From Glaciihabitans sp. dw_435 (lineage in GTDB: Bacteria > Actinomycetota > Actinomycetes > Actinomycetales > Microbacteriaceae), in the NCBI RefSeq assembly GCF_018449675.1, contig NZ_JAAVUZ010000004.1, positions 186,001-250,000 on the forward strand: a stretch of DNA of 64,000 nucleotides. Reading direction: 5' to 3'. Position numbers and translations under genes: made by a program. Below, piece after piece: positions 1 to 64,000 of this stretch (positions within the stretch are counted from its first letter, which is position 1; every line of letters starts with the position of its first letter). The notes beneath the pieces are model-generated. The model saw nothing but the letters and a program-made list of their open reading frames with translations. It was not told the DNA's origin and made no database searches.

Positions 1-955
1 CGAACGCCGCACCGTTGCACTCGACAATGTCAGTCTCGAGGTGGCGCGGGGCGAAATGTTTGGTGTCGTCGGGCAGAGCGGTGCAGGTAAAAGCACCCTC
101 ATTCGCACGGTGAACCTGCTTGAGCGGCCCGACAGCGGCACAATTACCGTCGATGGTGTGAACCTGACGGCGCTGCGGGCCCAGGAGCTGCGTATCGCCC
201 GCCAGGGCATCGGCATGATCTTCCAGCACTTCAACCTGCTGTCGAGCCGTACGGTCCAGGGCAACGTCGAGCTCGCCCTCGAGGTGATCGGACGCGACCC
301 GCGTGAGCGCAAGCGTCGCGCCGCGGAAATTCTGGATCTCGTCGGCCTCACGGCCAAGGCCGGTTCCTATCCCGCGCAGCTCTCCGGCGGACAGAAGCAG
401 CGCGTGGGCATCGCCCGCGCGCTGGCGGCCAACCCTTCGGTGTTGCTGTCCGATGAGGCGACTAGCGCGCTCGACCCCGAGACCACCCGGTCGATCCTCG
501 AGCTGCTGCGCACCATCAACACCGAGCTTGGCCTGACGGTGCTGCTTATCACCCACGAAATGGACGTCGTCAAGACGGTGTGCGACTCTGCAGCCCTGCT
601 CGAGGGCGGGCGCATCCTCGAACATGGCAAGCTTGTCGAGCTCATCTCCACACCGGGGTCGCGCCTGGCGCGCGACCTGTTCCCGCTCGGTGCCGTGACG
701 GTCCGTCCCGGCACAACGGTCATCGACATTACTTTCAGCGGCGGTAACGCCGATCGTCCGGTCATCGCCCAGCTCGCGCGGGATCACTCGCTGGACATCA
801 GCATCCTCGGTGCCGCCATCGAGACGATCGCCGGCAACCAGGCGGGCCGCACCCGTCTCGAGCTGCCCGGCACCGCTCAGGCACACTCGGCCATCATTTC
901 CGACCTGCGTGCCCAGGGGCTTCTGGTCGAGGTCGTCGGAGGAGAAGCAGCATGA
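1..955 (+). CDS. metN: Methionine ABC transporter ATP-binding protein MetN (5' end cut by window edge)
   Basis: ATPase that powers methionine uptake at the inner face of the membrane. The frame is open to the left window edge, so the true start lies outside; the GTG at 41 is an internal valine codon. Visible motifs are Walker A GQSGAGKST, a Q-loop in IGMIFQHFNLL, the signature LSGGQKQRVGIARAL, Walker B VLLSDEATSALDP and an H-loop LLITHEMD. The last ~90 residues fit the NIL (ACT-like) methionine-sensing domain that marks MetN among ABC ATPases. The stop overlaps the metI start by 4 bp (ATGA). Any SAM-responsive leader would lie upstream of the window. Confidence 0.95.
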   Translation, partial: ERRTVALDNVSLEVARGEMFGVVGQSGAGKSTLIRTVNLLERPDSGTITVDGVNLTALRAQELRIARQGIGMIFQHFNLLSSRTVQGNVELALEVIGRDPRERKRRAAEILDLVGLTAKAGSYPAQLSGGQKQRVGIARALAANPSVLLSDEATSALDPETTRSILELLRTINTELGLTVLLITHEMDVVKTVCDSAALLEGGRILEHGKLVELISTPGSRLARDLFPLGAVTVRPGTTVIDITFSGGNADRPVIAQLARDHSLDISILGAAIETIAGNQAGRTRLELPGTAQAHSAIISDLRAQGLLVEVVGGEAA

Positions 956-1719
956 TCGACGTCAACAGCCCAACGTTCTGGCCCGAGCTCATTCAGGTCG
1001 TCCTCGTCGGCCTCGGTCAGACCCTCTACATGGTCGGCTTCGCCCTGCTCTTCACCATCATCATCGGGCTGCCGCTTGGCATCCTGCTGGTGGGTACGGA
1101 GCGCGGGGGGCTGTTCGAGCGACTCTTCGGTTCCACGCGCGTCGGCCGGGTCATCCACACCGTCCTTGAATTTGTCGTCAACCTGGGGCGTTCGGTGCCG
1201 TTCATCATTCTGATGATCGCCGTGATTCCCTTCACCCGCTTCGTCGTGGGCACCTTCATCGGATCAACCGCAGCGATCGTGCCGCTGGCGCTCGTCGCGA
1301 TCCCGTTCTTTGCCCGCATGGTCGAGATCGGCATCAAGGAGGTCGACCCGGGCCTGACCGAGGCCGCCCATTCCCTGGGGGCCACCCGCTGGCAGATCGT
1401 CACCAAGATCCTGGTTCCCGAGGCGCTGCCGAGCATGTTCCTCGGCCTGGCCACGACGATCACCTCCATCATCAACTTCTCCGCAATGGTCGGCACGGTC
1501 GCCGGAGGTGGGCTGGGGGATGTCGCGTTCCGCTACGGATACCAGCGGTTCAGTACCATCCACATCGTCGTTGTTGTCATCGTCATCTTTGTGATCGTCA
1601 TGATCCTGCAGGCAGTCCTGACGTACTTCGCGAAGCGATTCGCTCGGAACTCGTTCGACGAGAAAGGCGGCAGGGCATCTCGCCGCCTCGCCGCCGACAC
1701 GCTCACCGGCGGCATCTAG
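952..1719 (+). CDS. metI: Methionine ABC transporter permease MetI
   Basis: Integral membrane permease (255 aa) of the MetNIQ methionine importer, with about five hydrophobic helices. The cytoplasmic EAA loop that docks on MetN is visible as EAAHSLGATRWQIVTKILVP around residues 138-157. Length is a little above the usual ~220 aa because of a hydrophilic C-terminal tail (ARNSFDEKGGRASRR). The ATG overlaps the metN stop in an ATGA, which implies translational coupling. Confidence 0.95.
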   Translation: MIDVNSPTFWPELIQVVLVGLGQTLYMVGFALLFTIIIGLPLGILLVGTERGGLFERLFGSTRVGRVIHTVLEFVVNLGRSVPFIILMIAVIPFTRFVVGTFIGSTAAIVPLALVAIPFFARMVEIGIKEVDPGLTEAAHSLGATRWQIVTKILVPEALPSMFLGLATTITSIINFSAMVGTVAGGGLGDVAFRYGYQRFSTIHIVVVVIVIFVIVMILQAVLTYFAKRFARNSFDEKGGRASRRLAADTLTGGI

Positions 1720-1810
1720 CTCCCGCTTCGCCCCACAGCTTTCCACCCCGCGGCCGAAGTCAGCATCACGGCCGCAACACATCACCCAACCCAAGAGAAG
1801 AGTCACCATA

Positions 1811-2635
1811 ATGCGATTCACCCCTCGCAGCGCGCGCCTTGCTGGTGCCGCCGTTGCAGCGATCCTTGCCCTCGGCCTCAGCGCTTGCTCCTCGACCACG
1901 TCGTCCGATTCGGGTAGCGCGAGCCTCGGCACCATCAAGGTGGGGGCTCTCGCGACCCCGGCCGGTGACATCCTGAAGTTCGTCCAGGACAACCTGGCGA
2001 AGGATGCCGGACTGGACATCCAGGTCACAGACTTCACTGACTACAACACCCCGAACCTTGCCCTCAGCGACGGCTCGATCGACGCCAACCTCTTCCAGAA
2101 CAGCACGTTCCTGAAGACGTACAACGAGGCGTCCAACGACACGCTCGTCAGCGCCGGCGAGATTTACCTGCCGTCCGCTGCGTTCTACAGCACCAAGGTG
2201 AAGAGCCTCGACGACCTCAAGGACGGCGCGAAGATCGCCATCCCGAATGACCCGACCAACGAGGGCCGTGCGCTGAAGATCCTCGCGGCACAGGACCTGA
2301 TCACGACGACGGAGAACCCGACGACGCTCAAGGACATCACCGCGAACACTCACAACTTCGACTTTGTCGAGATTGAGAACGCCACGCTCGCGCAGTCGCT
2401 GCCCGACGTCGATGCCGCCTTCGTCACCATCTCGTTTGCTCTTCCCGCGGGACTGACGGCCAAGGACTCGATCCTCATCGAGGACAAGGACGCCCCGTAC
2501 TACAACGTGCTGGCGACCACCGCGAAGCTCGAGAGCGACCCGCGCATCGTGGAGCTCAAGAAGCTGCTGCTCGACCCCAAAACGAAGGCCTTCATCGAGA
2601 AGACCTGGGGTGGCCTCGTCATTCCCGTCTCGTAG
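1811..2635 (+). CDS. metQ: Methionine-binding lipoprotein MetQ (NlpA family)
   Basis: Substrate-binding protein of 274 aa that captures methionine outside the cell and hands it to MetI. It has a lipoprotein signal peptide with lipobox LSAC around residues 23-26, then a Ser/Thr-rich linker and an NlpA-type fold starting TIKVGALATPAGDILKFV. The motifs DFTDYNTPNLALSDGSIDANLFQ and AIPNDPTNEGRALKIL are typical of MetQ. It follows metI by 91 bp and is closed by a strong hairpin plus T-run, so metN-metI-metQ forms one operon. Confidence 0.94.
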   Translation: MRFTPRSARLAGAAVAAILALGLSACSSTTSSDSGSASLGTIKVGALATPAGDILKFVQDNLAKDAGLDIQVTDFTDYNTPNLALSDGSIDANLFQNSTFLKTYNEASNDTLVSAGEIYLPSAAFYSTKVKSLDDLKDGAKIAIPNDPTNEGRALKILAAQDLITTTENPTTLKDITANTHNFDFVEIENATLAQSLPDVDAAFVTISFALPAGLTAKDSILIEDKDAPYYNVLATTAKLESDPRIVELKKLLLDPKTKAFIEKTWGGLVIPVS

Positions 2636-2654
2636 GGACTGACCTCGTCACATC

Positions 2655-2713
2655 GCTGCCCCTGTGGGTTCCGGATGCCTCGCGCCGGACTCACGGGGGC
2701 AGCATCGTTTTTT
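2655..2713 (+). terminator. Rho-independent terminator of metNIQ
   Basis: A 12-bp stem (gctgcccctgtg pairing with cacgggggcagc, one G-U pair) is followed within a few bases by six T residues. It lies 20 bp after the metQ stop. Confidence 0.85.
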
Positions 2714-2849
2714 CCGACAGCTCCCACCAATTTTTCTGACTACTCCCGCACGGATTCCCGGATCGGCGCCGAAAGTTGCGGCTGGTGTGTCAGACAAGGT
2801 CCAACTCTGTAGTAACCTTTTCTAGTTGCCTTCGCGGGTAACAAAACGA

Positions 2850-2923
2850 GGGTCCATGGCGCAGCCCGGTAGCGCACCTGCATGGCATGCAGGGGGTCAG
2901 GGGTTCGAATCCCCTTGGATCCA
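2850..2923 (+). tRNA. tRNA-Ala (anticodon GGC)
   Basis: A full cloverleaf can be folded by eye. The acceptor stem is GGGTCCA/TGGATCC with one G-U pair and discriminator A. The D-arm is GCGC/GCGC, the anticodon stem CCTGC/GCAGG with loop ATGGCAT (anticodon GGC at 2884-2886), and the T-arm AGGGG/CCCCT with TTCGAAT. CCA is not encoded. The 2636-2993 gap contains only the metQ terminator, this tRNA and its terminator. Confidence 0.96.
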
Positions 2924-2950
2924 CCCGAGTCCTCAATCAGGACACATACG

Positions 2951-2986
2951 AAAAGTCCCGCTCAGCTTCGGCTGGCCGGGACTTTT
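2951..2986. terminator. Bidirectional terminator between tRNA-Ala and the siderophore operon
   Basis: Stem aaaagtcccg/cgggactttt is flanked by an A-run on the left and a T-run on the right, so it can end both the tRNA transcript (+) and the convergent ABC operon (-). Confidence 0.85.
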
Positions 2987-2993
2987 TCGTTGG

Positions 2994-3812
2994 TCAGTCC
3001 TTAAAGCGGCCGCCCTTGGGCACGATCAGCGGCGTTCCCGACACGGGGTCCTCGATCACCATGCAGGGCAGCCCGAACACGTCCTCGACAAGCTCCGCGG
3101 TGAGGATCTCCGAGGGTACCCCTGTCGCGACGATGGACCCAGCCTTCATCACGATTAGGTGGGTCGCGTACCGGGCAGCATGGTTGAGGTCGTGCAGCAC
3201 CGCGACGATCGTGTTGCCCTCGCGGTGGAGTCCCGCGAACAGGTCGAGGAGCTCGATCTGGTGGGCGATGTCAAGGAAGGTGGTCGGCTCGTCCAGCAGC
3301 ATGATCGGCGTCTGCTGGGCCAACACCATGGCGGCCCAGACACGCTGGCGCTGACCGCCGGAAAGCTCGGAAACGGGGCGATCTGCGATGGACGCGACAT
3401 CCGTCGCCTGCATGGCCGTCCACACCGCTTCCTCATCGGTTTCCGTCCACTGCCGGATCATCTTCTGGTGGGGATACCGTCCACGGCCCACCAGGTCGGC
3501 GACGGAGATGCCCTCCGGAGCGATCGACGACTGGGGGAGGAGGCCAATGGTGCGGGCAACTTCTTTGGGGCGGTACTTCGACAGGGCAGTGCCGTCGAGC
3601 ACGACGTCGCCACTGTCCGGCGTCAGCAGGCGCGACAGCGCGCGCAGCAGGGTCGACTTACCGCAGGCGTTGGGGCCGACGATCGCCGTAAATGAACCGT
3701 CGGGGATCTCCACCGACAGCTTCTCGGAGATCACGCGCTTGTCGTAGGCGAGGGTGGCGTTCCGTGCCGCGAGCCGGGCGGCGGAGTCGGTGTCGGTGTC
3801 GGGAGTTGTCAT
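2994..3812 (-). CDS. Iron-siderophore ABC transporter ATP-binding protein (FecE/FepC family)
   Basis: ATPase of 272 aa that drives ferric-siderophore import. Walker A is GPNACGKST, followed by the Q-loop region IGLLPQSS, signature SELSGGQRQRVWAAM, Walker B IMLLDEPTTFLD and the H-loop AVLHDLNHA, all close to the FepC/FhuC pattern. It is the third gene of a minus-strand operon and overlaps the upstream permease by 4 bp. Iron control is inferred from the DtxR-type box before the operon. The exact siderophore cannot be read from sequence. Confidence 0.93.
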   Translation of the reverse strand: MTTPDTDTDSAARLAARNATLAYDKRVISEKLSVEIPDGSFTAIVGPNACGKSTLLRALSRLLTPDSGDVVLDGTALSKYRPKEVARTIGLLPQSSIAPEGISVADLVGRGRYPHQKMIRQWTETDEEAVWTAMQATDVASIADRPVSELSGGQRQRVWAAMVLAQQTPIMLLDEPTTFLDIAHQIELLDLFAGLHREGNTIVAVLHDLNHAARYATHLIVMKAGSIVATGVPSEILTAELVEDVFGLPCMVIEDPVSGTPLIVPKGGRFKD

Positions 3813-4885
3813 AGTCGTTTGCGCGCCTCGCTGATGAGAAGAACGATGAGGTAGGCGCCGCCCGCCACCACCGTCACGATGCCGACCGGAAGTGATCCGG
3901 GCAGGAGGTGCTGGGCCACGAAGTCGGCTCCCAGCAGGAGAAAGGCACCGGTCAGCGCGGCGGGCACCAGGGAAATGCCGGCCGTCCCGGTAAGTCGCCG
4001 CGCAATCTGCGGGGTCGCGAGGGCGACGAAGGCGATGGGGCCGGCACTGGCAGTGACCACCGCGGTCAGCGCGACGCCCGTGACGAGCAGGGCGAGGCGC
4101 GTCGGTTCCAGGCGAAGCCCGTGGGACCGGGCGGCATCGTCACCGATCTCCAGCTGTCCGAGAGAGCGCGCCAGCAGCGCGATGATGATCCCCAGAACGA
4201 CAAGGGCGATGGTGGCGGGGGCAAGCTGGTTCCAGCCCACCAGAGAGATAGACCCCGCACCCCAGATGGACGCCGCCATGGCAACCTCGGTCTGTGCTCG
4301 CAGTAGCAGGAACGTGTTGACCGAGTGAAGGATGGCCGTGACGCCAATGCCGACGATGATGAGCCGGAAGCCCTGCATCCCGCCCTTGTAGGCGAGAAAG
4401 TAGACCACCAGTGCCGTCAGCAGCCCGCCGACGAGTGCACCGACGGCGGTGGATAGGTAGGCGCTGCCGACGACCGTGATGGCGATCAGTGCCCCGGTGT
4501 ACGAGCCGGTGGCGAAGCCGATGATGTCGGGGGAGCCGAGCGGGTTACGGGTGAGCGATTGGAAGATCGCGCCCGAAACCGAGAGCGCCGCTCCAAAGAG
4601 CAGGGCGACCAACACCCGCGGCAGTCGCCATTCGAGCACGACGGTGGTGGCGAATCCGCCGTCGGTTGCGAACATTGCGCGCACGACCTCGGGGATGCTG
4701 AGCGGGAAGTCGCCGGTACCCAGCGCGACGAGGGCGAGGACGATGGATGCCACGGCGAGAGCTGCGCTCACAAGGACGACCCTGCGGCGCACGCGCATCC
4801 CGAGCACCGGTATCCGGATGGTGGATGCACGATGAAGCCGGCGGGCCTCCGATATCGTCGGGGGCACCGTCGCCGGGGCGGTCAC
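3809..4885 (-). CDS. Iron-siderophore ABC transporter permease (FecCD family, second subunit)
   Basis: FecCD-type membrane permease (358 aa, about nine helices). A basic cytoplasmic N-terminus precedes the first helix. The family stretches TRNPLGSPDIIGFATGS and ASAGPIAFVALATPQIARRLTG are present; the latter is the ATPase-contact region. It overlaps both neighbours by 4 bp, so translation of the three transporter genes is coupled. It pairs with the 4882-5937 permease as a heterodimer. Confidence 0.93.
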   Translation of the reverse strand: MTAPATVPPTISEARRLHRASTIRIPVLGMRVRRRVVLVSAALAVASIVLALVALGTGDFPLSIPEVVRAMFATDGGFATTVVLEWRLPRVLVALLFGAALSVSGAIFQSLTRNPLGSPDIIGFATGSYTGALIAITVVGSAYLSTAVGALVGGLLTALVVYFLAYKGGMQGFRLIIVGIGVTAILHSVNTFLLLRAQTEVAMAASIWGAGSISLVGWNQLAPATIALVVLGIIIALLARSLGQLEIGDDAARSHGLRLEPTRLALLVTGVALTAVVTASAGPIAFVALATPQIARRLTGTAGISLVPAALTGAFLLLGADFVAQHLLPGSLPVGIVTVVAGGAYLIVLLISEARKRL

Positions 4886-5937
4886 AGGCTGATCGCTTTC
4901 GACCGGCGGACCAGGTAGATCAGCACCGGCGCCCCCAGAGCCGCGGTGATGATGCCAGCCTGCACTTCACCCGGTGGCATGATCACCCGTCCGACGATAT
5001 CGGCGAGCAGCAGCAAAACTGGCGCAAGCACGAGAGTGTAGGCAAGTATCCAGCGTTGGTCCGGGCCGACGATCCAGCGCGCGATGTGCGGAACGGCGAG
5101 CCCGACAAACGCGATCGGACCGGCGATGGCAGTGCTGCCGCCGGCGAGCAGGGTCACCGCGATCACCGCGACGACCCGCACCACCGCGACATTGGCTCCG
5201 AGCGAGGCGGCGAGGTCGTCACCGAGTGCCACGGCGTTGAGCGGACGGGCGATCACGAAGGCGAGCACGACTCCCACGACGAGGAACGGGGCGACGGGTG
5301 CGAGGCTTTCCCACCCCCGATCCTGCAGCGAGCCGGACTGCCAGGCCTGCATGGCGGCGAACCCCCGGGGATCGGCAAGCAGCATGCCCGACGTGATGCC
5401 GGCCAGCACAGCACCAAGGGCGACACCCGTCAGCGTGAGCCGCACGGGACTCCCACCGCTGCGCCCCGCGGATCCGACGATGTAGACAAAGACCGTCGCA
5501 ACAAGCGCCCCGCCGAAGGCGAACCACACGTAATTCTGCGCCGACGTGATGCCCAGCACCCCGACGGCGATCGCCACGGCAAACGCGGCACCCGAGGTCA
5601 CACCGAGAATTCCCGGGTCCGCGAGCGGATTGCGGGTGACCGCCTGGATGAGGCCGCCGGCGAGGCCCAGTGACAGCCCCGCCGCCAGGCCGACGATGGT
5701 GCGCGGCAGGCGCGAGTCAATCACGACGATGGCGTCGGTGGAATGAGTGGATGTCCCGAGCAGCGCTCCGAGCACAACGGACGGGTCGATCGTGCGTGAT
5801 CCGATGGCAAGGCTCGCGATCACGGAGAGTCCGAGAAGCCCGAGCGCGAGCACCCAGCCAAGGGTTCGCGTGGTCCGTTTCTGAGCCACACCGGCCCGGG
5901 ACGCCTCGGGGGCACGATCTGTTATCCGGCTCGTCAC
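4882..5937 (-). CDS. Iron-siderophore ABC transporter permease (FecCD family, first subunit)
   Basis: First gene of the minus-strand importer operon (351 aa). FecCD signatures VTRNPLADPGILGVTSGA and IAGPIAFVGLAVPHIAR are present with about nine hydrophobic segments. The start is a GTG at 5937. A TAAGCT box ends 8 nt upstream, so the mRNA is probably leaderless. The iron box overlaps this promoter. The matching binding protein is transcribed divergently from 6049. Confidence 0.93.
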   Translation of the reverse strand: MTSRITDRAPEASRAGVAQKRTTRTLGWVLALGLLGLSVIASLAIGSRTIDPSVVLGALLGTSTHSTDAIVVIDSRLPRTIVGLAAGLSLGLAGGLIQAVTRNPLADPGILGVTSGAAFAVAIAVGVLGITSAQNYVWFAFGGALVATVFVYIVGSAGRSGGSPVRLTLTGVALGAVLAGITSGMLLADPRGFAAMQAWQSGSLQDRGWESLAPVAPFLVVGVVLAFVIARPLNAVALGDDLAASLGANVAVVRVVAVIAVTLLAGGSTAIAGPIAFVGLAVPHIARWIVGPDQRWILAYTLVLAPVLLLLADIVGRVIMPPGEVQAGIITAALGAPVLIYLVRRSKAISL

Positions 5938-5942
5938 AGGCC

Positions 5943-5961
5943 TTAGCTTAGGCTAGCCTTA
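5943..5961. promoter_or_regulatory. DtxR/IdeR-type iron box between divergent siderophore-transport genes
   Basis: The 19-bp element TTAGCTTAGGCTAGCCTTA matches the DtxR/IdeR consensus TTAGGTTAGGCTAACCTAA at 16 of 19 positions and is nearly palindromic. The minus-strand TAAGCT -10-like box (5945-5950) lies inside it. Iron-loaded regulator would therefore block the permease promoter and probably the divergent binding-protein promoter. Confidence 0.88.
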
Positions 5962-6048
5962 CTGATCATGTTCCCCGGAACTGGCCGACAGTCGGCACAG
6001 CACGCGAATCGCCTCGGTGTGAGGCAACGACAAAAGGATCCATCCCCC

Positions 6049-7041
6049 ATGAAGCTTTCCCGTCTCGGGCTTGCCGCGGTAGCAATCGCCGCACTGGCCC
6101 TCACGGCATGTTCCAGCCCCTCGGCGACGCCGGCGACCGATGCGTCCGCCTCGGCTAGCGCCAGCGCGGCGTTCCCGGCGACCGTCTCGACGAAGTTCGG
6201 CGATGTCACGATCGACAAGGCGCCCGAGCGCATCGTCGCCCTCGGCTGGGGCGATGCTGAGACGGCCCTCGCGCTCGGCGCGCAGCCGGTTGGCGCCTCC
6301 GACTGGCTCGGTTTCGGCGGAGAGGGCGTCGGCCCGTGGGCAAAGGGTCTGTACACCACGGCCCCGAAGATCATCGAGACCCTCGAGCCCTCCTACGAGG
6401 CAATCGCGGCTCTCAAGCCCGACCTCATCCTCGACACCAAGAGCTCGGGCGACCAGGCACGCTACGATCGTCTCTCGTCGATCGCACCGACCATCGGCGT
6501 TCCCAAAGATGGCGACAGCTACCTGACCACGCCGACCGAGCAGATGACCATGATCTCCACCGCACTCGGTAAGAAGGCGGAGGGCGAGACTCTCCTCGCT
6601 GCCGTCGAGAAGGAATACGCCGACGCGAAGGCGGCTCACCCCGAGTGGGCCGGCAAGACCGTCGCCGCCGCGACCAAGACCAGCGAGGGCTGGGGTGCCT
6701 ACATCGAGGGCAGCGATCGAGTGACCTTCCTCGAGAAGCTCGGCTTCGTGCAGAGCCCGACGATCGCGGCCCTGAAGCCCAATGCGAGCGGATTCTCCGT
6801 GGACATCTCGTCGGAGAAGCTCGACCTGCTCGACGCTGACCTCGTCGTGGCATTCCCGATCTTCATCGACGAGACGGAGATCACGGGCGATGCACTCTGG
6901 AAGGCCATCCCCGCGGTTGCCGCCGGACACTCCGTGGTGATCTCCGGCGACGTGTCATCCGCCTACTCCCTCGGAACGACCCTCGCGACCAAGTACGCCA
7001 TCGACACCCTCGTGCCGTTGATCGACAAGGCAGTGGGCTAA
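6049..7041 (+). CDS. Iron-siderophore-binding lipoprotein (FecB/FepB family)
   Basis: Periplasmic-binding-type lipoprotein (330 aa) delivering ferric siderophore to the divergent permeases. The ATG at 6049 is chosen because an aaaagga Shine-Dalgarno sits before it and it begins a proper signal peptide with lipobox LTAC at about residues 17-20. An earlier in-frame ATG at 5968 would add a non-signal extension. The domain begins VSTKFGDVTIDKAPERIVALGWGDAE, typical of TroA/BtuF-fold siderophore binders. It ends in a long hairpin shared with the convergent acyltransferase gene. Confidence 0.92.
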   Translation: MKLSRLGLAAVAIAALALTACSSPSATPATDASASASASAAFPATVSTKFGDVTIDKAPERIVALGWGDAETALALGAQPVGASDWLGFGGEGVGPWAKGLYTTAPKIIETLEPSYEAIAALKPDLILDTKSSGDQARYDRLSSIAPTIGVPKDGDSYLTTPTEQMTMISTALGKKAEGETLLAAVEKEYADAKAAHPEWAGKTVAAATKTSEGWGAYIEGSDRVTFLEKLGFVQSPTIAALKPNASGFSVDISSEKLDLLDADLVVAFPIFIDETEITGDALWKAIPAVAAGHSVVISGDVSSAYSLGTTLATKYAIDTLVPLIDKAVG

Positions 7042-7057
7042 CAACACCCGCAGCGCG

Positions 7058-7105
7058 ACACACCACGAGCCCCAGCCGATCCTTCGGCTGGGGCTCGTGG
7101 TGTGT
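7058..7105. terminator. 22-bp perfect hairpin between convergent genes
   Basis: The arms at 7058-7079 and 7084-7105 are exact reverse complements across 22 bp with a 4-nt loop. It sits between the binding-protein stop (7041) and the acyltransferase stop (7126). There is no long T-run. A bidirectional terminator or mRNA-stabilising hairpin is inferred. Confidence 0.75.
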
Positions 7106-7125
7106 GTGATGCGGCAGAGACGTGC

Positions 7126-9213
7126 CTACTTGGGGATCTTCTTCACCACCCCCGCGTCCACCAGTGCCGCGTCCATCGCCGGGGCCAGGAGGCTCGCGGC
7201 CGTCGCGGTGATGTGCGAGTCGTCGCGGTAGAGGAGCGTGCCGTTGCGTACCGCCGGACATTCACCGCTCGTGTCACAGAAGAAGCCCGTGAGGTCGACG
7301 ACATGGACGGCGTCCTCCGTGCCCTTCACCGCTTCGAGTACGACAGGTTCAACGCGCGGCTTGTCTTTCAGGTTGAACGCACACTTCGACCAGTCATCCA
7401 GGGCACCCGAGATGCAGGTCGGGATGTCCTGTGTGGGTACCGGGGTGTCGCGGATGTAGACGATCGGGGCACCGACCTTGCGGAGCTGGTCGAGCGTCGC
7501 GTTCCAGGCGGTGAGAGTTTCACCGGAGTCCGGGATGTAGGTACTCAGTGACGACACGATCACCATGGTCGGCTTCATGCTGCCGAGGATCGTGTTGATG
7601 GACTGCTGTCGCCACTGTGCACACTCGGGCTCGGACATCCGGCTGCCGTCCGCGCGGGGTGCGATGGCGGGCACGGGACATCCGGACTTCGCCATGATCG
7701 TCATGCGCCAATGGCGTTCGATCGCGATCTTCGTGAGCGCGGGCACCCACTGGTGCGCGTGACTGTCGCCGAAGAGCACGACATCGGCACCGTTGGGGTC
7801 TCCCACCACACACTGTTTCGGCTGAGCGATGCTGTGGTCGAGAAGGCAGACGTCGGGCTGGGGGATGTCCTTTGCCGCCTTGAGCGCGCTGGGCACCACG
7901 GGGCCGGAATTCGCTCCCGAGTCCGAACCGAAGACACTGGCGTAGCTCGCCGCGGTCACCGTTCCGCCCTCGGTGCCGACGAGCTTGGCCACGGCGGCCG
8001 AGCCCGTGCCGAGCGCCACCGACGTCGACACGACCATGCACAGCACTCCCAGTGCGAGCGCCGAGCTCACCCGCTTCTTGACGGTGGGCCAGTTGGCCGC
8101 CGCCTTCTCCACGCCGTAGTAGGTGAGGATGGCGAGGCCGAGCGCCCCGAGCATGAGCAGCGAACGGATCTGCCACGACAGCGTTCCGGTGATGGACTCC
8201 GTGAGGATCAACACCGGCCAGTGCCACAGGTACCAGGAGAACGACACCTTGCCGATGAAGCGAATCGGAGCCAGAGAGAGCAGTCCTCCGGCGGCTCCGG
8301 CCGTCGTGCCCCAGAGCAGGCCACCTGCAATCACCGCGACGGTCCCCAGGGTCGGCAGCAGCGCCGCCGTTCCCGGGAACGGAGTGCTCTCGTCGAATCC
8401 CACGACCCCGGCAATGATCGCAGCGAGCCCGGCCCAGCCGACGAACCAGCCGACGCGGGCGAGGCCCGGTCGATCGGTGCGCTGGGCGAGCAACCAGTGG
8501 CTGATGACCGCGAGCAGACCGCCGGCGCCAAACTGCCAGGCGCGGGTGGTGGTCGCCATGTAGGCAAGCCCCGGATCGGTCGTCGTCAGAACGTACGACG
8601 CCACGAACGAGATGACCGTCACGGACCCGAGCACAAGGCACAACACGCGGGTGCCAGCGAGCGGGAACCGTCGGGACAACCCGACAGCCACGAGCACGAG
8701 CAGCGGCCAGACGATGTAGAACTGTTCTTCGACGGCGAGGGACCAGAAGTGCAGAACCACGCTGTGCTCCGTGGATTGCGCCAGGTAGTTCGTTCCGAGC
8801 CCGATGAAGTGCCAGTTGGCGAAGTACAGCGCGGCCGACACCAGATCGCTCGCTGTACGGTACGCCGCCAGCGACGGGAGGATCAGCCAGGACCCGATCG
8901 CGGTGGCGACGAGGACGACGGATGCCGCGGGCAGGATCCTTCTCGCGCGCCGGGCGTAGAACCCCTGGAAGCTGATGCGACCGGTGCTCAGCGCTTCACG
9001 GATAAGGAGCCGGGTGATGAGGTAGCCGGAGATGACGAAGAAGACGTCGACTCCTACGAATCCGCCGGTGAATCCCGGCACGGAGGCGTGGAACGCGACG
9101 ACAACGAAGACCGCCACCGCGCGCAGGCCCTCGACATCGGTCTGGAAACGCGGGGGATTGGGCGCGGCGATCGTGCGGGATCGTCGATGGGTGGGAAGCA
9201 GGGTTGCGGTCAT
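7126..9213 (-). CDS. OafA/YrhL-type O-acyltransferase with C-terminal SGNH domain
   Basis: Membrane acyltransferase of 695 aa. The N-terminal half is acyltransferase-3 with about ten helices, starting VEGLRAVAVFVVVAFHASVP and including GVDVFFVISGYL and WSLAVEEQFYIVWPL. The C-terminal ~270 residues form an extracytoplasmic SGNH domain with block I GDSHAH and the DDSHIT D-x-x-H block near the end. Such enzymes transfer acetyl or acyl groups to surface glycans. The ATG at 9213 overlaps the small upstream gene's stop (ATGA) and has a ggggga ribosome site; a TTG at 9246 is in frame but less likely. It is the last gene of a polysaccharide operon, and the acceptor is presumably that polymer. Confidence 0.9.
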   Translation of the reverse strand: MTATLLPTHRRSRTIAAPNPPRFQTDVEGLRAVAVFVVVAFHASVPGFTGGFVGVDVFFVISGYLITRLLIREALSTGRISFQGFYARRARRILPAASVVLVATAIGSWLILPSLAAYRTASDLVSAALYFANWHFIGLGTNYLAQSTEHSVVLHFWSLAVEEQFYIVWPLLVLVAVGLSRRFPLAGTRVLCLVLGSVTVISFVASYVLTTTDPGLAYMATTTRAWQFGAGGLLAVISHWLLAQRTDRPGLARVGWFVGWAGLAAIIAGVVGFDESTPFPGTAALLPTLGTVAVIAGGLLWGTTAGAAGGLLSLAPIRFIGKVSFSWYLWHWPVLILTESITGTLSWQIRSLLMLGALGLAILTYYGVEKAAANWPTVKKRVSSALALGVLCMVVSTSVALGTGSAAVAKLVGTEGGTVTAASYASVFGSDSGANSGPVVPSALKAAKDIPQPDVCLLDHSIAQPKQCVVGDPNGADVVLFGDSHAHQWVPALTKIAIERHWRMTIMAKSGCPVPAIAPRADGSRMSEPECAQWRQQSINTILGSMKPTMVIVSSLSTYIPDSGETLTAWNATLDQLRKVGAPIVYIRDTPVPTQDIPTCISGALDDWSKCAFNLKDKPRVEPVVLEAVKGTEDAVHVVDLTGFFCDTSGECPAVRNGTLLYRDDSHITATAASLLAPAMDAALVDAGVVKKIPK

Positions 9214-9368
9214 GGGGTCCCCCAGGGAATCATCGCGTCGAACCAACCGGAAGCGACTGCGGCGATGAGGCCAAGCAGCGCGGTGTAGGACACCGCCTGG
9301 AGGGCGGTGATGGGTCCGCCGACATCATCGGGCCGGGCGGACGACGGACGGATCTTGTCGTCTTTCAT
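9210..9368 (-). CDS. Small single-helix membrane protein (52 aa) between glycan synthase and acyltransferase
   Basis: A short gene of 52 codons plus stop. The ATG at 9368 overlaps the glycosyltransferase stop in an ATGA, and its own stop overlaps the acyltransferase ATG in a second ATGA, so three genes are chained by start/stop overlaps. The product has a charged N-terminus (MKDDKIRPSSARPDD), one hydrophobic helix (YTALLGLIAAVASGWF) and a short tail ending IPWGTP. I recognise no family. The position suggests an accessory subunit of the synthase or acyltransferase, like other small proteins in cellulose-synthase-type operons; that is inference. Confidence 0.72.
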   Translation of the reverse strand: MKDDKIRPSSARPDDVGGPITALQAVSYTALLGLIAAVASGWFDAMIPWGTP

Positions 9369-11053
9369 GCGCCGGATCCCCGCAGTTCGCGCTGGGGAGC
9401 CAAACCGGAGGTCTCGACCGCGCTCATGATGGCACGGGACGACAGGCGCAGGCGGGTCGACGCGAAGTACGACGGGAACATCACCTGGATGAAACCCCAG
9501 ACGAGCGGAGCGGCCAGGTAGGTGTAGCCGGCGAGGAACACGGCCATCGGCCAGAAGTTCTGCCACCCGAACTGTCGGACGTCCACAACGAAGGCCGTCC
9601 ACGAGGCTCCGATGAGCAGCGTCAGCGTGACGGATCCGACTATCGCGATGGTGCGTGCGAGGTTGTTCTTCTTGCCGACTGCGCCGGTGGGGACCCATCC
9701 CGCGGTGCGCCCGGTGAGCTTGTGGGCAAGCGCAACTGCGTGGCAGAAACTGTAGGCCATTTGCACGCGCAGCACTTCGAATCGCCAGGTCGATCTCGAT
9801 ACCACCGGCAACAGTACGAAGTACACCCAGGCGCCGGCGAGGAACGGAACATAGTGGACTGCGCGGATCTCCGAGGCGAAGAACACGGCCATGACGAGAC
9901 CGGGGATGTGCACAGCAAAAACGTTGAGGGCCGTGCTGACGTAGTACATGAACCCCGCCCAGAAGCAGATGCGCTGCCAGAGCGTGAGTGGGCGTTGCTG
10001 GGCCTCGCCGCTGCGCATGAGAGTGATGGACCCGTTGCACCAGCGGTACTGCTGGTTGAGGAACCCGCGGAGGTCCGACGGGCACAGGCCGCGCGAGACC
10101 ACCACGGGCACGTACCGGGTCACGAATCCGGCCCGGATGAGGGCGATGCCGGTGTGCACGTCTTCGCTGTGCTCGATCTGGGCGAATCCGCCGGCACGCT
10201 CGAGCGCCTTGCGGCGGTACACGGCGCAGGTGCCGACGCAGATGGGTGCACCGGCGCGGTCCCGCGACGGCTGAACCCAGCGATAGAACAGCTCCTGCGT
10301 TGCCCCGGCCGTTCGCTCCAGCCAGGACATGGCGGGCTTCGAGTCGAAGTACTGCGGGGTCTGCACGATGCCGATGCGACGATCGTCCATGTACGGCATG
10401 GAGTGCAGCAGGAAATCGTGGCGGGGACTGAAATCGGCGTCAAAGATGACGATGAACTCACCCCACGTGGTGTCATATGCGTTGCGCAGGTTGCCAGCCT
10501 TTTTGAGCACACCGCGGTTGGCCCGGACGATGTAGTGGAATCCAAACTCACGGGCGAGCTCGGCCACGGCAGGCATGTCACCGTCGTCGAGAACCCAGAC
10601 GTTCAGTTCGCCGCCCCACTCCATCTTGCTGACGTGGGTGTAGGTGTTCCTCAGGATGTCGAGGTCTTCACCGCAGCACGGCAGATAGACGTCGACGGTG
10701 GGGAATTCCTGGGGTGGATGTGTGGCCGCCCAGTGGGTGATGAGCTCCTGGTGGCTCTTCTTGGACACCCGCCGCTTGTTGAGTCCGGAGATCATCGACA
10801 GGACGGAACCGATGACGCTCACCGCCAGAATCGCGAGGAGTGGATACAGCCACGGCGACATGAGACTGAACCGCGTGAGGCTCACAGCGGCGAGGACGAA
10901 GGCCCCCGTCATCGCGAGTTGAACGAGTCGGTTCTGGGATCCGAGGTAGGTGTAGACCTCGGCGTCCGATGGGGGAGAAGGAAGATGCTTGGGTTGCTCT
11001 TCGATTGTCGCCTGGGGTTCGGCGGGTGGGCGCACAGCAGTATTTTCGATCAC
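9365..11053 (-). CDS. Processive family 2 glycosyltransferase, cellulose-synthase-like
   Basis: Membrane polysaccharide synthase of 562 aa. Two helices (about residues 45-90) precede a GT-A domain with the full processive GT2 set: VLDDGD, the metal-binding DAD in IFDADFSPRHD, the HSEDVHTG motif and QQYRW. Four to five helices follow. This layout matches BcsA-type synthases without a PilZ domain. The GTG at 11053 is chosen because gaaagg lies 6 nt upstream; another GTG at 11077 falls inside a leader hairpin. The polymer cannot be deduced. It is coupled to the 52-aa gene and acyltransferase, suggesting a surface glycan that is acylated. Confidence 0.9.
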   Translation of the reverse strand: MIENTAVRPPAEPQATIEEQPKHLPSPPSDAEVYTYLGSQNRLVQLAMTGAFVLAAVSLTRFSLMSPWLYPLLAILAVSVIGSVLSMISGLNKRRVSKKSHQELITHWAATHPPQEFPTVDVYLPCCGEDLDILRNTYTHVSKMEWGGELNVWVLDDGDMPAVAELAREFGFHYIVRANRGVLKKAGNLRNAYDTTWGEFIVIFDADFSPRHDFLLHSMPYMDDRRIGIVQTPQYFDSKPAMSWLERTAGATQELFYRWVQPSRDRAGAPICVGTCAVYRRKALERAGGFAQIEHSEDVHTGIALIRAGFVTRYVPVVVSRGLCPSDLRGFLNQQYRWCNGSITLMRSGEAQQRPLTLWQRICFWAGFMYYVSTALNVFAVHIPGLVMAVFFASEIRAVHYVPFLAGAWVYFVLLPVVSRSTWRFEVLRVQMAYSFCHAVALAHKLTGRTAGWVPTGAVGKKNNLARTIAIVGSVTLTLLIGASWTAFVVDVRQFGWQNFWPMAVFLAGYTYLAAPLVWGFIQVMFPSYFASTRLRLSSRAIMSAVETSGLAPQRELRGSGA

Positions 11054-11071
11054 GACATGCCTTTCACGGGA

Positions 11072-11200
11072 TCGCACGCGATCAGGAAAATCGCGTGCGA
11101 AAAAGGGATGTAACCGCCTACGAAAATCGGTTCGAAGGCGACGATTCGTTATCTGGTCGCGTCATCGGAACCATTTCGGGACGGCTAGGTACCGTCCCGA
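11072..11200 (-). promoter_or_regulatory. Structured 5' leader of the glycan synthase operon
   Basis: Upstream of the synthase, a -10-like element (TACGAT/GATAAT on the minus strand, 11206-11214) is followed at the expected transcript start by a 9-bp hairpin (arms 11176-11184 and 11192-11200). A second perfect 11-bp hairpin (tcgcacgcgat/atcgcgtgcga, 11072-11100) lies 18 nt before the chosen GTG. No riboswitch class is recognised. The role (attenuation, 5' protection) is inference. The rest of 11054-11299 shows nothing clear. Confidence 0.5.
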
Positions 11201-11299
11201 TGGCGATTATCGTAACTACCCCCCATTCGGGTGGGAAAGGGTCTTGTGTTTCGATTTGGTAAACAGATTGCACGAGGTGAGCAATAGTTGCCTTACGGC

Positions 11300-11746
11300 T
11301 CACACGGTAAGATCGAAGACCACAACGCCGTCCGGAGCAAGCAACGGCGCCACCCAGCGCTTGAACGCGTCGTGCTCCGCGTCGACGTGGCGGGGATCGC
11401 TCACGACGGGAGTGCCGACGTAGAAGTTGCGATCTCCCACCGATGCAAACGTGACGATGAAGCCGCGATCGAAGCCGCTCCCGGCGCCCTCGAGGCTCAT
11501 CTGCGGGCCCGCGTCGATGCTGAGGATGTACGGAAGGCCGTCGTCACGCGGAGTGTAGGCCAGCGCCCGAAAGCGTCGCTCGACGTCGTCCATCTGGGTG
11601 TCGGATGTGCCGTCCCGGAAGCGAAAGAGCACGATGTGCCGGATGGCGCCCGGCCGAAAATCACGGGCGGTGAACGCGGCGGCGTCCGCGGGAGATGCGT
11701 CGGGAGGGGTGCCTGTGCTCACGGGATGCTCGCTTCGTCGGGACAT
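11300..11746 (-). CDS. Dabb-family (stress-responsive alpha/beta barrel) domain protein
   Basis: Protein of 148 aa. After a ~30-residue disordered N-terminus, IRHIVLFRFRDGTSDTQMDDVERRFRAL is the start of a dimeric ferredoxin-like Dabb domain. The later FIVTFASVGDRNFYVGTPVV and HDAFKRWVAPLL fit the family. Members range from plant stress proteins to polyketide-cyclase-like enzymes, so no reaction can be assigned. It stands alone between the synthase operon and the phosphate transporter genes on the same strand. Confidence 0.82.
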   Translation of the reverse strand: MSRRSEHPVSTGTPPDASPADAAAFTARDFRPGAIRHIVLFRFRDGTSDTQMDDVERRFRALAYTPRDDGLPYILSIDAGPQMSLEGAGSGFDRGFIVTFASVGDRNFYVGTPVVSDPRHVDAEHDAFKRWVAPLLAPDGVVVFDLTV

Positions 11747-11809
11747 CCATTCTCCTCTCCAGCGCCGGACGATGCGAGGATCGGCGCACCATCCGGGCCG
11801 GGCAGAGAG

Positions 11810-12124
11810 TTAGTGGAACTGCGGGATAGCCAGGTACAGCCCATACAGAATGGCGGCCGCCGCGACTGCAAAGCAGGCGAATGCACCGGTCGTCACGAGC
11901 GCCGGGCGGGGTGTGCGGGGGCCCGCAGGGGGTGATCCTGCGGCGTCGGGAGAGGGCTCGAGTTCACCATGGGAGAGCAACCGCAGTCCCGCCGCGTAGA
12001 ACACCACGGCGACGACAGTCGCCAGCAGGGCGACGATGAAAACAACTACGAAGTTGCCCCAGTCAACGCCGAGGAACTGACCGCTTGCCGCCGCGGAGAC
12101 GGTCGGCGTGAGAGTGGCCATCAT
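11810..12124 (-). CDS. Small two-helix membrane protein coupled to the Pit transporter
   Basis: Hypothetical protein (104 aa) with two hydrophobic segments (NFVVVFIVALLATVVAVVF and TTGAFACFAVAAAAILYGLYL) separated by a Pro/Gly-rich linker. The start overlaps the phosphate transporter stop in an ATGA, so the two are co-translated. The family is not recognised. An accessory role in low-affinity phosphate transport is inferred from position only. Confidence 0.78.
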   Translation of the reverse strand: MMATLTPTVSAAASGQFLGVDWGNFVVVFIVALLATVVAVVFYAAGLRLLSHGELEPSPDAAGSPPAGPRTPRPALVTTGAFACFAVAAAAILYGLYLAIPQFH

Positions 12125-13278
12125 CGTGCAACGCTTCCTTCCTTGTCGGCGGACTCGCTCGCGGGAGCCTCGTCCGAGTCATTGACGTTTTCGTGGTTGA
12201 CGGGGTGGCGGCGGGCGAGGACGTAGAGCGTTCCTCCGCCAACAACCGCCAGGACGGCGACGATGATGAGGCCGATGGACCCAGAACTTGCCAGCCAGGC
12301 AGCGAGGCCGCCCACGAGCGCGGCCGCCGGCAGTGTTACGACCCAGGCGGTCGCGATCTTGCCGACGACGCCCCAGTGCACTGTCGCCAGACGCTTGCCG
12401 AGCCCGGCACCGACGATGGATCCGGAGGTCACCTGCGTGGTAGAGAGCGCGAAGCCGAGGTGGGAGGAAATGAGGATCGTTGCTGCGGAGCTTGTTTCGG
12501 CCGCAAACCCCTGGGGGGATTGCACGTCGGTGATGCGTTTGCCTACCGTGCGGATGATGCGCCAGCCGCCCACGTAGGTGCCAAGGGCGATCGCCAGCCC
12601 GCAGGCGATGGTGACCCAAATCTGTGGGGCAGTGCCCGAGTTCTGGTAACCGGCGGCGACGAGGGTGAGGGTGATGACACCCATCGTCTTTTGCGCGTCA
12701 TTGGTGCCGTGCGCGAGGGAGACGAGTGAGGCCGAGATGGTTTGCCCGTGCCGGAAGCCCGCCACCGATCCCCGGGCCGTGGCGTTCCTGGTGATGCGAT
12801 AGGCCGCGTACGTGGCGACGAGGGCCACGACGCAGGCGACGAACGGGGACACGAGTGCCGGCAGCACCACTTTAGCCAGGAGGACGGAGAAATCGACGGA
12901 GCCGAATCCGGCTCCGATGACCGCCGCGCCGATGAGCCCGCCGAACAGCGCGTGGGAGGAACTCGACGGGAGGCCGAGGTACCAGGTGGTGAGGTTCCAC
13001 AGGACCGCACCGACAAGCCCGGCGAAGATCATTACGGGGGTGACGGAAACCCCGTCGCCCTCCCGGATGATTCCGTTGGAGATCGTGCTGGCAACCTCGG
13101 TGGACAGGAACGCCCCGGCGAGATTGAGCACGGCCGAGATGGTGACGGCGACCCGGGGTTTCAGAGCCCCAGTGACCACGGAGGTGGCCATTGCGTTGGC
13201 GGTGTCGTGGAAACCGTTCGTGAAATCGAACACGAGGGCTATCCCGATGACCAGAACAACGGTGGCAAAGACGTCCAT
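12121..13278 (-). CDS. pit: Inorganic phosphate transporter, PiT family
   Basis: Low-affinity phosphate permease (385 aa) driven by proton or cation gradients. Both duplicated PHO4 signatures are visible: GFHDTANAMATSV near the N-terminus and GTNDAQKTMGVITL in the second half, with about ten helices. The ATG at 13278 is chosen because agggacg lies upstream and the first helix (FATVVLVIGIALVFDF) follows at once. A longer reading from 13329 would add a hydrophilic stretch. It complements the Pst system at 36-47 kb. I see no convincing 11-bp PHO repeats in front of it. Confidence 0.92.
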   Translation of the reverse strand: MDVFATVVLVIGIALVFDFTNGFHDTANAMATSVVTGALKPRVAVTISAVLNLAGAFLSTEVASTISNGIIREGDGVSVTPVMIFAGLVGAVLWNLTTWYLGLPSSSSHALFGGLIGAAVIGAGFGSVDFSVLLAKVVLPALVSPFVACVVALVATYAAYRITRNATARGSVAGFRHGQTISASLVSLAHGTNDAQKTMGVITLTLVAAGYQNSGTAPQIWVTIACGLAIALGTYVGGWRIIRTVGKRITDVQSPQGFAAETSSAATILISSHLGFALSTTQVTSGSIVGAGLGKRLATVHWGVVGKIATAWVVTLPAAALVGGLAAWLASSGSIGLIIVAVLAVVGGGTLYVLARRHPVNHENVNDSDEAPASESADKEGSVAR

Positions 13279-13468
13279 ATTCGCTCGTCCCTTCGCCAAG
13301 GGGTTTTCGACGTGCCGCGGATGCGACACAGCGCCCTGACCGACACGACGTTAGGAGTGTGACGTTAACGGGGGGTGAAATTTGGCTCAGGATTGCCGGT
13401 CTCGCCCGTGACGCCGGGGTTTTACATGCCCGAAACACTTAACGGGACATTTGTGCAATTACGAAGGC

Positions 13469-13474
13469 TAGCGT
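13469..13474 (+). promoter_or_regulatory. Leaderless-type -10 box (TAGCGT) for the 13481 MFS gene
   Basis: TAGCGT ends exactly 6 nt before the ATG at 13481, leaving no room for a Shine-Dalgarno. Transcription is expected to begin at the start codon. Confidence 0.65.
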
Positions 13475-13480
13475 CGAGAC

Positions 13481-14770
13481 ATGACGACACCTCATCCCGC
13501 CATCACAGTCCCGCCATCGCCCACGGGCGCCTTCGCCGAACCCGTCGTGCGGGTGCGAGGACGGTGGATGACCGGGTTCTCGGTGGTCTGGCTCGGCCTG
13601 TGGATGGCGCAAATCGCACCGCTGCAGATTTTGCTTCCCAACCAGGTAGGAATCATTGCCGCCGACAGCGAGTGGATCCGCACGGTTATGGCGTTCGGCA
13701 TCGTCGCCGGCGTCGGTGGCGTGCTCGCGATAGTGGTGTACCCGGTCGCGGGTGCGCTGTCGGATCGTACGGTGTCCCGCTTTGGGCGCCGACGCCCCTG
13801 GATCGCCGGCGGCGTGCTGCTGTTTGCCGTGGGGCTCGCGCTGACCGGCATCCAGACGACACTCGTGGGGATGGCCATCACCTGGGCATTGGCTGTCGTC
13901 GGGTTCTGTGTCGCATCCGCCGCCCTCACCGCGGTGGTCAGCGATCAGGTGCCGGTATCGCAGCGGGGAGTCATCTCGTCCGGTGTCGCCGGCGCCAACG
14001 CCATCGGCACGGTGCTGGGGGTCGCGCTCGTCGGTCTGATCATCACGCAGCAGGAACTGGGCTATCTCGTCATCGCCGTGCTGCTCGTCGTCTGTACGAC
14101 GCCGTTCCTGGTGCGGATGAGGGATGAGCCGCTCACTGCGGGTCAGGCGCGGCTCGTGGCATCCGAATCCGTCACCGACGGCGCGCGCATCGGTGTCAAC
14201 CTGCGGGCCCACCCGGACTACACCTGGGCACTCGCGTCGCGGATTCTCGTGTACCTCGGCAATGCCCTCGGGACCGCACTGCTGCTCTACTACTTCGGGT
14301 TCGCGCTGAAGATCGCCGATGCCGAGGACTTCCTCGTGAACACGATCCTGATCTATGTCGCGGTGACGCTGCTCGTCGCCGTCTTCGGGGGCAACCTCTC
14401 GGACCGCCTGGGCAAGCGCAAGGCGTTCGTTCTGGTCGGTGGAGTTGCCCAGGGTCTTGCGGCGGCGTTGCTCGCGTTCGTGCCGTCGCCGCCGATGGCG
14501 CTCGTCGCCGCGGCGCTGCTGGGGTTCGGGTGGGGCGCGTTCCTGTCCGTGGACCAGGCCGTGTCCACCCAGGTGCTCCCCGACGCCGAATCGCGCGGCA
14601 AGTACCTGGGCGTGATGAACATCGCCGTCGCGGTGCCGCAGAACGTCGGACCACTGCTCGGGGCCATCATCGTGGCGCTGACGGGTGGATTCGTCTGGCT
14701 GTTCGTGTTGAGCGCCCTTGCGCTTGTCGCTGGTGGCCTGGCCATCCTGCGGGTGCGCTCGCTCGACTGA
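13481..14770 (+). CDS. MFS transporter, sugar-transporter-like
   Basis: Major facilitator permease of 429 aa with about twelve helices. The loop 2-3 signature is GALSDRTVSRFGRRRPWIAGG and loop 8-9 carries GGNLSDRLGKRKAF. The GRRRP form and overall look resemble the SLC45/GPH-like sugar carriers in actinobacteria, but no substrate can be assigned. The ATG at 13481 follows a leaderless promoter. It is a single-gene unit ending at a very strong bidirectional hairpin. Confidence 0.88.
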   Translation: MTTPHPAITVPPSPTGAFAEPVVRVRGRWMTGFSVVWLGLWMAQIAPLQILLPNQVGIIAADSEWIRTVMAFGIVAGVGGVLAIVVYPVAGALSDRTVSRFGRRRPWIAGGVLLFAVGLALTGIQTTLVGMAITWALAVVGFCVASAALTAVVSDQVPVSQRGVISSGVAGANAIGTVLGVALVGLIITQQELGYLVIAVLLVVCTTPFLVRMRDEPLTAGQARLVASESVTDGARIGVNLRAHPDYTWALASRILVYLGNALGTALLLYYFGFALKIADAEDFLVNTILIYVAVTLLVAVFGGNLSDRLGKRKAFVLVGGVAQGLAAALLAFVPSPPMALVAAALLGFGWGAFLSVDQAVSTQVLPDAESRGKYLGVMNIAVAVPQNVGPLLGAIIVALTGGFVWLFVLSALALVAGGLAILRVRSLD

Positions 14771-14824
14771 CCCGGGCCGCCCTCCCGCCGTTGGCGGGGG
14801 ATAACGCAGGCGGCGGACGGAGAA

Positions 14825-14866
14825 AAAAGCGGATGGCGGGAGTTATAACTCCCGCCATCCGCTTTT
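14825..14866. terminator. 42-nt perfect palindrome acting as bidirectional terminator
   Basis: The stretch is its own exact reverse complement, starting aaaagcggatggcgggag and ending with its mirror and tttt. It lies between the MFS stop (14770) and the SRPBCC stop (14905). Two smaller hairpins flank it (14781-14799 ctcccgcc/ggcggggg; 14869-14890 ctcccgcc/gggcgggag). Confidence 0.88.
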
Positions 14867-14904
14867 ATCTCCCGCCACGTCGGGCGGGAGCACAGTGCCG
14901 TCGA

Positions 14905-15318
14905 CTACAGCGCGGCCGCCGTCACGAGTCGGACGACCTCGGGCAGTCCCCGGGCGAGTGAACGCCCGATGATGATCGCGTAGAGACCCGCGAGCGGCCC
15001 ATCGAGGCGCACGCCGTGCGTGACCTCCAGTCCGGCCGGCGTCTCCCGCATGCTGTGGGGAAATGACAGCTTCGCCAGCGGCAGCGAAATCACGAAGTTC
15101 ATGCCGTGGCCCGGCTCCACACTGGTGAACGTGAAGCGCTGCACCGGGGAACCGAGAGCCTTCACGCGTCCGCGAACGCCGGGCGCTGCGGGCGCGTCGA
15201 AGGTAGCCCACGCGGTGTCCGGGTCATCCGGTCCCCAGAATTCGGGCGTGATCCAGCGGCGCCAGACGCCGTCTGCGGTTGCCGTGGTCAGTTGGGTGTG
15301 CTGGGCGGTCCAGGTCAT
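14905..15318 (-). CDS. SRPBCC (polyketide cyclase/START-like) family protein
   Basis: Protein of 137 aa with an SRPBCC-type N-terminus (VWRRWITPEFWGPDDPDTAW) and strands such as GVRGRVKALGSPVQRFTFTSVEPGHGMNF. The fold binds hydrophobic ligands, and the exact role is unknown. Its ATG overlaps the amine oxidase stop by one base (TAATG), so it is co-translated with that enzyme and may act on the same substrate or product. Confidence 0.8.
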   Translation of the reverse strand: MTWTAQHTQLTTATADGVWRRWITPEFWGPDDPDTAWATFDAPAAPGVRGRVKALGSPVQRFTFTSVEPGHGMNFVISLPLAKLSFPHSMRETPAGLEVTHGVRLDGPLAGLYAIIIGRSLARGLPEVVRLVTAAAL

Positions 15319-16739
15319 TACAGTGCCTTTGCTGTTGTGGAAACGGATGCTGCAGAGAGCGCGGCCGAGGCGTCACGGGCCGCGCGTTCGCCCGAGCGGA
15401 CGGCGCCATCCATGAAGCCGGACCAGCGTTCGGCGGTCTCGGTGCCTGCCCAGTTGATCGGGCCGACAGGGGCGGTCAGATAGGGGGCGGATGCCGCGAC
15501 AGTCCCCACCCCGGGAGCGGCGGTGGGTCCTCCGCCCGTCCACTGCTCGGTCGCCCACCGCTGGTCGACGAATCCGGTGGGTTCGAGCGCCCGCGGTCCG
15601 AACATCTCGGCGAACGAGGACAGCGCGCGAACACGGCGCTCCTCCTCGGGCAGGTTGTCCCAGCCGCGCGCCATGTCGCCTCCGATGAAACCGAGCAGCA
15701 CGCCGGCGCTGGCGTCCTGCGGGCTCGCGTCAAACGTGATGAAGACTGGCCCGCGGTCGGACAACGCCTGGCCGCTCAGCCCGGCCTCCCGCCAGAACGG
15801 AGTTTCGTAGACGGCGTACGCCTTGGAAAGCACCCCCTGCGGCCATCGCTGGGAGAGCGCGGCGTAGTTGTAGGGGAGGGCCGGAGAGAACGTGATGCGC
15901 GTGCGCAGCGCCGGGGGGACGGCGACGATGACGCGGCGCGCGCGAACAGTGTGTTCTCCCGCGGTAACGGTGGCGCCCGTGTCATCCCATTCGATGCTGG
16001 TCACGGGGGAGTCGAGGTGCACGCGGTCTCCGAGCGCCTCCGCGACCCGGGCGGAGATCTGCCACGAGCCCTCGGTGAAGTGCTCCTCCTGGGCGCCTCC
16101 GCGGGTGTCGAGCATCATCGAGATGCCGCCGGCCATCTTGATGTAGCGAAGTACCTGCAGGAACGAGATTTCGCTGGGTTCGCAGCCCCAGGTCGTGCCC
16201 GTCACGATGCTCATCAGGTCGTGCGAGCTCTGCAGGGCGTGGATCGACTGCAGCCACGTCTTCAGGGAGTGGGAGTCCCACTTGGCGGCGTTGGGCGAGA
16301 GCCACGGGCGCGCGGTGTCGATGCTCTTGCCGATGCGGTCGATGCTCGCCTGAACCCGGGCGATGTCGAGGAGCCCGATCGCGCCGATCGGGGGAATGGT
16401 TCCGCGGTAGTGCTTGACCGCGCCACGCCAGCTGACAACGTTCGACCCGTGCTCCCAGGTGTCGAACCTGCCGACGCCGACCTCCTCGGCCAGCGCGATG
16501 ATGCGGTCCTGGGTCGGACCGACGAAGGTGCCGCCGAGATCGACGTGCACGCCGGCGACGGATGCGGCCTTGGTGCGACCGCCCACGCGATCTGCCGCCT
16601 CGAACACGACGACGGAGCGTCCGAGGGCAACCAGATTGCGGGCGGCAGACAGCCCCGCGAGTCCCGCTCCGACGACGACGACGTCGATGATGTCGCCATC
16701 GCCGCGGATCTCGGGGGTGTCCAGGCTCAAAAGGGTCAT
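15318..16739 (-). CDS. Flavin monoamine oxidase (putrescine oxidase/MAO family)
   Basis: FAD-dependent amine oxidase of 473 aa that oxidises amines to aldehydes with release of ammonia and H2O2. The N-terminal dinucleotide-binding motif is VVVVGAGLAGLSAARNL, followed by FEAADRVGGRTKA and DLGGTFVGPTQDRI, as in bacterial putrescine oxidase. The C-terminal FAD-contact region is INWAGTETAERWSGFMDGAV. No Cys stands where mammalian MAO binds FAD covalently (TGGGPT), so FAD is probably non-covalent. An aggag ribosome site precedes the ATG. It is divergent from a TetR gene, the likely regulator. The precise amine is uncertain. Confidence 0.88.
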   Translation of the reverse strand: MTLLSLDTPEIRGDGDIIDVVVVGAGLAGLSAARNLVALGRSVVVFEAADRVGGRTKAASVAGVHVDLGGTFVGPTQDRIIALAEEVGVGRFDTWEHGSNVVSWRGAVKHYRGTIPPIGAIGLLDIARVQASIDRIGKSIDTARPWLSPNAAKWDSHSLKTWLQSIHALQSSHDLMSIVTGTTWGCEPSEISFLQVLRYIKMAGGISMMLDTRGGAQEEHFTEGSWQISARVAEALGDRVHLDSPVTSIEWDDTGATVTAGEHTVRARRVIVAVPPALRTRITFSPALPYNYAALSQRWPQGVLSKAYAVYETPFWREAGLSGQALSDRGPVFITFDASPQDASAGVLLGFIGGDMARGWDNLPEEERRVRALSSFAEMFGPRALEPTGFVDQRWATEQWTGGGPTAAPGVGTVAASAPYLTAPVGPINWAGTETAERWSGFMDGAVRSGERAARDASAALSAASVSTTAKAL

Positions 16740-16843
16740 GAAGCTCTCCTGCTCGGGGTAGGTAGTACGCGTTTAGATGCCAAGATGGAAGCGGCTGCCC
16801 GTAATGGCGCGGGTAACCACACAAGTGAATGAGGTGGCGTTGC

Positions 16844-17464
16844 ATGGTGATCAGCGAACGTCCCCGGCGCGCGCGCGGGGAGTTGCGTCGCCAACAGTTG
16901 CTGGATGCCGCGATCCAGGTCATTTATGAGCGCGGGGTGTCCGGGGCAACGCACCGCGCGATTGCCGCGCACGCGGGAGTTCCGGCGTCGTCGACGACCT
17001 ACTTCTTCGACACGATCGACGACCTGATCGGTGAGGCGCTCTCCGGAGTGATGCTCCGGGAGATTCAGCGCCTGGACGAGCTGCAACAGCAGGTGGAAGC
17101 GGATGACCTCACGCCCGAGCAAACCATCGACGCGTTCGTTGATCTCGTGGCCGGGGCATCCGACGCCGACTACACGGCTCAGTTCGAGGTGTACCTGTTC
17201 GCGTCCCGCAAGCCCGCCCTGCAGGCCCGCACCGTGGAGATCATTGCCGCGACCAGGCGCACGGCGGAGGCGGCACTGCGACGGTACGGAGTGCGCGACG
17301 CGGTGGGCGCGAGCGCAGCAGTCATCGCCATGATCGACGGCTTTGCCCTGCATCGTCTCGCTCACCCGGACCCCGAGGACTACTCGGCGCTGCGGCGCGG
17401 GCTTCGCGCGGCACTGGCCGGGTTCCTGGTGATGCAGGCGTCGGGGGACATTCCCCCAGACTAG
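16844..17464 (+). CDS. TetR-family transcriptional regulator next to the amine oxidase
   Basis: Repressor of 206 aa. The helix-turn-helix (residues ~15-60) includes RRQQLLDAAIQVIYERGVSGATHRAIAAHAGVPASSTTYFF (shown only as family pattern: ATHRAIAAHAGV, then TTYFFDTIDDL). The start at 16844 (MVISERP) is preferred because gagg lies about 9 nt upstream; an ATG at 16829 would add five residues. It is divergent from the amine oxidase by about 100 bp and probably controls it in response to an amine. I found no convincing operator palindrome in the gap. Confidence 0.87.
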   Translation: MVISERPRRARGELRRQQLLDAAIQVIYERGVSGATHRAIAAHAGVPASSTTYFFDTIDDLIGEALSGVMLREIQRLDELQQQVEADDLTPEQTIDAFVDLVAGASDADYTAQFEVYLFASRKPALQARTVEIIAATRRTAEAALRRYGVRDAVGASAAVIAMIDGFALHRLAHPDPEDYSALRRGLRAALAGFLVMQASGDIPPD

Positions 17465-17468
17465 GTGC

Positions 17469-17494
17469 GATAACTGGGCATTTGTCCAGTTATC
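17469..17494. terminator. Hairpin after the TetR gene
   Basis: A 9-bp perfect stem (gataactgg/ccagttatc) with an 8-nt loop sits 5 bp after the TetR stop and before the convergent ctaF-like gene. Confidence 0.6.
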
Positions 17495-17534
17495 TGTTAC
17501 GAGCGCGTTAAATCACGGTGACGACGTGGGTGGT

Positions 17535-18005
17535 TCAGTGCCCGAAGTACCTGCGGTGGTACTCGAACGTCCACCCCACCAGCGCGACGGCGCCGATGGT
17601 GCCGCCGATGATGGCGATCCAGACGCCCACCGCGAGACCCAGGAACATCAGCGCCGCACATCCGGCGAGCACCACGGGCCACCAGCTCCACGGGCTGAAG
17701 AAACCCTGCTCGGCATCGCCGTCATCGATGTTGGCGCTCACGATGTCTTCGGGGAGTTCTGCTCCCTGCGCGCGGTGGGTGCGGCGCAGGTAGAAGGCGA
17801 TGAGGGCCGCCAGAACCGCGGTGAGGAAGAGCCCGATGGTGCCGACCCATTCGATGGGGAGAGCGTATGCACCGCTCACGGACTGGGTGGCAAGCCCCTG
17901 TGCGTCGTAGATCACGTTCCACACGGTGTATGCAATATCGGCGAGGAGAAAGAATCCACTCAGGATCCAGAACAACCGAGCATTAGCTACCACGAGATTT
18001 CCCAC
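17535..18005 (-). CDS. ctaF: Cytochrome c oxidase subunit IV (actinobacterial CtaF type), orphan copy
   Basis: Membrane protein of 156 aa with four helices. It matches the actinobacterial aa3 oxidase subunit IV pattern: ARLFWILSGFFLLADIAYTVW at the N-terminus, a central AFYLRRTHR loop, then the hallmark AEQGFFSPWSWWPVVLAG and a final GWTFEYHRRYFGH. Usual length is ~135-140 aa; the extra residues lie in loop 1-2. The start is GTG 18005, or a second GTG at 17993. No ctaC, ctaD or ctaE lies nearby, so this is an isolated copy. Family assignment is from remembered motifs. Confidence 0.82.
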   Translation of the reverse strand: MGNLVVANARLFWILSGFFLLADIAYTVWNVIYDAQGLATQSVSGAYALPIEWVGTIGLFLTAVLAALIAFYLRRTHRAQGAELPEDIVSANIDDGDAEQGFFSPWSWWPVVLAGCAALMFLGLAVGVWIAIIGGTIGAVALVGWTFEYHRRYFGH

Positions 18006-18165
18006 CCAATTCGCTTGTCGTTTGCCCGTGTCAAAGGCACCATGAGGATTTCGAGCACGACTATTCCACGCCGGTGCGTCGGCGTCGAGCCCCTTGCGCG
18101 ATGAATAATGCGTAAACGACGACGGCGATAACCTCGGGGTAGCCGGTGGCGAGTCCCCGAGCGCC

Positions 18166-18171
18166 TAGGGT
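18166..18171 (+). promoter_or_regulatory. Leaderless-type -10 box (TAGGGT) for the transglycosylase gene
   Basis: TAGGGT ends 7 nt before the GTG at 18179. This favours that start over the in-frame GTG at 18146. Confidence 0.55.
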
Positions 18172-18178
18172 TGAGACA

Positions 18179-19015
18179 GTGACGCCCGCCGCCAAGAAAC
18201 GCACAAAGAAGTCTGCGTCTCGTCACGTGCGCGGCCGGTTCGAGTGGGTGTCCATCCTGGCGATCATCGCCGTCCTCGGCCTGTGTGGCTGGGCGCTCTG
18301 GAATTCCTCCGCCGCCTTCGCTCCGGAAAGCCGCGCATCCGGCGTCGATGCAGACATGGTCGCTCCGCTGGCGGATGCCACGGGACAGGCGCCCGCGTCG
18401 GCCCCCGTCGCCATCACGGACGCCGCGCCCGCGGCATCCGTTCCCGTGGGAATCTCGTCGAGGGTCGCGGCCACCTGGGTGACCCGGGTCGCGAAAGAAA
18501 CGGGGATTCCCCGACGTGCGCTGGAGGCCTACGGTGGGGCGTCGGTGGTGCTTGCAGAGTCGCAACCCGAATGTCACCTGGGATGGACGACCCTTGCGGC
18601 CCTCGGCTTCATCGAGTCCGGCCACGGCACCCACGGGGGAACAACGCTGCTGGCCAGCGGATTCACCAAGACCCGCATCCTCGGCCCGCGCCTGGACGGA
18701 GGAGACTTCGCCCAGGTGCACGACAGTGATCGTGGCGCATGGGATGGCGATACGGAGTGGGACCACGCGGTAGGGCCGCTGCAGTTCATCCCGCAGACCT
18801 GGTCGGCCTGGGGTGCCGACGGCAACGGTGATGGGCTCGCCGATCCGAACCAGATCGATGACGCGGCGTTGGCCGCGGCCAATTACCTGTGCGCCTCGGG
18901 CGACCTGTCGGCACCGAAGACCTGGCGGGCCGCCGTCTTCTCCTACAACCACCTGGAGAAGTACGTGAACGACATTGCGGCGGCGGCCAACCGATACGGC
19001 TCGCTCGCCCGGTAG
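18179..19015 (+). CDS. Membrane-anchored lytic transglycosylase
   Basis: Peptidoglycan lytic transglycosylase of 278 aa. A basic N-terminus (TPAAKKRTKKSASR) and one helix (residues ~23-42) anchor it, an Ala/Pro linker follows, and the SLT/MltB-like domain starts near residue 95. The catalytic Glu is E146 in GFIESGHGTHGG. GPLQFIPQTWSAWGADGNGDG and NYLCASGDL are typical of actinobacterial MltB-like enzymes that cut glycan strands during growth. It is a single gene with a leaderless promoter. Confidence 0.87.
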   Translation: MTPAAKKRTKKSASRHVRGRFEWVSILAIIAVLGLCGWALWNSSAAFAPESRASGVDADMVAPLADATGQAPASAPVAITDAAPAASVPVGISSRVAATWVTRVAKETGIPRRALEAYGGASVVLAESQPECHLGWTTLAALGFIESGHGTHGGTTLLASGFTKTRILGPRLDGGDFAQVHDSDRGAWDGDTEWDHAVGPLQFIPQTWSAWGADGNGDGLADPNQIDDAALAAANYLCASGDLSAPKTWRAAVFSYNHLEKYVNDIAAAANRYGSLAR

Positions 19016-19033
19016 CCCACCACGCTGGTTGCG

Positions 19034-19546
19034 CTAGTGAAAGCCTGGCGCTGCCATGTCGCGCGCGAGGCGGGCGAGTGTGAGGTTGAGGGCATCCCTG
19101 TCCTTCGCGCTCCAGTGGGCGAGCGTCGCTTCGAGTTTCGACGAGGAGAACGCCACGATTCGCTCGCCCATCGCCCTGCCTTCCGCGGTGAGCGCCAACA
19201 GAATTCCCCGGTCGTCACTGGGCGATGGCACCCGCACGATCAGGTTGTGATCCTGGAGCCTGTGAGCGATCTTGGTCATGTTCGCCTGCCCCGTGCCGAG
19301 CACGGTTGCGAGGTCTCGTGGACGCATCGCACCGCGCAACGTCAGCTGATTGACGACGAGAAACATCGAGAGCTCATCCACGGGAAAATCGATGGCGGCC
19401 ATCACCTCGCGGCGCACTTCCTGGCTGTCTGCCCAGTGCACGAGGGTCGACAGGGAGACGCGGATGTCAAGGAGGTCCCGTTCGATCACGGGAGTGAGGT
19501 CCACGGAGGTGCTGGTGGCCAACTGGTCCTTGTGCGGTCTCGCCAC
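19034..19546 (-). CDS. MarR-family regulator of the glycosidase locus
   Basis: Winged-helix repressor of 170 aa. Helix-turn-helix residues include LTLRGAMRPRDLATVLGTGQANMTKI (pattern: RPRDLATVLG, then HRLQDHNLI) and the wing SPSDDRGILLALT. The GTG at 19546 is used because gaagg stands ~7 nt upstream; the longer frame upstream is intergenic. It lies downstream of the large glycosidase gene on the same strand and probably acts on the divergent glycosidase/MFS promoter region. Confidence 0.85.
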   Translation of the reverse strand: MARPHKDQLATSTSVDLTPVIERDLLDIRVSLSTLVHWADSQEVRREVMAAIDFPVDELSMFLVVNQLTLRGAMRPRDLATVLGTGQANMTKIAHRLQDHNLIVRVPSPSDDRGILLALTAEGRAMGERIVAFSSSKLEATLAHWSAKDRDALNLTLARLARDMAAPGFH

Positions 19547-19565
19547 GATGATCCTTCCCTGGGGA

Positions 19566-19600
19566 CTGCCCGGAGGGAGTCTATTGCCCGCTCCGGGCAG
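19566..19600 (-). terminator. Hairpin between glycosidase and MarR genes
   Basis: A 10-bp perfect stem (ctgcccggag/ctccgggcag) with a 15-nt loop occupies the 61-bp gap after the glycosidase stop. It could attenuate read-through into the MarR gene. Confidence 0.5.
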
Positions 19601-19607
19601 CCCGTGA

Positions 19608-22562
19608 TCAATTCGATTGGCTAGAGCGGATGACCCGAACCGGGCCGAGCAGGCCGTGATCGTGCACCTCGGTCTGCTGCATCCTCGGCTCACCCAACAA
19701 CATCTCCGCGACGACGTCGGGCAACTTGGCGTAGTAACCCCGCGCGAGCAACCGGTTATTGAGCGAACTCGCGACCCGGACCTCGATGGTGTTTTCGCCC
19801 GCGTGCACCAACCCGGTCACGTCCACGACGGGGGAGGACGTGTCGAAACCCACCTCGTCGCCACCGTTGATCCGCACGGACCCAAGACCCCCGCCGGTGG
19901 AGCCGAGGTCCACCGTGTAGCGTGCACCGTCGACCGGATCCCCATTCAGCGTGAATGTTGAACGGTAGCTGCCAACGCCCGACACCTCCGGACCTATCCC
20001 GGCAATGTCCTTCCACGGGCGCAATGCGCCGGTGCCGGCATCCAGCCGTGTCACGGCCGTGAGGGGGCGCACCTCGCGGGATTCATATCCCCGTCCCCGG
20101 TCCTCGGTGATGAGCTGATTCTCTCCCGCGTCCCAGCTGTCCACAGCGATTTGCCACTCGGCAATGTCGGCGACGGTCCCATGCGTTTCGGCAGCCGAAT
20201 CCTTACCATCCGCCGACCGGTCGAGGGTCAGCAGCGCGGTCTCGCCCGGCGCAAGGGTGACGGTGACAATGGTGCGCCCGTCACGGTGCCGCACTCCCTG
20301 CTGCGGCCGCACCTCGCCCGACCAGCCGTTGATGCGGTAGACGGCGCCATTACCTGGCAGCGTCACGTCGACGGTTGTTTCCTCGCCCGTCTCGTAGAGA
20401 AAGTGGTAGAGGTACAAGTGCAACAGTTCACCGTCCTCGCGGAGGTGAGACAACACGTTCGGGTTGTCCCCGACGAACTCGGCGCGCCCCATGACTCCGA
20501 GAGCACGCAGCGCCACGACCGTGTGCGCAGCGTCGTCGATCTCTGACACTGTCGGGAGGGCGAGCAGCTCAGCGATCGTTGCGGCCAGTTCTGCGTCGCG
20601 CCCGTCCAGACCTGGTGTCAGTTCTGCTGCGCGCTCGTGGGAGGTGTAGGTGCGGTTGACGAGCGATTTCAGCTCGCGCGTTCCGTGGACGAGCAGTACT
20701 TTCGTGCCCTCGCGCGCCCAGTCGAGCAACTTGGCCGCGGCGTCGGGATCGAGGGCGTTTTGGAAAACGATGAGCGCTTGGTACCCCGGTCCGCCGGGCT
20801 GGATGAGACCGTCGCCAATCGTGACATCGTCGCGGAGCAGGAGCGTTCCGTCGAAGAACTCGTAGCTCCATCCTGCGTCCTGCATGCCGAGGTCCTGCCA
20901 CCAGTGGTTCTCGCGATCGCGCATCCAAGAGGAGCCGTACGCATCCTCATCGGGCACACGGCGCCCCGCCTCGTCGACGAGCGCGATTCCGGACACGTTG
21001 TCGGTGAAGTGATCGGTGTGCAGGATTCCAACGTCGATTCTGGGGAGTCCCTGACGTAACAGGAACTGGTAACGACCGATCGCTGCATTCCACAGCGGAT
21101 AGAACTCCGACGCAGGCTGCCTGGTGTCGAATCGCTCCGAGAACATGCTCCACATACCCTCGTGGCCCGGCCATTCGGTTACGCCTTCTGCCCCCGCCAT
21201 GCTTGCCCAGCCGTGCAGAACAGTCTTTGTCACCCCCGCCGCAAGTTGCGTTGCGATGATCTGGTCGTAGAACCGATGATCGAGAATGTGGTTCCGCGTG
21301 GTGGCGCCGGTCTCTGACGAGTACTGCTTGCCGAACAGGTGTGCCGGTCCAGCCAGAAGGCGGTAGCCGTCAATCTGGGATCCGAACTCCAGGGACTCTG
21401 TTTCGATTCCGTCAACCTCGGGCCCTGGTCGGGTGAGTTCGAATGGCAGCCCATAGCTAATCTCTGAACGCAAGGTCATTCCGTTGGCGTGGAGGAATTC
21501 CGCGAACGGACGAAGCATGTTCTCGATGTAGAGATCGGTGAGCGTTCGCACGTAGTCGAAGCGAACTTTCTCCACCGTTACCCGCTGGTTCGTCAGCGGG
21601 TCGTGGTGGTACACGGTGCTTGAGGCCATGAACGGGGCGTTACGACTGAGAAAGGGTAGCCAGGTCGTGATGTCGTATCCCCGGCGGGTGCGAAACTCCT
21701 CCGCGATGTGTTCGCCCCAGAACAATCCGCCTGCGCCGTAGGTTGCCAGCTCCAGAGAGTCCATGTACATCTGTGCGCGCGGGTTGCGGGCAATCTGCTC
21801 CCGCAGCGCCGGAGTGAGAACCACGGTGTCCCAGTATTCGATGACGGCGTCGACTCCTGCCCGTTCGAGGTAATTGACAGTCCAGTTGATGGTCGCCGAC
21901 GGTGACGCTGTCTGCCCTGTGCCATGCATCCAGTAGACGAAGAGGCGCCAGGTTCCCGTGCCAGGCGCGGTCCAGTCCAGGCTTCCGTCTGTGACGTCGC
22001 CGGTCAGGTAGATCACCGACTCCGCGTCGAGCACCGTAGCGCTGTCCTCTCCCGGTACTGCCCGGATGGCAACCACGGCGACGAACTGCTGAGTGCGGAT
22101 TTCGCCGCGTTCTCCCGGAACGGTATTTTCGGATGACGCCACTGACAGGTCGATGCGGGGGAGCGGTCCGCTGCGGGAGGTGCCCGCAGCCAATTCCTCG
22201 CTCACCACATCCAGCTCCTTGGCCGCCGCGGGATGATCGGCATCGATGGTCGGCAGGTTCGCGTTGGACCAATTGGTGCCTGATGTGAAGCTCACCGACA
22301 TGTTGCGGCTCGTCGTTTCTTCCACGACGATCTGCGAGTCGTGAACCCACTCCTCCGAACCCCACCCGTAGCGGGCGTGGTCGATTTCGCCCTCGTCCAT
22401 CGCGAGAAATTCCATCCCGCCAAAACCGAGCCGGTGGGCGGTCTCGACCTCGTACCGGAGGGTCTCGTCGGTGTGGAGTCCCTCGGCGAGCCACCAGCGC
22501 AATTCCGGTCGAAACTCGATTGCCGGTGTCGCGATGTTGCGGGCGATGTCGTCAAGCGTCAT
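19608..22562 (-). CDS. Large glycoside hydrolase, GH106 (alpha-L-rhamnosidase)-like
   Basis: Glycosidase of 984 aa without a signal peptide, hence probably cytoplasmic. The N-terminus has EFRPELRWWLAEGL and LGFGGMEFLAMDEG, the opening of the GH106/rhamnosidase-like barrel. The C-terminal ~150 residues look like a galactose-binding beta-sandwich (YRSTFTLNGDPV, TVDLGSTGGGLGSVRING, RGYYAKLPDVVAEML). Length is normal for GH106. A divergent MFS permease and a MarR regulator make this a small sugar or glycoside-use locus. Rhamnoside cleavage is inferred from family; substrate unproven. Confidence 0.78.
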   Translation of the reverse strand: MTLDDIARNIATPAIEFRPELRWWLAEGLHTDETLRYEVETAHRLGFGGMEFLAMDEGEIDHARYGWGSEEWVHDSQIVVEETTSRNMSVSFTSGTNWSNANLPTIDADHPAAAKELDVVSEELAAGTSRSGPLPRIDLSVASSENTVPGERGEIRTQQFVAVVAIRAVPGEDSATVLDAESVIYLTGDVTDGSLDWTAPGTGTWRLFVYWMHGTGQTASPSATINWTVNYLERAGVDAVIEYWDTVVLTPALREQIARNPRAQMYMDSLELATYGAGGLFWGEHIAEEFRTRRGYDITTWLPFLSRNAPFMASSTVYHHDPLTNQRVTVEKVRFDYVRTLTDLYIENMLRPFAEFLHANGMTLRSEISYGLPFELTRPGPEVDGIETESLEFGSQIDGYRLLAGPAHLFGKQYSSETGATTRNHILDHRFYDQIIATQLAAGVTKTVLHGWASMAGAEGVTEWPGHEGMWSMFSERFDTRQPASEFYPLWNAAIGRYQFLLRQGLPRIDVGILHTDHFTDNVSGIALVDEAGRRVPDEDAYGSSWMRDRENHWWQDLGMQDAGWSYEFFDGTLLLRDDVTIGDGLIQPGGPGYQALIVFQNALDPDAAAKLLDWAREGTKVLLVHGTRELKSLVNRTYTSHERAAELTPGLDGRDAELAATIAELLALPTVSEIDDAAHTVVALRALGVMGRAEFVGDNPNVLSHLREDGELLHLYLYHFLYETGEETTVDVTLPGNGAVYRINGWSGEVRPQQGVRHRDGRTIVTVTLAPGETALLTLDRSADGKDSAAETHGTVADIAEWQIAVDSWDAGENQLITEDRGRGYESREVRPLTAVTRLDAGTGALRPWKDIAGIGPEVSGVGSYRSTFTLNGDPVDGARYTVDLGSTGGGLGSVRINGGDEVGFDTSSPVVDVTGLVHAGENTIEVRVASSLNNRLLARGYYAKLPDVVAEMLLGEPRMQQTEVHDHGLLGPVRVIRSSQSN

Positions 22563-22635
22563 GCGATGTTCTCCTTTGAACGGGGTGGCGCACGGGAAAT
22601 CTCTCCGTCGAAGTACTGTCTATCAGAATAAATGC

Positions 22636-22652
22636 AATGTCCTCAAGACAAT
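22636..22652. promoter_or_regulatory. Candidate MarR operator between glycosidase and MFS genes
   Basis: AATGTCCTCAAGACAAT is an imperfect inverted repeat (half-sites AATGTC and GACAAT, 5-bp centre) in the AT-rich divergent intergenic region. Binding by the 19034-19546 MarR protein is inferred. Confidence 0.5.
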
Positions 22653-22780
22653 ATATTTTCTGCCCATTGCTTGCGACGCACACGGCCGCCCGCTAGCGTG
22701 GCGGCACGGTTGAATCCTTTCAATGGATGACACCGACCGCACGTTGCCGTGGGGGAAATCCCACTTCAAAGGAGAAGTTT

Positions 22781-24103
22781 GTGAGTACAATTTCCGCATC
22801 CCGTGAGCCAGGATCCTGGTACATCGCAACCGTTTCTGGCATGGCGTCGTACATCGATTCGGCCTCGATAATAAGCTTCGGCACGGCCGTCGTCATCTAC
22901 CAGACGGCGCTCGGGCTCACGCCAGCGCAGGTGGGGATCGCCTCGGGAGTGCTGACATTCTCGATTGCCATCGGTGCTGTGGTGGGAGGGAGACTTGGCG
23001 ACCGTTATGGGCGTCGCCCGGTCTTCACCGTCACGATGATCCTCATCGCTCTTGGCGCCGTGTCGGCAGTTCTCGCCACAGCCTTCCCGATGTTGCTGGT
23101 GGGTGCCATTCTGATCGGGGTGGGAACGGGCGCCGATCTGCCCGTGTCGCTGGCGACAATCGCCGAAGCCGCAGATGACAGCAACCGCGGTAAATTTCTG
23201 GGATTCTCGAACCTTCTCTGGGTCGCCGGCATCATCGCCGCAAGCATCGGCGCGGCCCTCGTGGGCAACGCCGGCAGAATCGGCGGACAGATTCTCTTCG
23301 CCCACATCGGGCTGGTCGCCGCAATCGTGCTCGTCGCCCGACTGCGCATTCCCGAGTCGGCGACGTGGCTCGCAGCCCGGGCCGACCGTCACGCGGGCGT
23401 CCCGACGATCCGGGCACAGCGAGCGGCTCCCACGCGGCTCCTGCGTCGGCCTTACCTGGTGCCGGTGCTCGCCCTGATCGGTTTCTATACGCTCGTCAAT
23501 CTTGCTGCGAACACCAACGGACAGTTCGGCACGTATTTGCTGGTCAATGTGGCAAAGGTCGATGTCTCCACCGCGGCGCTCCTCGGCCTGGTGTCCATCC
23601 CGGTGCTCATTGCCGGCTACCTCTGGTTCATGCGCATCGCCGACGGGCCCTACCGTTTCTCGTACTTCACCGCCGGCGGCATCGTCTGGGTCGTCGGTCT
23701 GCTGGTGCCGGCGGTCTTTGGTTTCAGTGTGACGAGCTATCTCGTGATGGGCGTCCTGTTTGCACTCGGCAGCTCATTCGCCTTTGAAACGATCATGAAG
23801 GTCTGGGCGCAGGAGTCATTCCCCACTCTCATCCGCTCAACGGCTCAGGGCTCGATCATCGCCGTTGCCCGGGTGGCCGCGGCAATTCTCGCGGCACTCA
23901 CGCCAGGTCTCATCGCCGTGGGTCCTACCGTGCTGTACACGCTGCTGTCCGCGGTGACATTCGTCGGGCTGGCCATAGCGTGGATCGTGTTCCGTCACCG
24001 CAACAACCACAGCGAATTCGCGGTAGAGGGCAACGACAGCCCCACTTCGGCGATTCCCACGCAGTCAGTAGCCGTTTCCTCGGGGCCAGTGCGGGTGCCC
24101 TAA
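22781..24103 (+). CDS. MFS transporter, sugar-porter-like, of the glycosidase locus
   Basis: Twelve-helix major facilitator of 440 aa. Loop 2-3 is GGRLGDRYGRRPVFT and loop 6 carries RIPESATWLAARA, close to the sugar-porter subfamily motif PESPRWL. The GTG at 22781 has a ggagaag ribosome site; an upstream ATG at 22727 would give an unlikely polar extension. It is divergent from the GH106-like gene and likely imports its glycoside or sugar substrate. It ends in a 13-bp perfect hairpin. Confidence 0.87.
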   Translation: MSTISASREPGSWYIATVSGMASYIDSASIISFGTAVVIYQTALGLTPAQVGIASGVLTFSIAIGAVVGGRLGDRYGRRPVFTVTMILIALGAVSAVLATAFPMLLVGAILIGVGTGADLPVSLATIAEAADDSNRGKFLGFSNLLWVAGIIAASIGAALVGNAGRIGGQILFAHIGLVAAIVLVARLRIPESATWLAARADRHAGVPTIRAQRAAPTRLLRRPYLVPVLALIGFYTLVNLAANTNGQFGTYLLVNVAKVDVSTAALLGLVSIPVLIAGYLWFMRIADGPYRFSYFTAGGIVWVVGLLVPAVFGFSVTSYLVMGVLFALGSSFAFETIMKVWAQESFPTLIRSTAQGSIIAVARVAAAILAALTPGLIAVGPTVLYTLLSAVTFVGLAIAWIVFRHRNNHSEFAVEGNDSPTSAIPTQSVAVSSGPVRVP

Positions 24104-24112
24104 CGACACAAC

Positions 24113-24152
24113 GACACTGGGCCAGCTTCCGGTGAGGAACTGGCCCAGTGTC
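24113..24152. terminator. Bidirectional hairpin between convergent MFS genes
   Basis: A 13-bp perfect stem (gacactgggccag/ctggcccagtgtc) with a 14-nt loop starts 9 bp after the upstream stop and lies 22 bp before the stop of the convergent gene. Confidence 0.75.
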
Positions 24153-24174
24153 ATTGGTGCTGGCGGAGTGGGCG

Positions 24175-25641
24175 TTATCCGAGGTGGACGGCGCCTTCTC
24201 CGGCGGTGAAGTCCTCCTTGGAGACCCGCACCATGAACCAACCGATGGGAATGGCGACGATCATCGCGATCGCCGCGGCGATGAAGACGATGGAATAGCC
24301 GTCCACCAGGCCTCCAAACGGGTTCGCCGTGCTGGCGGAGGTGGAGGATGCCACGGCCGAGGTGTACAGCGCGGTGAAGACGGCGATACCGATCGACCCA
24401 CCCACCTGCTGGGCGGCCGTGAGCGCGGCACCGGCTACGCCGGAGTCACGCGGCTGAATGCCCGCCAGCGCGAGGTTCTGCATGGGAACGAACACGAACG
24501 CCGCTCCGATACCGAACAGGATCTGTCCAGGGAGGATCTGCGCGAGGTAGGTTCCGTCGGGCGTCACTCGGCTGAGCAGCAACAGCCCTGCCGCGGACAG
24601 AACGGGGCCGATGGTGATGAGGATGCGCGGGCCGACCTTGCCGATAACGTTCGACAGAATCGCGGCCGTCACGATGATGCTCCCCGCGAAGGGCAGCGAT
24701 GCAACGCCGGATGCCAGCGGTGACATGCCCATGACGATCTGGAAGTGCAGCGTCAGGTAGAGCAGCGCTCCGAGCATCGCGGCACCCTGCAGGATCGCGA
24801 TGAGGAACGTGCCGCCGCGGACCTTGTCGGCGATGATGCGGAGCGGCAGGAGCGGGTTGGCCGCACGTGTCTGCCACCAGAGGAAGAGCGCGACGCCGAC
24901 GGCGCCCAGTGCGAGGAATCCGATGGTGTCCGCACGTCCCCAACCAAGCTCGGCGCGGGAGAAGCCGTAGACGATCGAGCCGAGGCCGAGCGTGATCATC
25001 AGGGTGCCGGGAACGTCGTACCGGGTATCTCCGTCGGCCCGACTCTCCTTCAGGATGAACAGTGCGGCGATGATCGCAATGACGGCGATTGGCACGTTGA
25101 CCAGGAGGCACCAGTTCCACGTGAGGTATTCAGTGAGTACGCCTCCGAGAAGCAGCCCAATGGCGGCTCCCGCTCCGGCGATGGTGCCGAAGATGGCAAA
25201 CGCGCGGGTGCGGTCCGGTCCGGAGGGGAAGGTCACCGTGAGGACCGCCAGTGCCGCGGGGGCGAGCAGCGCGGCGAACACACCCTGGAAGCCGCGGGCG
25301 AGCAGCAGCATTCCGCCGCTCGTGGCCAGGCCACCGATGCCGGAGGCGATGGCGAAGCCGGCCATACCGACGATGAAGGAGCGCTTGCGGCCCCAGAAGT
25401 CGGCGATGCGTCCGCCGAGGAGGAGCAGGGAGCCGAACGCGAGCGCGTAGAGAGTGACCACCCATCCACGCGTGCCGTCGGACATGCCGAGTTCGAGCTG
25501 GGCATCGGGAAGGGCAATGTTCACGATCGTGCCGTCGAGGACGACCATGAGCTGGGAAAGTGCGGCGACGCCGAGGATGATCCAGCGACGGTTGGGGTGT
25601 TCAGCGGCGGACGCGCGGGCGTCACGACGTACATCAGGCAA
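24175..25641 (-). CDS. MFS drug exporter, DHA2 (EmrB/QacA) family
   Basis: Fourteen-helix proton-coupled efflux pump of 488 aa. Motif D1 LDGTIVNIALPDAQ follows helix 1, motif A is GGRIADFWGRKRSF, and motif C GAGAAIGLLLGGVL sits in helix 5. The start is read as TTG at 25641 with ggag 11 nt upstream, because no ATG or GTG fits in frame before helix 1. It is divergent from a TetR repressor with an inverted repeat between, the usual drug-induced arrangement. Substrates unknown. Confidence 0.9.
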   Translation of the reverse strand: MPDVRRDARASAAEHPNRRWIILGVAALSQLMVVLDGTIVNIALPDAQLELGMSDGTRGWVVTLYALAFGSLLLLGGRIADFWGRKRSFIVGMAGFAIASGIGGLATSGGMLLLARGFQGVFAALLAPAALAVLTVTFPSGPDRTRAFAIFGTIAGAGAAIGLLLGGVLTEYLTWNWCLLVNVPIAVIAIIAALFILKESRADGDTRYDVPGTLMITLGLGSIVYGFSRAELGWGRADTIGFLALGAVGVALFLWWQTRAANPLLPLRIIADKVRGGTFLIAILQGAAMLGALLYLTLHFQIVMGMSPLASGVASLPFAGSIIVTAAILSNVIGKVGPRILITIGPVLSAAGLLLLSRVTPDGTYLAQILPGQILFGIGAAFVFVPMQNLALAGIQPRDSGVAGAALTAAQQVGGSIGIAVFTALYTSAVASSTSASTANPFGGLVDGYSIVFIAAAIAMIVAIPIGWFMVRVSKEDFTAGEGAVHLG

Positions 25642-25702
25642 AGAAATGAGAAGCTCCAGGTGAGAGTGGTGCCGGCCTGTTGGTCACGACGGATTCCGTG
25701 AC

Positions 25703-25718
25703 CTAACCAACCGGTTAG
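25703..25718. promoter_or_regulatory. TetR operator between DHA2 exporter and its regulator
   Basis: CTAACC-AACC-GGTTAG is a perfect 6-bp inverted repeat. It lies 6 bp upstream of the TATAGT box (25725-25730) of the regulator gene, so the repressor probably controls both directions. Confidence 0.75.
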
Positions 25719-25736
25719 TATTACTATAGTGGAGTC

Positions 25737-26303
25737 ATGGCTAACCAGGAGATGAACGTCGAGCATCGGATACTGCTGTCCGCTCGCGCCGAGTTTGCCG
25801 AACATGGTCTCGCCGGGGCACGCGTCGATCGCATCGCCAAGGGCGCGAACTCGAGTAAGGAGCGCCTGTACGCCCACTTTGCCGACAAGGTCGCCCTGTT
25901 CCAGGCGGTGCTCAACCTCAACGGCATGGAGTTCTTCGAGGCGGTTTCTCTGAGCCCCGCCGATATCCCCGACTTCGTGGGCCGGGTGTTCGATCACTCG
26001 CTCAGCCATCCCGAGCACCTGCGGATGATGACCTGGGCGCGGCTGGAGGGCTTCAACTTCGATCTCCACTCCGCCGTCATGGAGAGCGAGCGGGCGAAGT
26101 CCGACTCGATCCGTGAAGCGCAGGCGGCAGGACTCGTCGATGCGTCGTGGAAACCGGACGAGCTCATCCCGCTGCTCTTCGGGATCGGCCTCGCGTGGAC
26201 GCAGGCGCCCGGCACCACGGGATCGGCCGAAGCGCCGGCCGTGATCGCCGCGCACAGGGCTGCCGCGGTCGAGGCATCCCGTCGCCTGATCCAGTCCCGC
26301 TGA
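25737..26303 (+). CDS. TetR-family regulator of the DHA2 exporter
   Basis: Repressor of 188 aa. The N-terminal helix-turn-helix spans residues ~8-52 (ILLSARAEFAEHGLAGARVDRIA, then SSKERLYAHFADK). The C-terminal domain (SLSPADIPDFVGRVFDHS onward) resembles a ligand-binding TetR_C. TATAGT ends 6 nt before the ATG, suggesting a leaderless transcript, although ggag also lies in that spacer. Divergence from the exporter and the operator between them support autoregulation and exporter control. Confidence 0.88.
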   Translation: MANQEMNVEHRILLSARAEFAEHGLAGARVDRIAKGANSSKERLYAHFADKVALFQAVLNLNGMEFFEAVSLSPADIPDFVGRVFDHSLSHPEHLRMMTWARLEGFNFDLHSAVMESERAKSDSIREAQAAGLVDASWKPDELIPLLFGIGLAWTQAPGTTGSAEAPAVIAAHRAAAVEASRRLIQSR

Positions 26304-26375
26304 CGCAGGCGTCCAGAAAGGCCCCCGCCCGGCGCGACTAAACTGGGCCCCTGCCACACACCAAGGGGGACCCGC

Positions 26376-26930
26376 GTGGATCGATTGCAAGCTCTTCAGA
26401 TTCCGCCCCGCCGCAAGGCCGCGGAACTCGGCGCGATGCTCGCGGCGCTGCCGCAGGGAGAGCTGGTGGAGGCACGGTTCAACTCGGAGCCGTACGGCGC
26501 CTACTCGGTCGTCGGTCGCGTCGCGATCGGATCGTCCATGCACCTCGGCGGAATCGAAGTCGGCAACAACGGTAAGCCGGTGCGCGAACTGATGACGCTC
26601 GAACCGCGGGACACGGAAGCGGATGACGCGGAGCCGCTGCACCTCGCCCACGTGGCGAGCACGGTGGCCTCTCTCGCACACGGCGATGTCGTGGAGGCGA
26701 CGTTTGTGCAGGAACCCTACGGCACGTTCACCATCACGGGTATCTGCGTGCTCGCTCCCTACACGGGGGAGAAGATGGTGGGGTCGTGGTTCCTGACGAC
26801 GGAAGCAGAAGCGGCGAAGCGGCTCGTGTCGGTCGACGTCGTTGCTCGCGCCTCGGAGCACACGGTTCCGGTTCCGCGGTGGATGACCGCCTGGGCCTCC
26901 GAGCGCGAGGGTTCGCGCCCGGAGGAGTAG
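26376..26930 (+). CDS. Unknown protein with an internal two-fold repeat
   Basis: Protein of 184 aa starting at GTG with aaggggga upstream. I do not recognise the family. Two copies of one motif are seen at residues ~25-49 (LPQGELVEARFNSEPYGAYS) and ~100-124 (LAHGDVVEATFVQEPYGTFT). The pattern is L-x-x-G-[DE]-x-V-E-A-x-F-x-x-E-P-Y-G-x-[FY], so the gene arose by duplication of a ~75-residue beta-rich unit. There is no signal peptide or helix, so it is probably cytoplasmic. It stands alone between a TetR and a Dps gene. Confidence 0.75.
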   Translation: MDRLQALQIPPRRKAAELGAMLAALPQGELVEARFNSEPYGAYSVVGRVAIGSSMHLGGIEVGNNGKPVRELMTLEPRDTEADDAEPLHLAHVASTVASLAHGDVVEATFVQEPYGTFTITGICVLAPYTGEKMVGSWFLTTEAEAAKRLVSVDVVARASEHTVPVPRWMTAWASEREGSRPEE

Positions 26931-26939
26931 CCAGACTGA

Positions 26940-27485
26940 CTAGGAACGCTTGGCGGCGGTGCGGTTCTCCGCGGAGACCATCCAGGCGTACTGCTCGAGC
27001 TGCGAGATGATCGCGTGCAGGATGTCCGCGCTGGTCGGGTCCTCGTCGTCGACATCGTCGTGCACGTCGCGCATGGTTCCGACGGCGGCTTCCAGACGTG
27101 TCGTGATGAGGTCGACCGTGACGGCGGTGTCGATCTCGCCGTTCGGGTACTCCGGAAGGGTCGTGGTGGCGGCGACGGTGTCGCTGCGTCCGTCCGGCAC
27201 GGCGTGCAGGGCGCGCAGGCGCTCGGCTACCTCATCGCTGGACTCGCGGGCGAAGTCGATGATCTCGTCGAGCTGCAGGTGCAGGTCGCGGAAGTTCTTT
27301 CCGACGACGTTCCAGTGCGCCTGCTTGCCCTGGATGTGGAGCTCGACCAGGTCGACGAGTACCTTCTGCAGGTTGTCCGTGAGCTGCTTCGATGCCTTGA
27401 AACCGCGCTCGGCGTTCTGACGCCTCGTGGGCTTTGCCCCACCATCGGCGGGGACGTGAACATCGCGTTCGACAGTTGTTGTCAT
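26940..27485 (-). CDS. dps: Dps-family DNA-binding ferritin
   Basis: Iron-storing, DNA-protecting protein of 181 aa. The ferroxidase and helix-B signature HWNVVGKNFRDLHLQLDEIID carries the conserved His, Asp and Glu. LTDNLQKVLVDLVELHIQGKQAHW precedes it as in other Dps. A basic N-terminal tail (GGAKPTRRQNAERGFKASKQ) could bind DNA. It is a single gene on the minus strand with a clear aaggcaa ribosome site. It probably responds to starvation or oxidative stress; no regulatory box was identified. Confidence 0.93.
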   Translation of the reverse strand: MTTTVERDVHVPADGGAKPTRRQNAERGFKASKQLTDNLQKVLVDLVELHIQGKQAHWNVVGKNFRDLHLQLDEIIDFARESSDEVAERLRALHAVPDGRSDTVAATTTLPEYPNGEIDTAVTVDLITTRLEAAVGTMRDVHDDVDDEDPTSADILHAIISQLEQYAWMVSAENRTAAKRS

Positions 27486-27557
27486 CAGAATTGCCTTTCC
27501 TTGTGTGGTGATGATGGATCTTTCGGATTCTGAAGCCTCGGTGTACGAGTCCAGAAA

Positions 27558-28364
27558 CTATTGTGCGTCGGTCACCTGCTGGGCGGCCGTGTGGGAGGCA
27601 AGTTCCAGCAGTTGGGATCGCAGGTAACCGGCGTAGCCGCCGGGGGTGCGTCCGACCTGGCGGCCGGAGGTGACGACCTCGCAGCGGTCGGTGGCGAGGA
27701 GATCGGCCGCTGTTTCCCTCAGCCGGTCGACGAGATCGTTGTCCTCGTGCTCGGCGCGGGAGAGGTATCCGCCGGCCCGCGTATAGGCCGACGCCCGCAC
27801 CCCGAGGTTGGCGCCGTGCACGTGCCCGTTTGCCGCGCCGGGCTTGTGGGTTGCCCGCCACGCGCGAATCTGCGCCGCGGTGAGGTCCTTGAAGTCGGGG
27901 CGAACGGTGCCGATCATCACGTCGTGACCGGCATCGGCCAGCTCGAGCTGGTGCGAGAGCCAGTGGCGGGGAACGACGGAGTCCGCGTCGGTGTTGGCGA
28001 TCCACAGGCGTTTCTCCGGCACGTGGCGCGTCGCGAGTGCGGCGTCGACACCGGAGGCACGGGCGGCGCCCACGTTGGCAGACTCGAGCTCGACGACACG
28101 CACGCCCGGGAACGCCCGCGCGACGGATGCCGTGCGGTCGAGGCATCCGTCTGCCACCACAATGATCGTGACCGGTGGCGCCAGCGTGCCGCGTGCCGTC
28201 TGGAGGTACTGCACGGCAACCTGCACGGAGCGCAGGCACTGGCCGATCAGTTCCTCTTCGTCCCGGGCGGGGATCACGACGGCAATGGCCCGGATGGCGG
28301 TGGGGGAGACGGTTCTCACCGGCCGGGCAGCGCGCTTGGCCTTGGCGACCTCCGGGGGAGTCAC
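27558..28364 (-). CDS. Family 2 glycosyltransferase in the PIG-L/methyltransferase cassette
   Basis: GT-A glycosyltransferase of 268 aa without clear membrane helices. The nucleotide-sugar region begins AIAVVIPARDEEELIGQCL (residues ~27-45), followed by IIVVADGCLDRTA and the metal-binding NTDADSVVP (DAD at ~126-128). AEHEDNDLVDRLRE fits the acceptor-side acidic motif. Its GTG start overlaps the upstream fusion gene by 4 bp (GTGA), so it is the last of three coupled genes. Donor and acceptor are unknown. Confidence 0.88.
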   Translation of the reverse strand: MTPPEVAKAKRAARPVRTVSPTAIRAIAVVIPARDEEELIGQCLRSVQVAVQYLQTARGTLAPPVTIIVVADGCLDRTASVARAFPGVRVVELESANVGAARASGVDAALATRHVPEKRLWIANTDADSVVPRHWLSHQLELADAGHDVMIGTVRPDFKDLTAAQIRAWRATHKPGAANGHVHGANLGVRASAYTRAGGYLSRAEHEDNDLVDRLRETAADLLATDRCEVVTSGRQVGRTPGGYAGYLRSQLLELASHTAAQQVTDAQ

Positions 28365-29731
28365 GCGAGCCCCGTTCGTTCGGCGACGGAGCGTGGATCG
28401 GCAGAGAAGACCTCGAGAATGAAATCCTTCTCCGACACGGTCGACAGGCGGGTGAGGCCCGTGAACTCCGCGATGGCGGCGTGGACTGCATCACCGGTGA
28501 GCAGGTAGTCCTCGACGGGATGGCGCCAGTGGCATGCCACGAGAGTGCCCGTCGCGCCGAGCGACCGCTCGATCTGGCCGAGCACGACCGTCAGCGACGG
28601 GAGGTCGAAGTAGTACCCGACCTCGCTGAGCACCACGAGATCGAATTCCCCCGCGGGAAAGTGATCGACGACGTCGGTCTTGCGCACCGTCACCTGGGGC
28701 AGGTCCGCGTTGCGCGCGGTCGCCCGGTCGACGGCCGCCTGGGAGATGTCGACCGCGAGCAGCCGGTCGGTGCGTGCGGCCAGCTCACGGGTGAGTACGC
28801 CGATGGAGCATCCGACCTCCAGCGCCGCTCCATAGCGTTCTGCCGGGAGCGCTGCCATGGTCAGCGCGCGCTTGCGTGCCTCGTACCAGCGGGTCTGGAA
28901 GCCCCACGGGTCATCGTGTCGCTCGTACGTCGCGTCGAAGTAGTTCTCGGCGATGCGTTCGGCGGGCACCGAATTGTCGGCGGTCGGCATGACAAACACC
29001 TCGATGTCTCGAAGGAAGTTGAGCAAAAAGAGCGGGTGCAGCAGGGCTTCGTCGCCGGGTGCTTGTGACAGGGGTGCGACCTGGGACTGGTACTCGAGCA
29101 TCGCGCGACGCTTGGCGTCGAGGGATTCCGTCTGGAGGGGCAACGCGAGTAACCGTGGCCACGGTGTTGTCGCGTCGTCGGGGGAGGCCCAGTGCCACAT
29201 CCAGATGGGGTACTCGATGAGGGTGCGGTGGCTGCGGTCCGAGACATCCGCACAGACCTCTCCCACCACCCGGTGATCACGATGTCCATCGCCCCGCCAC
29301 GGAGCCGCGATAAGCGCCGACGGCCCGGTTGCCGTGATGATCGGGGTCAGCAGGTCCGTCAGGTGCTCCCGGTGCTCGCGCACCTGACCGTCGGGGAGGT
29401 TGAGGAACGTGACCCGGCTGCCCGGCGCGAGCTCCCGCGCTGCGACCTGCGCCTCGATGCGGCGACGCAGCGCCATGCTCTCGCCTTCTACCCCGGAGGA
29501 TCCGGGGTGCGAGGCCGCGCCATCGGTGACGATGACGATATGGACGCGGATGTCCCGGGCCGCGGCCTCGGCGATGAGGCCACCGGCTCCGAGGGTCTCG
29601 TCATCGGGGTGCGCCGCGATGACCAGGAGTTCGCCCACCCCGTCGAGCCCGAGGGAGGGCAGCGTGGTCATGCGGGGGTCGGCCGACCACAGCTGCGCGG
29701 GCGTACCCGGCTCGCGGGCATCGAAACTCAC
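28361..29731 (-). CDS. Fusion: PIG-L-type N-deacetylase plus NodS-like SAM methyltransferase
   Basis: Two-domain enzyme of 456 aa. Residues ~34-240 form a PIG-L/LmbE deacetylase, with the zinc motif AHPDDE at 40-45 and the second metal motif HRDH at 149-152. PIG-L enzymes remove N-acetyl from GlcNAc-type sugars. Residues ~255-456 form a class I SAM methyltransferase of NodS-like type: ENYFDATYERHDDPWGFQTR, motif I LEVGCSIGVLT (~303-313) and DLVVLSEVGYYF. The GTG at 29731 overlaps the preceding gene in a GTGA; a later ATG at 29671 is possible. The fusion suggests deacetylation followed by methylation of one amino-sugar product; this is inference. Confidence 0.87.
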   Translation of the reverse strand: MSFDAREPGTPAQLWSADPRMTTLPSLGLDGVGELLVIAAHPDDETLGAGGLIAEAAARDIRVHIVIVTDGAASHPGSSGVEGESMALRRRIEAQVAARELAPGSRVTFLNLPDGQVREHREHLTDLLTPIITATGPSALIAAPWRGDGHRDHRVVGEVCADVSDRSHRTLIEYPIWMWHWASPDDATTPWPRLLALPLQTESLDAKRRAMLEYQSQVAPLSQAPGDEALLHPLFLLNFLRDIEVFVMPTADNSVPAERIAENYFDATYERHDDPWGFQTRWYEARKRALTMAALPAERYGAALEVGCSIGVLTRELAARTDRLLAVDISQAAVDRATARNADLPQVTVRKTDVVDHFPAGEFDLVVLSEVGYYFDLPSLTVVLGQIERSLGATGTLVACHWRHPVEDYLLTGDAVHAAIAEFTGLTRLSTVSEKDFILEVFSADPRSVAERTGLA

Positions 29732-30804
29732 CACGGGACGACCCCCGCATCGAGAAGCTTTCCGCCCAGGGCTGCGAGATCCTTTTCGGCGTGGTCCTGG
29801 CGTAGGTACAGCTGCAGGTCGGCGACGCGCTTGGCGTGGGCCGCGTCCATCGCCAGTGGGGCGGGGCCAAGCGCGTGGGCGGCGCGATCGAGGATTTCCT
29901 CGCTTGCCCGCACGACGGTGGCGCGCACCCGGCGGGACAGCAGCTTGCCCGCCGGTCCCGTCGCCTCGCCCGCGTCCACGAGTTCCGCGGCTTCGCGCAG
30001 TGCACGGCGCGACGACTGCAGGAGTTCGTCGACCGCGCCGAGGTGCATGAGGAGGAAGGGGTCGCCGGGTTTGGCGCGTGCGGCCTCGAACAGGGTGCGT
30101 CCGATGCCAACGGCGCCCCCGAACCAGCAGGCCGCGACGCCGATCGCGCCCCACGAGAAGCCGGGACGGTCGAGATACCACCCGGCATCGCCGATGGCGA
30201 CGGCGGGCACGTTATCAAAGGTCACGGGACCGCTCGGAATTTCGGTGAGGCCGCGCGCGAGCCATCCGCTCTCCGCCACTCGCACGCCCGGGAGTGCGAG
30301 ATTGACGGCGAACAGCCGGCGACTGCCGTCTGGAAGGGTGGCGGACACCAGCGCTGCGTCCAGAACTCCGGCGAGGGAGCACCACGGTTTCGTGCCGGTG
30401 AGGGTCCATCCGGTCTCCGACGCGTCCGTCGGCGGGATGGCCGTCAGCGGAGCGCTTCCCTCGGCGGCAAAAACGCCCCAGCTTGCGGATGCCCCGATCC
30501 CGAGATTTTGCGAAGAGGAGTCGCTGTCCCGCCACTGACCAAGAATGGCGATGGCGTCCAGATGGGGCTCGACGGCCCGCACGATGCCGAGGTCCACCGC
30601 GGCGATGGATGCAAGGGTCTCCCAGAGCAGTGCGGTGTTGCCGCTGCCCGGGGTGGGGAGAGTGGCACCAAGCGAGGCTGCAAGACGAAGCGCAGCGCCA
30701 ATATCTCCGGGGGTGGGCAGTGTCGTGGCGTTCTGCTCCCCGGACACGCCGAATACCGCTGCCTGGGGCGACAGCGGTATCGGTCGGAGTTGGTGGTTTA
30801 TCAC
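29728..30804 (-). CDS. Acyl-CoA dehydrogenase-like protein heading the PIG-L/GT2 cassette
   Basis: Protein of 358 aa with acyl-CoA dehydrogenase features. A mixed alpha/beta centre (GWTLTGTKPWCSLAGVLDAALV, corresponding to the family's G-x-K-x-[YW]-x-[ST]-x substrate/FAD loop) is followed by a C-terminal helical domain (SSRRALREAAELVD, HAKRVADLQLYLRQDHAEKDL). It is shorter than the usual ~380 aa and the catalytic Glu is not obvious. The start is GTG 30804; TAACTT (30818-30823) ends 13 nt upstream, so the leader is very short. It is the first gene of a GTGA-linked cassette. An acyl-chain or other oxidation role is inferred. Confidence 0.78.
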   Translation of the reverse strand: MINHQLRPIPLSPQAAVFGVSGEQNATTLPTPGDIGAALRLAASLGATLPTPGSGNTALLWETLASIAAVDLGIVRAVEPHLDAIAILGQWRDSDSSSQNLGIGASASWGVFAAEGSAPLTAIPPTDASETGWTLTGTKPWCSLAGVLDAALVSATLPDGSRRLFAVNLALPGVRVAESGWLARGLTEIPSGPVTFDNVPAVAIGDAGWYLDRPGFSWGAIGVAACWFGGAVGIGRTLFEAARAKPGDPFLLMHLGAVDELLQSSRRALREAAELVDAGEATGPAGKLLSRRVRATVVRASEEILDRAAHALGPAPLAMDAAHAKRVADLQLYLRQDHAEKDLAALGGKLLDAGVVPW

Positions 30805-30889
30805 TACGCGCCACGATAAGTTACGGCGTTGGTCGGGGCCGGGGGCTTTCCGCGAGTGAGAACCGGTGATATGGGCGGGTGCCCGGGCG

Positions 30890-32098
30890 TTAGTTGACCT
30901 GGGCGGCGACGGGCTCCGCGGCACCCGGGCGCACGGGCGGGGCGGAGCGGGGGCGACGGTGGGCTGTGGTCGCCGCGGCGACCATGACAGCGAGCGCAGC
31001 GACGGTGATGGCGGCACCCGCCCACAGGGGAGAGGTGTACCCGAGCCCCGCCGAAATGGTCAGGCCGCCGATCCATGCTCCCAGAGCGTTTCCCACGTTG
31101 AACGCCCCGATGTTCGCACCCGAGACCAGCGTTGAGTTGTCGCCCGCGTACAGAAGCACCCGCATCTGCAGTCCGGGAACCGTGGCGAACCCGAAGCCGC
31201 CCATGAGTACCAGCAGGATCATCGTCGCGATCTGGTTTTGTGCGGTGAGCGCGAAGATCACCAGCACCACGGCGAGGGCGAGCAACAGGGTGATGAGCGT
31301 TGCATCGAGCGACTTGTCGGCTGCCTTGCCGCCGACGATGTTTCCGACGAAGAGGCCAGCGCCGAACAGGATGAGGAGCCACGGCACGGCACTGCTGGCG
31401 AAACCGCCGACCTCGGTGAGCGTGTAGGCCATGTAGGTGAAGGCCCCGAACATGCCGCCGAAGCCGAGAATCGTCACGACAAGTGAGAGCCAGACCTGAC
31501 CGGATCTGAATGCCCGCAACTCGTTGCGCAGTGCGCCGGCCGCGGTAGTCGAGGCGACGGCCGGAACGAGAAGCACGATGCCGAGAAACGCGAGAACGCC
31601 GATGATGCTGATGGCCCAGAAGGTTGCGCGCCAGCCGAGGCTCTGTCCGATCAGGGTTCCGAAGGGCACGCCCAGAACATTGGCAAGGGTGAGTCCCGTA
31701 AACATGATCGCGATGGCACCCGCTTTCTTGTCGGGTGCGACCATGCTCGCGGCGAGCACGGAGCCGATGCCGAAGAAGGCGCCGTGGCACAGGGCGGCGA
31801 TGATCCGGCCGAGAAGCATGACGGAGTACTCCGTGGAGAACGCGGACAACACGTTGCCGATGATGAACAGCACGAGGAGCCCGAGGAGGACGCGCTTGCG
31901 CGGGAGTCGTGTGACAGCGGCGGTGATGAGCAGTGCACCCACGGCGACGCTCAGTGCGTACCCCGTCACGAGCCATCCCGCAGCCGCCTCGTCCACCGAG
32001 AAGTCGGCAGCAACCTCGGGCAACAACCCGACAATGACGAACTCGGTGAGGCCGATGCCGAAGCCACCAAGGGCGAGGGCGAGTAATCCGATGGGCAT
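30890..32098 (-). CDS. MFS exporter, DHA1 family (AraJ-like)
   Basis: Twelve-helix efflux transporter of 402 aa. It starts with MPIGLLALALGGFGIGLTEF and carries motif D-like EFVIVGLLPEVA, typical of AraJ/Cmr-type DHA1 exporters. Other landmarks are TRLPRKRVLLGLL after helix 2 and GVPFGTLIGQSLGWRATFW in helix 5. The ATG at 32098 has aggag 9 nt upstream; a longer frame to 32188 would run through the regulator's operator. It is divergent from a MarR gene, the presumed repressor. Confidence 0.9.
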   Translation of the reverse strand: MPIGLLALALGGFGIGLTEFVIVGLLPEVAADFSVDEAAAGWLVTGYALSVAVGALLITAAVTRLPRKRVLLGLLVLFIIGNVLSAFSTEYSVMLLGRIIAALCHGAFFGIGSVLAASMVAPDKKAGAIAIMFTGLTLANVLGVPFGTLIGQSLGWRATFWAISIIGVLAFLGIVLLVPAVASTTAAGALRNELRAFRSGQVWLSLVVTILGFGGMFGAFTYMAYTLTEVGGFASSAVPWLLILFGAGLFVGNIVGGKAADKSLDATLITLLLALAVVLVIFALTAQNQIATMILLVLMGGFGFATVPGLQMRVLLYAGDNSTLVSGANIGAFNVGNALGAWIGGLTISAGLGYTSPLWAGAAITVAALAVMVAAATTAHRRPRSAPPVRPGAAEPVAAQVN

Positions 32099-32153
32099 TG
32101 GCTGTGTCTCCTCAAAAAATCCATGAACGCGCGCACAAGCCACGTAAACTATT

Positions 32154-32207
32154 ACTTGCAAGCGCGGGATAAATGATTGCACACGCAACTATCCCGCGCA
32201 AGCAACT
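32154..32207. promoter_or_regulatory. Extended MarR operator between MFS exporter and regulator
   Basis: Two 18-nt arms (32154-32171 acttgcaagcgcgggata and 32190-32207 tatcccgcgcaagcaact) match as inverted repeats at 15 of 18 positions. The 18-nt centre contains a further dyad, ttgc-acac-gcaa. The repeated TTGC/GCAA half-sites suggest two or more MarR dimers. Confidence 0.72.
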
Positions 32208-32233
32208 ACTTTTGGGAAACGAGGAGAAGAGCG

Positions 32234-32680
32234 ATGAGCATCGAAGATGACGCCGTCGAAGTGCGCGCCCAGGGGTGGCGCACGTTGGCCGCGCTGCACG
32301 GATTGATCGAGTCCGAGCTGGAGAAGTCTCTGCAGTCCGAGCATCGTCTGTCCGTGGTCGAGTACACAGTGCTCGACGTCCTCAGCCGTCAGGACGGCTG
32401 GCACATGCGGATGCAGCAACTCGGGCGCGCCACCGCGCTTTCGCCCAGCGCGACGACCCGGCTGGTGAACCGGCTGGAGGATCGCGCCCTGCTGACCCGC
32501 ATTCTGTGTCTCGACGATCGCAGGGGCATCTACACGGAGTTGACCGCGGCCGGGCAGGAACTGCTCACGCGGGCGCGGCCGGTGCACGACGCAACGCTGG
32601 AACGGGCACTCGCCGATGCGCGGGAACTTCCCGAACTTGCTCCCCTGGTGCAGGCGCTGCCGAGCCTTCTTCCCGCCTAG
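32234..32680 (+). CDS. MarR-family regulator of the MFS exporter
   Basis: Winged-helix regulator of 148 aa. The family core is present: LSVVEYTVLDVLSRQ, MRMQQLGRATALSPSATTRLVNRLEDR and the wing DDRRGIYTELTAAG. The ATG at 32234 is preceded by gaggagaag; the longer frame to 32177 would overlap the operator. It is divergent from the DHA1 exporter and likely represses both genes until a drug-like ligand binds. Confidence 0.9.
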   Translation: MSIEDDAVEVRAQGWRTLAALHGLIESELEKSLQSEHRLSVVEYTVLDVLSRQDGWHMRMQQLGRATALSPSATTRLVNRLEDRALLTRILCLDDRRGIYTELTAAGQELLTRARPVHDATLERALADARELPELAPLVQALPSLLPA

Positions 32681-32704
32681 CCCCAGGCGGGCAGCGGGCG
32701 GCTA

Positions 32705-33280
32705 TTACCGATCGGTGGGAACACTCGACTTACCCGGATTGACGGCACCGAGGCTGGACGAGCCGGGGCGCGGACTGAGCCCGAGGCGGGTGACGATCTC
32801 CGACGCCTGCTCGGCCGGTGTGCGCCCGGCGGCGATGGTGATGGCCCGTTCATCCTCTTCCGGTGGCTCCAGCGCGTCGAGCTGAGAGTCGAGGAGCGAT
32901 GCAGGCATAAAGTGATCAAGACGTTGGGTCAGCCGCCGGCCAATGAGTTCCTTCGACCCACTGAGGAAGACGAAGACGACGTTTTGCTCGCGGAGCGTGT
33001 TGCGGTAGCGGCGCTTGAGGGCTGAACACGTGATGATGCCCGGCACATCGGCCATCGTGTGCTCGACGATCCACGACGAGATTGTCTCGAGCCACGGCTG
33101 CCGGTCCTCGTCGCCCAGAGGGATTCCGTCCGCCATCTTGGCCACGTTCTCATCGGGGTGCAGATCGTCCCCTTCCTCCAGGTCCCAGCCGAGCTGCCCG
33201 GCGAGAATGCCGGCGACGGTGGACTTGCCGGAGCCTGAAACGCCCATGATCACGAGGACGGGCTGACTTGTGGGGAACAT
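32705..33280 (-). CDS. gntK: Gluconokinase
   Basis: Thermoresistant-type gluconokinase of 191 aa that phosphorylates gluconate to 6-phosphogluconate for the pentose phosphate pathway. Walker A is MGVSGSGKST; EEGDDLHPDENVAKMADGIPL and CSALKRRYRNTLRE are hallmark GntK blocks, and LDSQLDALEPPEEDE is the substrate-side region. A ~20-residue C-terminal tail exceeds the usual length. Its ATG directly abuts the permease stop, so the two genes are co-translated. Confidence 0.94.
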   Translation of the reverse strand: MFPTSQPVLVIMGVSGSGKSTVAGILAGQLGWDLEEGDDLHPDENVAKMADGIPLGDEDRQPWLETISSWIVEHTMADVPGIITCSALKRRYRNTLREQNVVFVFLSGSKELIGRRLTQRLDHFMPASLLDSQLDALEPPEEDERAITIAAGRTPAEQASEIVTRLGLSPRPGSSSLGAVNPGKSSVPTDR

Positions 33281-34699
33281 CTAAATCACCAAACTGAGTG
33301 CGAGGACGCCGCCGAGGCCGACGACGGAGATGATGCATTCCATGATGGTCCACGTCTTGAGGTTTTGCCCCACCGATGCACCCAGATACTCCTTTACCAG
33401 CCAGAACCCAGCGTCGTTCACATGGGAGAGGAAGAGGGAGCCGGCCCCGATGGCCAGCACCATGAGCGACACGTGCGGCATCGAGAGGTCGGCCGCCACC
33501 GGTGCGAGGATTCCGGAGGCAGTCACCGTCGCGACCGTCGCCGAACCGGTCGCGACCCGGATGAGCGCGGCGACGAACCACGCGAGAAACAGCACGGACA
33601 GGTTGCTGCCGTTGACCGCGTTTGCGATGACGGTGCCGATCCCCGTGTCGATGAGCACCTGCTTGAATCCACCCCCGGCGCCAACGATGAGCAGGATGCC
33701 CGCGATCGGGGGGAGCGCATTGGTCAGGGAGGTCGACACGTCATTGCGGGTCATCCCGCCGCCGCGGCCGAAGACGATCATCGCGTAAATCACGGCGATG
33801 CCCAGCGCCACCATGGGAGTACCGAGGAAGACCAGCAGCGCGTTCAGTGGCGCCGTCGATCCCGGGGCCGTTGCCTCTGCGACGGTGCGGGCAAGCATGA
33901 GGACAACGGGGAGCAGGATGCCGATGATCGAGGCGACAAAGCTGGGACGCTTGCGATCGCTGGGGCTGTCTCCCTCGTCCTCTGACGTGAGGAACATATT
34001 GGGGACGGGCAGGTCCACCCACCGCGCGGCGATGCGGCCGAACACCGGCCCGGCAATGATGACCGTCGGGATGGCCACGATCACCCCGAGTCCGAGGGTG
34101 AGACCCAGGTTCGCGTTCAGGGCGGCAACCGCCACTAGGGGGCCGGGGTGAGGCGGCACGAGTCCGTGCATAACGGAAAGGCCGGCGAGCGCGGGAATGG
34201 CGATCGCCAGCAGCGGCACCTTCGACCGTCGCGCCACGAGGATGATCACCGGGATGAGCAGAACCAAGCCCACCTCGAAGAACATGGGCAATCCGATGAG
34301 AGCCCCGATCAAGGCCATGGTCCATGGCAGTGTGCGGGCGCTCGACCGGGAGACGAGGGTGTCCACGATGCGGTCGGCGCCGCCCGAATCTGCCAGCAGT
34401 TTGCCGAACATTGCCCCGAATCCCACGAGGATTCCGACGCTCGTCATCGTGGCGCCGAAGCCTGCGCCGAAGCTCAGCACCGATGCCCCGGGTGCGAGAC
34501 CGGCGCCGATACCCACGCCGATACCGCCGACGGCGAGGGCGAGGAATGGATGCACCTTGAGCCAGGTGATCAGAGCGATGATGACGGCCACGCCGATGAC
34601 CGCCGCAATGATAAGTTGCGCCTCGCTGCTGGCGGGTTCGATCGGGTCATCCGCCCGCGGGAGACCACCGGCGGTTATCAGCGCTGCGGAGAGGAGCAT
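33281..34699 (-). CDS. gntP: Gluconate permease (GntP family)
   Basis: Membrane proton symporter of 472 aa with about 12-14 helices. GntP signatures include GVGIGAGLAPGASVLSFGAGFG, VGFGAMFGKLLADSGGADRI, and MHGLVPPHPGPLVAVAALN (permease core). The ATG at 34699 is used because aggga lies upstream; earlier codons to 34744 are polar. With gntK it forms a two-gene gluconate-use operon. A GntR regulator is not seen nearby. Confidence 0.92.
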   Translation of the reverse strand: MLLSAALITAGGLPRADDPIEPASSEAQLIIAAVIGVAVIIALITWLKVHPFLALAVGGIGVGIGAGLAPGASVLSFGAGFGATMTSVGILVGFGAMFGKLLADSGGADRIVDTLVSRSSARTLPWTMALIGALIGLPMFFEVGLVLLIPVIILVARRSKVPLLAIAIPALAGLSVMHGLVPPHPGPLVAVAALNANLGLTLGLGVIVAIPTVIIAGPVFGRIAARWVDLPVPNMFLTSEDEGDSPSDRKRPSFVASIIGILLPVVLMLARTVAEATAPGSTAPLNALLVFLGTPMVALGIAVIYAMIVFGRGGGMTRNDVSTSLTNALPPIAGILLIVGAGGGFKQVLIDTGIGTVIANAVNGSNLSVLFLAWFVAALIRVATGSATVATVTASGILAPVAADLSMPHVSLMVLAIGAGSLFLSHVNDAGFWLVKEYLGASVGQNLKTWTIMECIISVVGLGGVLALSLVI

Positions 34700-34716
34700 T
34701 GTCGTGTCCCTTCGCG

Positions 34717-34735
34717 GATCACGACGGTGTGATCC
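34717..34735. promoter_or_regulatory. Inverted repeat upstream of gntP
   Basis: GGATCAC-n5-GTGATCC forms a perfect 7-bp dyad 18 bp before the gntP start. It could be an operator for gluconate control. The rest of 34700-34907 shows nothing else clear. Confidence 0.45.
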
Positions 34736-34907
34736 TCGGGGCACCCCACGGAATACGGACTGGGCGGTTCCGGGTGTTCCGGTCCCCGTGCGCCAGAGGA
34801 TACGCCCGCGCGCAAATCCGGGGAAACCCCGTTGACAGCGTGGAATGCTGGTGGCGGATGCGTTGTTGCAGAGAACGATGCATTTGCATGGAGATTAGGA
34901 GCACGAC

Positions 34908-35942
34908 ATGACACAGGAACTCGAGCTGGGTCTCGACACATTTGGCGACGTGACAGCGGGTGCCGACGGCGTGAGCCTGCCCTACGCCCAGGTAATCCGT
35001 AACCTGGTCGACGAAGCGGTGCTGGCGGACGAGGTCGGAGTCGACTTCATCGGCGTCGGTGAGCATCATCGCGACGACTTTGCCGTGTCGGCGCCCGAGG
35101 TTGTTCTCGCCGCCATTGCCGCGCGCACGTCGCGGATTCGCCTTGGCTCCGCGGTCACCGTGTTGAGCTCCGACGACCCGATTCGCGTGTTCCAGCGCTT
35201 CGCGACAGTCGATGCGGTGTCGAACGGGCGCGCCGAGGTCATCCTCGGCCGTGGCTCCTTCACCGAATCGTTCCCTCTCTTTGGGTTCGACCTCGCCCAG
35301 TACGAGGAACTCTTCGAAGAGAAGCTCGATCTCTTTTCCGAGGTGCTGAAGGAGGGGCCCATCACGTGGGCCGGGACCACCCGTGCCGCCCTGACGAACC
35401 AGCAGGTGTACCCCAAGACGGAGTCCGGCGCGCTCAAGGCCTGGATCGGCGTGGGTGGAAGCCCCGAGTCTGTGGTGCGTGCCGCGCGCTACGGACTGCC
35501 GATGATGCTCGCCATCATCGGGGGAGACCCGTCGCGATTTGCGCCGTACGTCGACCTCTACCACCGTGCGCTCGCTCAGTTCGAGATGCCGACGCGGCCG
35601 ATCGGTGTCCACTCGCCCGGTTACATCGCCGACACGGACGAGCAGGCTCGCGAAGAACTCTGGCCCCACTTCAAGGCGAACCGTGACCGTATTGGCGCGG
35701 AGCGTGGCTGGAGCCCCATGCAGCGTGGTGAGTTCGATCAGGAAGCCGACTTCGGATCTCTGTACGTCGGATCGCCCGAGACGGTCGCGCGCAAGATCGC
35801 CGCTACCGCGAAGACCCTCGGGCTCGACCGCTTCGATCTCAAGTACAGCGCAGGACCCCTCGCCCACGAGAAGTCGATGCACAGCATCGAGTTGTACGGC
35901 ACGAAGGTGATCCCGATGGTCAGGGACATTCTGGCCTCCTAG
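34908..35942 (+). CDS. LLM-class (luciferase-like) flavin-dependent oxidoreductase
   Basis: TIM-barrel flavoprotein of 344 aa of the bacterial luciferase-like family. Visible landmarks are GVDFIGVGEHHRDDFAVSAP near the first strands, TSRIRLGSAVTVLSSDDPIRVFQRFATVDAVSNGRAEVILGRG (pattern RIRLGSAVTVLS and GRAEVILGRGS) and IGVGGSPESVVRAARYGLPM in the C-terminal half. Such enzymes use FMNH2 or F420; substrate unknown. Taggag precedes the ATG. Single gene with its own terminator. Confidence 0.88.
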   Translation: MTQELELGLDTFGDVTAGADGVSLPYAQVIRNLVDEAVLADEVGVDFIGVGEHHRDDFAVSAPEVVLAAIAARTSRIRLGSAVTVLSSDDPIRVFQRFATVDAVSNGRAEVILGRGSFTESFPLFGFDLAQYEELFEEKLDLFSEVLKEGPITWAGTTRAALTNQQVYPKTESGALKAWIGVGGSPESVVRAARYGLPMMLAIIGGDPSRFAPYVDLYHRALAQFEMPTRPIGVHSPGYIADTDEQAREELWPHFKANRDRIGAERGWSPMQRGEFDQEADFGSLYVGSPETVARKIAATAKTLGLDRFDLKYSAGPLAHEKSMHSIELYGTKVIPMVRDILAS

Positions 35943-35961
35943 CCGCAGCAGAGACACAGAC

Positions 35962-35994
35962 ACCCCCGGATGCGCCCTGCATCCGGGGGTTTTT
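35962..35994 (+). terminator. Rho-independent terminator of the LLM gene
   Basis: Perfect 12-bp stem acccccggatgc/gcatccgggggt, 5-nt loop, then a T-run. It insulates the following pst promoter. Confidence 0.9.
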
Positions 35995-36030
35995 GCGTAC
36001 CCGCGAGAGCGCTCGCCAGCATTTCCGTTG

Positions 36031-36081
36031 AGCTACCTACTGGACACCTGCAAGACACCTTTCGGACGCCGGCTGGACTCC
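36031..36081 (+). promoter_or_regulatory. Candidate PHO box: direct repeats with exact 11-bp period before pstC
   Basis: Four 7-mers stand exactly 11 bp apart: ggacacc (36042), agacacc (36053), ggacgcc (36064) and ggactcc (36075). A weaker fifth unit, agctacc, is in phase at 36031. PhoB/PhoP-type response regulators bind direct repeats of 11 bp, and this array ends 53 bp before the pstC start. Phosphate-starvation control is the natural reading. Confidence 0.78.
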
Positions 36082-36134
36082 GCGCGCTGTCACTCTAAGC
36101 CGTTCCCCAGATCCGCCCTGCCGAAAAGGACGCC

Positions 36135-37112
36135 GTGACGCTCGACACCCCGCGCAAGCTTTCCCTGCTCCGCGACCCCGTCGACCTTCTTTTTCGGGGG
36201 GTCGCCCGCACCGCCGGCATCACGGTTCTCGCCATCATGTCGCTGGTGGGACTGTTCCTCGCCTACCGCGCCACACAGGCACTGCAGGTGGCCGGCTGGA
36301 GCTTCTTCACCGAACAGTCGTGGGAGCCCGACGCTGGCAAATTCGGCATCGCGGCTGTGCTTGTGGGCACCATCCTCATTGCGCTTGTCGCCATCGTCAT
36401 CGCGGTGCCGCTCGCCACCGGCACTGCCCTCTACATCACGGACTACGCACCGCGTCGCATCAAGCAGACGCTGATCGGTCTCGTCGACCTCATGGCGGCC
36501 ATCCCCAGTGTCGTGTATGGCCTCTGGGGCTTCTTCTTCCTGCAGGGCAACATCACTGACATTTCGCGGTGGATCTCCCACACGTTCGGCTGGATCCCGA
36601 TCTTCGCGGTGGACGGAGCGGATCCCAACGACCCGCTCGCCAGCTCCACCGTCTATACCTCGTCCACGTTCATCGCCGGCATCGTTGTCGCGTTGATGAT
36701 CGCCCCCATCATCACCTCCATCATGCGCGAAGTGTTTTCGCAGGCACCGGTGGGGGAGCGCGAGGGCGCGCTTGCCCTGGGATCGACCAAATGGGGGATG
36801 ATCCGCTCGGTGGTCATCCCGTTCGGCCTCGGTGGCATGATCGGTGGCACCATGCTCGGTCTCGGCCGCGCGCTCGGCGAGACCATCGCCGTGTACATGA
36901 TCATCTCGCCCGTGTTCGTCATTCAGCCGCACATCCTGCAGGCGGGGGCCAGCTCGGTGTCGTCGCTCATCGCCCTCAAGTACGGCGAGGCCACCGAATT
37001 CGGAACCTCGGCTCTGATGGCGGCGGGACTCGCGCTGTTCATCATGACGCTGATCATCAACTTCGCAGCGTCGGCCATTGTCGCCCGCTCGCGGTCGGGA
37101 GCTAGCAGCTGA
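36135..37112 (+). CDS. pstC: Phosphate ABC transporter permease PstC
   Basis: Inner-membrane subunit of the high-affinity phosphate importer (325 aa, six to seven helices). After a hydrophilic lead and helix 1 comes the Pst-type FGIAAVLVGTILIALVAIVIAVPLATGTALYI (pattern GTILIALVAIVIAVPLATG). The cytoplasmic loop is EREGALALGSTKWGMIRSVVIP and ALGETIAVYM is characteristic of PstC. The GTG start follows aaaagga. The stop overlaps the pstA ATG (TGATG). Confidence 0.94.
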   Translation: MTLDTPRKLSLLRDPVDLLFRGVARTAGITVLAIMSLVGLFLAYRATQALQVAGWSFFTEQSWEPDAGKFGIAAVLVGTILIALVAIVIAVPLATGTALYITDYAPRRIKQTLIGLVDLMAAIPSVVYGLWGFFFLQGNITDISRWISHTFGWIPIFAVDGADPNDPLASSTVYTSSTFIAGIVVALMIAPIITSIMREVFSQAPVGEREGALALGSTKWGMIRSVVIPFGLGGMIGGTMLGLGRALGETIAVYMIISPVFVIQPHILQAGASSVSSLIALKYGEATEFGTSALMAAGLALFIMTLIINFAASAIVARSRSGASS

Positions 37113-38473
37113 TGAGTTCGACCATCGATGTACGCGCGATTCATGAGCGTCTGGATGCCGCGACGGGTGAGACATCCATCGTCCAGGCTGTTCCGGCGGG
37201 CACCACGCTGCCGCGCAACGTGCTGTCCGAATTGCCGCCCGAGTTGGTGACGGAGCAGCAGCCGCGACGGACATCCGCCCTGCGCATCAGTGACCTGCTC
37301 TCGGCGATCGGCGCCGCCATCGCCTCCCTCGCGGCCACCACCTTCCTCGTGACCCAGCTGGCACCCATTCAGGGACCGGTGGCGTTCGGCGTCATCGCCT
37401 ACATCCTGTTCGTGGTGTTCTACAGCATCCTCGTCGCCGCGGACGAGACGGGACCCGTCGTTCGGGACCGCATCGTGCTGGTCATCGTGCACTCGCTGGC
37501 GTTCACCATCTTCATCACGCTTGTCTTCGTCGTGCTGTTCAGCCTGATCCGGGGCGCCCAGGCACTGCCGCACCTCAACTTCTATACGCAGGACATGTCG
37601 CTCGCGGGGCCCCTTGACCCGCTGTCTGACGGTGGAGTGCTGCACGCGATCGTGGGAACGCTCATCCAGATCGCGATCGCCCTCGCGATCACGATTCCCC
37701 TGGGGCTGACGACCGCGGTCTTCCTCAACGAGGTGCCCGGACCATTCGCCAGGTTCGTGCGCACCATCGTCGAGGCGATGACCGCGTTGCCGTCGATCGT
37801 GGCCGGACTGTTCATCTACGCGTCCCTGATCCTGCTCCTCGGCTTTGAGAAGTCGGGATTCGCCGCCTCTCTCGCCATCAGCGTCATGATGCTGCCCATC
37901 ATGATCCGGTCGGCAGACGTGGTGCTGCGTCTCGTGCCGAGCACCCTCAAGGAAGCCTCGACCGGCCTCGGTGCCGGCCAGTGGGCGACCGTGTGGCGGG
38001 TCGTGTTGCCGACCTCGCGTTCCGGTCTCGTCACCGCGATCATCCTCGCAACGGCGCGTGGCATCGGCGAGACATCGCCCGTGCTCCTGACCTCGGGCTT
38101 CACCGCATCCCTCAACGTCGACCCCCTGCACGGACCGATGGTCTCGCTGCCGCTGGCCATCTTCCAGTTCGTGAAGTCGCCAGAGCCGACCATGATCGCG
38201 CGCGGGTTCGGCACCGCCGCGGTGCTGATGCTCGTTGTGCTCCTCCTCTTCGTGATCGCGCGCCTCATCGGCGGCCAGACGATCGCAAAGAAGGAACGCG
38301 CCCGCCAGCAGCGCATTGAACTCGCGGCGGACCTTCGCGCCCGCGCCCACGGACTCGCCACTCTTCCCGCCCGCACCGCCCGGCTTGCGCGCCGCCTGAC
38401 CACCCGGTCCGGCTCGGCGCATGCCGCCCGCAAATCCGACTCCACCCCGACGAACAAGGACGACACAGTATGA
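37112..38473 (+). CDS. pstA: Phosphate ABC transporter permease PstA, extended at both ends
   Basis: Partner permease of 453 aa, long for PstA (usually ~300). A ~55-residue hydrophilic N-terminus and two extra helices precede the core, and a basic C-terminal tail of ~70 residues (AKKERARQQRIELAADLRAR onward) follows it. The core carries GLTTAVFLNEVPG, ALPSIVAGLFIYASLILL, the EAA-like loop LKEASTGLGAGQWATVWRVV and ARGIGETSPVLLTSG. Stop and next start overlap (ATGA). The tails suggest extra cytoplasmic contacts. Confidence 0.92.
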   Translation: MSSTIDVRAIHERLDAATGETSIVQAVPAGTTLPRNVLSELPPELVTEQQPRRTSALRISDLLSAIGAAIASLAATTFLVTQLAPIQGPVAFGVIAYILFVVFYSILVAADETGPVVRDRIVLVIVHSLAFTIFITLVFVVLFSLIRGAQALPHLNFYTQDMSLAGPLDPLSDGGVLHAIVGTLIQIAIALAITIPLGLTTAVFLNEVPGPFARFVRTIVEAMTALPSIVAGLFIYASLILLLGFEKSGFAASLAISVMMLPIMIRSADVVLRLVPSTLKEASTGLGAGQWATVWRVVLPTSRSGLVTAIILATARGIGETSPVLLTSGFTASLNVDPLHGPMVSLPLAIFQFVKSPEPTMIARGFGTAAVLMLVVLLLFVIARLIGGQTIAKKERARQQRIELAADLRARAHGLATLPARTARLARRLTTRSGSAHAARKSDSTPTNKDDTV

Positions 38474-40170
38474 CCCGTGCACGCCGCCGCCTCCTTCCGG
38501 CGATACTTGCGCTCGCCATCACCGCTCTGGTGATTGTGCCGACAACGTCGGCCGCAGCTGTCGACTACGTCCCCATCAGCGGAGCCGGGTCATCCTGGAG
38601 CTCCAACGCCATCGATCAGTGGCGTCGCAACGTGCAGCAGTACGGCATGCGGATCAACTACGCGAACACCGGCTCATCGGACGGACGCAACCAGTACAAG
38701 GCCGGAACCGTCGACTTCGCCGTGTCGGAGATCCCGTACGGCATCAAGGACGGCGGTGTCGTTGATACCCCGCCGAGCCGCGCGTACTCGTACATCCCGA
38801 TCGTCGCCGGTGGTACTGCCTTCATGTACAACCTGCAGGCAGGCGGAAAGCAGATCACCAACCTCCGCCTGTCGGGTTCGGTCATCACCAAGATCTTCAC
38901 CGCGAAGATCACGAGCTGGGATGACCCGGCGATCGCCGCCGACAACCCCGGACTTGCCCTCCCGAAGCGCAAGATCGTCCCGATCGTGCGCTCCGACGGC
39001 TCCGGCTCGACGGCACAGTTCACCACGTGGATGAGCAAGCAGTACCAGGCGGACTGGGACGCGTACTGCGTTCGCGCCGGTCGCTCCGCCCCCTGCGGCG
39101 TGACCTCGAACTATCCGACAATTCCCGGCACGGGCTTCATCGCCCAGCCCAACTCGCAGGGCGTCTCCGGCTACGTGGCCCAGAAGGCAAACATCGGAAC
39201 CATCACCTACGTCGAGTACTCCTACGCGCTGAAGACCGGCTACCCGGTCGCCAAGGTTCTCAACTCGGCCGGCTACTACGTCGAGCCGACCGCGTCGAAC
39301 GTCGCCGTCGGACTCCTGGGCGCGAAGATCAACACCACGGCAACCTCCAGCAGCTACCTCACGCAAATCCTGGACGGCGTCTACGCCAACCCAGATAAGC
39401 GCACCTACCCGCTGTCGTCCTACTCCTACATGATCATCCCGACGTCGACGCAGAACAACTTCACCGAAGACAAGGGCAAGACCCTCGGCGCCTTCGCCTC
39501 ATATTTCCTGTGCGAGGGTCAGCAGCAGGCAGAGGTGCTCGGATACTCACCGCTCCCCATCAACCTGGTCAAGGCGGGTCTTGAGCAGATCGCCAAGATC
39601 CCCGGTGTCGGCACGTCGACGGTGAACATTGCCAAGTGCAACAACCCCACCTTCTCCAAGGACGGAACGAACACCCTCGCTGCGAAGGCACCGCAGCCGT
39701 CCGAGTGTGACAAAAAGGGCGCAACGCAGTGCACGGATGGCACGGGCGGCAGCAAGACGGACACCCCGGTCACCACCCCCGCCGTCACCCCCGGCACCTC
39801 GACCGGCGGCACCACCACAGGAGGAACGACGACCGGCGGCACGACCACGACGGGCGGAGCCACGGCCAGTGACGGGTCTTCTGCGGTCAACCCCGGCACC
39901 CCCGATGCGGCCACCGGCGGTACCTCCACCGGAACTGTCGGCACGGCCACCGGTGGAACGACGACGGGCCTCACCGCCGGCCCCGTGTCCTGTGAGGCCG
40001 ACACGGGAGTCTGCGCCAATGTCGTGGCCCTTCCCGTTGAGGTTGCTGCCACCAGCAGCTGGGGCGTTCCCCAGTCCCTCATGACCGGCGCCGTCGTTCT
40101 GCTGATCGGACTCGTCGTCGTGCCGCCCCTCATCGCCCAGCTCACCTCACGCCGTAGGAGGCGCGGATGA
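38470..40170 (+). CDS. pstS: Phosphate-binding protein PstS, membrane-anchored by a C-terminal helix
   Basis: Substrate-binding protein of 566 aa. A Sec signal peptide ending near TTSAAA replaces the usual lipobox. The PstS domain (residues ~35-400) has YANTGSSDG, AGTVDFAVSEIPY and the phosphate-loop motif IVRSDGSGSTAQFT. A low-complexity Thr/Gly stalk (~residues 420-510) leads to a C-terminal helix (TGAVVLLIGLVVVPPLIAQL) and RRRRRG. So the binder is held by a helix rather than lipid. Both ends overlap neighbours by ATGA. Confidence 0.9.
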   Translation: MTRARRRLLPAILALAITALVIVPTTSAAAVDYVPISGAGSSWSSNAIDQWRRNVQQYGMRINYANTGSSDGRNQYKAGTVDFAVSEIPYGIKDGGVVDTPPSRAYSYIPIVAGGTAFMYNLQAGGKQITNLRLSGSVITKIFTAKITSWDDPAIAADNPGLALPKRKIVPIVRSDGSGSTAQFTTWMSKQYQADWDAYCVRAGRSAPCGVTSNYPTIPGTGFIAQPNSQGVSGYVAQKANIGTITYVEYSYALKTGYPVAKVLNSAGYYVEPTASNVAVGLLGAKINTTATSSSYLTQILDGVYANPDKRTYPLSSYSYMIIPTSTQNNFTEDKGKTLGAFASYFLCEGQQQAEVLGYSPLPINLVKAGLEQIAKIPGVGTSTVNIAKCNNPTFSKDGTNTLAAKAPQPSECDKKGATQCTDGTGGSKTDTPVTTPAVTPGTSTGGTTTGGTTTGGTTTTGGATASDGSSAVNPGTPDAATGGTSTGTVGTATGGTTTGLTAGPVSCEADTGVCANVVALPVEVAATSSWGVPQSLMTGAVVLLIGLVVVPPLIAQLTSRRRRRG

Positions 40171-42686
40171 ACCACCGTTCCCTTATCCGACTCGGTAACG
40201 TCGCGGCGGTCTTCGGACTGGTCGTGACCACCGTGTCGGCAACGCTCCTCGTGACCACTCCGGTTGAGGCGGCGGATGACACGAGCTCAAGCGTCTCCGT
40301 CGCGTGGGCGGCAACCCACACCGACACCACCGACCCGAACTATGACGCCTTCAAAGACCTCACGGTGTCGGTCAGCCAGACCAAGAACCTCGTGAACCAG
40401 GGTGTCACCGTCTCCTGGACCGGGGCAAAGACGACGTCTCCCGGGGAGTACGCGACCGACTACCTGCAGATCATGCAGTGCTGGGGCGACGCTGCCGACG
40501 GCCCGACGCAACAGCAGTGCCAGTGGGGCGCGCCGAGCAACACCGTCGGAAACCTCATGGGCATCGGCGCCGCGGGGCGCGACCTGAACAACGGCGAGGA
40601 CGCCAAACAGAACTACTCGCCCGACCTGCTCCTTCCGGCCCCGGACACCAACCCGAACCTCAAGGCTTACTCGTACCCATTCACCTCGGTGAAGGGAGTG
40701 TCGACCTTCGACATGAGCCAGTTCTTCACCTCCGCAACAACCAACGAGATCAGTGCCGCCCGCACGGGATCCGACGGCACGGGCGAAGTCGTTGTCGAGA
40801 CGCAGACGGCGCTCGAAGCGCCGCAGCTCGGCTGCGGCGCCGTGATCACGGCAAACTCCGTCAGCACCGCGCGCTCCTGCTGGCTGGTCGTCGTTCCGCG
40901 TGGCGAGATCAGCACCGACGGCTCGAAGGCGAGTGACGCGCTCTCCGGTCGCATCAGCGGGTCTCCCTTCTCGCAGTCGAACTGGGCCCAGCGCATCGCC
41001 GTGAAGCTCGATTTCCAGCCCGTTTCGCAGTCCTGCCCGATCGGTAACGCCGAGCGCCGGGTTGTCGGGTCGGAACTCGTGGGCGACTCCATCACGTCCT
41101 GGCAGCCGGCGCTGTGCACCACGGGAACGACGTACGGGTACTCGCAGATTGGTGACGGAGAAGCCCGTCGACAGATCGTCAGCGGAATCGAGGGATCGGC
41201 CGCCCTCGGGTTTGTGTCCGAACCCCTCGATGACACGACGCGGGCGAAGGCAACCATCGAATACGCGCCGGTGACACAATCGGCGATCGTCGTGGCCTTC
41301 AACATCGATTACGCGCTCAACGCCGATTCCCCCAACGCGGGGAAAAACGGCACCCTCGTGAAGGACATCACTCTCAACGCGCGACTGGTGGCCAAGTTGC
41401 TGACCCAGTCCTATCGCGTTGATGTGCCCGGCCTTGCGGCCAAGAATCGCGTGGTCGCTGGCAACCCCATGGGCTTGACGGTCGACCCCGAATTCGTCGC
41501 GCTCAACCCCGAGTTCGCCGGTTTTGCCAGCCTCGCCGAGCCCGACGGATTGATCGTCGCCCTCGGAAGCAGCGACGCCGCGGCTCACGTCTGGGCCTGG
41601 TTGCGCTCCGACGCCGATGCGGCCTCCTTCCTCAGTGGCAAGGCGGACCCGTGGGACATGCAGATCAACCCGACGTACAAGGAGCTGTCGCTCGACACCG
41701 ACACCACGGTCGACAGTTTTCCCAAGGCCGACCTGAGCACTTACCGGGACTCGGCGAACGTGCCGGAGCCGGGATTTGGAACGCTCGACATGCGCCCGTA
41801 CACCAACGACTTCAACGAAGCGGCGTACCGGGCGCTCAAAGCAGACGCCGGGGTTAAGACGACCTGGGACGAAACCAAACTTCCGCCCGCGTTCGTATCC
41901 GCGGGCCCGCAGCTGCCGGGTCGTCACTTCATGCTGGCTCTGACGGACGCATCCGCGGCGGCGCGCTACGGGCTCTCGACCGCCAGGATCGTCAACTCGT
42001 CCGGTGAAGCGATCGCACCGACGGCCACCTCGATCACGGCGGGACTGTCAAATATGGTGGATTCCACCGTCAAGGGCGTCAAGGTCTACGACCCCACCGC
42101 CATCAAGGCGGGGTCCTACCCGCTGGGAATTCTCACGTACGCCGCCATCAACATGTGCGTGCCGGATGCCGCCACGCTCGCCGACTACGGCAAATTGCTC
42201 AAGTATGCGGTGGGTGCCGGACAGGTCAGCGGCGAGGCACAGGGTCAGCTTCCCCGCGGCTATGTGCCGCTCAGCCCGGCGTTCAAGGCGCAGACGGCCT
42301 CGGTCGTCAGCGACCTGAAGCGAGCCTTCGAACACAAGGGCATCTGCGAACTGCCGTCCACGCCAACTCCGACTCCGACGCCGACGCCCACTCCGACGAA
42401 GGAGCCCGTGGTGGTGGCTCCGCCGCAGACACCCATTGCGGACATTCCCCCGGTGGTCGACCCCGCCCCCGTCGTCTCATCGCCGCCCGTCGCGAGTCCC
42501 ACTCCGACACCCACGGCGACCGTCGTACCGGTGGTCCACCGCACGGTGGACACGCCGCTCCCCACCGGACGCCTCGGTCTCCTGGCTGCCCTCGGATTGG
42601 GAATCCCGACCATGATCGCCGGTCCGGTGTTCATCCGACGTGGCCGCAAACTGGCCCGTCTGAGTGACTTGCAGAAGCCGAAATAG
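40167..42686 (+). CDS. Large secreted substrate-binding-like protein with C-terminal membrane anchor
   Basis: Exported protein of 839 aa whose start overlaps pstS (ATGA). The signal peptide is MNHRSLIRLGNVAAVFG onward, cleaved near PVEAA. The body resembles a periplasmic-binding fold in places (GYSQIGDGEARRQIVSGIEG, AALGFVSEPLDD) but is about twice PstS length and not a clear family member. A TPTPTP/Pro-Val stalk (~residues 730-800) precedes helix LGLLAALGLGIPTMIAGPVF and basic RRGRK. It contains several Cys (CWGDAADGPTQQQC, LGCGA...SCW). A surface phosphate or organophosphate binder is inferred from the operon. Confidence 0.8.
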   Translation: MNHRSLIRLGNVAAVFGLVVTTVSATLLVTTPVEAADDTSSSVSVAWAATHTDTTDPNYDAFKDLTVSVSQTKNLVNQGVTVSWTGAKTTSPGEYATDYLQIMQCWGDAADGPTQQQCQWGAPSNTVGNLMGIGAAGRDLNNGEDAKQNYSPDLLLPAPDTNPNLKAYSYPFTSVKGVSTFDMSQFFTSATTNEISAARTGSDGTGEVVVETQTALEAPQLGCGAVITANSVSTARSCWLVVVPRGEISTDGSKASDALSGRISGSPFSQSNWAQRIAVKLDFQPVSQSCPIGNAERRVVGSELVGDSITSWQPALCTTGTTYGYSQIGDGEARRQIVSGIEGSAALGFVSEPLDDTTRAKATIEYAPVTQSAIVVAFNIDYALNADSPNAGKNGTLVKDITLNARLVAKLLTQSYRVDVPGLAAKNRVVAGNPMGLTVDPEFVALNPEFAGFASLAEPDGLIVALGSSDAAAHVWAWLRSDADAASFLSGKADPWDMQINPTYKELSLDTDTTVDSFPKADLSTYRDSANVPEPGFGTLDMRPYTNDFNEAAYRALKADAGVKTTWDETKLPPAFVSAGPQLPGRHFMLALTDASAAARYGLSTARIVNSSGEAIAPTATSITAGLSNMVDSTVKGVKVYDPTAIKAGSYPLGILTYAAINMCVPDAATLADYGKLLKYAVGAGQVSGEAQGQLPRGYVPLSPAFKAQTASVVSDLKRAFEHKGICELPSTPTPTPTPTPTPTKEPVVVAPPQTPIADIPPVVDPAPVVSSPPVASPTPTPTATVVPVVHRTVDTPLPTGRLGLLAALGLGIPTMIAGPVFIRRGRKLARLSDLQKPK

Positions 42687-42693
42687 GACATAT

Positions 42694-42723
42694 GCGCACC
42701 GGGGAATATCGACCCCGGTGCGC
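42694..42723 (+). terminator. Hairpin inside the pst locus
   Basis: An 11-bp perfect stem (gcgcaccgggg/ccccggtgcgc) with loop aatatcga begins 7 bp after the 839-aa gene. There is no T-run, so partial termination or mRNA processing is likely. Confidence 0.6.
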
Positions 42724-42731
42724 CGCTCGCC

Positions 42732-42749
42732 GTACGCCTGCTGTTCACC
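42732..42749 (+). promoter_or_regulatory. Possible second PHO box before the third binding protein
   Basis: GTACGCC (42732) and GTTCACC (42743) are exactly 11 bp apart; the second equals the actinobacterial PHO-box core GTTCACC. Together with the preceding hairpin they suggest an internal phosphate-regulated promoter about 110 bp before the 42858 gene. Confidence 0.45.
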
Positions 42750-42857
42750 ATTCATTGGGCGCCGGTTGGCCCAACCCTCATAGCTTTTCTCTCAGCTCGG
42801 ACTCAGGGGCGATCACAGCGCTTTGGGCGAGTCTCCAATCAGGAAGGAAACCCACTC

Positions 42858-44963
42858 ATGAAGGTAACCACCTTCAGCAAGTTCACCGTCTCCGTGTGCG
42901 CGGCGGCATTGATCGTCGGCGGCTTCGCGGCTCCGGCAATGGCTGACCCCGGCTCGTCCAGTCCGTTTGGCAAGCTCGTCGGACTCGGCTCCGACACGAC
43001 GCAGGACGTCATGAACGGCATCGCTGCCCTTCTGCCGGCCGGCGCGATGGCATCGTACGACGCCATCGGAACCGACACCGTCACCACGCGTGCCGGTTCG
43101 TCCGTCACGACCCCCCGCGCCAGCGGTTCGGGTGCGGGAATCAACGTGCTCCGTGTCGCCATCGGACAGACCGCCACCGCAACCATCACCCGCCCGAGCG
43201 GCGTTTCCGACGCAGCGACGGCAGCAAACTCCGTCGGCTACATCGACTTCGCCCGCAGCTCCAGCGGTCCCGCTACCACGGACGTCACCTCATCTGGTGT
43301 GCTCACCTACGTGCCGTTCGCGAAGGACGCAGTGTCCGTCGCGGTCAACCCCGGTAGCGCGCTGTCGAAGATCCCCAACCTGATCCTCGGTGACTCCACC
43401 ACCGCCGGTTCCACGGTTGCTTCGCTCTACAACATCTACCGCGGCGACGTCGCGTACGTGTACCTGAACGCTGACGCCACGTATAACTCCGTTGGCAAGA
43501 CGTCGACCGGCCCCACCGGCACGACCGCCAACAAGATCCAGGCGCTGCTGCCCAAGGCTGGCTCGGGAACCCGCAGCTACTTCATCGGCAAGCTGAACCT
43601 CACCGAGACCGACATCACGGGACTGAAGTCCAGCGGCGTCATCAAGGACACCTTCGGATCCGCTTCCGCTCCCGTGGAAGAGCACGATGGAACCGCGCTC
43701 GTCGGAGACGCCACCGCAATCGTGCCGTTCTCTGTCTCGCAGTGGATCGCCCAGGCAAACGCCGTCACGACCGACCGCCGTCACGGCGTCTCGATCGCAA
43801 CGCTCAATGCCGTTGCGCCGGCCACCCTGGCTACCAGCAAGTACACGCTGAACCCGGCATACTCCGCCATGGTTCGTAACGTCTACAACGTTGTTCCGTC
43901 GAACCTCGTTGACGACCCGGCCAGCGACGTCGCCAAGACGTTCGTCGGCACCGGGTCGCTCGTCTGCAGCCAGACCGCAGCCATCGAGCGCTACGGATTC
44001 GGTCTCCTCACCGGAGCGGGCAACATCGCGACGGCGTGTGGAAACACCCTCACCCGCGCGTACGTTGCGTCGGCAAGCTCGACCACGTTCGCCTTGAGCT
44101 CGCCGTCGACCACGGTTGGCACCCCCGTTACCGCGACCGCGAACGTCGTCTCCACCAACAACGGTGGCGGCACGGTCCAGTTCAAGAGCGGCGGAGTCCT
44201 CGTCGGAATTGCTGCTGTTGCAAACGGTGCCACCACGGCCGCCACGACGATCACGCCGACTACGGCTGGTTCGCTCCCCGTCACCGCGACGTTCATTCCG
44301 GCTCTGCCCGGTGTTGCTGCCAGCACCTCGGCAGCGCAGACGATCATCGCGTCGACCCCGGTCGTCACGCCGCCTCCGGCACCGACCGCCACGAAGTCGG
44401 CAGTCACCATCTCCGCGATCGGCACCAAGCCGACCGTCGGTAAGGTCCTTCCGATTGCCATCACGGTCGTCAACCCGTCCGCCGCTGCCGGTGTCGTTCA
44501 GCTGCGCTCGGGTGGAACCCTGGTCGCGAAGATGGTCATCCCCGCCGGTAAGGGCAAGGTTGTCGTCTCCTTCGTGCCGAAGACCGTCGCGTACAAGCTG
44601 ACCGCGTACTACACGCCGGCTGCCGGTTCTTCCACCATCGGAAGCTCCAGCGCCGTCAAGACGGTTCCGGTTGCCAAGGCCACCGCTGTGATCAAGGTTG
44701 GTGCGATCAAGTCCGTATCCGCCAAGGCCAAGGCCAAGGTCACCGTGGTTGTGGCAGCTCCCGGAGTAGTTACCTCGGGAACGATCACCATCAAGCAGGG
44801 CTCAAAGGTCCTCGTCTCGAAGGCCGCCTTCAAGGGCTCCACCGGAACGTTCACGCTTCCGAAGCTCAAGAAGGGCAACCACACGTTGACCGTCGTCTTC
44901 AACGGTTCACCCCTGGTGAACGCCGCGTCGAAGACCGGCATCGTCGTCAAGATCAAGAAGTAG
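42858..44963 (+). CDS. Secreted PstS-like binding protein fused to Ig-like repeats
   Basis: Exported protein of 701 aa. The signal peptide ends near APAMADPG. Residues ~35-395 are a substrate-binding domain (KLVGLGSDTTQDVMNGI, VGYIDFARSSSG, and GSGTRSYFIGKL, the expected anion-loop position). Residues ~400-700 are bacterial Ig-like repeats (TTFALSSPSTTVGTPVTATA; GTVQFKSGGVLV; GVVQLRSGGTLVAKM; GTITIKQGSKVLVSKA). The end is basic (VKIKK) with no helix, lipobox or LPXTG. Ggaaggaa precedes the ATG. It probably sits in the wall or medium; ligand inferred to be phosphate-related. Confidence 0.82.
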   Translation: MKVTTFSKFTVSVCAAALIVGGFAAPAMADPGSSSPFGKLVGLGSDTTQDVMNGIAALLPAGAMASYDAIGTDTVTTRAGSSVTTPRASGSGAGINVLRVAIGQTATATITRPSGVSDAATAANSVGYIDFARSSSGPATTDVTSSGVLTYVPFAKDAVSVAVNPGSALSKIPNLILGDSTTAGSTVASLYNIYRGDVAYVYLNADATYNSVGKTSTGPTGTTANKIQALLPKAGSGTRSYFIGKLNLTETDITGLKSSGVIKDTFGSASAPVEEHDGTALVGDATAIVPFSVSQWIAQANAVTTDRRHGVSIATLNAVAPATLATSKYTLNPAYSAMVRNVYNVVPSNLVDDPASDVAKTFVGTGSLVCSQTAAIERYGFGLLTGAGNIATACGNTLTRAYVASASSTTFALSSPSTTVGTPVTATANVVSTNNGGGTVQFKSGGVLVGIAAVANGATTAATTITPTTAGSLPVTATFIPALPGVAASTSAAQTIIASTPVVTPPPAPTATKSAVTISAIGTKPTVGKVLPIAITVVNPSAAAGVVQLRSGGTLVAKMVIPAGKGKVVVSFVPKTVAYKLTAYYTPAAGSSTIGSSSAVKTVPVAKATAVIKVGAIKSVSAKAKAKVTVVVAAPGVVTSGTITIKQGSKVLVSKAAFKGSTGTFTLPKLKKGNHTLTVVFNGSPLVNAASKTGIVVKIKK

Positions 44964-44982
44964 TAACTCCGTAACACAACGG

Positions 44983-45019
44983 CGCCGTCCCGGATCATTG
45001 ATCCGGGACGGCGTGCGTT
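44983..45019 (+). terminator. Strong terminator within the pst locus
   Basis: A 15-bp perfect stem (cgccgtcccggatca/tgatccgggacggcg) with a minimal loop is followed by a short T-run (45018-45021). It would limit read-through from the binding-protein genes into the sortase-like gene and pstB. Confidence 0.8.
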
Positions 45020-45054
45020 TTCCGTTTCGTAAAGCCCGAGAGGCCCCGCACCAC

Positions 45055-46074
45055 ATGAGGCAGACCAGCTGGCGAATGCCATCCCGCACACTCGCGAAGA
45101 TGGCGCGCGCGCGTACCCGAGTTGCCCAGGAGGCCGCTCGCAAGAAGCGCAGGGACGAAGAGAACGCCGCCTACGCGATCGAAGCGGCCAACCGTCCCAC
45201 ATCGCGCTCGGTACCCCAGCTGGACGCTCCCGAACAGTTCCGCCTCACCGGGTCAATCCTGGTAGCCCTCGGCCTCCTCCTCGTCGGATTCGCCGTCCAG
45301 TTCGCCGGCATCTCGCAGGTCAGCTACCTTCGCGACCAGCAGCTCTCGTTCGACGACTACCGGTACCAGCTGGCCAACGCCACCGCGCCCGTCGGCCAGA
45401 CCGGCGTTGACAACCGACTCCTGCCCATGGGCACCGAGGTGTCGGTACTCGACATCGACTCCATCAAGCTGCACGCCGTCGTTCTCGAGGGAACGTCGTC
45501 CGATGTCACCCAGTCCGGGCCCGGCCACCGCCGCGACACCCCACTCCCCGGCCAGGCCGGCGCGAGCGTCATCGTCGGACGCCAGTCCACGTACGGCGCC
45601 CCCTTTGCTGCCATTGGCAGTCTGAAAAAGGGCGATGTCATCACGGCGACCACCGGCCAGGGCGTCGCCACTTACACCGTCTCCGGAGTGCGCCATACCG
45701 GTGACCCGCTGCCCGCTGCCCTCGCTGCCGGTGGCGGCCGTCTCACCCTGGTTAGCGCATCGGGACTCCCGTTCCTCCCCAACGGCATTGTTCGCGTCGA
45801 CGCGACACTGACCACCCCGGCCCAGGCGAGCCCCGGGCGCGTCCTCACCTACGGCGCCCTCGACGACGACGAGCTGACCATGGCCGGCAATCCCGCGGGA
45901 TGGCCGATGCTGCTTCTCGGTCTCATCGGACTCCTGGTGACGCTGGCCCTCATGGCGATCAGCATTCGCTACTGGGGCCGGTGGCAGAGCTGGGTCGTCG
46001 CGGTGCCCGTGCTGCTCGCCATCGGCTGCTTCACCGCCCAACAGGCATCCGTCATCCTCCCCAATCTTCTGTAA
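45055..46074 (+). CDS. Sortase-fold membrane protein lacking catalytic His and Cys (pseudosortase) in the pst locus
   Basis: Protein of 339 aa: basic N-terminus, a helix at ~65-84, a sortase-like domain at ~120-255 and two C-terminal helices. Class E sortase landmarks align: GPGHRRDTPLPGQAGASVIV, then STYGAPFAAIGSLKKGDVI and LTLVSAS. Where active enzymes have VIAGHRTTYG this has VIVGRQSTYG (Arg176 for His), and where they have LTLVTC it has LTLVSA (Ala235 for Cys). A downstream Arg (NGIVRV, ~247) remains. The only Cys is in the last helix. Starts at 45055 or 45076 are possible; an earlier frame would overlap the terminator. A scaffold role for the surface binders is inferred. Confidence 0.8.
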   Translation: MRQTSWRMPSRTLAKMARARTRVAQEAARKKRRDEENAAYAIEAANRPTSRSVPQLDAPEQFRLTGSILVALGLLLVGFAVQFAGISQVSYLRDQQLSFDDYRYQLANATAPVGQTGVDNRLLPMGTEVSVLDIDSIKLHAVVLEGTSSDVTQSGPGHRRDTPLPGQAGASVIVGRQSTYGAPFAAIGSLKKGDVITATTGQGVATYTVSGVRHTGDPLPAALAAGGGRLTLVSASGLPFLPNGIVRVDATLTTPAQASPGRVLTYGALDDDELTMAGNPAGWPMLLLGLIGLLVTLALMAISIRYWGRWQSWVVAVPVLLAIGCFTAQQASVILPNLL

Positions 46075-46104
46075 TTTCCGACCACGTACTCGACAAGGAC
46101 ACCT

Positions 46105-47049
46105 ATGAACGACGCGAACTCCGCGCAGGCCGGCACGGCGGTCTCGGGGGACAGCCCCACGCAACTGCTCGTCACGACGCCGGCGCCCGCCGAGGCCGAG
46201 ACGGTGCGCATCCCGACGATCGCCAGCGGGGGAGTGTCCACCCGTCCGCGTGGGGAGCTGCCCACGGGAGAAGGACTCGCGACCCTCGAGGCGCGTGACA
46301 TCTCCGCGTGGTTCGGCGACCACAAGGTGCTCGACCGGGTATCGCTGACCATGCCCGCGGGCCAGGTCACCGCCCTCATCGGGCCGTCGGGCTGCGGTAA
46401 GAGCACGTTCCTGCGCACCCTGAACCGCATGCACGAGCTGGTGCCCTCCGCCCAGCTGGCGGGCGAGGTACTGCTCGACGGCAGCGACATCTACGACGCG
46501 AGCCGCCGCATCACCGAGGCACGCCGCGATATCGGCATGGTGTTCCAGAAGCCGAACCCGTTCCCCGCGATGAGCATTCAGGACAACGTCATCGCCGGAC
46601 TCGCCCTCACCGGCATCAAGAAGAGCAAGAGCGAGAAGTCCGACCTCGTCGAGTACAGCCTGGCAAAGGCCGGGCTGTGGAACGAGGTCAAGGACCGCCT
46701 GCGCGCCCCCGGTGGTGGCCTCTCGGGCGGCCAGCAACAGCGTCTGTGCATCGCGCGGTCCCTCGCGGTGCAGCCGCGGGTGCTGCTCATGGACGAGCCG
46801 TGCTCCGCTCTCGACCCCAGCTCCACGCGGCGCATTGAGCAGACGATCATGGAGCTCGGCACCGAGGTCACCATCGTCATCGTGACGCACAACATGCAGC
46901 AGGCTGCCCGGGTGTCCGACCAGTGCGCGTTCTTCCTCGCCGAGGCCGGCACGCCGGGCGTCATCGTCGAGCACGGTGCCACCAAGTCGATGTTCGAGTC
47001 CCCGCAGGACCCGCGCACCCTCGACTACGTCAACGGCCGCTTCGGATAA
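46105..47049 (+). CDS. pstB: Phosphate ABC transporter ATP-binding protein PstB
   Basis: ATPase of 314 aa energising phosphate import. A ~57-residue Thr/Pro/Glu-rich N-terminal extension, absent from most PstB (~260 aa), precedes the ATPase domain. Walker A is GPSGCGKST (93-101), followed by [28 protein letters not shown] (PstB hallmark), [27 protein letters not shown] and [13 protein letters not shown]. It lies 30 bp after the sortase-like gene and last in the locus, away from pstC/pstA. No phoU follows. Confidence 0.95.
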
Positions 47050-47070
47050 CCCGCACCAGTACTACAGCGA

Positions 47071-47121
47071 GGGGCGGATGACCCGGGCGGCCGATAAGGC
47101 TCGCCCCGGGTCATCCGCCCC
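47071..47121 (+). terminator. Terminator of the pst locus
   Basis: A 17-bp perfect stem (ggggcggatgacccggg/cccgggtcatccgcccc) with a 17-nt loop starts 21 bp after pstB. Confidence 0.8.
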
Positions 47122-47181
47122 TCGTCGTTTACGTCTCCGCGTTCTCCGCCGTGCAGCTCAGCCGCGTGGCCCGGGGCACAA

Positions 47182-47217
47182 AAAAGCCCCCGACCTCGTG
47201 AGAGATCGGGGGCTTTT
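47182..47217. terminator. Bidirectional terminator between pstB and csp
   Basis: Stem aaaagcccccga/tcgggggctttt is flanked by A and T runs. It can end the convergent cold-shock gene and any pst read-through. Confidence 0.88.
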
Positions 47218-47269
47218 GGTAAAGAACTTCGCTAGCCGGAGCTAACGAGCCTTCCTACAAGCGTGAGGC

Positions 47270-47473
47270 TTAGAGGGGGCGAATGTTCTCAGCCTGGGGA
47301 CCCTTGGGGCCCTGGGCGATGTCGAATTCGACCTTCTGGTTCTCGTCCAGGGACTTGTATCCGCTGGAAGCGATCGCCGAGTAGTGGGCGAACACGTCGG
47401 GGCTGCCGTCTTCGGGGGAAATGAATCCAAAACCCTTTTCAGCGTTAAACCACTTGACTGTTCCGGTTGCCAT
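47270..47473 (-). CDS. Cold-shock protein (CspA family)
   Basis: Single-stranded nucleic-acid chaperone of 67 aa. It opens [18 protein letters not shown] with RNP1 KGFGFI; RNP2 is VFAHYSAI, with the usual FVHFS changed to [25 protein letters not shown] completes the OB fold at normal length. A long 5' leader precedes it, as for other csp genes. Confidence 0.96.
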
Positions 47474-47558
47474 GATGACTCCTTCTGTTGCATTCGGTCG
47501 GTCCCGAATACCGGAGCCTCTCGATCACTGTGAAAAATCTCGCAGTGACTCGCCAACC

Positions 47559-47586
47559 AGCCTAGCCCACCGGAAAGGTGACGCAA
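47559..47586 (-). promoter_or_regulatory. Promoter of the cold-shock gene
   Basis: On the minus strand TTGCGT (47581-47586) and TAGGCT (47559-47564) are separated by 16 nt. They predict a ~80-nt leader with a small hairpin (tcactg/cagtga) before the csp ATG, fitting the long leaders of cold-shock mRNAs. Confidence 0.6.
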
Positions 47587-47624
47587 TACCAAATTGCGAG
47601 GCTTGTTTCTTTTTGCGCAAAACG

Positions 47625-47870
47625 CTATTGAGAGACAGGCCGGGCTCTGGGGCGCGGGGGCGGTGGTTCCGGCACAAACCGTGCCGCAATGACCTCGTCG
47701 AGGCGTATCCGGTCGTGACCGCGCTTCGTCTCGATGAGACAGGTGGTATCGGTCCTCTCGCGCAGGTAGCCGAGCGCGTCCGTGGCCCCGGTGCCCAGTC
47801 GATACCTGACAACCACCCGGGTACCCAGGTCGGCGCCGGCCAGCAGGAGCCGTGCGTCGTCACCGATCAT
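47625..47870 (-). CDS. Small SH3-like-domain protein (81 aa)
   Basis: The ATG at 47870 is chosen because ggag stands 5 nt upstream; frames from 47939 lack a site. The product has a short beta-rich core (LGTRVVVRYRLGTGATDALGYL, then TCLIETKRGHDRIRLDEVIAARFV) and a Pro/Arg-rich tail. From memory, this core resembles the small domain found before GNAT acetyltransferase domains in some actinobacterial proteins; here it stands alone. Function unknown. The flanking gap 47871-48022 shows nothing clear. Confidence 0.7.
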   Translation of the reverse strand: MIGDDARLLLAGADLGTRVVVRYRLGTGATDALGYLRERTDTTCLIETKRGHDRIRLDEVIAARFVPEPPPPRPRARPVSQ

Positions 47871-48022
47871 GTCTGCTCCCGGGTGGGTGAAATGGAGGGT
47901 CGAGGGTCCTGCGTCGGGCGACACTGCGCTGAGCATCACGGTAGCCGAGCGGGGCCGTCCGGTGGCGAGACGCCCGCCGGCGACGCCCCCGAAACTGGGC
48001 TACACCAGGTGGCTGCTCAGCG

Positions 48023-49531
48023 TTACCAGGCGGAGGGTTTGTAGTCCTTGAGGAAGACGCCCTGCAGGTCAACACCGGCCTCGCCCTGCACGATCGGGTC
48101 GTACACGCGCGCGGCGCCGTCCACGAGGTCGAGCGGGGCGTGGAAGCCCTCCTCCGCAAGCCGCACCTTGGTCGGGTGCGGACGCTCGTCGGTGATCCAC
48201 CCGGTGTCGACGCTCGTCATGAGGATGCCGTCGGTCTCGAACATTTCCCCCGCGCTCGTGCGCGTGAGCATGTTGAGCGCCGCCTTGGCCATGTTGGTGT
48301 GCGGATGACCCGGGCCCTTGTACCGGCGGGAGAACACGCCCTCCATCGCCGACACGTTGACCACGTACTTGCGCCGGGCGGTGGACGCGGCCATCGCGGG
48401 GCGCAGCCTGCTGATGAGAAGGAATGGCGCCGTCATGTTGGCAAGCTGCACCTCGAGCATTTCGAGGGGATCGACCTGGTCCACGTGCTGGGTCCAGCTG
48501 TTGATGGCGTGCTCGTCGGGGACGAGTCCGCCCGCGTCGATCGCGGTACCCGCGGCAAGGCGGGCGAGCGACGACGACCCGGCGGCCATGGCGGCGGCGG
48601 TGAGGGATTCGGCGGTGGACGATCCCGTGGGGCCGAGGGCGTCGAGGGAGAGCAGGGGGTGCGAGGCGACGGACGCAGCGAGCGCCTGGGGGTGCGCGTC
48701 ATTGGTGTGGCCGAACGTCAGCAGTTCGGGCAGAGGGCCGTCGGGCAGTGGTGCGAGTTCGGCCTCCGCCAGCGGTGCGTAGGACCCGGGGGAGCGCCGC
48801 ACGGTCTGGGCCGCGTTGTTGATGAGGATGTCGAGCGGGCCGGCCGCGGCAACGGCGTCCGCGAGACCGATGACCTGGGCGGGGTCGCGCAGGTCGATTC
48901 CCACGACGCGCAGGCGGTGCAGCCAGTCGGCGGAGTCCGGGAGGCTCGCGAACCTGCGCACGGCGTCACGGGGGAATCGTGTCGTGATCGTCGTGTGCGC
49001 GCCATCCCGCAGCAATCGCAGCGCGATGTACATGCCGATCTTGGCGCGCCCACCGGTCAGCAGGGCGCGCTTGCCCTCGAGGTTGGTGGTTGCGTCGCGC
49101 TTGGCGTGGCTCATGGCCGCACAGTTCGGGCACAGCTGGTGGTAGAACGCGTCCACCTGCGTGTAGTGGTCCTTGCAGATGTAGCAGGCGCGCGACTTGA
49201 GCAGGGTGCCGGCGGTGGGCAGTTCGGTCGACGTGGCCAGAGGAATGCCGCGGGTCTCATCGTCGATGCGGTCGGCAGCGCCCGTTGCGGTGGCCGCGAT
49301 CACCGTGAGGTCTGCTTCGGCGATGAGGGCGCGCTTCTCGAGCCTGCGGTTCTTCTTCACTGACTTGAACATGCGGGCGGTCGCGCGGCGGATGGCGATG
49401 AAGTCGGGGTGTTCCTCGTCGAGGGCGTTCATCTCGTCGAGAACGCGCAGGGCGATGGCCAGCTGCTCCGGGTCGATGCCGGCGGGGTCGTCAGAGGGCA
49501 TGTCGGCGGTGGTGTTGGTCCCGGAAGTCAC
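48023..49531 (-). CDS. SDR-family protein with zinc-ribbon-like insert and no catalytic Tyr
   Basis: Protein of 502 aa. A helical N-terminal region (~residues 20-80) is followed by a Cys quartet C116-x2-C119-x14-C134-x2-C137 (CYICK and LCPNCAAM), likely a zinc ribbon. The Rossmann domain then starts ALLTGGRAKIGMYIALRLL (TGxxxxxG ~159-166) with DILINNAAQTVRR (NNAA motif). The active-site stretch is VNVSAMEG then HPHTNMAKAALNML, so the SDR YxxxK is TxxxK. GTG 49531 is preferred because TAGAAT lies just upstream; ATG 49498 is possible. Substrate unknown. Confidence 0.8.
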   Translation of the reverse strand: MTSGTNTTADMPSDDPAGIDPEQLAIALRVLDEMNALDEEHPDFIAIRRATARMFKSVKKNRRLEKRALIAEADLTVIAATATGAADRIDDETRGIPLATSTELPTAGTLLKSRACYICKDHYTQVDAFYHQLCPNCAAMSHAKRDATTNLEGKRALLTGGRAKIGMYIALRLLRDGAHTTITTRFPRDAVRRFASLPDSADWLHRLRVVGIDLRDPAQVIGLADAVAAAGPLDILINNAAQTVRRSPGSYAPLAEAELAPLPDGPLPELLTFGHTNDAHPQALAASVASHPLLSLDALGPTGSSTAESLTAAAMAAGSSSLARLAAGTAIDAGGLVPDEHAINSWTQHVDQVDPLEMLEVQLANMTAPFLLISRLRPAMAASTARRKYVVNVSAMEGVFSRRYKGPGHPHTNMAKAALNMLTRTSAGEMFETDGILMTSVDTGWITDERPHPTKVRLAEEGFHAPLDLVDGAARVYDPIVQGEAGVDLQGVFLKDYKPSAW

Positions 49532-49536
49532 ACGAG

Positions 49537-49542
49537 ATTCTA
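49537..49542 (-). promoter_or_regulatory. Leaderless-type -10 box (TAGAAT) for the SDR gene
   Basis: TAGAAT on the minus strand ends 5 nt before the GTG at 49531, with no Shine-Dalgarno possible between. Confidence 0.6.
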
Positions 49543-49597
49543 GCCCAGCCCGGCAGCGTGGGGCTCGGCGGTGGCACTGGTATGCCACGGTTAAGCA

Positions 49598-50509
49598 ATG
49601 ACCGCCAAGAAGATTCTTCTCGACTGCGACCCGGGGCTCGACGACGCGCTCGCCATCCTGCTCGCCCACGGCGACCACGCACTCGAACTGATCGCCATCA
49701 CGACCGTCGGGGGCAACGTCGACCTCGCCAACACCACGCGGAATGCCCTGCAGCTGCGGGAGTATCTCGGGCTCGAGCACATTCCCGTCGCGGCCGGGGC
49801 AGCGGCGCCGCTCGTGCGCCCCGCGATCAGCGCCGCCGAGGTGCACGGCGACGAGGGGCTGGGTAACGTTGTTCTGCCGGCTGCCCGGCTCGAGGCATCC
49901 GTCACCCCTGCCGTCGACCTCATCGTGGAGACCCTGCGCGCAAGCCCCGGCGAGATTCACCTCGTCGCCACCGGGCCGCTGACCAATATCGCCCTGGCGC
50001 TGCACCAGGACCCGGCGATCATCGACCTTGTCGCCTCGTTCACGATCATGGGTGGTTCCTTCACGCGGGGCAACGCGACGCCGGCGGCCGAGTTCAACAT
50101 CCTCGCCGACCCCGAGGCGGCTGCCGTCGTGTTCGCGGCGGGGTGGCAGACCGTGATGGTGGGGCTGGATCTCACCAATCAGGCGATTGCCACGCACGAG
50201 ATTGTCGAGCGGATGGCACTGCTCGGGCGTCTCGGCAACGACCTGGTCGTGCCGCTCTCGACGTTCTGGAAGGACGACCCCACGGGGCAGGCCGTGCACG
50301 ACGTGGTCGCCGTCGCCTTCGTGGCGCGACCTGACCTGTTCCAGTCACGTCTTGCCCACGTGGAGGTGGAGACGACAGGCACGTTCACGTCGGGCATGAC
50401 CGTGGTGGACTTCGACGCGGCGGTCCCCAACGCGATCGTTCCGGTGGCGCTCGACGTCGAGGGCTTCTGGGACTACGTGCTGGAGAGTTACGCCCGCATT
50501 CGCCTGTAG
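49598..50509 (+). CDS. Inosine-uridine-type nucleoside hydrolase
   Basis: Hydrolase of 303 aa that splits ribonucleosides into base and ribose. The calcium-binding signature KILLDCDPGLDDALAILLA (DxDxGxDD) is at residues ~5-23. ATGPLTNIALAL and FTIMGGSFTRGNATPAAEFNILADPEAA are the other family blocks; the usual active-site His/Asp region is TGTFTSGMTVVDF. Full length. Start follows CACGGT-n6-ATG rather than a clear ribosome site, probably leaderless. Confidence 0.93.
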   Translation: MTAKKILLDCDPGLDDALAILLAHGDHALELIAITTVGGNVDLANTTRNALQLREYLGLEHIPVAAGAAAPLVRPAISAAEVHGDEGLGNVVLPAARLEASVTPAVDLIVETLRASPGEIHLVATGPLTNIALALHQDPAIIDLVASFTIMGGSFTRGNATPAAEFNILADPEAAAVVFAAGWQTVMVGLDLTNQAIATHEIVERMALLGRLGNDLVVPLSTFWKDDPTGQAVHDVVAVAFVARPDLFQSRLAHVEVETTGTFTSGMTVVDFDAAVPNAIVPVALDVEGFWDYVLESYARIRL

Positions 50510-50569
50510 CCCGAGCCGGAGCGCGCGCCACGAATCGCGCGGCGGGCGCATCCATGACACGGTTATGCC

Positions 50570-53122
50570 ATGACAATCGCGCCGCTCCTCATTCCCGCGG
50601 CAACGGACACCCGGCTCGAGCCCGACGAGGTGTACGAACGCTTCGTGTTGTGGACGGAGAGCCGGGGTCTCACGCTGTACCCGGCGCAGGACGAGGCGAT
50701 CATCGAAATCGTCTCGGGGGCGAACCTGATCCTCAGCACGCCGACGGGAACCGGGAAGTCCCTCGTGGCCGTTGCCGCGCACTATGCGGCCCTGGTGGAG
50801 GGTAAGCGCAGCTACTACACGGCGCCCATCAAGGCGCTCGTGTCGGAGAAGTTCTTCGCCCTCGTGGACATCTTTGGTCCGGAGAACGTGGGGATGGTCA
50901 CCGGAGACTCCTCGGTCAACCCGGATGCGCCGATCATCTGCTGCACGGCGGAGATCCTGGCGAACCTTGCCCTGCGGCACGGGGACGACAGCGATGTTGA
51001 CCAGGTCGTGATGGACGAGTTCCACTTCTACTCGGACCCCGATCGTGGGTGGGCGTGGCAGGTGCCGCTGCTGACTCTGCCGCGGGTGCAGTTCATCGTG
51101 ATGTCGGCAACCCTCGGCGACGTGTCGTGGCTCGTCGATGACCTGAGCCGCCGCACGGGGCGCGAGACCGCAACCGTCACGGGTGTCACCCGGCCTGTAC
51201 CGCTGCACTACTCGTACGCGACGACCCCGGTGCACGAGACCGTCGAGGACCTGCTCGCCACGCAGCAGGCACCGATCTACGTTGTCCACTTCTCGCAGGC
51301 GGCGGCGCTGGAGCGCGCGCAGGCGCTGACCTCGGTCAAGGTGGCAACCCGCGAGCAGCGCGACGCCATCGCGGAGCTCATTGGGGGGTTCCGGTTCACC
51401 ACCAACTTCGGAAAGACGCTGTCGCGGCTCATCCGCTCGGGTATTGGTGTTCATCACGCCGGAATGCTGCCCAAGTACCGGCGCCTTGTCGAGCAGCTCG
51501 CCCAGAGCGGGCTGCTTCGCGTGATCTGTGGAACGGACACGCTCGGCGTGGGCATCAACGTGCCGATCCGCAGTGTGCTGCTGACGGCGCTCACCAAGTT
51601 CGACGGAACGAAGATGCGGCAGCTCAGCGCGCGCGAATTCCACCAGATCGCCGGTCGCGCGGGACGTGCGGGCTTCGATACCGCCGGCACGGTGGTCTGC
51701 CAGGCGCCCGATCACGAGACCGAGAACGCGAGGCTGCTCGCCCGCGCCGGGGACGACCCGAAGAAGCTCAAGAAGGTGGTGCGCAAGAAGGCCCCGGAAG
51801 GCTTCGTCTCGTGGGGTGAGCCCAGCTTCACCCGGCTGATCTCCGCCGAGCCCGAGACGCTGACCTCCAGCATGCAGATGACTTCGGCCATGCTCATCAA
51901 CGTGATCGGTCGCGGGGGCGACGTGTTCGCCAACGTGCACGCCCTCATCTTCGACAATCACGAGCCCTGGATCCGGCAGCTGGCGCTCGCCCGCCGCGCC
52001 CTGGGCATCTACCGCACCCTGCGCACGGCAGAGATCGTTCAGCAGGCTCCGGATGGCACGATCAGCCTCACCCTCGACCTGCAGCCGAACTTCGCCCTGA
52101 ACCAGCCCCTGTCGCCGTTCGCGCTCGCCGTGTTCGACCTGCTCGATCCCGACCCGGCCAAGAGCGCGGGAACGGGAAACTACGCGCTCGACATGATTTC
52201 CGTCATCGAGGCGACGCTGGATGACCCGCGTCCGGTGATCTCGCAGCAGCAGTTCCAGGCCCGGGGCGAGGCGGTCGCGGCCATGAAGTCCGAGGGCATC
52301 GAGTACGACCAGCGCATGGAGCTGCTCGAACAGATCGTGCACCCCCAACCACTCAAGGAACTTCTCGACGAGGCGTTCGTCACCTACAGCGCGACGCAGG
52401 CGTGGATCGCCGACTTCGAGCTGCGCCCCAAGTCGGTGGTGCGCGACCTGTACGAGCGCGCAATGACCTTCGCCGACTACACCGGCTACTACAAGCTCGC
52501 CCGCAGCGAGGGACTCGTGCTGCGGTACCTCTCCGACGCGTACCGTGCGGCCCGGCAGACCATCCCGGACGAGGCGAAGACGGAGGACCTGCTCGACATC
52601 ATCGAGTGGCTCGGCGAACTCGTGCGCCAAGTGGACTCGAGTCTCCTGGACGAGTGGGAGGCGCTCACCAACCCGAACGCCGCCGAGGCTGACGGAACGC
52701 CCATCCTGCCTCCCGCCCCGCCCGGCGTCGTCACCAACCCCCGTGCTTTCCGGGTGCTCGTGCGCAACGAGCTATTCCGACGCGTGCAGCTCGCGGCGCT
52801 GGACAAGATCGACGAGCTCGGGGAGCTGGATGCCGCGGCCGGATTCGACGCCGACGCGTGGGCCGATGCGCTCGACGCCTACTTCGAACTGCACGACGAC
52901 ATCGGAACCAACGGCGACGCGCGTAGCTCGGCGATGCTGATGATCGATGAGGGACCCACGCAATGGACGGTCCGCCAGATCTTTGCCGACCCGGAGAAGG
53001 ACCACGACTGGGGCATCAGCGCAATTGTCGACCTCGCCGAGTCCAACGAGCAGGGCGTCGCCGTCGTGCGCGTCACGGCCGTCGGTCCGATCGACCACGC
53101 CGCTGCGGGCGCTCGCGCCTAG
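50570..53122 (+). CDS. Ski2/Mtr4-like DEAD/H-box RNA helicase with DUF3516
   Basis: Helicase of 850 aa. Q-motif-like YPAQDEAI, motif I TPTGTGKS (57-64), motif II DEFH (149-152), motif III MSATL, and motif VI HQIAGRAGRAGFDT are all present. The C-terminal ~450 residues correspond to DUF3516, the actinobacterial extension of these Ski2-like enzymes. It probably acts on RNA structure or turnover. It is spaced 60 bp from the nucleoside hydrolase and shares its CACGGT-n6-ATG start context. Confidence 0.9.
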   Translation: MTIAPLLIPAATDTRLEPDEVYERFVLWTESRGLTLYPAQDEAIIEIVSGANLILSTPTGTGKSLVAVAAHYAALVEGKRSYYTAPIKALVSEKFFALVDIFGPENVGMVTGDSSVNPDAPIICCTAEILANLALRHGDDSDVDQVVMDEFHFYSDPDRGWAWQVPLLTLPRVQFIVMSATLGDVSWLVDDLSRRTGRETATVTGVTRPVPLHYSYATTPVHETVEDLLATQQAPIYVVHFSQAAALERAQALTSVKVATREQRDAIAELIGGFRFTTNFGKTLSRLIRSGIGVHHAGMLPKYRRLVEQLAQSGLLRVICGTDTLGVGINVPIRSVLLTALTKFDGTKMRQLSAREFHQIAGRAGRAGFDTAGTVVCQAPDHETENARLLARAGDDPKKLKKVVRKKAPEGFVSWGEPSFTRLISAEPETLTSSMQMTSAMLINVIGRGGDVFANVHALIFDNHEPWIRQLALARRALGIYRTLRTAEIVQQAPDGTISLTLDLQPNFALNQPLSPFALAVFDLLDPDPAKSAGTGNYALDMISVIEATLDDPRPVISQQQFQARGEAVAAMKSEGIEYDQRMELLEQIVHPQPLKELLDEAFVTYSATQAWIADFELRPKSVVRDLYERAMTFADYTGYYKLARSEGLVLRYLSDAYRAARQTIPDEAKTEDLLDIIEWLGELVRQVDSSLLDEWEALTNPNAAEADGTPILPPAPPGVVTNPRAFRVLVRNELFRRVQLAALDKIDELGELDAAAGFDADAWADALDAYFELHDDIGTNGDARSSAMLMIDEGPTQWTVRQIFADPEKDHDWGISAIVDLAESNEQGVAVVRVTAVGPIDHAAAGARA

Positions 53123-53172
53123 GTCGCCGCAGACCGGCGCGCAACCCCGGCGCCGCGGGTATGCACCGGCGC

Positions 53173-53178
53173 TAGCGT
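53173..53178 (+). promoter_or_regulatory. Leaderless-type -10 box (TAGCGT) for the DUF72 gene
   Basis: TAGCGT ends 6 nt before the ATG at 53185. Confidence 0.6.
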
Positions 53179-53184
53179 CGAAGC

Positions 53185-54021
53185 ATGGCAACCGCGCGCG
53201 TGGGCATCTCGGGCTGGCGTTATCCGCCGTGGCGCGGTGACTTTTATCCGAAGGGGCTGCCGCAGCGCAGCGAGCTCGCTTACGCCTCCGAGCACCTGTC
53301 GTCCATCGAGATCAACGGCTCGTTTTACTCCCTGCAGCTGCCGTCCAGCTTTCTCCGCTGGTACGACGAGACCCCCGAGACCTTCATGTTCTCGGTCAAG
53401 GGTCCGCGATACATCACCCACATGTTGCACCTGCGTAACGCGGCGACGCCCCTCGCCAACTTTTACGCCTCGGGCGTGCTGGCGCTGCGCGAGAAGCTCG
53501 GACCGACGCTGTGGCAGCTCCCGCCGAGGCATCCATTCGATGCAGAGCAGCTGGAGACCTTCTTCGCCCAGCTCCCACGCTCCACCGGCGAAGCCCTCGC
53601 CCTTGCCCGCCGGCACGACGAGCGCCTCGATGACCGCGCGTGGCTGCACGCGACGGAGGATCGTCCCCTGCGGCACGCCCTCGAGGTGCGCCACGCGAGC
53701 TTCGAGTCGCCGGAGGTTCCCGAGCTGCTGCGTGCGCACGACGTCGCCCCCGTCGTCGCGGACACCGCCGGCAAGTGGCCGCTGCTGCGCCACGTCACCA
53801 GCGACTTCGTCTACCTGCGGCTGCACGGCGCCGATGAACTGTACACGAGCGGCTACACAGCGGAGGCGCTCGATCGCTGGGCCGCCGACATCCGGGGGTG
53901 GATGACGAACGGTGGGCGAGCGGATGCCCCGGGGCGCGACGCCTTCGTCTACTTCGACAACGACGTGAAGGTGCGTGCCCCCTACGACGCCATGTCACTC
54001 ATGACGCGTCTCGCCGGCTGA
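53185..54021 (+). CDS. DUF72 family protein (YecE-like)
   Basis: TIM-barrel-like protein of 278 aa. The family opening VGISGWRYPPWRGDFYPKGLPQ, the block EINGSFYSLQLPSSFLRWYDETPETF, and YVYLRLHG-type FVYLRLHGADELYTSGYT are characteristic. DAFVYFDNDVKVRAPYDA gives the conserved C-terminal FNND-like motif. No biochemical role is established. Leaderless start; single gene convergent with the alditol oxidase. Confidence 0.9.
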   Translation: MATARVGISGWRYPPWRGDFYPKGLPQRSELAYASEHLSSIEINGSFYSLQLPSSFLRWYDETPETFMFSVKGPRYITHMLHLRNAATPLANFYASGVLALREKLGPTLWQLPPRHPFDAEQLETFFAQLPRSTGEALALARRHDERLDDRAWLHATEDRPLRHALEVRHASFESPEVPELLRAHDVAPVVADTAGKWPLLRHVTSDFVYLRLHGADELYTSGYTAEALDRWAADIRGWMTNGGRADAPGRDAFVYFDNDVKVRAPYDAMSLMTRLAG

Positions 54022-54033
54022 GGCAGCCGCGCC

Positions 54034-55284
54034 CTACAGCCCGAGCGTGCGCGCGAGGAAGTCGTTTCCGAACACCCCGTTCGGGTCGTATTTCCGCACG
54101 AGCGCGCGGAAGTCGTTCAGGCGGGGATACAGCGGCTCGATCTGCTCCGCGGTGGCAGTGAACACCTTGCCCCAGTGGGGCCGGGCGCCCAGGGGCAGCA
54201 GGATCGCCTCGATGGCGGGAAGCAGCGCGCGCACCTCGTCCGGCAGCTTCTTCCAGGTGAAGTGGATGCCGACCGTGTCCCGGTCATAGGCGCCGCTCAT
54301 CCAGAGGGTGTCGGCCTTCATGGTGCGCAGCTCGGTGATGAGCAGGAGCGGCGCGATCCTGTCACCCATCGCGCGCAGCTGCCGCAGGGCGGGAAGGATG
54401 CTCCGCCGCGGCACGAGGTATTCGCTCTGCAGCTCATCGCCGTTGCTCGGCGTGTACCCGAGCTTGAAGTGGGCGAGCCTGTCGCTCCAGGGTCCCGGGA
54501 TTCCGCCCTGCGTCGTGGTGTTGGTCGACTCCTGCAGCGGCAGCGGGTGCATCTCGCGCGTCTGGCGCGGTGCTCCGAAGAGAGTGAGCGGCGGAGCCGA
54601 GGCATCCATCCGCGACTTGAGCCACGTGCCGCCGATGGTGTCGCCCAGCCAGTCGGTGAAGACGCTGACGCTATAGGCGCTGGAGGTGACGCCGTCGAAG
54701 TTCGCCAGCAGGTTGTCCCAGGTGAGGTCGGTGAAGACGTCCTGACGCACCTCGTAGGTCGGCTGCACGTCGAGCATGACGCTCGTGACGATGCCGAGCG
54801 CGCCGAGGCCGACGACCGCGCCGTCGAAGTCGGCGTCGCCGCGTTCGAGGTGCACGAGCTCGCCCGTGCCGTCGACGAAGTCGAAGGCCGCGACCGCGGT
54901 GGCAAGGTTGCCGTTGCGGTCGCCCGAACCGTGGGTCGCGGTGGCGACGGCGCCGGCGACCGAGATGTGGGGGAGAGAGGCGAGGTTGTGCAGCGCCCAG
55001 CCCTCGTCGTGCAGCCGTTCGGCGAGTTCGCCGTAGCGGATGCCCGCGGCCACCGTCACCGTGCCGGCCTCGGTATCCACAACGATGGAGGGATCGAGTC
55101 CCTCGAGGGTGACGAGGTCACCGGTGGTGTCGGCGATGTCGGTAAAGGAATGCCGTGAGCCCAGCGCCCGCACCTTCGTTCCCCGGCGCACGATCGCCTG
55201 CACCTCGTCGACGGTGGTGGGCCGCTGCAGCGACGCGGCGCCGTAGTGGTGGCTGTTTGCCCAGTTGCTTCCGATGTCGCTCAT
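54034..55284 (-). CDS. aldO: FAD-dependent alditol (xylitol/sorbitol) oxidase
   Basis: Oxidase of 416 aa that converts alditols to aldoses with H2O2 release. It resembles Streptomyces AldO throughout: opening MSDIGSNWANSHHYGA, GSRHSF with His45 in the covalent-FAD position, NLASLPHISVAGAVATATHGSG, VGLGALGIVTSVMLDV, AYSVSVFTDWL, LQSEYLVPRR, and RPHWGKVFT near the C-terminus. Length matches. No signal peptide. The ATG overlaps the upstream membrane-protein stop (TGATG), so the two are coupled. Confidence 0.92.
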   Translation of the reverse strand: MSDIGSNWANSHHYGAASLQRPTTVDEVQAIVRRGTKVRALGSRHSFTDIADTTGDLVTLEGLDPSIVVDTEAGTVTVAAGIRYGELAERLHDEGWALHNLASLPHISVAGAVATATHGSGDRNGNLATAVAAFDFVDGTGELVHLERGDADFDGAVVGLGALGIVTSVMLDVQPTYEVRQDVFTDLTWDNLLANFDGVTSSAYSVSVFTDWLGDTIGGTWLKSRMDASAPPLTLFGAPRQTREMHPLPLQESTNTTTQGGIPGPWSDRLAHFKLGYTPSNGDELQSEYLVPRRSILPALRQLRAMGDRIAPLLLITELRTMKADTLWMSGAYDRDTVGIHFTWKKLPDEVRALLPAIEAILLPLGARPHWGKVFTATAEQIEPLYPRLNDFRALVRKYDPNGVFGNDFLARTLGL

Positions 55285-55661
55285 CAGACGACCGCGGTGA
55301 TCACGAAGGCCGCGACGGCGATGAGCGCGGACCCGACGAGGATGATGATGGCCTTGCGCTGGTCCTTGCGGCGGTACTCCTGCTCGTAGACCTGCTCGTG
55401 CGTCTTCGTGTCGTCACCGAAGTTGAACAGGCCGGCCATTCCGAAGCGGGCACAGAAGTGCAGCCCCGCCTGCAGGAACCCGGCCGCCCCCATTCCCGCG
55501 GGAATCAGGATGAACAGTCTCCACGGCGTCGGCACGCTCGTCACCACGAAGACGACGAACAGAACGACGGTCAGAACGGCACCGACGATGCCGGTGAGGC
55601 GACGGGAGCGAATCTCCGCGGGACCGATGTTGCACACACCGGGCTGGTAAATGTTGGACAT
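55284..55661 (-). CDS. Membrane protein with CNIGPAEIRSRR motif, coupled to alditol oxidase
   Basis: Protein of 125 aa with three helices (IVGAVLTVVLFVVFVVT; LFILIPAGMGAAGFLQAGLH; IIILVGSALIAVAAFVITAV). Before helix 1 is the notable YQPGVCNIGPAEIRSRR, with a Cys at residue 9. The loop after helix 2 has FCARFGMAGLFNFGDDTK. Motifs look conserved, but I cannot name the family. It overlaps the oxidase start by TGATG, suggesting a shared membrane or electron-transfer context. Confidence 0.78.
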   Translation of the reverse strand: MSNIYQPGVCNIGPAEIRSRRLTGIVGAVLTVVLFVVFVVTSVPTPWRLFILIPAGMGAAGFLQAGLHFCARFGMAGLFNFGDDTKTHEQVYEQEYRRKDQRKAIIILVGSALIAVAAFVITAVV

Positions 55662-55692
55662 GGCAACAATTCTGCACCCTCGGGCGCGGTTC

Positions 55693-55698
55693 TAGAAT
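55693..55698 (+). promoter_or_regulatory. Leaderless-type -10 box (TAGAAT) for the 55705 hydrolase
   Basis: TAGAAT ends 6 nt before the ATG at 55705. Confidence 0.62.
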
Positions 55699-55704
55699 GA
55701 TGCG

Positions 55705-56487
55705 ATGTCCCGGATGACCCGACCCGCGGCATCGCGTGACGCATTACGGTATCGCGGCCGGCGCTCCGGCGGAAGTTTGACCGGCAACCTCCGCGTCCTT
55801 CTCGCCCGCTCCGTGTCGTTCTGGCGCGACCAGGCGTACGCCAGCTACTGGCAGCTGCGTCACCTTGCCGGGGGATGGGACGCGTCCTCCCTGCAGAGCG
55901 GACATCTCGCCCCGGTTCTGGTGTTGCCGGGCGTCTACGAAACGTGGCAGTTTCTGCGGCCGGCCGCCGAGATGCTACACCGCGCGGGTCATCCCGTGCA
56001 TGTCGTTCCCGACCTCGGCTACAACCTGGTGTCGATCCCGGCGACCGCGGCACGGGCCCACGCTCTGCTCGTCGAGCGCGACCTGCGGGAGGTGATCATC
56101 GTCGCCCACAGCAAGGGCGGCGTCGTCGGCAAGCACATGATGGTCGTCGAAGAAGCCGACGAGGCGCGAGGGGCGGATGCCCCGCAAGGCCGCATCTCGC
56201 GCCTGATCGCCGTCAACTCGCCCTTCGCCGGATCCCGGCACGCCCGCTACATTTCGCGCGGGCCGCTGCGCGATTTCGCCCCCACCGAGGAGACGATCCT
56301 CAAGCTCGCCGCGAACGCCGCCGCAAACTCCCGCATCACCTCGATCTACTCCACCTTCGACCCGCATATTCCCGAGGGCAGTCGCCTTGCGGGCGCGAGA
56401 AACATCGAGGTTCCGGTCGGCGGCCACTTCCGGCTGCTGGGCATGCGCCAGGTGCTCGACCTCATCGAAAGTGCCGCCCGCAATTAG
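55705..56487 (+). CDS. Alpha/beta-hydrolase, lipase-like
   Basis: Hydrolase of 260 aa. After a basic N-terminus, the core runs VLVLPGVYETWQFLRPAAEML (oxyanion region), HVVPDLGYNLVSI, and the nucleophile elbow IIVAHSKGGVVGK with Ser in AHSKGG. The expected late His is in VPVGGHFRLLG and an Asp in YSTFDPHIPEG, completing a catalytic triad. The pattern resembles EstA/triacylglycerol-lipase-like proteins. No signal peptide. Leaderless start; an MFS gene follows 31 bp downstream. Confidence 0.85.
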   Translation: MSRMTRPAASRDALRYRGRRSGGSLTGNLRVLLARSVSFWRDQAYASYWQLRHLAGGWDASSLQSGHLAPVLVLPGVYETWQFLRPAAEMLHRAGHPVHVVPDLGYNLVSIPATAARAHALLVERDLREVIIVAHSKGGVVGKHMMVVEEADEARGADAPQGRISRLIAVNSPFAGSRHARYISRGPLRDFAPTEETILKLAANAAANSRITSIYSTFDPHIPEGSRLAGARNIEVPVGGHFRLLGMRQVLDLIESAARN

Positions 56488-56518
56488 GTGACCGGGCCAG
56501 CGGTGGCTGGCGCCCGCG

Positions 56519-57958
56519 GTGTTTACTTGGCTGGTGCACAAACATCAGCGACTCATCCTCGCCATCGCGGTTCTCGCCTCGTTCGTGGCGTTCCTCGATG
56601 GCAGCGTCATCAACGTGGCGCTGCCGGCTATCGTCCGGGAGCTGGGTGGCGGGCTGTCGGTGCAGCAGTGGGTCGTCGACGCCTACCTGATCACTCTTGG
56701 GTCGCTCATTCTGTTGGCAGGGTCGCTGTCGGACGTGCTCGGACGCATCCTCATCCTCCGCATCGGGCTCATTGGATTCGGGATCACCTCGATCCTCTGC
56801 GCGATCTCGCCGTTCCCGGAGTTCCTCATCGTCTCGCGTGGCCTGCAGGGCATCGCCGGGGCGCTTCTCGTGCCCAGCTCGCTCGCGATCATTCTTTCCG
56901 CGTTCCGTGGTGCCGAACAGTCCAAGGCCATCGGCCAGTGGACGGCCTGGACGAGTACCGCGTTCCTCGCGGGACCGCTGCTCGGCGGTCTCTTCGTCGA
57001 CTACCTCAGCTGGCGCTGGGTCTTCGCCATCAACGTGATCCCGATCGCGATCACCCTCTACCTGCTCGCGATCCTCAAGCAGAAGGACACCCGCGTGGCC
57101 GGGGTGCACATCGACTATCTCGGTGCGGCGCTCTGTGTGCTGGGTCTCGGTGGTCCCGTGTTCGCCCTCATCGAGCAGGGCAACCTCGGCTGGCAGAGCC
57201 CCGCCGTGCTGCTGCCGATGATCCTCGGGCTCGTCGCGTTCGCCGCCTTCATCTGGCGCCAGCGGGTTGCCAGGCAGCCCCTCATGCCGCTCGGGCTGTT
57301 CACCGTCCGCAACTTCTGGGTCGGCAACGTCGCCACGACCTTCATTTACGGCGCGCTGTCCCTCGGTGGCTTTGTGGTGGTGCTCTTCCTGCAGGAGGTC
57401 GCCGGTTTCCCCGCGACGCTCGCCGCCCTCGCCCTGCTGCCCATGACGATCATCAACATCGTCGCGTCCTCCTACTTCGGCACGCTGTCCGGCAAGTACG
57501 GACCCCGCCTCTTCATGGCGGCCGGTCCGATCCTCGCCGGCATCGGATACCTGCTCATGCTCACCGCCGACAAGGACGTCAATTACTGGTCGCAGATCTT
57601 CCCCGGGGTGCTGCTCTTCGCCGTCGGACTGTCGGCGACCGTCGCTCCGCTCACCGCCGCGATCCTCGGCTCGATCTCCGAAACGCAGTCGGGCATCGGC
57701 TCCGCCATCAACAACGCGGTCAGCCGCGTCGCCGGTCTGATTGCCGTGGCGCTCACCGGACTCATCGTGGGGGAGACCCTCGATACCGACGGCTTCCACC
57801 GCGGTCTCATCGCCACCGCTGGTCTCCTCATCGTGGGAGGGGTGGTATCGGCCATCGGCATCCAGAACCCGAAGCACGCCCCGCGCGCCACCAGCGAGGC
57901 CGGAGCCTCAGCCGGAGCCAGCACCGCCACACCCGATTCCACCGGCGCTCAGTCGTGA
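56519..57958 (+). CDS. MFS drug exporter, DHA2 (EmrB/QacA) family
   Basis: Fourteen-helix exporter of 479 aa. Motif D1 is FLDGSVINVALPAI, motif A is AGSLSDVLGRILIL with Gly-Arg in place of the usual GRR/K, motif C-like AFLAGPLLGGLFVDYL follows, and the hydrophilic tail is Ala/Ser-rich. The start is GTG 56519 or a second GTG at 56534 (MHKHQRLIL). The stop overlaps a DUF952 gene by GTGA. No regulator adjacent. Confidence 0.88.
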   Translation: MFTWLVHKHQRLILAIAVLASFVAFLDGSVINVALPAIVRELGGGLSVQQWVVDAYLITLGSLILLAGSLSDVLGRILILRIGLIGFGITSILCAISPFPEFLIVSRGLQGIAGALLVPSSLAIILSAFRGAEQSKAIGQWTAWTSTAFLAGPLLGGLFVDYLSWRWVFAINVIPIAITLYLLAILKQKDTRVAGVHIDYLGAALCVLGLGGPVFALIEQGNLGWQSPAVLLPMILGLVAFAAFIWRQRVARQPLMPLGLFTVRNFWVGNVATTFIYGALSLGGFVVVLFLQEVAGFPATLAALALLPMTIINIVASSYFGTLSGKYGPRLFMAAGPILAGIGYLLMLTADKDVNYWSQIFPGVLLFAVGLSATVAPLTAAILGSISETQSGIGSAINNAVSRVAGLIAVALTGLIVGETLDTDGFHRGLIATAGLLIVGGVVSAIGIQNPKHAPRATSEAGASAGASTATPDSTGAQS

Positions 57959-58314
57959 TCATCCTGCACATCGCCCGGGCGGCGGACTGGGCCGAGGCCG
58001 TCGCCGCGGGGGAGTACCGCGTCTCCAGCCGCGAAGCCACCCTCGCCCAGGAGGGCTTCATCCACGCGTCGACCCGGCACCAGGTGGCGGCGACCGCGCG
58101 CAGGGTGTGGACCGGGTCATCCACCCCGCTCGTCATGCTCGTGATGGATGACACGCAGGTTCGGGATGCCGGGACCGACGTGCTCTACGAGCGCGCGAAG
58201 AACGGGCAGGAGTATCCGCACATCTACGGGCCGATCCTCCCCGCGTTCGTGCGCGAGGTCGTCCCTGTCACCCTCGACCAGATCGAGGACATCACCGCGT
58301 TCCTCGCCGACTGA
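57955..58314 (+). CDS. DUF952 family protein
   Basis: Protein of 119 aa beginning at a GTG that overlaps the exporter stop in a GTGA. The sequence MIILHIARAADWAEAVAAGEY and EGFIHASTRHQVAATA are the DUF952 landmarks (HIxxxxxW and GFIHxS), and YPHIYGPILPAFVREVVPV is the conserved C-terminal block. The family has an ADP-ribosyltransferase-like appearance but no proven role. Translation is coupled to the exporter. Confidence 0.88.
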   Translation: MIILHIARAADWAEAVAAGEYRVSSREATLAQEGFIHASTRHQVAATARRVWTGSSTPLVMLVMDDTQVRDAGTDVLYERAKNGQEYPHIYGPILPAFVREVVPVTLDQIEDITAFLAD

Positions 58315-58329
58315 CGATCGCCGGCGGCG

Positions 58330-59163
58330 TCAGGCGAGCAGCTTGCTGCCGCTCAGCGCGAGGAGCGCGACGTTGATGACTGCTGCCCCCAGGATGAGCT
58401 GGAAGAGCAGGCGACTCGGTGGTCTCGTGATCGCCAGGGAGATGCCGATGACGGCGATCACCACGGTGAGGCCGAGGCCGGTCCAGCCCGCGATGTCCGG
58501 GGTGCCACCGGGCCCGAAGACGACGAACGCCGATGCGACAGTTAGGGAGGCGTAGGTCGTCACGCCGGCGACACGGCGTCCGAGGCGATGGGCGAACCCC
58601 TGCACGCCGGTGCGTCTGTCGTCGTCGAGGTCCGGCAGCACGTTGGCGATGTGTGCGGCAACGCCGAGCAGCGCGCCGGCGATGAGGGCCCACCATGCCG
58701 CGGCGGCAGGCCGCACCCCGGCGAGCGTGACGATGAGGGGAAGCACGCCGAAGCTCACGATGTACGGGAGGATCGAGAACACCGACCGCTTAAGCCACGC
58801 GTTGTACGCCCATGCGGACGCGATGAAGAGCAGGTTGGTGGCGAGCGTCCCGGCGCCAAGCGGGAGGCTCAGCAGCACGCTGGCGGCCGCCGTGGCGAAC
58901 GCCGCCGTCCGTACGGCGGGCGCGCTCACCCAGCCGCGCGCGATCGGCTTGTCGGTGCGGCCGACGGCACGATCGCGTTCCGCATCGATCCAGTCGTTCG
59001 ACAGGCCCACCGATGCCTGGTTGGCAAGCATCATCAGCCCGAGCAGGGTCAGGCGACCCGGATCGAAGCCGAGACCGGCGCCGAGCAGCGCCGTGATCGC
59101 CGTCACCGCCAGTGCGGGACCGGGGTGAGTTGACAGCGCGAGCGCCACCGCTTTGTTGGGCAT
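58330..59163 (-). CDS. UbiA-family prenyltransferase
   Basis: Membrane aromatic or lipid prenyltransferase of 277 aa with about eight helices. The first Asp-rich motif is SNDWIDAERDRAVGRTDKPIA (NDxxDxxxD) and the second is LPDLDDDRRTGVQG, both required for Mg-prenyl diphosphate binding. It is shorter than MenA and its acceptor is unknown. No quinone or carotenoid genes lie near. Start at 59163 is leaderless (TACGAT 6 nt upstream), back to back with the 59243 gene. Confidence 0.88.
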   Translation of the reverse strand: MPNKAVALALSTHPGPALAVTAITALLGAGLGFDPGRLTLLGLMMLANQASVGLSNDWIDAERDRAVGRTDKPIARGWVSAPAVRTAAFATAAASVLLSLPLGAGTLATNLLFIASAWAYNAWLKRSVFSILPYIVSFGVLPLIVTLAGVRPAAAAWWALIAGALLGVAAHIANVLPDLDDDRRTGVQGFAHRLGRRVAGVTTYASLTVASAFVVFGPGGTPDIAGWTGLGLTVVIAVIGISLAITRPPSRLLFQLILGAAVINVALLALSGSKLLA

Positions 59164-59169
59164 TGGGCA

Positions 59170-59236
59170 ATCGTATGGGGCGGTGTCGGTGGGGTGTGGG
59201 ATCTGACAGGTTCGGCGACGTTCGAGAGGCTAAGTT
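59170..59236. promoter_or_regulatory. Back-to-back leaderless promoters for UbiA (-) and the 59243 gene (+)
   Basis: TACGAT (minus strand, 59170-59175) ends 6 nt before the UbiA ATG; TAAGTT (plus strand, 59231-59236) ends 6 nt before the ATG at 59243. Only 79 bp separate the two genes. Confidence 0.6.
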
Positions 59237-59242
59237 GGTCTG

Positions 59243-59728
59243 ATGCGCGACGCCGGGGACGACCAGACACTTGCTTCACTTCTCCCGGGAACCTGGACAG
59301 TCGCCGCCACGAACTTCCCCATGTGGCTCGGTGGCGACCGCACCGACCCGCAGTTCACCTACACCCTGATCTCGCCGGACCCGCTCGTGCTGGGCGACGA
59401 TGTCTCGTTCACCAAGAAGACCGGCGAACGCGGTCACGTGCGCGGCGTCGATCGTCTGCAGGGTGACACGTTCGTCTGGCGCGGCCGTGGCCTCCTTCGC
59501 GTCGCCGCGAGCCACTGGTCGGTCGTGGGCGTCAGCGACGACGCCAGCATCGTCGTGTTGCGGTTCGCCCGCACCCTGTTCACGCCCGCCGGAATCGACG
59601 TCATAGTGCGGGACGGTTCGGGTCAGCCAGAATTGCGCGCCAAGATCGCCCGCGGGGCGACCGAGTTCGGTCTCAGCCCCGAAGACTTCGCCTCGCTCAC
59701 CTGGCTGGCCCCCAGTCGTCAGGCGTAA
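59243..59728 (+). CDS. Lipocalin-like hypothetical protein
   Basis: Protein of 161 aa without signal peptide or helices. LLPGTWTVAATNFPMWLGG, then alternating strands (FTYTLISPDPLVLGDDVSFTK pattern; DTFVWRGRGLLRVAASHWSV; IVVLRFARTLFTPAGIDVIVRDG) suggest a small beta-barrel of lipocalin type. Function unknown. Leaderless start; convergent with the hydrolase at 59744. Confidence 0.75.
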   Translation: MRDAGDDQTLASLLPGTWTVAATNFPMWLGGDRTDPQFTYTLISPDPLVLGDDVSFTKKTGERGHVRGVDRLQGDTFVWRGRGLLRVAASHWSVVGVSDDASIVVLRFARTLFTPAGIDVIVRDGSGQPELRAKIARGATEFGLSPEDFASLTWLAPSRQA

Positions 59729-59743
59729 TAGCTCTCTGGTGAG

Positions 59744-60676
59744 CTAATACCCGAGCGCGACCAGCACCTCGTCGGGACGCTCCACCGCGGCAAAGTGTCC
59801 GCAGTCGGCGATGATCGTGCGCACGCTGTCCGGCAGCGCCCGTCCCAGCTGCGCAAGATCCGCAGCGGTCGAGAATACGTCATCGTCGCCCTTCACGGCG
59901 CGCACCGGGCACTCGATCATCGCCCAGCGCGCGTCGGCGTCGTAGCCACGCGCGATCTCTGCGGCGAGGGTAAAGGGACGGGGACGCAGTTCGGTGGCAA
60001 GCGCATCGACAACGGACGCGTCGATGGACAGCGGATGGCGGAACAGCGGCGTCACCATGAAACGCAGGAGTCCGACCGCCCGCAGCGCCCGCACGAATGC
60101 CGTGCCGGCCTTGCCCAGGGGTGCGAGCAGGCGCATCCCCTGCCAGAGGAGGATGAACCCGGGAAGGGCGCGGAAGTTTCGGATGGGGTGCTCGACGCTG
60201 GAGATGACGGAGCCTCCGGTCGCGGACACAACGCCGACCGACATCACGTTCTGTGGCCACAGCGATGCCAGGTGGAGCGCGATGAAGCCACCCATGGAGT
60301 GACCGACGATGTCCCACTCCGTGAAACCCAGCTCCTCTGCGCAGTCCTTGACGAGCGAGCAGACGGCCTCGATCGCGACGTGTTCCCCGCTCGCGGTGAG
60401 CGATCCGTCACCCCAGCCGGGCAGGTCGAGCAGCACCGGATTGTGCACGGTGATGCCCAGCGACCCGGCGGTCTCGAGCAGCGGCGTCCAGGTGGTCCAG
60501 GAACCGGCGGCGCCGTGCAGGAAGATCGTCGCGCGGGGCGACGGGCTTGTCCGGCGCGACCGGGCGACGGCAGAGCCGAGTTCGCTGCGCACGGTGGTCT
60601 CGGTCAGCCCGAGCTCCGCGGCGTTCGTCGTGAGACCGAGGGGCGCATAGCCCGGAAGTCGCGTCCTCGTTGTCAT
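59744..60676 (-). CDS. Alpha/beta-fold hydrolase
   Basis: Hydrolase of 310 aa. The oxyanion region is IFLHGAAGSWTTWTPLLETA, followed by LLDLPGWGDGS, the nucleophile elbow DIVGHSMGGFIALHLAS (Ser in GHSMGG), CPVRAVKGDDDVF with a candidate Asp, and IIADCGHFAAVERPDEVL with the catalytic His. The fold fits epoxide-hydrolase/haloalkane-dehalogenase/esterase relatives; substrate unknown. TAGGTT lies 8 nt before the start, so the leader is absent or minimal. Confidence 0.87.
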   Translation of the reverse strand: MTTRTRLPGYAPLGLTTNAAELGLTETTVRSELGSAVARSRRTSPSPRATIFLHGAAGSWTTWTPLLETAGSLGITVHNPVLLDLPGWGDGSLTASGEHVAIEAVCSLVKDCAEELGFTEWDIVGHSMGGFIALHLASLWPQNVMSVGVVSATGGSVISSVEHPIRNFRALPGFILLWQGMRLLAPLGKAGTAFVRALRAVGLLRFMVTPLFRHPLSIDASVVDALATELRPRPFTLAAEIARGYDADARWAMIECPVRAVKGDDDVFSTAADLAQLGRALPDSVRTIIADCGHFAAVERPDEVLVALGY

Positions 60677-60739
60677 CGGGGTTGAACCTAGTGGGTACGC
60701 CCGTGCTCGTGCAATCTGAGCGCCGTGTCCCCGTGCCGC

Positions 60740-61786
60740 TCAGCCGTCGATCGCGCCGACGATTTCCTCGCGCACCCGGCGCATGTCTTCGACGAGTGAG
60801 CCGATCAGTACCCAGTGCCGCGGGTGCGGCCGGGCAATCGAGAGCGGAGCCGTGAGCGCCGGCGGCTCGACGATCTGCTGCACGGACGCGTCATCCGTAC
60901 CCTCGCCGCCGTGACCGAGGAGCCGCAGGTCGTGGGCCGCCCGGGTGAGCTCCCTGGCTATGTCGGCGACCGTCGGCTCGACGTGCAGGTCGTCGTCGTA
61001 CCGGTCGTGCAGTGCCCGCGCCATGCCCACGATGCGGTTCACCAGCACGCTGAGGCGACGCAACAGTTCGGTGTCGCGTTCCAGCACCTGACGGTTGCGT
61101 CCCTTGCGCGGGTTCATGGTCAGGCTGTCGGATCCGGATGCCACGGCCGCCGTTGCCACATCGCGAAGCCCGGGCAGCGTGCGCACCTGGGTCATGAGGG
61201 CCGTGAGGCTTGCGGCGTCCTGCGGGGTCCGCAGTGTCGTCGCCAGCAGGTCGAGGCTCGCGGCGCTCTCCCGCAGCAGTCGCGCAACCGCGGCGTGGGC
61301 CGGCGCCACCGTCACCGGCGGCACGATGAGAATGTTGACGGCCAGGGCGACGGCGGCCCCGAGAATGGTCTCGAGGATCCGGTCAAAGGCGTACGCGGGC
61401 GTCTGTGACCCCACGACGAGCACGAGCATGGCGCTGATCGGGATCTGGTTGGCCGAGGCCGGTCCGAGCCGGAGCAACCACGCGAGAAGCAGCGAAATCA
61501 CGATCACCGAGAGCACGATCCAGCTGGCGGATCCGAAGAAGTACCCGATGGTCTCGGCGAGCAGCACGCCGAGGATGACGCCGATGCTGCGCTCGATTCC
61601 ACGCGCGAGCGATTGGGTGAGACTCGGCTGCACGACGAGCAGGGCGGCGATGGCGGCGAAGATGGGCAGTGGCTGGCCCAGGAGCACCGCGGCAAGCAAC
61701 CAGGAGGCGATTGCGGCCACCGAGGTCTTCAGTACCTGCGGCAGGGACGACCTGGTCTGGAGGCGGAGGGTAGCCGGAATCTTCAC
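60740..61786 (-). CDS. FUSC-family (aromatic-acid-exporter-like) membrane protein
   Basis: Protein of 348 aa with six N-terminal helices (VAAIASWLLAAVLLGQPLPIFAAIAALLVVQPSL region to NILIVPPVTV) and a ~190-residue cytoplasmic helical domain (VARLLRESAASLDLLATTL onward). GIERSIGVILGVLLAETIG is the typical FUSC loop. Related proteins export aromatic acids or act in envelope stress. A TAGCCT box ends 12 nt before the ATG. No membrane-fusion partner is adjacent. Confidence 0.83.
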   Translation of the reverse strand: MKIPATLRLQTRSSLPQVLKTSVAAIASWLLAAVLLGQPLPIFAAIAALLVVQPSLTQSLARGIERSIGVILGVLLAETIGYFFGSASWIVLSVIVISLLLAWLLRLGPASANQIPISAMLVLVVGSQTPAYAFDRILETILGAAVALAVNILIVPPVTVAPAHAAVARLLRESAASLDLLATTLRTPQDAASLTALMTQVRTLPGLRDVATAAVASGSDSLTMNPRKGRNRQVLERDTELLRRLSVLVNRIVGMARALHDRYDDDLHVEPTVADIARELTRAAHDLRLLGHGGEGTDDASVQQIVEPPALTAPLSIARPHPRHWVLIGSLVEDMRRVREEIVGAIDG

Positions 61787-61854
61787 GACCCAAGGCTATC
61801 CGGCTCCCGCTGCGGCGACCTCGGCGGACAGGTCACCGCTGCGGGAACGCGGGG

Positions 61855-62106
61855 TTAGGGCAGTTGATCGCTCTCGTCGAGCTCCAGGGTAGGGAGCTGG
61901 GTTCCGTCGAGCTCATGTTCGGTGTACGACATGGGGTCGGGGTCGGACGTCGTCGCAGAGGCGGCTGGCGGCGGGGTAAGCGCGCTACCGACCACCAGGG
62001 AGACAGCGACGACTGCCGAGGCAGCGAGCGTGATCAACAGGGGCGTGCGAATGCGGTGGGCCGGAGTATTACCGGCCACGGAACGTGCAGATACTGAAAT
62101 GGGCAT
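61855..62106 (-). CDS. Small membrane-anchored hypothetical protein
   Basis: Protein of 83 aa. The ATG at 62106 follows aaagga; the frame further upstream is unlikely. One helix (TPLLITLAASAVVAVSLVVGSAL) is followed by an acidic extracytoplasmic tail (MSYTEHELDGTQLPTLELDESDQ). Family unknown. Confidence 0.65.
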   Translation of the reverse strand: MPISVSARSVAGNTPAHRIRTPLLITLAASAVVAVSLVVGSALTPPPAASATTSDPDPMSYTEHELDGTQLPTLELDESDQLP

Positions 62107-62295
62107 GCGCTGGCAGTTCCTTTCGGGTAGGAACCGACGCTGTCGGGTACAACGTCGTGGGGAGCAATGTCCTCCAAAGAGAGGACATCGAACCAGCAAG
62201 CAAAAAACTATCAGCCGTCATGTTTGGGGTCAATCGGCACCGTGCCCCATTGAGGGGTCATCTGGCAAGTATTAATGTGGTCGATTATTTCGGCG

Positions 62296-62301
62296 TACCG
62301 T
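62296..62301 (+). promoter_or_regulatory. Leaderless-type -10 box (TACCGT) for the aldo/keto reductase
   Basis: TACCGT ends 6 nt before the ATG at 62308. The rest of 62107-62295 shows no clear feature. Confidence 0.6.
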
Positions 62302-62307
62302 TGGACC

Positions 62308-63171
62308 ATGACAAAACAATCAGCCGCGGCATCCGGAAGCTTCTCCATCGGATCCGACCTCCCCGTCCATCGCCTGGGCTACGGAGTCATGCAGCTCCCC
62401 GGAGCCGGCGTGTGGGGTCCCTCGCGCGACCCGGAGAACGCCATTCGGGTGCTCCGTCGCACCGTCGAACTGGGAATCACCCTGATCGACACCGCCGACT
62501 CCTACGGCCCGTTTGTGGCCGACCACCTGATCCGCGAGGCGTTGCACCCGTACGCCGACGATCTGGTCATCGCCACCAAGGTGGGCTTCACACGCCAGGG
62601 TCCCAACAAGTGGATCCCCGTCGGACGCCCCGAGTACCTGCGCCAGCAGGTCGAGCTCAACCTGCGTCACCTCGGTGTCGAGCAGATCGACCTGCTGCAG
62701 CTGCACCGGATCGACCCGAAGGTTGCCCTCGAAGACCAGCTGGGGGAACTCGTGGCCATGCAGTCCGAGGGCAAGATCCGCCACCTCGGTCTCAGCGAGG
62801 TGACGGTCGACGAGCTGAAGGCCGCCCAGAAGCTCGCGACGATCGTGTCGGTGCAGAACATGTTCAACCTCGCCACCCGCACGGCGGAGCCTCTCCTCGA
62901 GTACGCCGAGGCGAACAACATCGCCTTCATTCCGTGGTTCCCGCTCGCCACCGGCAAGCTCGCCAAGGCCGGCGGCCCGCTCGACGAGGTCGCAGCGCGC
63001 CACGGGTCATCCGCATCCCAGCTCGCCCTCGCCTGGCTGCTGCGTCGCTCACCGGTGATTCTGCCGATCCCCGGCACCGCGAGCGTCGATCACCTCAACG
63101 ACAACGTCGCGGCGGCGGACATCCAGCTGACCGACGATGAGTTCGCCGAACTGTCGGCGATCGGCGAATAA
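62308..63171 (+). CDS. Aldo/keto reductase
   Basis: NADPH-dependent carbonyl reductase of 287 aa with a TIM barrel. Catalytic residues are visible: Asp and Tyr in LIDTADSYGPFVADHLI, Lys in VIATKVGFTR, and His in DLLQLHRIDP. Other landmarks are GELVAMQSEGKIRHLGLSEV and VILPIPGTASVDHLNDN (cofactor-binding C-terminal region). Start 62308 is supported by a leaderless promoter. Ends at a 15-bp hairpin. Confidence 0.93.
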   Translation: MTKQSAAASGSFSIGSDLPVHRLGYGVMQLPGAGVWGPSRDPENAIRVLRRTVELGITLIDTADSYGPFVADHLIREALHPYADDLVIATKVGFTRQGPNKWIPVGRPEYLRQQVELNLRHLGVEQIDLLQLHRIDPKVALEDQLGELVAMQSEGKIRHLGLSEVTVDELKAAQKLATIVSVQNMFNLATRTAEPLLEYAEANNIAFIPWFPLATGKLAKAGGPLDEVAARHGSSASQLALAWLLRRSPVILPIPGTASVDHLNDNVAAADIQLTDDEFAELSAIGE

Positions 63172-63195
63172 CAGCGATTCGCGCCAGCACGCCGA

Positions 63196-63230
63196 CCGCG
63201 GTCGGGCACCCACCCGGTGCCCGACCGCGG
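63196..63230. terminator. Bidirectional hairpin between aldo/keto reductase and GH15 genes
   Basis: A 15-bp perfect stem (ccgcggtcgggcacc/ggtgcccgaccgcgg) with a 5-nt loop lies between the convergent stops at 63171 and 63234. Confidence 0.75.
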
Positions 63231-63233
63231 CCG

Positions 63234-64000
63234 TTAACCGGCGTGACGGGTTTGTGCAGCCTGCTGGGTTGTGCGCTTCTCCGCCGCATCAATGGCGTCG
63301 GCAGCCCGTACGAGGGCGAGGTGTGACAGGGCCTGCGGGAAGTTGCCGACAAGGCGCTTGCCCTGCACGTCATACTCTTCGCTGAGCAGTCCCACGTCAT
63401 TGCTGTAGCTCACGAGGCGGTCCATGAGTTCCGTGGCGTCGGCGAGTCGGTGCGAGGCGGCGTACTGCTCGACGAGCCAGAAGGAGCAGGCGAGGAACGG
63501 GTGTTCCCCGCCGGCGAGACCATCAACGCCGGACTGGGTGCGGTAGCGGGCGAGAAGACCGTCCTGCATGAGTTCGGACTCGATGCGCGCGACGGTACCG
63601 AGCATGCGCGGGTCATCCGCTGCAATGAAGCCCACCTGCACCATCTGCAGCAATGAGGCGTCCACCGTGCCGCTGCCGTAGTACTGCGTGTAGCTGCCGA
63701 TGGTCTCATCGAATCCGCGGGTGTGGATCTCCTCTGCGAGTTCATCGCGCAGCTTGACCCAGCGAGAGACGGGTCCGCGCAGTCCGTGTTCGCGCACCGC
63801 GCGGATGCCGCAGTCGAGGGCCGACCAGAGCATGACGCGGGAGTGGGTGAATTCGCGCTCGGGCCCGCGGATCTCCCAGATGCCGTTGTCGGGCCGACGC
63901 CAGTTGTCCTCGACAAACTGCAGCAGCGCCCGCTGCAGTGACCAGGAGAAATCGGTCTCCTTGACGCCGGCGACGCGGGCGTTTTCGAGCGCGCGCAACA
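63234..64000 (-). CDS. GH15 glucoamylase/trehalase-like glycoside hydrolase (C-terminal part; start beyond window)
   Basis: C-terminal ~255 residues of a GH15 (alpha/alpha)6-barrel enzyme, open to the right edge. Typical blocks are DNGIWEIRGPEREFTHSRVM, LWSALDCGIRAV, LQMVQVGFIAADDPRM, GGEHPFLACSFWLVEQYA, the likely catalytic base in LLSEEYDVQGKRLVGNFPQALSHLAL. Such actinobacterial proteins hydrolyse trehalose or alpha-glucans. Nothing can be said on the N-terminal half or regulation. Confidence 0.9.
   Translation of the reverse strand, partial: LRALENARVAGVKETDFSWSLQRALLQFVEDNWRRPDNGIWEIRGPEREFTHSRVMLWSALDCGIRAVREHGLRGPVSRWVKLRDELAEEIHTRGFDETIGSYTQYYGSGTVDASLLQMVQVGFIAADDPRMLGTVARIESELMQDGLLARYRTQSGVDGLAGGEHPFLACSFWLVEQYAASHRLADATELMDRLVSYSNDVGLLSEEYDVQGKRLVGNFPQALSHLALVRAADAIDAAEKRTTQQAAQTRHAG

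Follow-up and report, generated by a model that had tools for sequence, protein, structure and literature searches.

A Sortase Fold Apparently Stripped of Its Catalytic Residues in a Second Pst-Type Cluster of Actinomycetota

A family of sortase-like proteins, here termed pseudosortases, was found in which the loss of catalytic residues has been fixed by descent while the fold has been kept. The member described here lies in a window of 64,000 nucleotides from Glaciihabitans sp. dw_435 (contig NZ_JAAVUZ010000004.1, positions 186,001 to 250,000), where its gene occupies positions 45055..46074 (window coordinates; forward strand, as for all features given below), starts with ATG and encodes 339 aa. 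Because the chemistry has been lost throughout actinobacteria and the gene lies inside a Pst cluster, our analysis suggests that a second phosphate importer has taken over the sortase fold as one of its parts, no longer catalytic and probably serving as a holder for surface-anchored binding proteins.

The protein consists of a cytosolic basic tail, a first transmembrane helix (TM1), an extracytoplasmic sortase barrel, two further transmembrane helices (TM2 and TM3) and a C-terminal PNLL. TM1 (45241..45309, about aa 63-85) falls within a helix of the model that spans residues 58-107, its limits being approximate and drawn from both sequence and model, whereas TM2 (45898..45975, aa 282-307) is taken from the model. 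TM3 (45979..46056, aa 309-334) is followed by the PN of the terminal PNLL, which is invariant in the homologues, and contains the only Cys of the protein, C325, as the first-pass annotation had said in placing it in a C-terminal helix. The barrel itself (45424..45825, aa 124-257) is delimited by a Pfam match, an AF2 model and structural matches. A pseudogene or frameshift was considered and rejected as the frame is open, third-position GC is high and invariant residues are present in 124 homologues.

The sortase barrel in the window protein is confidently predicted. Pfam Sortase (PF04203) matches the sequence with 55.5 bits (cut-off 26.6), and a profile built from the pseudosortase homologues recovers solved sortases. 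The best subfamily model is that of class E in NCBIfam (NF033747), yet the score of 67.9 bits stays far below the cut-off of 160, whereas an active sortase of the same genome, used as the control, reaches 232.7 bits. The AF2 model, computed from a 70-sequence alignment, has a mean pLDDT of 93.0 and a pTM of 0.81. All 50 matches listed by VIA-align are sortases, and so are the PDB matches listed by Foldseek. The top PDB match is 6ixz (Z 18.3 over 157 aa); 4d70 matches with Z 18.1 and SrtE1 (5cuw) with Z 15.3 over 131 aa at 2.3 A. The class E landmarks and the sortase barrel claimed at first pass are therefore borne out, and the structure prediction and superposition proposed there as a check returned a sortase barrel. 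By Z, the class D and C sortases (4d70, 6ixz) are the best fold matches; these, however, are described as transpeptidases, the pseudosortase is nearer to class E by NCBIfam score, and no pilus genes occur here.

At the position of the catalytic His the window protein reads VIVGRQ, with Arg176 (codon 45580..45582), and at that of the catalytic Cys it reads LTLVSA, with Ala235 (codon 45757..45759), in agreement with the initial reading of the sequence. In an alignment of 95 homologues every sequence has Arg at position 176, while position 235 is Ala in 82 of them, Gly in nine and Ser in four, a consistency that chance would not produce. Most of this collection had been gathered with patterns that contain the Arg, so a selection bias was possible, and two checks were carried out. 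The neighbouring gene for an 839-aa binding protein (PBP2) served as bait in a search of 148 genomes of the class, and 24 sortase-fold ORFs lie close to it; position 176 is Arg in 20 and Lys in four of these, with no His, and none has Cys at position 235. A profile of active sortases recovered the same 24 PBP2-linked ORFs and no others. A phylum-wide protein search then yielded 16 further loci, five in Pst clusters and 11 outside. The five deep relatives in Pst clusters have neither the catalytic His nor the Cys. The homologues outside Pst clusters have His in ten cases and Asp in one, and all nine whose alignment reaches the Cys position keep the Cys. When all Pst-linked homologues are pooled (n = 124, with 29 found without selection on the active site), position 176 is Arg in 119 and Lys in five, and neither His nor Cys occurs at its catalytic position. 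The Arg result thus holds against the suspected bias of the pattern search, and a loss restricted to this strain is rejected as His and Cys are absent throughout the Pst-linked homologues. The homologue alignment that had been proposed at first pass accordingly finds both losses fixed, none of the 124 same-context homologues retaining either residue.

The earlier statement that the downstream Arg is kept did not stand. Position 247 is Arg in 73 of the 95 homologues and otherwise mostly Tyr or His, and most of the divergent members have Tyr there. In the sequence alignment, the catalytic Arg of active sortases falls at about 245/246, where the pseudosortase is hydrophobic. Since Arg247 does not align with the catalytic Arg and 245/246 is hydrophobic, the catalytic His, Cys and Arg all appear to be gone in the window protein, and the pseudosortases presumably lack any catalytic activity.

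Ten residues that are rare or absent in active sortases are invariant in the pseudosortases, namely R160, D161, R176, G201, Q202, R213, R229, G237, P242 and D249, and these new invariants indicate that the protein is under selection and is not decaying. The first two belong to the family-specific part of an HRRD stretch (45526..45537, aa 158-161). In SrtE1, Tyr229 is the class E Tyr of the beta3/beta4 loop that lines the S3 subsite (PMC5148588). This Tyr is replaced by Arg159 in the window protein. Arg213 and Arg229 may be located away from the groove. In the membrane part, Gly308, Trp313, Pro318 and Pro336-Asn337 are conserved as strongly as the barrel. With class E sortases such as SrtE1 of Streptomyces coelicolor the pseudosortase shares the barrel fold, the N-terminal TM topology, the GxGH...PGxxG landmarks and, in part of the family, adjacency to an LAXTG protein. 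Unlike them, it has no catalytic His, Cys or Arg, carries Arg for the S3 Tyr, has two extra C-terminal TM helices, scores 65-68 bits against the class E cut-off of 160, and sits in Pst clusters.

In the tree, 60 pseudosortases and 26 active sortases are split by one branch (support 100/88) that is present in all bootstrap trees. This is consistent with a single loss of the catalytic residues, apparently an early event in Actinomycetota, and several orders of the phylum show the loss as fixed. One Pst-linked member, L199:8816-10156, located directly upstream of pstC, has Arg for His and Ser for Cys but retains the catalytic Arg; its active-site stretches are LAGRRTTYGAPF and TTSNPEYLASERLVV. 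On the class E model it scores 119.7, intermediate between active enzymes (189, 233) and the remaining pseudosortases (65-68), and it is an apparent transitional pseudosortase. A sortase homologue outside Pst clusters (L209:9125-9814) has Asp at the catalytic His position (AGDR) and keeps its Cys. Phytohabitans genomes contain two paralogous copies of the whole cluster (L095/L110, L096/L099, L062/L086) with different surface-protein genes.

The genes in the window are arranged in the order pstC, pstA, pstS, PBP2, a binding protein with Ig domains, the pseudosortase and pstB. The first two encode a pstC-type permease of the paralogous Pst system (36135..37112) and a pstA-type permease (37112..38473), the latter assigned by sequence similarity and gene order. 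Three binding proteins follow: PstS (38470..40170), which scores 210.4 bits with TIGR00975, above the cut-off of 205; PBP2 (40167..42686); and a third, PstS-like and secreted protein fused to Big_3_5 Ig domains (42858..44963). Directly downstream of the pseudosortase is a pstB-type ATPase (46105..47049; TIGR00972, 341.7 bits against a cut-off of 343.2). From its genes, the cluster is predicted to be a Pst-type importer that transports phosphate. It represents a second Pst system, since a separate, canonical Pst cluster exists in the genome; the PstS of that cluster is a lipoprotein, and a gene that probably encodes a polyphosphate kinase lies close by.

This context is kept throughout the family. 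Among loci with enough flanking sequence, pstB adjoins the pseudosortase in 74 of 76 and PBP2 occurs in all 63, while a PBP-like gene and PstS are found in 63 of 64 and 60 of 63, respectively. In the deep relatives L197, L198 and L199 the gene order is reshuffled (pstB comes first, or the pseudosortase stands directly before pstC or is divergent from it) and the link to Pst genes is kept, which argues against passive synteny; operon membership alone proves no physical complex. The system resembles the PstSCAB importer in having PstC, PstA, PstB and PstS homologues in one cluster and in keeping the ligand loops of canonical PstS. It differs in being a second, paralogous system, in holding PstS on a C-terminal helix instead of lipid, and in having two further PstS-like proteins, extra genes between pstA and pstB, and the pseudosortase subunit.

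The PstS of the window has no lipobox, and only three of 85 relatives have a weak match to one, inside the hydrophobic region. Its C-terminus instead comprises a Gly/Thr-rich stalk, the juxtamembrane motif LPVEV, a TM helix and an RRRRR tail. A juxtamembrane P-hydrophobic-x-aliphatic motif occurs in 78 of 98 PstS sequences against 17 expected from shuffles; as the sequences are related, this comparison overstates the motif, and the Pro is missing from some members. In the model of PBP2, a beta-rich N-terminal domain (aa ~43-290) precedes a region with the PstS fold (aa 294-727, Z 30), and the protein has a C-terminal TM helix; no Pfam match was found for this 839-aa protein at E up to 0.1.

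The absence of LPXTG substrates nearby, as recorded in the first-pass annotation, is correct within the window, where none was found near the pseudosortase, but it does not extend to the family. An LAXTG, LPXTG or MAXTG signal terminates the product of the gene immediately before the pseudosortase in 27 of 62 loci, compared with nine of 832 other flank genes. A whole-genome scan for sorting signals with short patterns performed no better than its control. The upstream sorting-signal protein of Streptomyces carries a Big_3_5 Ig domain, of the same domain family as that in the third binding protein of the window; the upstream position and the common domain support descent from a sortase-substrate pair. 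Given these upstream genes, a tail-binding role of the pseudosortase stays plausible. At L059:8337-9797 and in Streptomyces relatives, the proteins directly upstream are Ig-domain surface proteins with LASTG, and this signal has drifted to MASTG or MAATG in several Streptomyces. In other loci (L040:5476-7715, L068, L083, L084 and L106) the binding-protein genes are separated from the pseudosortase by WxL-like and WxLIP (PF06030) genes. Such relatives recall the loci of WxL and WxL-interacting proteins; these genes are absent from the window, however, and classical WxL loci are not known to encode Pst transporters.

The reading we prefer, although we would put it at somewhat below an even chance, is that the pseudosortase is a non-catalytic subunit which keeps anchored binding proteins close to the transporter by docking their C-terminal tails. 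A class-E-like sortase that lost its catalytic His, Cys and Arg would since have served a paralogous Pst-type ABC importer as a membrane subunit without catalysis; the PstS of this importer is no lipoprotein but is anchored through a stalk and a C-terminal helix. The former substrate groove, with the family-specific basic residues Arg159 and Arg176, would bind the juxtamembrane segment of the anchored PstS without cleavage and, where an adjacent surface protein is present, also the end that carries its sorting signal, and the stalked binding proteins would thereby be gathered around the PstCA channel. Docking of stalked phosphate binders is compatible with the C-terminally anchored PstS and its conserved juxtamembrane motif; a counterpoint is that the window lineage has no sorting-signal partner. 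The binding or scaffold role proposed at first pass thus survives in its main argument, a fold kept in the model and chemistry lost in 124 homologues, but its support from a kept Arg was wrong and that from missing substrates incomplete. More tentatively, the sortase fold may have become a non-covalent receptor for degenerate tails resembling sorting signals, by which an importer collects C-terminally anchored binders, a form of 'sorting without cutting'.

The basic residues at the former active site could also belong to an anion sensor or receptor whose ligand would be phosphate, polyphosphate or a wall phosphopolymer and which would signal its binding to PstCAB, with no protein tail bound. 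The catalytic His is always replaced by Arg or Lys and never by a neutral residue, Arg160, Arg213 and Arg229 are family-specific, Arg159 would lie in the S3 subsite, and the context is a phosphate importer. We nevertheless consider such a sensor unlikely: up to three PstS-fold binders are already present in the cluster, and the sortase fold is not known to have a phosphate-binding motif. The frequent sorting-signal (CWSS) protein upstream would fit an adaptor for a housekeeping sortase, which captures the sorting-signal proteins of the operon and either hands them to an active class E sortase elsewhere or shields them from it. Other sortase-family genes are present in each of five genomes checked, and a class E sortase that scores above the cut-off is found in the window genome. 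The chance of an adaptor seems slimmer still, as the CWSS protein is absent from the window lineage and many others while the Pst genes are nearly always present, and Arg replaces the Tyr of the class E S3 subsite.

Another alternative is a plain structural subunit, with the three TM helices and the terminal PNLL associating with PstCA and the barrel left as just an extracytoplasmic spacer or cap. This would account for the conservation of the membrane part and for the near-constant adjacency of pstB. The most strongly family-specific residues listed sit in the barrel, however, several of them at the former active site, and we rate this explanation a little lower again. That the protein is still an enzyme with altered catalytic residues is very improbable. 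Migrated catalytic residues do occur in some pseudoenzymes, according to PMC10211241, but the sole Cys here is in a membrane helix and is not conserved, position 235 is mostly Ala, and the catalytic Arg is gone too.

No description of a 'pseudosortase' or of a Pst-linked or inactive sortase was found in the literature searched, which takes in few subscription journals or preprints. Many enzyme families are known to include pseudoenzymes. A dead sortase fixed in a transporter operon in several orders of Actinomycetota, with family-specific basic residues in and near the dead site, would show the recruitment of a cell-surface transpeptidase as a transporter part, and would suggest that 'sortase' database entries beside pst genes are misnamed. 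It also brings into view a second Pst system, one anchored at the cell surface, that can now be studied. If the sortase fold has indeed become a receptor for degenerate tails, importers in much of Actinomycetota would share a new means of attaching their substrate-binding proteins.
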